From Myxococcota bacterium (GTDB lineage Bacteria; Myxococcota_C; UBA6777), in NCBI GenBank assembly GCA_023150835.1, contig JAKLKB010000115.1, positions 1 through 22,555 on the forward strand: DNA of 22,555 nucleotides, written 5' to 3'. The position numbers and the translations under genes were made by a program. How positions within the stretch are numbered: the first letter of the stretch is position 1; each line of letters begins with the position of its first letter. This document shows positions 1 through 22,555 of the stretch, in pieces. The notes under the pieces are model-generated. The model had not been told where the DNA came from. It made no database searches and was given only the letters and a program-made list of their open reading frames with translations.

Positions 1-110
1 GATCACTTCTCCCTCAAAGCACTTTGATCTGCCTTTTTCGAGGATCACTTCTCCCTCAAAGCACTTTGATCTGCCTTTTTCGAGGATCACTTCTCCCTCA
101 AAGCACTTTG
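1..110. repeat. 42-bp tandem direct repeat, 2.6 copies, at window edge
   Basis: Two identical 42-bp units occupy 1-42 and 43-84. The first 26 bases of a third copy follow at 85-110, after which the sequence diverges. The unit is a multiple of three, so it preserves any reading frame. Copies 1 and 2 carry an in-frame TGA (25-27, 67-69) in the frame of the downstream partial gene, whereas copy 3 reads TGG there. The array may continue to the left of the window. It could be a genuine minisatellite or an assembly artefact if this is a contig end. Confidence 0.9.
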
Positions 111-309
111 GGATGCCAAGCAAAAACAGCCCAAGCAACGTCGCAGGCGAGAAAGACCACACCATGCAAAACGAGTACATCGTGGTCATGAGAAAAGAGT
201 CGACGTAGGACGCCCTTCCTCCAACACAGAGAGGCAGCACATCCTTGCCATGCTGCCCGAAGACCTGCTACAAGACCAAGGAGAAGACGAAGAGGACGAT
301 AGCAAATAG
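70..309 (+). CDS. C-terminal fragment of an unrecognised gene, 5' end missing or disrupted
   Basis: The frame is open from just after a TGA at 67-69 to TAG at 307-309. It encodes about 79 residues with protein-like composition: an aromatic/acidic start (SAFFEDHFSLKALWDAK), a strongly basic middle containing RRRRERPHH, and an acidic tail ending GEDEEDDSK. No plausible start codon with a ribosome binding site is present, so this is best read as the 3' end of a gene whose upstream part lies in, or was broken by, the 42-bp repeat array. The two TGA codons in the repeats would block translation from further upstream as the sequence stands. Two other frames are also open across the repeats: the + strand frame ending at 208, and a - strand frame starting at 180. 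Assignment is therefore uncertain, and no family was recognised. Confidence 0.4.
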   Translation, partial: SAFFEDHFSLKALWDAKQKQPKQRRRRERPHHAKRVHRGHEKRVDVGRPSSNTERQHILAMLPEDLLQDQGEDEEDDSK

Positions 310-393
310 GTACGACGCCGATCCCGCCAAAATAAGGGAGGCTTCGGGCGTTGTGTCAGGGATCTCAACCTTTGCAACAGGATGGAGTTTCGG

Positions 394-1494
394 ATGGTAC
401 TGATGACGATCTTGTATTTCGTGGGCGGACTGGTGTGCTTGGTTGGAGGCGCGGATCTGCTGGTCAAGGGAGCCTCGCGCTTGGCAGCGGCTGTGGGGGT
501 GTCTTCCTTGGTGATCGGTCTGACGGTCGTTGCGTTTGGAACGAGCGCGCCCGAGTTGGCCGTCAGCGTCAATTCAGCCCTTGCAGGGAAAGCGGGGATT
601 GCTCTGGGCAACGTGATCGGCAGCAATGTGTTTAATGTGCTCTTTATTCTTGGATTGTCGGCGATCATCGTACCATTGATCGTGGATCAGCAGCTTGTGC
701 GTTTTGATGTACCGCTGATGATCGGGCTTTCGATACTGACTTTCGTGGTATCGTGGGATGGCGTGATCAGCCGCACAGATGGACTGCTCTTTCTTGCGGG
801 GCTGGTCAGCTATGTGGTGTACTCGATTTATCAAAGCCGCAAAGAAACCGCCGCAATCAAAGCCGAATATGAGGGCGAGTTTGGGGTTCCCGAAGAAGAA
901 AAGCACCACTGGCTGAAGAATGTGGCTTTCTTGGTGGTGGGACTTGGCCTGTTGGTACTTGGTTCGCATTGGTTTGTGGTCGCGGCGGTGACGGTCGCCA
1001 AGGCGTTGGGAGTCAGCGAAGTCATCATCGGGATCACGATCGTTGCGATCGGAACTTCGCTACCCGAAGTCGTCACGTCGGTGGTAGCGGCAGTCCGAGG
1101 TGAGCGCGATATCGCGGTCGGAAACGTCGTTGGAAGCAACATCTTTAACATCATGGGCGTGTTGGGCTTTGCGGGGGCGCTTTCCCCGGGTCGCGGGCTG
1201 GAGGTCGCAACATCCATCTTGTACTTCGATATCCCTGTGATGATCGCGGTGGCGGCGGTATGTATGCCGATCTTTTTCTCAAACGGCGTGATCAGCCGCA
1301 CCGAAGGGTTCGTGTTGTTTAGCTATTACATCGCTTACACCGCTTACATCGTCTTGGTGACCATGAAACACCCTGCCCTTGCGACCTTCAACAACGCGAT
1401 GCTGTATTTTATGATGCCGCTCACAGGCATCACGATCTTGGCGATCTTTGCACAACACTTCCGCAAACCCAGCACGCCGACCCCCCAAGCCTAG
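394..1494 (+). CDS. Calcium/sodium antiporter (CaCA family, YrbG-like)
   Basis: Integral inner-membrane cation exchanger, expected to extrude Ca2+ or a similar cation in exchange for Na+ or H+. It has the two inverted alpha repeats that define the CaCA superfamily. Alpha-1 is at residues about 49-90, with GTSAPELAVS followed by GNVIGSNVFN. Alpha-2 is at about 220-258, with GTSLPEVVTS followed by GNVVGSNIFN. A charged cytosolic loop (EYEGEFGVPEEEKHH) separates the halves. The length of 366 residues is slightly above the usual 310-370. The start at 394 is preferred because GGAG at 384-387 sits six bases upstream; an ATG at 382 in the same frame lacks a properly spaced site and would add four residues. 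The gene stands alone, with the tRNA-Arg gene 235 bases downstream on the same strand. Exact ion specificity cannot be read from the sequence. Confidence 0.93.
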   Translation: MVLMTILYFVGGLVCLVGGADLLVKGASRLAAAVGVSSLVIGLTVVAFGTSAPELAVSVNSALAGKAGIALGNVIGSNVFNVLFILGLSAIIVPLIVDQQLVRFDVPLMIGLSILTFVVSWDGVISRTDGLLFLAGLVSYVVYSIYQSRKETAAIKAEYEGEFGVPEEEKHHWLKNVAFLVVGLGLLVLGSHWFVVAAVTVAKALGVSEVIIGITIVAIGTSLPEVVTSVVAAVRGERDIAVGNVVGSNIFNIMGVLGFAGALSPGRGLEVATSILYFDIPVMIAVAAVCMPIFFSNGVISRTEGFVLFSYYIAYTAYIVLVTMKHPALATFNNAMLYFMMPLTGITILAIFAQHFRKPSTPTPQA

Positions 1495-1555
1495 CCCCCA
1501 AATCGCTACGATCTCCGAGAAATCTGTACTCGAAACGTCGGCACGATTTGTTGTA

Positions 1556-1625
1556 GACGCCCTGTGGTTGGGCAGTCACGGGGGGCTGCCCCTACATCTT
1601 CCGTGTACACGATGGGCGGATTTCG
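1556..1625 (-). repeat. Dispersed palindromic intergenic repeat, copy 1
   Basis: On the minus strand this stretch begins CGAAATCCGCCC, continues with ATGTAGGGGCAG, a spacer, then TGCCCAAC and GGGCGTC. The same order of blocks, with high identity, recurs on the plus strand at 14443-14514. The core GGGCAG...CTGCCC can form a hairpin. The repeat is noncoding and lies between the antiporter gene and the tRNA promoter. It resembles REP-type interspersed palindromes in organisation; no transposase is nearby. Confidence 0.75.
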
Positions 1626-1649
1626 AATAATCCTCACAGAGAAAAAACA

Positions 1650-1678
1650 TTGACAGCGATTGCGTGGCTTCGCATACT
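1650..1678 (+). promoter_or_regulatory. Predicted sigma70-type promoter for tRNA-Arg
   Basis: A perfect -35 hexamer TTGACA (1650-1655) is followed by a 17-base spacer and CATACT (1673-1678), which matches TATAAT at four of six positions. The predicted transcription start is near 1685, giving a 5' leader of about 45 nt before the mature tRNA at 1730. A second TTGACA at 1712-1717 has no -10 at a suitable distance. Confidence 0.6.
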
Positions 1679-1729
1679 CAGCGAACTTTTTATGGGTGAG
1701 ATCGTTGTGTGTTGACACAACCCACCCTT

Positions 1730-1804
1730 GCTCCCGTAGCTCAGGGGATAGAGCTGAGGATTCCTAATCCTTGTAAGTCGCAGGTTCGATTCCTGTCGGG
1801 GGCG
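1730..1804 (+). tRNA. tRNA-Arg (anticodon CCU)
   Basis: A complete cloverleaf can be folded. The acceptor stem GCTCCCG (1730-1736) pairs with CGGGGGC (1797-1803) through one wobble. The D stem is GCTC/GAGC. The anticodon stem GAGGA/TCCTT holds loop TTCCTAA, with anticodon CCT at 1763-1765. The variable region has 7 nt, and the T arm GCAGG-TTCGATT-CCTGT closes with a wobble. The discriminator is G1804. The 3' CCA is not encoded and must be added. This tRNA reads AGG arginine codons. Confidence 0.95.
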
Positions 1805-1942
1805 CATCTTCTTTCCTTTCGTCTCACCGCTGTTTTCCCACCCCACAAACCCCGTCTCTCCACCCAACAACAACCCTTCTCGACAAAAGCAGTGTGCTTC
1901 GCTTCCACACAACCCCCTCCCCAAAGTCGTGTTCGCAGACGT

Positions 1943-3091
1943 TCAGGTTCCGATCACATCAAAAGAACCCGAAGGGCGGGCATCTTCGAGCAAGGACATG
2001 GTGGCTCCACGATACGACTCAAAGCCGGTCACTTCGCTTTCGACTTGCAAAAAAGGCGGGAGTTCGAGGGGGGATAGCAAGCTAGGCACTTCGACTTTCA
2101 ACATCTCGATATGACGGTGTCTTTCGGGTTCGAGATAGGTATCCCACTCAAAGTAATGGTTCTTCCACAAGAAGACGCGGCGGATCTTTTTGAGGGTGGT
2201 GCGTCGGGGATCGGATTCGGCCAACATGGCGATGTATTCGCGGCCACTCAGGGGATATTCGACCTCGACACGTTTTCCGTCGGTGGTGGTGCGCTTCATC
2301 TTGTGGGTGTAGACGTAAGAACCGCGTTCTCCACGTCGTTGTATCCGCGCCTTTGCACCTGCGGGGCTGGTCAGATACGTTTGGTCGATCTCCAACTCTT
2401 GGAAGTGAACAGGCAAAGACTTGGGTTGAGTGCCTCGGGCCAACAGGAATTTGCGGTCGACTTTTTGGGGGGCAGGCATCCCGACGACGTTGCAGACAGC
2501 GGCGACAACGCGCTGAACTTTTTCTTGAAAGTCTGTGGAGTTGTCGATCACGCGCAAACAAGGATGCCCGACCCACGCATCACGCACCTTGCGATCCAAC
2601 ATTCGCGCAAGCTCAGGCGTTTCCGTACGCACCGCGTTGTTTTCGGTGGTGTAAAAAGCCTCGGCTCCATCCGCCGCTGTCACGAGGTGGATCACCGCTT
2701 CATAACGGCGATCGCGCAGCCAAGGTGTTGTCCAACCATGCTCGTCGAGCAAGGCTGTCCAAGCCCCCGCAGGCATATACGCCGAAGCATCCATCGTTCC
2801 GCGATCTGCGATCACGATCGCCGGCCTCCCTGATGCGCGTGCGATCGCAAACACCGCATCTTCGAGCGCCATCATCACCCGCAAGATCCCTTCTTGCAAC
2901 ACCACCAACTGCTCCACCGTACTGCCTTGGACCGACACCCCACTGCCCAACAACAACGAGGCCGTCTCAGGGACGCGATACACTTGGAATCCCATCCCTT
3001 GCATACGCTCGGCGATGTGCGACATCGACGTACTCTTCCCACCACAAGGACCGCCCGTTAACACCACACGCAAAACAGGCACTTTTTCCAT
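1943..3091 (-). CDS. P-loop kinase-like (AAA_28/NadR-type) ATPase fused to a CYTH/triphosphate-tunnel domain
   Basis: A 382-residue cytosolic two-domain protein. The N-terminal half is a nucleoside-kinase-like P-loop domain with Walker A GGPCGGKST (13-21) and a Walker-B/DRG-type segment AIVIADRGTMD (91-101). The C-terminal half (about 211-382) has the conserved order of a CYTH tunnel fold: VDRKFLL at the strand-1 position, basic ARIQRRGERGSYVYTHKMK, the acidic/Gly segment VEVEYPLSGREY, then KKIRRVF and LKVEVP. CYTH proteins bind triphosphates or nucleotides with divalent metal. The signature ExExK is degenerate here (KVDRK, 210-214), so classical triphosphatase activity is doubtful. The ATG at 3091 is favoured because GGAG lies nine bases upstream on the minus strand; an upstream in-frame ATG at 3280 has no such site. 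The gene is divergent from the kinase at 3326. The substrate is unknown. Confidence 0.85.
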   Translation of the reverse strand: MEKVPVLRVVLTGGPCGGKSTSMSHIAERMQGMGFQVYRVPETASLLLGSGVSVQGSTVEQLVVLQEGILRVMMALEDAVFAIARASGRPAIVIADRGTMDASAYMPAGAWTALLDEHGWTTPWLRDRRYEAVIHLVTAADGAEAFYTTENNAVRTETPELARMLDRKVRDAWVGHPCLRVIDNSTDFQEKVQRVVAAVCNVVGMPAPQKVDRKFLLARGTQPKSLPVHFQELEIDQTYLTSPAGAKARIQRRGERGSYVYTHKMKRTTTDGKRVEVEYPLSGREYIAMLAESDPRRTTLKKIRRVFLWKNHYFEWDTYLEPERHRHIEMLKVEVPSLLSPLELPPFLQVESEVTGFESYRGATMSLLEDARPSGSFDVIGT

Positions 3092-3325
3092 CGGCTTTTT
3101 CTCCGCATCGAACTGACGCAGTTGGATGACAAACCCTCCGCCAACCCGCGTGAACGGGTACTGGCGCGCCACCTTAGCGCCCTTTTCTTGAATTGCCAAG
3201 ATCATCCCCACAAACCCAAGCACGCCAATTCGCAACCATCCCCTTCCCTCACGCATCTCTTGTGCGTAAACTCTTTCCATTGTTTTGTTTTTTCACAAAA
3301 CGCCCTCGAATCAAGGACGGCCCAA

Positions 3326-5158
3326 ATGACGCACCAGCCCGAAAAGCCAAGACCCCACCACCCCAACAAGCAAACCCTCATGCACAACACGCCACTGGTC
3401 GTCAACCCGCTGGCGCTTGTCGGCGAAGACACCCAAGCCGCCAACGCCCGCAAAGCCGCTATCAAGCAGGCCAAACAAACCATCGCAGGCGGTGCGCTCC
3501 TGCTCCCGCTCGATCCGAGCCTCTTGATCGGCCAAGATGCCCACCCATCCGCCCCCTCCGACACCGTTAACGAAACCCTCTCACCCCACGAAGAAGCCCA
3601 GATCTCCGCACTCTTCCAAGATATCTTCCTCGAAGAAACACCTCCCCACCCAAACCACCGCGCCGCCCGACTCGGCACACGCGCTTGGGAAGAACCCGCG
3701 CTCCAACCCCCCTCCTCTTTTCTTCCCCCGCACGAAGACACCGCTCACACTCACCTCGCAGACTTTGCCCCGATCCCACCCATGATCCACGCAACCACAT
3801 TCGACGAACCCATCCCACCCACGATCCGCACAACCACACTCGACGAACCCATCCCGCCCATGATCCACGCAACCACACTCGACGAACCCATCTCATCCTC
3901 CGTCAAATCCCCCGAAACACGTGGCCTCTCCGAGGCAAGCCTGAAAGCGCCCTCGCCTTCGCAAGTCACCAACGAAGCGATGTTGATCGCGAAACGCACA
4001 ACCGTTCTTCCCGAAGTCGATCTACGCGCAGGAAGCCCCACACTCATCCAATCCAACAAAGATCGCTACGAATTCAAAAAAACACTCGGCGAAGGAGCCG
4101 TCGGCGAAGTCGAACTCGCACGCGACAACGATATCCACCGCATGGTCGCCATCAAACGCCTCAAAAAATCACTGCACTCTCCTTCGACTCTGCTGCGTTT
4201 TGCCGAAGAGATCCGCACCGTCGGCAGCCTCGAACACCCCAACATTATCCCGATCCACGATGTAGGTGTCGATGAAGAAGGCCGATATTACTTTGTGATG
4301 AAGCATATCCAAGGCGTAACGATCGAACACATCATCGAACGCCTCCAAGCAGGAGACGCCGAATACCACGCGAAATATAGCTTTGAATATCGCGCCCGCA
4401 TCTGTATGGAGATCTTGCGTGCGATGCAATTTGCCCATAGTCACGGGGTGATCCACCGCGATCTCAAACCCGCCAATATCATGGTCGGCCCCTTTGGTGA
4501 GGTCGTCGTCATGGACTGGGGGATCGCCAAGCGCATCCGCCAAATCACCCCACCCAACGCACAGATCCAAGGCTTCCTCGATCAACTCGATCACGATATC
4601 GCCCAACGCCTCGAAGCCGACGGCGGCTCCCGCGAACGACTGTTCCAAACCCGCAACGACACCCTGCTCGGCACCCCCATGTATATGTCCCCCGAACAAG
4701 CCCTCGGACACAACGACAAACTCGACGAACGCAGCGATATCTACAGCCTGTTTGTCGTCTTCTATGAATTTCTTACCCTGCACCATTATCTCGAAGGGGC
4801 CGCATCCCTCGAAGAACTCTTGCGTGGTATCCTCCAACGCGAACCCAAAAATCCCCTGCTCAATCGCCACACCACACAACCCCCCATCCCTGCGGACCTC
4901 CACTGGTTCCTGCTGTGGGGATTTCAAAAAGATCCCGCCAAACGGCCCCAAACCATCGCCGAGATCATCCACCGCCTCCAACGCATCGAAGACGGCTACG
5001 CGCATATCCAATGCCCCGTCACACTCAACAAGCGCGCTGCCACAGGCTTTGCCCACTTTATCAACCGACACCCCGTCCTCAGCACTCTTTCCACTCTGTT
5101 CGCCGCAACCCTGATGCTCGGTGGATGCGCCTTTTTCGTCCTCCTGTTTCTGCCCTAA
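3326..5158 (+). CDS. Tail-anchored Hanks-type Ser/Thr protein kinase with extended N-terminal region
   Basis: 610 residues. The first 246 are low-complexity and include three 13-residue repeats (149-187). The kinase domain (about 247-560) shows the Gly loop GEGAVGEV (255-262), VAIK with the ATP-binding K277, catalytic HRDLKPAN with D379, and metal-binding D397 in DWG instead of DFG. These are followed by GTPMYMSPEQ and ERSDIYSL. All catalytic residues are present, so it should be active. The stretch from D397 to the SPE glutamate is about 61 residues, longer than usual. A single hydrophobic segment (about 588-608) ends the protein with almost nothing after it, so it should be tail-anchored with the kinase in the cytosol; no extracellular sensor is present. 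The start at 3326 has AAGGA eight bases upstream; an ATG at 3122 lies in an atypical stretch without such a site. Confidence 0.93.
   Translation: MTHQPEKPRPHHPNKQTLMHNTPLVVNPLALVGEDTQAANARKAAIKQAKQTIAGGALLLPLDPSLLIGQDAHPSAPSDTVNETLSPHEEAQISALFQDIFLEETPPHPNHRAARLGTRAWEEPALQPPSSFLPPHEDTAHTHLADFAPIPPMIHATTFDEPIPPTIRTTTLDEPIPPMIHATTLDEPISSSVKSPETRGLSEASLKAPSPSQVTNEAMLIAKRTTVLPEVDLRAGSPTLIQSNKDRYEFKKTLGEGAVGEVELARDNDIHRMVAIKRLKKSLHSPSTLLRFAEEIRTVGSLEHPNIIPIHDVGVDEEGRYYFVMKHIQGVTIEHIIERLQAGDAEYHAKYSFEYRARICMEILRAMQFAHSHGVIHRDLKPANIMVGPFGEVVVMDWGIAKRIRQITPPNAQIQGFLDQLDHDIAQRLEADGGSRERLFQTRNDTLLGTPMYMSPEQALGHNDKLDERSDIYSLFVVFYEFLTLHHYLEGAASLEELLRGILQREPKNPLLNRHTTQPPIPADLHWFLLWGFQKDPAKRPQTIAEIIHRLQRIEDGYAHIQCPVTLNKRAATGFAHFINRHPVLSTLSTLFAATLMLGGCAFFVLLFLP
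3770..3886 (+). repeat. Three in-frame 39-bp tandem repeats inside the kinase gene
   Basis: Three consecutive 39-bp units encode PIPPMIHATTFDE, PIPPTIRTTTLDE and PIPPMIHATTLDE (residues 149-187 of the kinase). Spacing is exact and frame is kept. Each unit contains a T-T-(F/L)-D core. Confidence 0.95.
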
Positions 5159-5234
5159 TCCCCTCCAATCCTCACGTTGCTTGCTCCAAACACCTCACCT
5201 CCCCTACAAAGCTCCATGCACCCTTATTTTTGTG

Positions 5235-5264
5235 TTGAAGATTTTTTGATCCTGTGAGTCTAAT
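5235..5264 (+). promoter_or_regulatory. Possible promoter of the small secreted repeat protein
   Basis: TTGAAG (5235-5240), an 18-base spacer and TCTAAT (5259-5264, five of six matches to TATAAT) lie in a locally AT-rich patch of the gap between the kinase and the next gene. The implied leader is about 78 nt. This is consensus matching only. Confidence 0.35.
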
Positions 5265-5348
5265 GCCATCAGATCGCAGAGAGCAATCAACGCGACAAAA
5301 GGTCCGATAAGCCCCGCGACCGCAAAACATAGAACAGGAGTTCCTGAC

Positions 5349-5936
5349 ATGAAGAAGATGCTCTTCACAGCGTCCATTCTGGGCGCGCTCGCCTTCGCCT
5401 TCCTCTATTCCCCCAACGATGCCGACGCGCAGCGTTATCGCCGTCGTCGCTGTGCTCAACTCGCCAATCAAGTCAGCGTCTGGTCAGTAGAGCGCAACCG
5501 CCACATCAATCGCTGGAACCGCTGCAAAGCCGTCCTCGGCTGGTCCCACCCTCGTTGTCAGCGTATCCGCAGCACCGTCATCGCATGGCAGCAAAACGTC
5601 AACGTCGCACGCAACAACTACAGTGCGTGGGGTTGCCGCTTTGCATGGGGTACATGGAATGACCCTTGGGCCCCCGCTCCCGCTCCTGCCCCCGGCGCGT
5701 ATGCCAACCAACAATGCGCAAAGCTCGGTGTTCGTGTCAACCGTTGGCGCGGCATCCGCAACGACTACATCAACCGCTGGAACAACTGCCAAGCTGCCCT
5801 CGGCTGGAGACATCCCCGTTGTCGCCACCTTCGCCGCAAAGTCAACAATTGGTACGCAAACGTCAACGTTGCGCGTGGCAACTACCGCGATTGGGGCTGC
5901 CGCTTCCGTTGGGGTAACTGGAACAACCCTTGGTGA
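5349..5936 (+). CDS. Secreted Trp/Arg-rich protein with two tandem four-cysteine repeats
   Basis: 195 residues, function not recognised. Residues 1-27 form a Sec signal peptide (basic MKKM, hydrophobic core, cleavage after ADA before Q28), so the product should be periplasmic or released. The mature part is two homologous units of about 73 residues joined by a short APAPAPAPG linker. Each unit has four cysteines and shared blocks: INRWN(R/N)C, LGW-x-HPRC, NVNVAR-x-NY and WGCRF-x-WG-x-WN-x-PW. Arg, Trp and Asn are unusually abundant and acidic residues are few, so the mature protein is strongly basic. Eight cysteines allow two disulfides per unit. AGGAG at 5336-5340, eight bases before the ATG, fixes the start. 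The gene is monocistronic and is followed by a terminator. Such a fold could bind glycan or nucleic acid, but this is speculation. Confidence 0.85.
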   Translation: MKKMLFTASILGALAFAFLYSPNDADAQRYRRRRCAQLANQVSVWSVERNRHINRWNRCKAVLGWSHPRCQRIRSTVIAWQQNVNVARNNYSAWGCRFAWGTWNDPWAPAPAPAPGAYANQQCAKLGVRVNRWRGIRNDYINRWNNCQAALGWRHPRCRHLRRKVNNWYANVNVARGNYRDWGCRFRWGNWNNPW

Positions 5937-5956
5937 TCCTCTCGCGCTCACCGGTG

Positions 5957-6011
5957 TTCGGATGATCCATCTTCGGATGATCCATGTTCGGATGATCCAT
6001 GTTCGGATGAT
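5957..6011. repeat. 15-bp tandem repeat, 3.7 copies, in the 3' untranslated region
   Basis: The unit TTCGGATGATCCAT plus C or G recurs at 5957, 5972, 5987 and partially at 6002. Each unit contains the small palindrome GGAT-G-ATCC. It starts about 20 bases after the stop of the secreted repeat protein and ends before the terminator. It has no coding frame of its own that looks real. Confidence 0.9.
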
Positions 6012-6051
6012 GTAAGCGTCGCCTCTCTTGGCTAGACGATTTCGCAAAGAC

Positions 6052-6087
6052 AAAAAGCCCACGAGTACGGATCTTGTGGGCTTTTTT
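6052..6087. terminator. Bidirectional Rho-independent terminator between convergent genes
   Basis: A stem of AAAAGCCCACGAG paired with CTTGTGGGCTTTT (one G-T wobble) encloses the 7-base loop TACGGAT. It is followed by a T run on the plus strand, and the A run on the left gives a T run on the minus strand. It can therefore end transcripts of the secreted repeat protein (+) and of the lipoprotein operon (-). Confidence 0.88.
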
Positions 6088-6145
6088 GCGTTTCCCCCCC
6101 CAAATCAGCCCCAGCCCGACCCCACTTCCCCCAAACGAAGGAGGC

Positions 6146-6242
6146 CGAGTTTAAGGGCGTCCACAAGCGCTTTGTGTTAGAAGATCGCGTTGGGGGGTAA
6201 GGGGGGGAGCGAGTTTAAGGGCGTCCACAAGCGCTTTGTGTT
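6146..6242. repeat. 33-bp exact direct repeat duplicating a gene 3' end
   Basis: The 33 bases at 6146-6178 recur exactly at 6210-6242. The right copy holds the last eight codons (TQSACGRP) and the TAA of the Cys-repeat lipoprotein gene on the minus strand. The left copy lies just downstream of that stop. The 31 bases between them are G-rich on the plus strand, with runs of six and seven G. This looks like a relic of a tandem duplication or unequal exchange at the gene's end. Confidence 0.9.
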
Positions 6243-8545
6243 CCATCAGGACGGACACAAGGGGCGTTCGGCTGGCAAAAGGGTTTGGAGCAACACAAGA
6301 CGGGGGGTTGGACGTAGACGCACACTCCATTTTGGCAGTCTTCACCTTGGTTGCAATCACAAGCATTCAGGCAGCTTTGTTGGGAACAGTAGGCCAACTG
6401 ACCTTGGGCATCTTCGCAGCGATTCCCGGGAGGACAGAAGGGCTTGTCGCAACAATAGATCCGCGATCCAGAAGTGACGATCGTGCAGCGCCCGCGCACG
6501 CAAGATTGCCCTTGGTTGGGACAATCGCACGCACTTTGACAGGACGCTGTGGGGCAAAGGGCGGCTTGGTTTTGAGCGTTAAAACAAGCCTGCCCTTGAG
6601 GACATCCGACTTTGTCGCAACAATAGACCGCAGGGAAAGTGCCGATACATTGGCCGCGATAACAATCGTCGCCTTGGGGACAGTCACACGGCGAAGCGCA
6701 GGTCGATTGGGGGGTGCAAGTCGCCCACTGATTGCTTGCGTTGCGACAACGCTCGCCTTGGGGACAGCCCGATTGACCGCAACAATAGACGGGCGGACTG
6801 GTCGTCAAACAGATACCGCTGCGGCAATCTTCGCCTTGCGCGCAATCACACGGAGATTGGCAACGACGCGCTGCGCACTGCCCGACCTGACCGTTGGCTT
6901 GGTAGCAGAATTGATCCAACGGACAACCTGCATTGGAGCAACAATACGCCCCTCCAAGCCCGGGATCTTGATTGCAAAGGCCATTGATACAAGTCGCTCC
7001 TTGGGGACAATCGCAAAGCGTGTTGCAGGGTGCAGGGCAAAAGCCCGATTGCATCGTCTTGTTTTCGCAGCCTTGCCCTTGGGGACAGCCTTCTTTGTCA
7101 CAACAAAAAGCCGGTTGTGCGCTGGTTTTGCATTGCCCGCCTGTACAAGCCTCGCCTTGAACACAATCGCAAGCACTCCGACAAGGACGCGGTCGTTGCG
7201 GGCAGATCGCAACAGAGCCTGTCTTGTCTTTGCACGTCGCTGTGGGTGGACAGCCTTGGGCGTTGTCACAACAATACATCGGCGCGGGGCCGCGAAAGCA
7301 CTTGCCGTTGGAACAGTCGTAGCCTTCGGGACAATCACACGGCGAAACGCACAGCAACGGACACTTCCCCGCAGCACTCGCCGAAGTGTAGCACGTCGCA
7401 CCACCCGGACAGCCCGGGTTCTCACAACAATATCCGGGAAAAGAAGACTTAAAGCACTTGCCCTCGACACAGTACTGACCCTGTGGACAATCGCACAACG
7501 TCGCGCAGCTTTGGGGTGGAGCGCACAGCCCTGTCCCCAAACCACAAAGCCCGACATCTTGCGTTGTTTTCGTCACGCAGACGCCACCGATACACCGTCC
7601 ATCGGACTTTTCGCACAGCTTGCCGATCTGTTGACAAGGGCGGGTCGGGCAGTCCTGATCTTTTTGACAAGCAGGCCCCTCAACACACTTCCCTGCGTCC
7701 TTGTCGCATCCGCCTTTTTTGGGGGTGCGTTGGACATCGCACTTTGCATCGACGCAGCGCGCCAAGACTTCGGCGCATCCTTGCGGGCCTTGCTCACAAC
7801 CCGAGATGCCGCAATCGCGATCTTTGATACAAGCAGGCGCTGGCGCACACTTTCCGTCCGAATCATCGGGCGTTTTGCAAGCCGCTCCCGCAGGACAACC
7901 CGCCTTCGAACAACAATACACGGGCGACTCTCCCCCCACACAACGGCCCTGCACACACGCCTCGCCTTGTGGACAATCGCAGGTCTTTTGACACGCAGGC
8001 TTTTCTCCGCAAACGCCCAAGCTACCGTCACTTCGCTGACACGCTCCTTGTTTACACTCCTCTGGACGCGAACAACACACCACCTTTTGGCCTAGCTTCG
8101 AGCACTGCCCACCTTCGCAAGAAAGCCCCACCGCACAATCACACACGCTCTTGCAAACACGCCCAGCCTCACCGCATATTCCGCTGCCTGTTCGCGGAGA
8201 GCGACACGCCTCCCCCACCACGCAGCCCGCCTTATCGCAACAATACACCGCCACCGCCACTTGGTTGCATACGCCGCCCTCACACCCTTCCCCTTGCTTG
8301 CAATCACAAGGATGCGTACACGCCCTCGGCTCCCCAGCCACCCCATCTACGGGGCTTTCGTTCGCCCCCTCGCTCACACCTTCGATGCCGTCTTTGGAAA
8401 CCCCACTGTCTCCGTCGCGTTCTTCTCCCACACCTTCCGCGCTAGACTCCGTGGGGGGGCCTCCGTCACAACGGCATCCCACCGCAACCACCGCCCACAC
8501 ACCGATCACAAACAACCAACCCCGCAAACGCCAAACCCGCTCCAT
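6215..8545 (-). CDS. Large lipoprotein with eleven 10-cysteine repeats
   Basis: 776 residues, no enzymatic domain recognised. Residues 1-24 form a lipoprotein signal ending AVAVGC, with C24 lipidated. An acidic Gly/Ser/Glu linker follows to about residue 74. The rest is built of repeats of about 48-55 residues with the pattern C-x3-CDC-x5-C-x4-C-x7-CC-x4-C-x5-C-x7/8-C, typified by CDCPQG, YCC and GCPQG. Three repeats (about 75-237) precede a divergent Cys-rich interlude (about 238-345), and eight more follow to the C-terminus. The near-invariant ten cysteines per unit point to a rod of small disulfide-bonded modules at the cell surface (inference). The start at 8545 is well supported by AAGGAGG six bases upstream; an ATG at 8596 is rejected. 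It is the last gene of a probable three-gene minus-strand operon. Confidence 0.92.
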   Translation of the reverse strand: MERVWRLRGWLFVIGVWAVVAVGCRCDGGPPTESSAEGVGEERDGDSGVSKDGIEGVSEGANESPVDGVAGEPRACTHPCDCKQGEGCEGGVCNQVAVAVYCCDKAGCVVGEACRSPRTGSGICGEAGRVCKSVCDCAVGLSCEGGQCSKLGQKVVCCSRPEECKQGACQRSDGSLGVCGEKPACQKTCDCPQGEACVQGRCVGGESPVYCCSKAGCPAGAACKTPDDSDGKCAPAPACIKDRDCGISGCEQGPQGCAEVLARCVDAKCDVQRTPKKGGCDKDAGKCVEGPACQKDQDCPTRPCQQIGKLCEKSDGRCIGGVCVTKTTQDVGLCGLGTGLCAPPQSCATLCDCPQGQYCVEGKCFKSSFPGYCCENPGCPGGATCYTSASAAGKCPLLCVSPCDCPEGYDCSNGKCFRGPAPMYCCDNAQGCPPTATCKDKTGSVAICPQRPRPCRSACDCVQGEACTGGQCKTSAQPAFCCDKEGCPQGQGCENKTMQSGFCPAPCNTLCDCPQGATCINGLCNQDPGLGGAYCCSNAGCPLDQFCYQANGQVGQCAARRCQSPCDCAQGEDCRSGICLTTSPPVYCCGQSGCPQGERCRNASNQWATCTPQSTCASPCDCPQGDDCYRGQCIGTFPAVYCCDKVGCPQGQACFNAQNQAALCPTASCQSACDCPNQGQSCVRGRCTIVTSGSRIYCCDKPFCPPGNRCEDAQGQLAYCSQQSCLNACDCNQGEDCQNGVCVYVQPPVLCCSKPFCQPNAPCVRPDGTQSACGRP

Positions 8546-8671
8546 CTCGATCCTCCTTTCGTGCGCAACTGCGCCACAAAACACAAGGATCTCCAAGGTC
8601 TAGAATCCATCCCCCTTTTATCGTCTCCCCTGATCTCCATCGAAGTGATGCAGCCGACAAAAAGACGCGCC

Positions 8672-9091
8672 TCACTTTCCAAAGCCCAATCCACCGCCTC
8701 GAAAGCCACCGCCGCCCCTCGCACGATACTGCACCAGCCGCCCCCCTCGTTGATAGGCTTGCCACCTGACCAGATTCGCCCGTTGCTGCGAGCGATACGA
8801 AGCATAGCCGGGATGAAACCAGATCCAGTTGCTGTAGCGGTATCGATCCTGATAACAATAACCCTTTTGCAGATCACAAACCGCATCTGGCGGACAGTCC
8901 GCCAGATCCTTGCGCGCCCAACCACATCGCTGCGTTAAAAAGCACGACCCCTGCAAACATACGCCCCCCCCGCATTCTGCGTCGCTGACACAGACACGCA
9001 CAAAGTCCGAACGTATCCCAAGCCACAGCCCAAAACCAAATGGGATCACCAAGATCGCAACCACCCAAAAACCAAACGTATCTTTTTGCAT
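8672..9091 (-). CDS. Small membrane-anchored Cys-rich protein
   Basis: 139 residues, family not recognised. One N-terminal hydrophobic segment (about 6-26, FGFWVVAILVIPFGFGLW) acts as an uncleaved anchor or signal. An exported Cys-rich module (about 33-80) follows, with CVSDAECGGGVCLQGSC and DCPPDAVCDLQKGYC. These resemble the C-x-C-x-G-x-C knots in the neighbouring lipoproteins. The C-terminal 55 residues are Tyr/Trp/Arg-rich and end in a Gly-rich tail (GGGGFRGGGLGFGK). A GGAGG-type binding site precedes the ATG. The start lies nine bases after the stop of the five-TM protein gene, which strongly suggests co-transcription and possibly translational coupling. The next gene follows after 126 bases. 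Confidence 0.82.
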   Translation of the reverse strand: MQKDTFGFWVVAILVIPFGFGLWLGIRSDFVRVCVSDAECGGGVCLQGSCFLTQRCGWARKDLADCPPDAVCDLQKGYCYQDRYRYSNWIWFHPGYASYRSQQRANLVRWQAYQRGGRLVQYRARGGGGFRGGGLGFGK

Positions 9092-9100
9092 CTCCCCTCC

Positions 9101-9958
9101 TCAATCCAAAGCAAACAGCAGCACAACAAACCAAGAACTAAAAAACACCAAACACCACCGACAGATCAAGAAGTTCAGCGCTTCGGTATGTTGGCGGCGA
9201 CGATACCAATCGTCGTCTTGGCGAAGAAACAGCCACATTGCTCCCCAAAACAACACCCCCACCCACAACATCACACAATGCACCGCAAAGATCTCATAAA
9301 AGTACGGTCCATCGGGCGCAGCGTACGCGATCGTCCGCTCAAAAGACCACCCAAGTCCAAGGATCAAGATCATCCACTCCACAAATCCCCGCAACGTCGC
9401 CTTGCGCTCGCGTTGCTCGACTTGCTCTTGGTGCATCTCTCCCTCTGCTTCGGGAACTGGCGCTTCTGCAAACGAAAACACCAACCGAAACCACTTGGAG
9501 ATCCGCGTCGGTTCGCCCCGAAACTCTTCATCCTCCACAACAGGCACCACATACGCATCCAAGACCGACGGGCCAAAACCAAAGATCCCGTACAGCCGCG
9601 AATTATACACCAAAGCACCCACCAAAAGACTCAACGCAAAAAGCTGGATCTTGAGATTCAGATCCCACGCACCAAAAAGCAAAAACCCAGACCACAACCC
9701 CCCTCCCAACAAGCCACACACCGCCCACTTCAACGGGATCTTCTCCTCGTCATACGTCGCAGGTTCATGCGTCACTTTAAAACTGAAATCTCCCGGAAGC
9801 GAACCCTCCTGTAGATCGCGCAGTCCGCCTTTTCCACCGCCTTGCAAATCGTGCAGGCCGCCTTTTGCATTGCCTTGCAGATCGCGTGGATCGTTGTTTC
9901 TGCGATCTTGGTGTGGCTTGTCTTCTTCGATCGGAAATCCCAAAGGATCTTTTCGCAT
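9101..9958 (-). CDS. Five-TM membrane protein with Gly/Lys repeat N-terminus
   Basis: 285 residues, no known family recognised. The soluble N-terminal part (1-75) contains a short repeat, DLQGNAKGGLH, DLQGGGKGGLR, DLQEGS (26-52). Predicted membrane segments are at about 78-98, 103-120, 191-207, 221-245 and 263-283. A charged loop between the second and third holds several Glu/Gln residues. There are no obvious catalytic motifs. The start at 9958 is chosen because the N-terminus there is ordinary and AAGGG lies upstream; extension to 10213 would run through a REP-like palindrome and is unlikely. This is the promoter-proximal gene of a probable operon with the two Cys-rich exported proteins. 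A role in their export, anchoring or assembly is possible but unproven. Confidence 0.8.
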   Translation of the reverse strand: MRKDPLGFPIEEDKPHQDRRNNDPRDLQGNAKGGLHDLQGGGKGGLRDLQEGSLPGDFSFKVTHEPATYDEEKIPLKWAVCGLLGGGLWSGFLLFGAWDLNLKIQLFALSLLVGALVYNSRLYGIFGFGPSVLDAYVVPVVEDEEFRGEPTRISKWFRLVFSFAEAPVPEAEGEMHQEQVEQRERKATLRGFVEWMILILGLGWSFERTIAYAAPDGPYFYEIFAVHCVMLWVGVLFWGAMWLFLRQDDDWYRRRQHTEALNFLICRWCLVFFSSWFVVLLFALD

Positions 9959-10065
9959 CGCTCTCACCCTTCTGCCCTTTATTTCTCCACCGCCTCTTTG
10001 GATGGTACTGCGCTTTGTGCAGAATTGTGCTATCCATGAGGGCTTGCGCGGTTGGATTCGGTTTT

Positions 10066-10112
10066 GTAGGGTGCGACCCCACACCCCGCAAGGGAACTTC
10101 GTCCCCTTGACC
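10066..10112. repeat. REP-like double hairpin in the divergent intergenic region
   Basis: Two adjacent inverted repeats occur. GGGT-GCG-ACCC is at 10069-10079, and CAAGGG...CCCTTG is at 10089-10109 with a 9-base interior. They are joined by ACACCCCG. The organisation is typical of GC-rich interspersed palindromic elements. Only one copy is seen in this window, so its dispersed nature is inferred from style. It occupies part of the 340-bp gap 9959-10298 between divergent genes. Confidence 0.4.
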
Positions 10113-10233
10113 CCCGTGTTGGCGAAGAGATCATCGTTTTTCACACCAACAACGCTGTCGCTCGTAACGGGCGCGAACACGAGGTTTTTGTCCATCAGTG
10201 ACAAATCTATCAAAAGAAAAGATCGTCACGCCT

Positions 10234-10242
10234 TTTATAACA
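10234..10242 (-). promoter_or_regulatory. Possible extended -10 promoter for the minus-strand operon
   Basis: On the minus strand the sequence reads TGTTATAAA, an extended -10 (TG-n-TATAAA), inside an AT-rich patch (10200-10245) of the 340-bp gap 9959-10298. No good -35 is seen. Transcription would begin near 10227 and leave a leader of about 270 nt containing the REP-like hairpins. The rest of the gap shows no gene. Confidence 0.3.
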
Positions 10243-10298
10243 CAGATCAAGCCCTCGCTTTGCTTGGTTGTTCTCTTGTTTGTTGGGTAGGATTTCTC

Positions 10299-11561
10299 AT
10301 GGATCGTTTTGTCTTTTCAATGAACTCGGAACCTCCGAACCTATCGTTCCATCCGCCACAAGGATCGAAGCGCCTCACGCAACAGGGTTGGTTTGGTTTT
10401 CGGACAGTTCTGTGGCTTAGTTGCTTTGGCTGGCTCAACATCATGGGCTGCCCGCCAACTCCGACAGTCGAATGCGATGCCAAGACAGCTTGCCCGCAAG
10501 GAAAGCGTTGTGTCGAAGGGGCGTGTCTTTGTGTCGCAGGATACACCGATTGCAACAAGGCTTGCGTGGATCTTCAAACAGATACCGCACATTGTGGTGC
10601 TTGTGGTGGCGTGTGCAAAACAAGCGAAACCTGCCGTCAAGGTGTTTGTGTGCCGATCTGTACCCCGCCGCAAGACGACTGTGGCGGGCGCTGTGTGGAT
10701 CGCAGCAACGACGCCGCACACTGCGGAAGTTGCAACAACGCCTGCGCTCCAACAACGCGATGCCAGCGCAGTTTGTGTGTATCGCCCTGCCCTGCGGAGC
10801 AGCTCTTTTGCGGAGGTTTGTGCATCGATCCCAAAAGTCGCCGTACACACTGCGGAACGTGCGGCAATACCTGTGAGATCGGAAAGTCTTGTGCAAATGG
10901 GGATTGTGTGGCGGCGTGTCCGCCTGACGCAACCGACTTGTGCGAAGGTGGATGTGTGGATCTTCAGTCCAACCCGCTGCATTGTGGCGGATGCAACAAA
11001 GCCTGCCCCAGCGGTCTTCTTTGCAACAAAGGCCGTTGTGTTTGTCCATCCGACCGTTCGGAGTGCGGGGGCAACTGCATCGATCCCCAAGCAGACGCCC
11101 AACACTGCGGCAGATGCAACAGCGCCTGCCCATCAGGACAATTCTGTGCGGCGGGTGTGTGTGTGGCGTCTTGCCCGAGTGCCTCATCTACAAACTGTTC
11201 GGGCGGATGCTTCGACCTCCAAAGTGCGAACGCACATTGCGGGATATGCGGAAATGCTTGCACAGCAGGACAAGTCTGTATCGCGGGACGTTGTAGCTGT
11301 CCGCCCCAAACGACCCTATGCAACGGCCTTTGCGTCGATCTCCAACACGATGTACTGCATTGTGGTTTATGCCAAAATCGCTGTGCGGGTGGGAATGTTT
11401 GTGCAGCGGGCCGTTGTGTGGCGAATTGCCCCCAAGACACCGCCTCCGCTTGTTTGGGCGGATGCTTCGATCTGCTCAAAACAGACCGACATTGTGGCGC
11501 ATGTCACAACGCTTGCCCTCGTGACGCAACATGCCAAAATGGTCGTTGTATCGCCCCTTAA
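10299..11561 (+). CDS. Lipoprotein with eight six-to-eight-Cys repeats of myxobacterial type
   Basis: 420 residues. A long basic/polar N-terminus (1-33) precedes a hydrophobic segment that ends NIMGC, so C51 is a candidate lipidation site; Met at -2 is unusual. After a short CPQGKRC module there are eight repeats of about 42 residues. They have the core G-x-C-(V/I/F)-D-(L/P/R)-x6-HCG-x-C-x3-C-x5-C-x4-C, exemplified by GGCVDLQ, HCGACG and CPSGQFC. This repeat type is common in hypothetical secreted proteins of myxobacteria (recalled, not searched) and differs from that of the divergent 776-aa lipoprotein. The start at 10299 has AGGA with a six-base spacer. An upstream extension of the frame to 9402 is antisense to another gene and is rejected. 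Role: probably surface-exposed, disulfide-rich and adhesive or structural (inference). Confidence 0.9.
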   Translation: MDRFVFSMNSEPPNLSFHPPQGSKRLTQQGWFGFRTVLWLSCFGWLNIMGCPPTPTVECDAKTACPQGKRCVEGACLCVAGYTDCNKACVDLQTDTAHCGACGGVCKTSETCRQGVCVPICTPPQDDCGGRCVDRSNDAAHCGSCNNACAPTTRCQRSLCVSPCPAEQLFCGGLCIDPKSRRTHCGTCGNTCEIGKSCANGDCVAACPPDATDLCEGGCVDLQSNPLHCGGCNKACPSGLLCNKGRCVCPSDRSECGGNCIDPQADAQHCGRCNSACPSGQFCAAGVCVASCPSASSTNCSGGCFDLQSANAHCGICGNACTAGQVCIAGRCSCPPQTTLCNGLCVDLQHDVLHCGLCQNRCAGGNVCAAGRCVANCPQDTASACLGGCFDLLKTDRHCGACHNACPRDATCQNGRCIAP

Positions 11562-11606
11562 CGACTCATACACGCACAACCAAAGACGTTCGGCTCAAGT
11601 CAACGA

Positions 11607-11626
11607 CTCGGCTCTTTAGGGCCGAG
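11607..11626. terminator. Strong GC hairpin downstream of the eight-repeat lipoprotein gene
   Basis: CTCGGCTC pairs with GGGCCGAG (one T-G wobble) around the tetraloop TTTA, 46 bases after the stop codon at 11561. No T run follows, so it is not a canonical intrinsic terminator. It may stabilise the 3' end or assist Rho-dependent termination. Confidence 0.35.
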
Positions 11627-11800
11627 CTTCGAGCAGGTTCAAACGGCTCGCTACATTGAACAAGCCTTGCGTACCGAGTATCTATCCTCAGTGAAAGCAA
11701 CGCAAGTTGATTCACCAAGGTTGAAACCCTTCGCCCGTTTCGCTGTCTGTCTGATACCACGAAGCACAACACGACCCACCGAAGCTTTCGGAGTTCCACA

Positions 11801-14377
11801 ATGCACACACACCGCTTTGCACATCCAGCGCAAGTCACCCGCAAGCCCTTGCCCCCTGCACAAGACGCCAGAAAAAGAGCTCGAAACCTCCGAGACGGCG
11901 ACCCCTCTCTTCGTTTCGGCCTGTTATGGATGTTCTTTGCGACCGTATGGTTCGGTTGCATCGACAAAAACAGCGTAGAAGGACAGCTCCAACAGCTCGA
12001 AAGTACCTATTATGTGCGACGCATCCAAGCCGCCCAAGCTCTCGCAAAGATGGGCAAGACCGCGCAAAAAGCGATCCCTGCGTTGCGCAGGCGCTTTGAG
12101 ATCGACAATGACCCCAACGTGCGCCTTGAGATCGTCCAAGCCTTCGGAAAGATCGGCGACACCGCAGCCATTCCCGAACTCATCCAAGCCATCGGCGATG
12201 AAAACGAAGAGATCCGCATCAAAGCCTCTTACGCTCTTGGTGAGATCGGAACCCCTGCCATCGCTCCCCTCCAAGCCTTGCTTGCCAAACCACAACCACT
12301 TGAAAAAGCCTACCATGCCGTTGCAGCCCTCGGTCACATCGGCCCTTCCGCACTGCCTGCATTGCGTGCCATGTTGCGCTCAACCTCCGACAAGATCCGT
12401 CAAAAAACCGTCGAAGCCCTCAAACAGATCGGCCCTCCTGCTGGCGAAATCCTCTTGCTCGCCATGAACGACGAAGTATCGGGCATCCGCGCCTATACAG
12501 CGTGGTGTTTGATGCAGCTTGGACCCAAGATCCTCCAACAACAACCCAAGCTCCAAGACCCCCTACTTTCGGCCCTCCAAAAAGCCCTTCACGATGATAG
12601 CGACAAAGCCCGAATGTACGCATTGTTAGCGCTTCGCAGCCTCGGAAACCTCGCTGCTTCGGCAGCTCCGCGCCTTCGCCAACTTCTCCAAGACCGATTG
12701 TGGTACATCCGAAAGATCGCTGCCACAACCTTCGCATCGATCGGAGAGACCGCACGCATCGCCATCCCCGATCTGCTTGCTTGCCTCCAAGACGATACAT
12801 GGGATGTCCGACAAGAAGCCGCCGCCGCTTTATTGGGCCTACGCCCTCTCTCGATCATCCCACAGCTTCTGCGCCTACTAAGCGATCACCGCCCACACGT
12901 TCGACGCATCGCCCTCCAACTTTTTCTACAGATTCAAACGACCCCATCTTCCGAACAGATCAAGCGGCTCCTGACCTTGCTCGAAGATCCCTCCGAGATG
13001 GTTCGCGAAGCACTCCGCGAACGCCTCGCACATCTTCCCCGCCCTCCCCTCGCATCGCTGCTGCGAGCCGCGCAAAGCCGACTTCGCCTTACCGCCGCAG
13101 AAGCCCTCTTGTGCCTCGCCCAGATCGGCCCCAAAGCCCAAGAAGCCCACAAAACACTCCAAAGCCTACGCACCAAACCACACGAAACCGCCTTCCACAA
13201 AGCCCTTGGGACCGCACTTCGGGCCACTCAACCGCCATCTGCATCCATCTCTCAAGACCCATGCAACGACACCAGCGCACAAGCACGCAACGCATGCCTT
13301 TTGCAACTTGGTCTTCTTCAATCGCCCGCCCCCAAAACCCTCCAAGCTCTGCGTTTGGCGCTGCGCGACAACGAACAGATCGTGCGCTACCAAGCCGTCC
13401 TTTCGCTTGGATGGCTCGCTACACACCTTGATGACGATAGCGTCCATGCCCTCCACAGCTTGCTCCACCGAGAATCCGAAACAGCCGTTCGCCTCGCCGC
13501 CATCGATGCCCTCGGATGGTCCGCAGCCAAAGCAACGCCCCATCTCCCCGCCTTGCTTCAACGCCTCCCCAAAGCCCCTCCCACCGAGCAAAAGCACATC
13601 CTCCGTACCCTCCGATACATCGGGTTCAACAAGCAAACCTTCCAAACACTCCTTACTCTCGCCGACAAAGCAACCCCAACGCTTCTTCTGCTCATCTTGC
13701 CCGCTCTACCGTCCTTTACAACCTCTGTCTTCCCTCAAAACGCACCCAAAGAACCTTCTCTCACCACACTTCGGACTCTGCTTGAGCGTGCCTTGATCCA
13801 TCCCCTTCCAAAGCTCCGACAGGCCGCTGCCATCGCCTATAGCGAACTCGGCGAACATGGCGTCCCCTCCATCCCCGCACTCCAACGCCTACTCTCCGAC
13901 AATTCCACCGCCGTACGCTCTGCCGCCGCCCATGCTCTCGGATGGCTCGGACACAAGGCAGCTTCCGCCGCACCCAAACTTGGTTGGCTGCTCAAAGACA
14001 ACGATCCTTTCCTCCAACGCAACGCCGTCTTTGCACTCCGCCGCATCGGTTCCAAAGCCGTCGTCGAACTTCTAAACGCCCTTCCCACCGCCTCCACCAC
14101 GCTACGCCACAACATCGCCTATGCCCTCTCTCGCGGAACCATCGAACCCAACGAGATGCTCCAAACCCTCACCGCACTGCGCAAACTCCAATCCACACTT
14201 CCCCCCTCCGATCCCCTTCAAACGCGGATCGCCAGCGCCATCTTGCGCATCGAATCACACGACAAACCCTACGTCCTTTGGGTCGATCACCCACGCTCCC
14301 CCACCTTTGATGCCTTTACCCCCCAACTCCTCCTTCCTCACAAAGAAGATCCTTCGCTCCGCATCCTTTCCGAGTGA
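11801..14377 (+). CDS. Large HEAT-repeat (PBS-lyase-like) protein, membrane-anchored or lipoprotein
   Basis: 858 residues. A basic N-terminus (1-38) leads into a hydrophobic stretch FGLLWMFFATVWFGC (39-53). C53 could be lipidated, although Trp-Phe before Gly-Cys is atypical, and the segment could instead be a plain anchor. Almost all the rest is a solenoid of helical pairs of about 30-40 residues with HEAT/PBS-lyase signatures. Examples are RIQAAQALAKMGKTAQKAIP, IRIKASYALGEIGTPA, VRQEAAAALLGL, VRLAAIDALGWSAAKATPHL and VRSAAAHALGWLGHKAAS. HEAT solenoids are protein-binding scaffolds, and no catalytic domain is seen. The start has GGAG seven bases upstream (11790-11793). The gene stands alone, 239 bases after the previous gene, a gap that holds only the hairpin at 11607. 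The binding partner is unknown, but an extracytoplasmic scaffold fits the surrounding surface genes. Confidence 0.88.
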   Translation: MHTHRFAHPAQVTRKPLPPAQDARKRARNLRDGDPSLRFGLLWMFFATVWFGCIDKNSVEGQLQQLESTYYVRRIQAAQALAKMGKTAQKAIPALRRRFEIDNDPNVRLEIVQAFGKIGDTAAIPELIQAIGDENEEIRIKASYALGEIGTPAIAPLQALLAKPQPLEKAYHAVAALGHIGPSALPALRAMLRSTSDKIRQKTVEALKQIGPPAGEILLLAMNDEVSGIRAYTAWCLMQLGPKILQQQPKLQDPLLSALQKALHDDSDKARMYALLALRSLGNLAASAAPRLRQLLQDRLWYIRKIAATTFASIGETARIAIPDLLACLQDDTWDVRQEAAAALLGLRPLSIIPQLLRLLSDHRPHVRRIALQLFLQIQTTPSSEQIKRLLTLLEDPSEMVREALRERLAHLPRPPLASLLRAAQSRLRLTAAEALLCLAQIGPKAQEAHKTLQSLRTKPHETAFHKALGTALRATQPPSASISQDPCNDTSAQARNACLLQLGLLQSPAPKTLQALRLALRDNEQIVRYQAVLSLGWLATHLDDDSVHALHSLLHRESETAVRLAAIDALGWSAAKATPHLPALLQRLPKAPPTEQKHILRTLRYIGFNKQTFQTLLTLADKATPTLLLLILPALPSFTTSVFPQNAPKEPSLTTLRTLLERALIHPLPKLRQAAAIAYSELGEHGVPSIPALQRLLSDNSTAVRSAAAHALGWLGHKAASAAPKLGWLLKDNDPFLQRNAVFALRRIGSKAVVELLNALPTASTTLRHNIAYALSRGTIEPNEMLQTLTALRKLQSTLPPSDPLQTRIASAILRIESHDKPYVLWVDHPRSPTFDAFTPQLLLPHKEDPSLRILSE

Positions 14378-14442
14378 TCCTCGTGCCTTCTGTCAACCAG
14401 TATAGGACTTACGCAGTTCGATGGTTTTCGTGGGGTGTCATA

Positions 14443-14514
14443 CGAAATCCGCCCGTTGCGTGATCGTAAAAATGTAGGGGCAGACAGGCGTGGCTGCCCA
14501 ACAATCGGGCGTCT
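14443..14514 (+). repeat. Dispersed palindromic intergenic repeat, copy 2
   Basis: This is the plus-strand counterpart of the element at 1556-1625. It shares CGAAATCCGCCC, ATGTAGGGGCAG, TGCCCAAC and GGGCGTCT in the same order and nearly the same spacing, with the middle diverged. The core GGGCAG...CTGCCC can fold back. It sits between the convergent 3' ends of the HEAT gene and the MopE-like gene. About 40 bases upstream is ATAGGACTTACGCA (14402-14415), a string reminiscent of some insertion-sequence ends, but no matching inverted end was found. Confidence 0.75.
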
Positions 14515-14566
14515 TCGCGCTCTCCTTCGATCACAGATCACTTGGATATCGTATCATCCGTCCGTT

Positions 14567-15796
14567 TTACGGGGCTGCGACACAACGCCCCGCAGAAGCG
14601 GCACATACCAAACCCATTGGACACTTCGGCGCACCGCTTGAGCAAGGGTACACACAAAATTTTTCGTTGGTACTTTGCACGTTTTCACATTTGGTATCCG
14701 CAAGGGAAAGGCACTGAGATTGCGCAGAACAAGGGCGCAAGCAAACGCCCTTCCCTGCGGTCTGATCGCGTACACAATACAAGTTTTCTTTGCAACCTTC
14801 CGTTGCGACGCGGCTTGGGTCAAGAGAACACACCTCGCCATGATCTCGCGGACCAGCGCTACACGGCGGTTGTTGCTCGTCCAGCAAGCGCCCGTCGCAA
14901 TCGTTGTCCATCCCATTGCAAGCCTCTGCTTGGGGTTTGACTTCGCCTTCACAAGCCCCCCATTGCCCCGCCGTACACTTCTGCTCACCCGATCGGCAGA
15001 TCCCCCGCGTGTCCGTATTAAACGGACCCGAATAACAAGGCCGTGAAAGCGATTCATCCACCTTGCCGTCGCAATTGTTGTCTTTGTTGTCGCAAGCCTC
15101 GGGCTTTGGCGTGATCTCGTTTTCGCACGTCGTGGACCACCGCCCTCCTACACAGCGTTGGATGCCTTGTTTGCACTCGCCCACACCACGCGTCGCAGAG
15201 GCCCCCGTATAACAATCCCGTGTCTCACTGCCTTGACAAGCGGGCATCGGCTCAAAGAGCGGTTCTTCGGGCGTAGGGGATTCTTGTTCGGGGATGGACT
15301 CTTGGGCCTCCGAAACAGGCTCTTGCTCGGACTGGACTTCGCCTGCATCGCTGGACTCGCCTGTTTTGATGCAGATACCGCCTCGGCACGCCTCTTCCGC
15401 AAGGCACTTGGACCCGCAACCACCGCAGTTTTGCGGATCGCTTCGCGTATCGGCACAAGCGTTATTGCACAAACGTGTGCTTTCTTCGGGACAGCATAAC
15501 TCGCTCAAACAGCGCTGTTTCTCAACACAATCCTTGTCTTGTTTGCAAGAAACAGGGATCAAAACGCAGCTTTCTTCTACACAACGCCGCCCCGACGGAC
15601 ATTCGGTGTCTGCTTTGCAAATCTTCGAGCATCGGCCACTTGCACAACGATACGTCGCAAAGAACCCACAATCGGACTCTTTGGAACAAGGCCACCCTGA
15701 CAGATCAACACTTCCCCCCAAGCAAGCCGACCACCACGGCACACCCACCAAAAAAAACCATCCCAACACTCGGCGTATCCGCTTGTTTTTCTCCAT
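14567..15796 (-). CDS. Cys-rich lipoprotein with MopE-like DxDNxCDG motifs
   Basis: 409 residues. A basic start (MEKNKRIRR) and hydrophobic segment end in PWWSAC, with C25 the predicted lipidation site. An N-terminal Cys-rich region (about 35-140) includes CPSGRRC and NCGGCGSKC units. A Glu/Pro/Ser-rich linker (about 145-185) follows. Then come two MopE-type motifs, EACDNKDNNCDGKVDE and EACNGMDNDCDGRLLDE, which in myxobacterial and methanotroph proteins are putative metal (Ca/Cu)-binding elements. Each is preceded by a G-x-C-x2-G-x-(Q/E)-x-C-x-(G/A)-G-x-W segment. The C-terminal part is again Cys-rich. The ATG at 15796 is preferred, with a weak GGTGAG upstream; a GTG at 15805 would add three residues. 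The protein is probably anchored at the cell surface. The exact role is unknown. Confidence 0.9.
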   Translation of the reverse strand: MEKNKRIRRVLGWFFLVGVPWWSACLGGSVDLSGWPCSKESDCGFFATYRCASGRCSKICKADTECPSGRRCVEESCVLIPVSCKQDKDCVEKQRCLSELCCPEESTRLCNNACADTRSDPQNCGGCGSKCLAEEACRGGICIKTGESSDAGEVQSEQEPVSEAQESIPEQESPTPEEPLFEPMPACQGSETRDCYTGASATRGVGECKQGIQRCVGGRWSTTCENEITPKPEACDNKDNNCDGKVDESLSRPCYSGPFNTDTRGICRSGEQKCTAGQWGACEGEVKPQAEACNGMDNDCDGRLLDEQQPPCSAGPRDHGEVCSLDPSRVATEGCKENLYCVRDQTAGKGVCLRPCSAQSQCLSLADTKCENVQSTNEKFCVYPCSSGAPKCPMGLVCAASAGRCVAAP

Positions 15797-15816
15797 GCTC
15801 GACACTCACCAACCCG

Positions 15817-15948
15817 TCATAGACCAAAGTCACCCGCAACCAAGCCTACCCAAGACTCCACGATCTCTTGGATGCTCTCACCCAACACCCAGATGTCCTC
15901 TGTCTTTTTGGCTTTCCTCATTTTTTCTGACTGACGAAGCCGCCCCAA
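15817..15948 (-). CDS. Candidate small ORF (43 codons), tentative
   Basis: On the minus strand, between the AAA ATPase and the MopE-like lipoprotein genes, a frame starting with TTG at 15948 ends at TGA 15819-15817. GGGAG lies seven bases before the TTG, at 15960-15956. An internal ATG is at 15921. The product is basic at first (RQSEKMRKAKKTEDIW) and then forms a likely amphipathic helix (ESIQEIVESWVGLVAGDFGL). It would end 20 bases before the next start, compatible with coupling. The same frame is open further upstream to a TGA at 15993-15991. No homologue is recognised, and it may be a gene remnant or noncoding. Confidence 0.25.
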   Translation of the reverse strand: MGRLRQSEKMRKAKKTEDIWVLGESIQEIVESWVGLVAGDFGL

Positions 15949-16076
15949 ACGTCCGCTCCCAAAAAGGCATGACGAAAGAGGCCCTCTGGATCAAAATGCT
16001 TTGCGAGATCTCGAAATTTTACAACGGATCACATCGACCCTTTGTGTACGCTCCTCATGGCTATCGTATCCGAGCT

Positions 16077-17309
16077 TCACTCCGAATCTTTGGGGCTGTT
16101 GTCCGTATCTTGAAGATGGATCTGTTCACGCAAAAGGGCGCATTGTTCGCGCAAGACGGTGTGCATCGCCCCATCTTCGGCCTGTTGAATCCACGCCATA
16201 ATCCCCGAAACAAACAACTCCTTGATAAAAGCATAAGAAAAACCATCCGTTTGACTTGCGAGCTCTGTCTGCGCCGAAAGATCGACACGCAACGCAGGTT
16301 CAAGCCGATCATTCCAACGGCCAATGTACCGCAATCGCTCGTTGTATCCGGGAATATCAAAAAGATACTTGCGATCAAAGCGACTTGGACGCTTGACCAA
16401 AGCCACATCCAAACGCTCGATATGGTTGGTCGTTGCCAAAGCCAAGATCCCGTGATTGCTTGAAAATCCATCCAACTCGTTCAAGAAAAAAGAGCGATTT
16501 TTATCGTTGAGCAGCGAATCAAGATCCTCAAAGATCAGCACACACGGCGAGACTTCACGCGCTCGCTCAAAAACACGACGCATATTTTCGTGTGCCGTAC
16601 AACAACCTGATTCAAAGCTTTTGACGTAGAGACGGGGCTTTTGGACAGTGTTAAGAATCGCTTTGATCGCGTGGGTTTTGCCATTCCCGGGAGGACCATA
16701 CAACAAAACACCTCGCTTCCACGGGATCTTGTAATGTTCGTATTGTTCTTGTGCATGAAAAAACCCCCAAAGATCGCGCTGCAACGCCTCTGCAAGGCTC
16801 GGAGGTAGGACGATATCATCAAAACGAACGTCTTGTGTGGCTTGGTACAACTCCTCATCCTTGAACCAAGAACCCTCATGAAACACAAGAATCTCCGCAC
16901 GAACCTCTTCGTTCCACGCACACACCACGCGCACAAAATCGTCCGCGATCGCTTCGCTCGGAGCAATCAAAAACACCCGATCTTCGGTGCTGTACCCCGC
17001 ACTCCATTGAAACGCAACCAACTCCATCGAGTGGCCCTCCCACACCACACGGTGCCAAGCATTCTGCGTCGAATACGTCAACTGGCCTTTGTGGTGGCCG
17101 TCGTTGGGGATCTGTTGGTGGCTCTCTGCGATCGGCACATACGAACAACGCCCGTCTTCTGCAAAGGGCTGCACAGCAAAAGACCAAAGGTTGATCTCAC
17201 GCACATAACGCGGCGCTGCATAAGCTGAAAGCCGCCGCCCTGCCTCATACGACAGAACGTTCGCAGGCAACGAAAGGCTCTCATACAAAAACGTTTTTTG
17301 ATTCAGCAT
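16077..17309 (-). CDS. AAA ATPase of the BCS1/FtsH-like (classical AAA) type
   Basis: 410 residues if begun at the ATG at 17309. The N-terminal domain (1-165) is unrecognised and has no membrane segment. The AAA module (about 195-345) contains Walker A GPPGNGKT (205-212), Walker B VLIFEDLDSL (257-266), sensor-1 asparagine in ATTNHIERLD (N295), and the second region of homology RPSRFDRKY with candidate arginine fingers R310 and R313. This order is that of classical AAA unfoldases and BCS1-like remodelers, so ATP-driven protein remodelling is expected; no protease domain is attached. Start choice is weak. No clear ribosome binding site precedes 17309. An in-frame ATG at 17450 would add 47 atypical residues and lies at or before the likely transcription start. 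The gene is divergent from the outer-membrane gene at 17703. Confidence 0.87.
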   Translation of the reverse strand: MLNQKTFLYESLSLPANVLSYEAGRRLSAYAAPRYVREINLWSFAVQPFAEDGRCSYVPIAESHQQIPNDGHHKGQLTYSTQNAWHRVVWEGHSMELVAFQWSAGYSTEDRVFLIAPSEAIADDFVRVVCAWNEEVRAEILVFHEGSWFKDEELYQATQDVRFDDIVLPPSLAEALQRDLWGFFHAQEQYEHYKIPWKRGVLLYGPPGNGKTHAIKAILNTVQKPRLYVKSFESGCCTAHENMRRVFERAREVSPCVLIFEDLDSLLNDKNRSFFLNELDGFSSNHGILALATTNHIERLDVALVKRPSRFDRKYLFDIPGYNERLRYIGRWNDRLEPALRVDLSAQTELASQTDGFSYAFIKELFVSGIMAWIQQAEDGAMHTVLREQCALLREQIHLQDTDNSPKDSE

Positions 17310-17419
17310 TTTTTGTTTTGGGGTATCCGCTTTGGGATCGTTGAAAGAAAAAAAGCGCAAGCAACGCGCACACAACGCCCCGCTCCCCAAAAAGTTCGCT
17401 TCTGATCTGCGTTCAATCG

Positions 17420-17475
17420 TTGTACGGCAAACAAAATCAAATAAGATCATTTACTTATAAAATTATTCCCGCGAT
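17420..17475. promoter_or_regulatory. AT-rich divergent promoter region
   Basis: This is the only strongly AT-rich patch between the AAA ATPase (-) and barrel (+) genes. The minus strand reads TATAAG at 17459-17454, a fair -10, and the plus strand has TATAAA at 17456-17461. Neither has a convincing -35. If the minus-strand element is used, transcription starts near 17447, which favours the 17309 start of the ATPase. Confidence 0.35.
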
Positions 17476-17702
17476 CTCACGATAAAACCAAAACACGGCC
17501 TAGACCTAGCGATCAACATCTGGCATGGAACCCAACACTCCAACGATGCCCGCTTCAAACAGACGCCCGAACGCTTTGGGATGCGATCTGTTCGTGCTTC
17601 TCCTTGGCCTTGCTTCGTGCCTTACGCAAATCGCCGATGCTCTAACCGATCCTTCGGTCCATCGGCCTCCAAACCGCTTCTTTTGATGGAAGGACTCTTC
17701 TC

Positions 17703-18746
17703 ATGTCTCTCGCTCTTTTCAGGCTCCAACGACACCACCTCCTCGCGGCTGTCTTCTGGATCCTCCCCTCCGCTGTCTTCGCACAAGCCCTCAACCCCGA
17801 TGATCCCGCCTCCAACAACCTCCGCAAATCCACCCAAGCCACCGTCAAACCCTACAACCTCTCCGCTGCGATCACTTCCTCGCTTGGAACGGGATCATTT
17901 GCTGCCTCCTCTTACAAAAACCACTACTTCGCCCAATCACTCGACCTCTCCGCTTCTGTGCGCGCATGGAAATACTTCTCCTTCGTCGCCCTCTGGGGCT
18001 TTGATGTCGAATACACCCAACCCGACAACGAATCAGGACGCCGCTTTTTCCCACGCGACGTCACCCTCGCCGCCGCTTGGGCCACGAGCCTTGGCAAACA
18101 TGTAAGCACCCGCATCTCCCTCGGAATGCAGCTCCCCACCTCTCTCGCTTCACAAGTCGCCACTCGTTACCTGCGCACCACCGTCGCAGGCACGCTCAAC
18201 GGTAGCTTCGGACCTGTTTCTGTTAGCTATGCTATCGGACTCAGCAAAGACTTCAACCGCTACACCAGCCCCGTCTTCGATCAAAGCCAAGCCGATCTCC
18301 CTTCTGTGCTGCTTCGCCAAAGCACCAGAGAAAATATCGATCTTTCCATCGGACTTGTCCCCATGCCGGGTACGCGCAATATCTCTTGGCTCGTACGAAA
18401 CTCCTTCGCCCTCAACTTCACCCTCTACAAGGGACTTTCTCTTGGCTTCGCCTTCTCCATCTTCAACGCCTTCAAATATCCCTCCCCTGACGACGCCTAC
18501 CGCGCCACCATCCCCACCGTCAACGGCAACGTCAAAGCCGATCTCGTCGGTCGCCTCGACTTCACGATGGGCGATATCTCCCTCAACTGGGCGGCCTTGC
18601 CCTACCTCCAGTTCGCCCTCGGAGCCATCTCCATGCAGATGCCTCTCACCGACAAAAACAACGGCCTACGCATCCCCTTTCTCAACGTATTCACCGCCAA
18701 CGACAACGTCACCACCTTCTACCTTCGCATCGTTGGCTCTTACTAA
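17703..18746 (+). CDS. Outer-membrane beta-barrel protein (hypothetical)
   Basis: 347 residues. A signal peptide with cleavage after AVFA (27) is followed by a mature chain rich in alternating polar/hydrophobic strands with aromatic ends. Examples are YNLSAAITSSLG, LDLSASVRAWKYFSFVALWG, VSVSYAIGLS, FALNFTLYKGLSLGFAFSIF and ISLNWAALPYLQFALGAISM. The chain ends in FYLRIVGSY, a closing strand with a terminal aromatic. This pattern fits a 12- to 16-strand outer-membrane barrel, but the precise family and cargo are not recognisable. AAGGA eight bases upstream supports the start. The metalloprotease gene follows after 78 bases on the same strand with no terminator seen, so the two are probably cotranscribed and may act together at the outer membrane. 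Confidence 0.82.
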   Translation: MSLALFRLQRHHLLAAVFWILPSAVFAQALNPDDPASNNLRKSTQATVKPYNLSAAITSSLGTGSFAASSYKNHYFAQSLDLSASVRAWKYFSFVALWGFDVEYTQPDNESGRRFFPRDVTLAAAWATSLGKHVSTRISLGMQLPTSLASQVATRYLRTTVAGTLNGSFGPVSVSYAIGLSKDFNRYTSPVFDQSQADLPSVLLRQSTRENIDLSIGLVPMPGTRNISWLVRNSFALNFTLYKGLSLGFAFSIFNAFKYPSPDDAYRATIPTVNGNVKADLVGRLDFTMGDISLNWAALPYLQFALGAISMQMPLTDKNNGLRIPFLNVFTANDNVTTFYLRIVGSY

Positions 18747-18824
18747 ACACACGGTTTTGCCCTTGAATCGGCCATCTCTCAGGCCACAGCACTTTGTACC
18801 CTAGACGTAAGAAACGAGGAAAAC

Positions 18825-21800
18825 ATGAAACGAAAAACCCTCCAATGGCTCTTGCTCCTGCCCTTTGTCGTGGGCGGGATCATCGCAAGCGTCGGCTGCG
18901 CCCAAGATCTCCCCGATATCGACCGCACACAACCACGCGCCCTCAAAAAATCCATCTTCCGACCCACCAACGAAGACGGCACACCTCGCGAATGGTACTT
19001 CCGACAAACCGTGATCGAAGTCCCCTACGGCACAGGCGCAAGCTTTGTTGGCGAAGAAAGCCAAACCGAAAAGATCGTCTGGAAGATTACCGAACGCTTT
19101 CTTTATGCTTATCGCTCAAGAGAATATGTCCTTAACACAGACAAACCCAGCCAACGCCCCGGCACCGAATACGAAGGCACGCCGATCGCCGCCTTTCGCA
19201 TCGAAAGCCACTTTGATATCCAACGCAGTTATAACCCCGCCACAGGCGAACAAAACAACGTCATCATCGAAAACACCATGGATCGGCCTTGGGATCAACG
19301 CGAACATTTTCGCGTGGACTTTGGACAAAACCTGATCGCAGATTTTGCTTTTGTCGCGTCCAACGTCTCCCAACAACCTGTGAGCTATTACATCCCCGAA
19401 AACGAAGTCAACAACAAAGACCGCGCCAAGATCGGCGAAGATTACGTTGATATCGTTCAAAAACTCACCATCCAACCCGAAGTTCACCCTGAATTGTCGG
19501 CCTATTATGGCCGACCGGTCCCGACTTGTTGGTTGTATTCCGAGATCACACGCGACTGCATGGGCCAAACCATCAAAGTACGCGCCTCTTTCAAGCGTGT
19601 CGCCCGCACCGATTACCAAGCCAAACCCTATGACGACAAACGTATGGCCAAATTCGGCTACTTCCGCCAAATCAGCTACACTTACGACCGTGGGCGCGGC
19701 ATCCTCGAAAACAACACCAACCGCACCATGAACCGCTGGCCGATCTGGCGCGATGAAGCACAATGCGCCAAGCCCAACACTCGCCTCTCTCATGCCGACT
19801 GTAAGGTCCGACAATTCGCCTACCACCTCAACGACCAATATCCCGCTGAACTCAAGGCCGAAGCCTCCGAAGTAATCCGCCAATGGAACCAATTCTTCCG
19901 TGAAGCCGTACAGATCCGCTCTGGCAAAGACCAAGGCGATATCTTTGTCCTCTGCCTCAACAACCCCATCCAAGAAGGCGACCCCGCCATCTGTGGAAAG
20001 CCCGGTGACAACCCCCAGATCGGCGATATCCGTTATAGTTTCCTCTACTGGGTCAACCGCCCACACCGCGCATCTCCCCTTGGCTACGGGCCTTCCACCG
20101 TCGATCCCCTCACAGGCGAAGTCGTCGCCGCAAACGCCTACATCTACGGCGGCGCACTCGATAGCTACACCGCTTACGCCACAGATATCGTTCGCTTGAT
20201 CAACGGCGACGCCAAAACCGAAGATATCGGCCTTGGAAAAGACCTTCAAAACTACCTCGCCAATCAACAAAAACTCGGTGTACACGGCCATATCCATTGG
20301 CATGGCGGAATGAAGCCTGCCCTCGACAAGCACTCCCAAAACATCCGTGAACGCATGGCCCTGCTCAAAGAGCAAGTCCGTACCGGCCAAGCCAGCTACG
20401 ATTGGGTCGCCGAAAAACTCAAACGCCTCGAAGATAGCCCCTCTTCCGCAGGGGTGATCGGTGGCGAGATCTTCCAAGCCTTCAATCTACAACTCTTTTC
20501 CCCAAGCGGTCAGATCACCCCCGAGATCCAAAAACTCTACGGACCCCAACGCATCGCCACCCGCCAATTCTTCGATTGGTCCCGTCAGCGCATGGAACGG
20601 CTCTCGACACGCAACGTCATGATGACCGACTTTGTCGACGACGGCGTCCTCGCACGAGCTCTCAAAATGAAAGGGGCCTTTGCTGTCAACGGGAAAATCG
20701 ATTACGAAAAAGTCTATGCACAACTTCGCAAAGAGATCTTCCTCGCCGTCACTCTCCACGAATTCGGCCACAACGTCGGCCTCCGCCACAACTTCTCTGC
20801 CTCCGCTGACGCCCTCAACTATCACGACAAATACTGGGAACTCCGCGCCAAAACCATCCCCGAAGGTGAAAACGCCCCCCTTCCTTTTTATCGCTACGCT
20901 GAAAAAGACGCCAAACTGCTCAACGACGCCATCCAAAAAGGTCTCCACGAATACCAATACAGCTCGATCATGGACTACGGTTCGGGCTTTGCGAGCGATC
21001 TACACGGCCTTGGACGCTATGATCGCGCCGCCATCCTCTACGGATACGCCGATGCTGTCGAAGTCTTCAAAAAAGGCACCACCCAACTCTCCCGCGCCGA
21101 TGCCCAAGCCCAACTCGCCCCCGATACTTGGCACTACACCCAACTCCCCCGTGTGATCGCTGGAAACAAACCCGTCAACGAACAGATCGATGCTCTCAAA
21201 CAACGCGAGATCGCAACTCTCGATGAACTCGCCAAAGACAACGCCTTGATCGAGATCCCTTATCGCTTTTGCAGCGACGAAGTCCACCAAGGACAATCCG
21301 ACTGCAATCGCTTTGACCAAGGGGCCGATCCTTACGAGCGCGTCCGTGATACCACCCAACGCTACTTTAGCTATTACATCTTCAACGCCTACAAACGCGG
21401 TCGCTTGACCTTTGGCGTCGATGTCGGCTCCTACATCAGCCGCATCTATGACCGCTACTTTATGCCCATCGCCTTTCAATACAAACACTTCGTCAACGAC
21501 GGTTTCATTGCACAACGCTTTGAAAAAGCCTGCAACGGCAACTGGTACCAAGACCCACGTTGCGGTGAATCCGGCTTTATCGCATCCATCGCTGCACTCA
21601 ACTTCTTCTCTCACGTCATGCAAACCCCCGACTCTGGATGTTACAAACGCACGCAAGTCGGCACGCGCAACGTCTTTACCCATCAATCCAACAACGCTTG
21701 TACAAGCAAAGGCCCTGAATTCCTCGACGTCCCCTTTGGTGTCGGACGCCCGATGCTCGGCGCTTATGACCGCGACACCTACGGCTACGAATTCTACTGG

Positions 21801-22532
21801 AAGCCCGTTAGCCTCGGTGCTTGGTGGGACAAATACCTCGCTGCGATGGCGCTTGGTGACCCCTACACCCGCTTTATCGGGGTTGATAGCACCGCCGATG
21901 CCCGAAGCTATCTGATCAACTTCACTGCTCTCTACGGAACCTACGTCAACAACATCCTCGGCGGCTTCCTCGCCGAACGCCCCGAAGCCTACGCACCGAT
22001 GCTCGGCGCGGATGGCAAGATATCCTTGCGTGAACCCATCCGACTCGGCGGCAGCAACGACTTGATCGATCCTGCCCCTGTCTACAACTTCACCACCCCC
22101 CTCGATCCCAACGAACAATACACCGCACGCCTTCTTGTCGGATTCATCGGCGCAGTCTACTTCTCCCGCGAAACCGACGACCAACGCTTCAACGAAGCCA
22201 TGAAGATCGCTGTACGCGGACGCGCCGAATCTCCCGACGTTCCCGAAGCCATCCGCCAAGATCCCAAACAGTACGTCGAGATCGTCGAACCCGGCAGCAA
22301 CCGCATCTACTACGCTGTCCGCGCTGAAAACCGTGGCCCCACCTTCTCTGATGCACCCAAGTTCTTCTCTGCCGGCTACGAGCTGCTCAAAAACCTCAAG
22401 GATCAGTACTACGAAAATGACGGCTCCACCCTCAAGCCCGGTGTCCGAAAAGAAACCGTCATGAACGAATTCCACTACATCAACGTCATCCTCGGCTGGC
22501 TCCACGCTGGCGAATACAACAACCCCCGCTAA
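18825..22532 (+). CDS. Very large metzincin-type zinc metalloprotease lipoprotein
   Basis: 1235 residues. A lipoprotein signal ends ASVGC with C25 lipidated, so the enzyme should be anchored on the periplasmic or outer face. The catalytic centre is HEFGHNVGLRH (H645-H655), an exact HExxHxxGxxH: H645, H649 and H655 would bind zinc and E646 would be the base. A Met-turn SSIMDYGS with M716 follows about 60 residues later, as metzincins require. The long flanking regions (about 600 residues before and 500 after) were not recognised in detail; the architecture resembles large zinc-dependent metalloproteases carrying DUF5117/DUF4953-like regions (recalled). Scattered Cys pairs suggest disulfides. 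GAGGA four bases before the ATG gives the start. The gene follows the barrel gene by 78 bases. The stop TAA is inside the window, so the gene is complete. Substrate unknown. Confidence 0.92.
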   Translation: MKRKTLQWLLLLPFVVGGIIASVGCAQDLPDIDRTQPRALKKSIFRPTNEDGTPREWYFRQTVIEVPYGTGASFVGEESQTEKIVWKITERFLYAYRSREYVLNTDKPSQRPGTEYEGTPIAAFRIESHFDIQRSYNPATGEQNNVIIENTMDRPWDQREHFRVDFGQNLIADFAFVASNVSQQPVSYYIPENEVNNKDRAKIGEDYVDIVQKLTIQPEVHPELSAYYGRPVPTCWLYSEITRDCMGQTIKVRASFKRVARTDYQAKPYDDKRMAKFGYFRQISYTYDRGRGILENNTNRTMNRWPIWRDEAQCAKPNTRLSHADCKVRQFAYHLNDQYPAELKAEASEVIRQWNQFFREAVQIRSGKDQGDIFVLCLNNPIQEGDPAICGKPGDNPQIGDIRYSFLYWVNRPHRASPLGYGPSTVDPLTGEVVAANAYIYGGALDSYTAYATDIVRLINGDAKTEDIGLGKDLQNYLANQQKLGVHGHIHWHGGMKPALDKHSQNIRERMALLKEQVRTGQASYDWVAEKLKRLEDSPSSAGVIGGEIFQAFNLQLFSPSGQITPEIQKLYGPQRIATRQFFDWSRQRMERLSTRNVMMTDFVDDGVLARALKMKGAFAVNGKIDYEKVYAQLRKEIFLAVTLHEFGHNVGLRHNFSASADALNYHDKYWELRAKTIPEGENAPLPFYRYAEKDAKLLNDAIQKGLHEYQYSSIMDYGSGFASDLHGLGRYDRAAILYGYADAVEVFKKGTTQLSRADAQAQLAPDTWHYTQLPRVIAGNKPVNEQIDALKQREIATLDELAKDNALIEIPYRFCSDEVHQGQSDCNRFDQGADPYERVRDTTQRYFSYYIFNAYKRGRLTFGVDVGSYISRIYDRYFMPIAFQYKHFVNDGFIAQRFEKACNGNWYQDPRCGESGFIASIAALNFFSHVMQTPDSGCYKRTQVGTRNVFTHQSNNACTSKGPEFLDVPFGVGRPMLGAYDRDTYGYEFYWKPVSLGAWWDKYLAAMALGDPYTRFIGVDSTADARSYLINFTALYGTYVNNILGGFLAERPEAYAPMLGADGKISLREPIRLGGSNDLIDPAPVYNFTTPLDPNEQYTARLLVGFIGAVYFSRETDDQRFNEAMKIAVRGRAESPDVPEAIRQDPKQYVEIVEPGSNRIYYAVRAENRGPTFSDAPKFFSAGYELLKNLKDQYYENDGSTLKPGVRKETVMNEFHYINVILGWLHAGEYNNPR

Positions 22533-22555
22533 CAACCCCCCCCCTCATCATACGA

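Follow-up and report, generated by a model that had tools for sequence, protein, structure and literature searches.

Three adjacent genes that encode a five-TM membrane protein, a small anchored Cys protein, and a Cys-repeat lipoprotein raise the question of whether they form a dedicated module of the cell envelope, as a preliminary description of this DNA had proposed. We analyzed the whole stretch of 22,555 nucleotides in which they lie (hereafter, the window), which is contig JAKLKB010000115.1 of the Myxococcota bacterium assembly GCA_023150835.1. On balance, we favor a reading in which the lipoprotein acts as a surface rod or stalk stapled by disulfides, belongs to a family of this lineage, and is encoded beside two young genus-specific membrane orphans.

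Gene layout and coding constraint

The three minus-strand ORFs at 6215-9958 and the 9-base spacing between the first two genes were confirmed (Table 1). The length of the lipoprotein was counted from the ATG behind a strong AAAGGAGG site. In a second genome of the same genus (G001, the sister genome), which shares approximately 93-95% DNA identity across the three genes, these genes are present in the same order and on the same strand, and the 9-base gap with its ribosome-binding site is identical. The dN/dS ratios against this genome were 0.17 for the five-TM protein, 0.055 for the small protein, and 0.083 for the lipoprotein, and neighboring genes are likewise under purifying selection. The ratio was 2.2 for an antisense ORF of 619 codons that overlaps the lipoprotein gene. 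Therefore, the three ORFs are genuine genes and not chance reading frames.

Table 1. Positions of the genes and intergenic segments discussed in the text
Feature	Position	Strand	Description
Small secreted protein	5349-5936		Trp/Arg/Asn-rich, two long internal repeats
Cys-repeat lipoprotein gene	6215-8545	minus	ORF, 776 aa, 128 Cys
Spacer, small gene/lipoprotein gene	8546-8671	minus	126 bases
Small anchored Cys protein gene	8672-9091	minus	ORF, 139 aa
Gap, five-TM/small gene	9092-9100	minus	9 bases, contains the ribosome-binding site of the small gene (GAGGAGGGGAG)
Five-TM membrane protein gene	9101-9958	minus	ORF, 285 aa, ATG start
Facing lipoprotein gene, MXAN_6577/STIG1 type	10299-11561	plus	420 aa; NF041328 and PF04885 matches
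AAA-type ATPase gene	16077-17450		Noted region 16016-17404
Exported-protein gene	17703-18746		No assigned function
Metzincin gene	18825-22532		Lipoprotein-like, motif HEFGHNVGLRH

The tight three-gene operon of the preliminary description holds only in part. Since the lipoprotein gene begins 126 bases past the small gene, tight linkage is limited to the five-TM/small pair. One explanation for this layout is that the three genes are chance neighbors: the five-TM and small genes would make up an orphan operon whose envelope function is unrelated, and a separate promoter within the 126-base spacer would serve the lipoprotein gene. The length of the gap and the occurrence of the lipoprotein alone in relatives (see below) are consistent with this explanation. 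However, no consensus terminator was found in the gap, and no promoter by a sigma-70-type consensus, from which host-specific promoters may differ, and we consider chance neighbors to be unlikely. RNA folding of the spacer did not exceed that of shuffled sequences (z -1.1). In the reading that we favor, the two upstream genes (five-TM and small) are translationally close and may share the transcript of the lipoprotein gene. At the other end of the lipoprotein gene, 32 bases around the stop codon (6211-6242) are duplicated downstream at 6147-6178; exact copies are absent from the sister genome.

The Cys-repeat lipoprotein and its family

The lipoprotein has an N-terminal signal with an AVGC lipobox at residues 21-24 that ends in Cys, as in bacterial lipoproteins, and acylation is predicted from this sequence. 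An acidic/Ser linker of approximately 50 aa follows, and then three ten-Cys repeats, two divergent eight-Cys units, and eight further ten-Cys repeats. The preliminary description had counted 11 repeats, which is correct for ten-Cys units of the CDC...CC type (52-56 aa), but it overlooked the pair of eight-Cys units that separates repeats 3 and 4. Each of the 13 units has an even number of Cys, and the total is 11 x 10 + 2 x 8 + 2 = 128 in 776 residues. This abundance could also suggest a metal- or redox-buffering envelope protein instead of a stalk. However, the even Cys number per unit, the conserved CC and CDC spacing, and the hairpins of the structural model fit paired disulfides in an oxidizing compartment, and we regard buffering as very unlikely.

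Each unit forms two short hairpins in a structural model of the four C-terminal repeats (pLDDT 81), whose confidence in the inter-repeat geometry is low (pTM 0.35). Matches from fold searches were all weak, local, or generically EGF-like. One half-unit resembled squash inhibitor knottins weakly (rmsd 1.2 over 26 residues, Z 2.3); the likeness to knottins (squash trypsin inhibitors and the N-terminal region of Dkk4) is confined to local structure, with Foldseek E values above 0.5 in the PDB.

Among the closest known systems is TraA, an exported myxobacterial protein whose tandem Cys-rich repeats have been proposed to form a rigid stalk (PMC3325183). By analogy with these repeats, a stalk is the most likely role of the present lipoprotein. 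TraA differs in that it carries a PA14 head and a MYXO-CTERM anchor, whereas the lipoprotein of the window has an N-terminal lipid anchor and, in Pfam and NCBIfam scans, respectively, neither PA14 nor MYXO-CTERM; it is thus not a receptor of the TraA type. The repeats also differ: the TraA repeat model TIGR04201 does not match the ten-Cys repeats of 52-56 aa at E 1. NF041328 (MXAN_6577-like) and PF04885 (STIG1), which also describe a Cys-repeat type of lipoprotein, gave no match, and neither did any other Pfam or NCBIfam family at this threshold. We propose that Sec exports the lipoprotein, that Cys24 of the lipobox is acylated, and that the protein then reaches the outer membrane. There, its 13 small disulfide-knotted units would build a stiff rod or stalk on or close to the cell surface. 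We found neither a head nor a ligand-binding domain in the protein, and a stalk without anything to display would be unusual, which counts against this proposal.

The ten-Cys repeats, their conserved spacing, and the orthologues in related genomes define a CDC...CC repeat lipoprotein family. All five genomes of the clade examined encode such proteins. The tree resolved two clades (100/99) with one copy per clade in each of the five genomes, two of these copies being fragments at contig ends; it was built without a remote outgroup because the version that included one was uninformative. The lipoprotein gene of the window has orthologues at G003:C13, G004:C78, and G002:C455 (a fragment) and a paralogue in its own genome (G000:C173). 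The family is probably inherited vertically in this bacterial lineage. In a wider set of proteins, lengths range from 776 to 1281 residues with the same two unit types. Comparison of the last eight repeats with those of the G004:C78 protein gave same-position identities of 37-53% (Cys excluded), and off-diagonal values were mostly 21-41%. This position-by-position conservation indicates an old and fixed array that is not freely expanding, and each of these repeats keeps a conserved identity of its own.

Another phylum was searched with a profile, in a set of 377 genomes chosen via a genome rich in MYXO-CTERM proteins; the repeat was also detected there, in 24 genomes, although some of the matches were weak. 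A literature search found no work on the CDC...CC repeat family. It has no Pfam or NCBIfam model, and building one would put a name to numerous exported proteins.

The five-TM and small proteins

The five-TM protein consists of a soluble N-terminus of approximately 75 aa, TM1-2, a loop of approximately 70 aa, and TM3-5. The charged N-terminus contains 11-aa tandem repeats (DLQGGGKGGLR), encoded by a 33-base tandem repeat at 9815-9886 that shows substitutions between the window and sister genomes. The five segments (residues 76-98, ~100-120, ~190-208, 217-247, and 259-285) were obtained at a permissive hydropathy threshold, and a strict threshold yielded four. The helices of an AlphaFold model, which is too poor for further use (pLDDT 42), agree with the five segments. 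The loop between TM2 and TM3 is Arg/Glu-rich, and the positive-inside pattern suggests an N-in/C-out topology with this loop in the cytoplasm.

The small protein has a predicted N-terminal signal anchor at residues ~4-28, followed by two short Cys motifs, a Tyr/Trp region, and a Gly-rich tail. In line with the earlier description, both Cys-rich proteins are predicted to be exported. A weak match of the small protein to TIGR04201 (Myxo_Cys_RPT) gave 13.0 bits (E 0.086), which is under the cut-off of 25 bits, and the small protein was not assigned to this family. We also compared it with the lipoprotein repeats and rejected an origin as a repeat fragment (best single-pair E 0.07).

The preliminary description had called the membrane protein unrecognized, and it matched no family in Pfam, NCBIfam, PHROGs, or PADLOC. 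Among 60 sampled genomes, relatives were confined to the window genome (G000) and the sister genome; no further relative turned up in the five genomes of the phylum examined, in phylum and domain samples, in plasmids, or in PDB sequences. Across 84,980 species genomes, a pattern scan with a reach limited to close relatives returned a sole match, the MAG KLAP109 'Myxococcota bacterium'. Kinship with a bestrophin-like protein near an MMPL locus was considered and rejected. Within the genomes of the family, the small protein matched in the same two genomes only. Judged from one genus (two genomes) in a family of five genomes, both proteins appear to be genus-specific orphans, and an inner-membrane location is predicted for them.

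Neighborhood and the module question

In a dedicated genus-specific surface-display module, the five-TM and small proteins would assemble in the inner membrane into a complex for folding, exporting, or tethering the lipoprotein. The same orientation and gene order in the two genomes of the genus, purifying selection on all three genes, and the Cys-rich or membrane nature of all products are consistent with such a module. However, two genomes with approximately 94% identity between them are not sufficient to demonstrate selection for linkage, and a 126-base gap precedes the lipoprotein gene. Moreover, five-TM and small neighbors are absent from the orthologous loci of G003 and G004 and from the paralogous loci. 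Wherever the upstream side was readable (including G000:C173; the G002:C455 copy is cut at a contig end and was left out), neither gene was found beside a relative of the lipoprotein. The neighbors are unrelated genes, for example those of a Trp dioxygenase and an M90 peptidase in G004:C78, and of a hydrolase in G003:C13.

Therefore, the three genes are not a conserved new machine, and the proteins of the pair are most likely not needed, as judged from these neighborhoods, for lipoprotein function across the lineage. The gene order predicted for related genomes was kept in the one sister genome, but not beyond the genus in the related genomes compared; in other genera, homologues of the flanking genes occur without the three-gene cluster beside them. 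The independent scattering of homologues that the preliminary description had named as evidence against its own proposal was largely observed. The HEAT gene of the window has diverged homologues in G002 and G003. The exported-protein gene adjoins the metzincin gene, and this pair is kept in G003 and G004.

The other phylum provides the only hint that repeat lipoproteins may accompany a multi-TM protein. In G553 (L092:9261-12963), a five-repeat lipoprotein gene overlaps the end of an MMPL gene, the two being separate genes. In G510 (L090:6337-9969), an MMPL protein and a repeat lipoprotein form a single 1210-residue frame with a lipobox visible at the joint, which is either a fusion or an assembly error. 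These loci share the repeat type and a multi-TM neighbor with the window. However, the membrane protein is of the MMPL/RND type (PF03176), which the five-TM protein does not match. Considering both sides, we find a dedicated module in this genus improbable. It is quite unlikely, as a broader conjecture, that CDC...CC lipoproteins repeatedly recruit a multi-TM inner-membrane partner for delivery or control, with the five-TM/small pair as a new partner type. If a membrane partner were shown to be needed, it would provide a testable route by which uncultured Myxococcota-like bacteria display disulfide-rich lipoproteins on their surface.

The facing Cys-repeat lipoprotein of a different type, also part of the preliminary description, is real. 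Its gene is divergent from the five-TM gene with 340 bases between them, and the product matched NF041328 with 379.6 bits (E 6.7e-115; cut-off of 100 bits) and PF04885 (STIG1) with E 1.1e-43. Since proteins of the MXAN_6577/STIG1 type are greatly expanded in these genomes, with 96 match places in the window genome (241 in G004), its proximity says little about partnership. It is an ordinary protein of this type, which characterizes the lineage, rather than a special partner. In G004:C26 (~484874-493549), an open frame of 12255 codons contains many repeats of the STIG1/MXAN_6577 type, and another of 4414 codons lies nearby.

Elsewhere in the window, the AAA-type ATPase gene has no counterpart in the sister genome, which carries a different DNA segment of approximately 2.7 kb between the same neighbors. 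The small secreted protein (Table 1) matched no family. Short tandem repeats are located at 1-110 (42 bases), 3773-3892 (39 bases, inside the N-terminus of a kinase), and 5955-6011 (15 bases).
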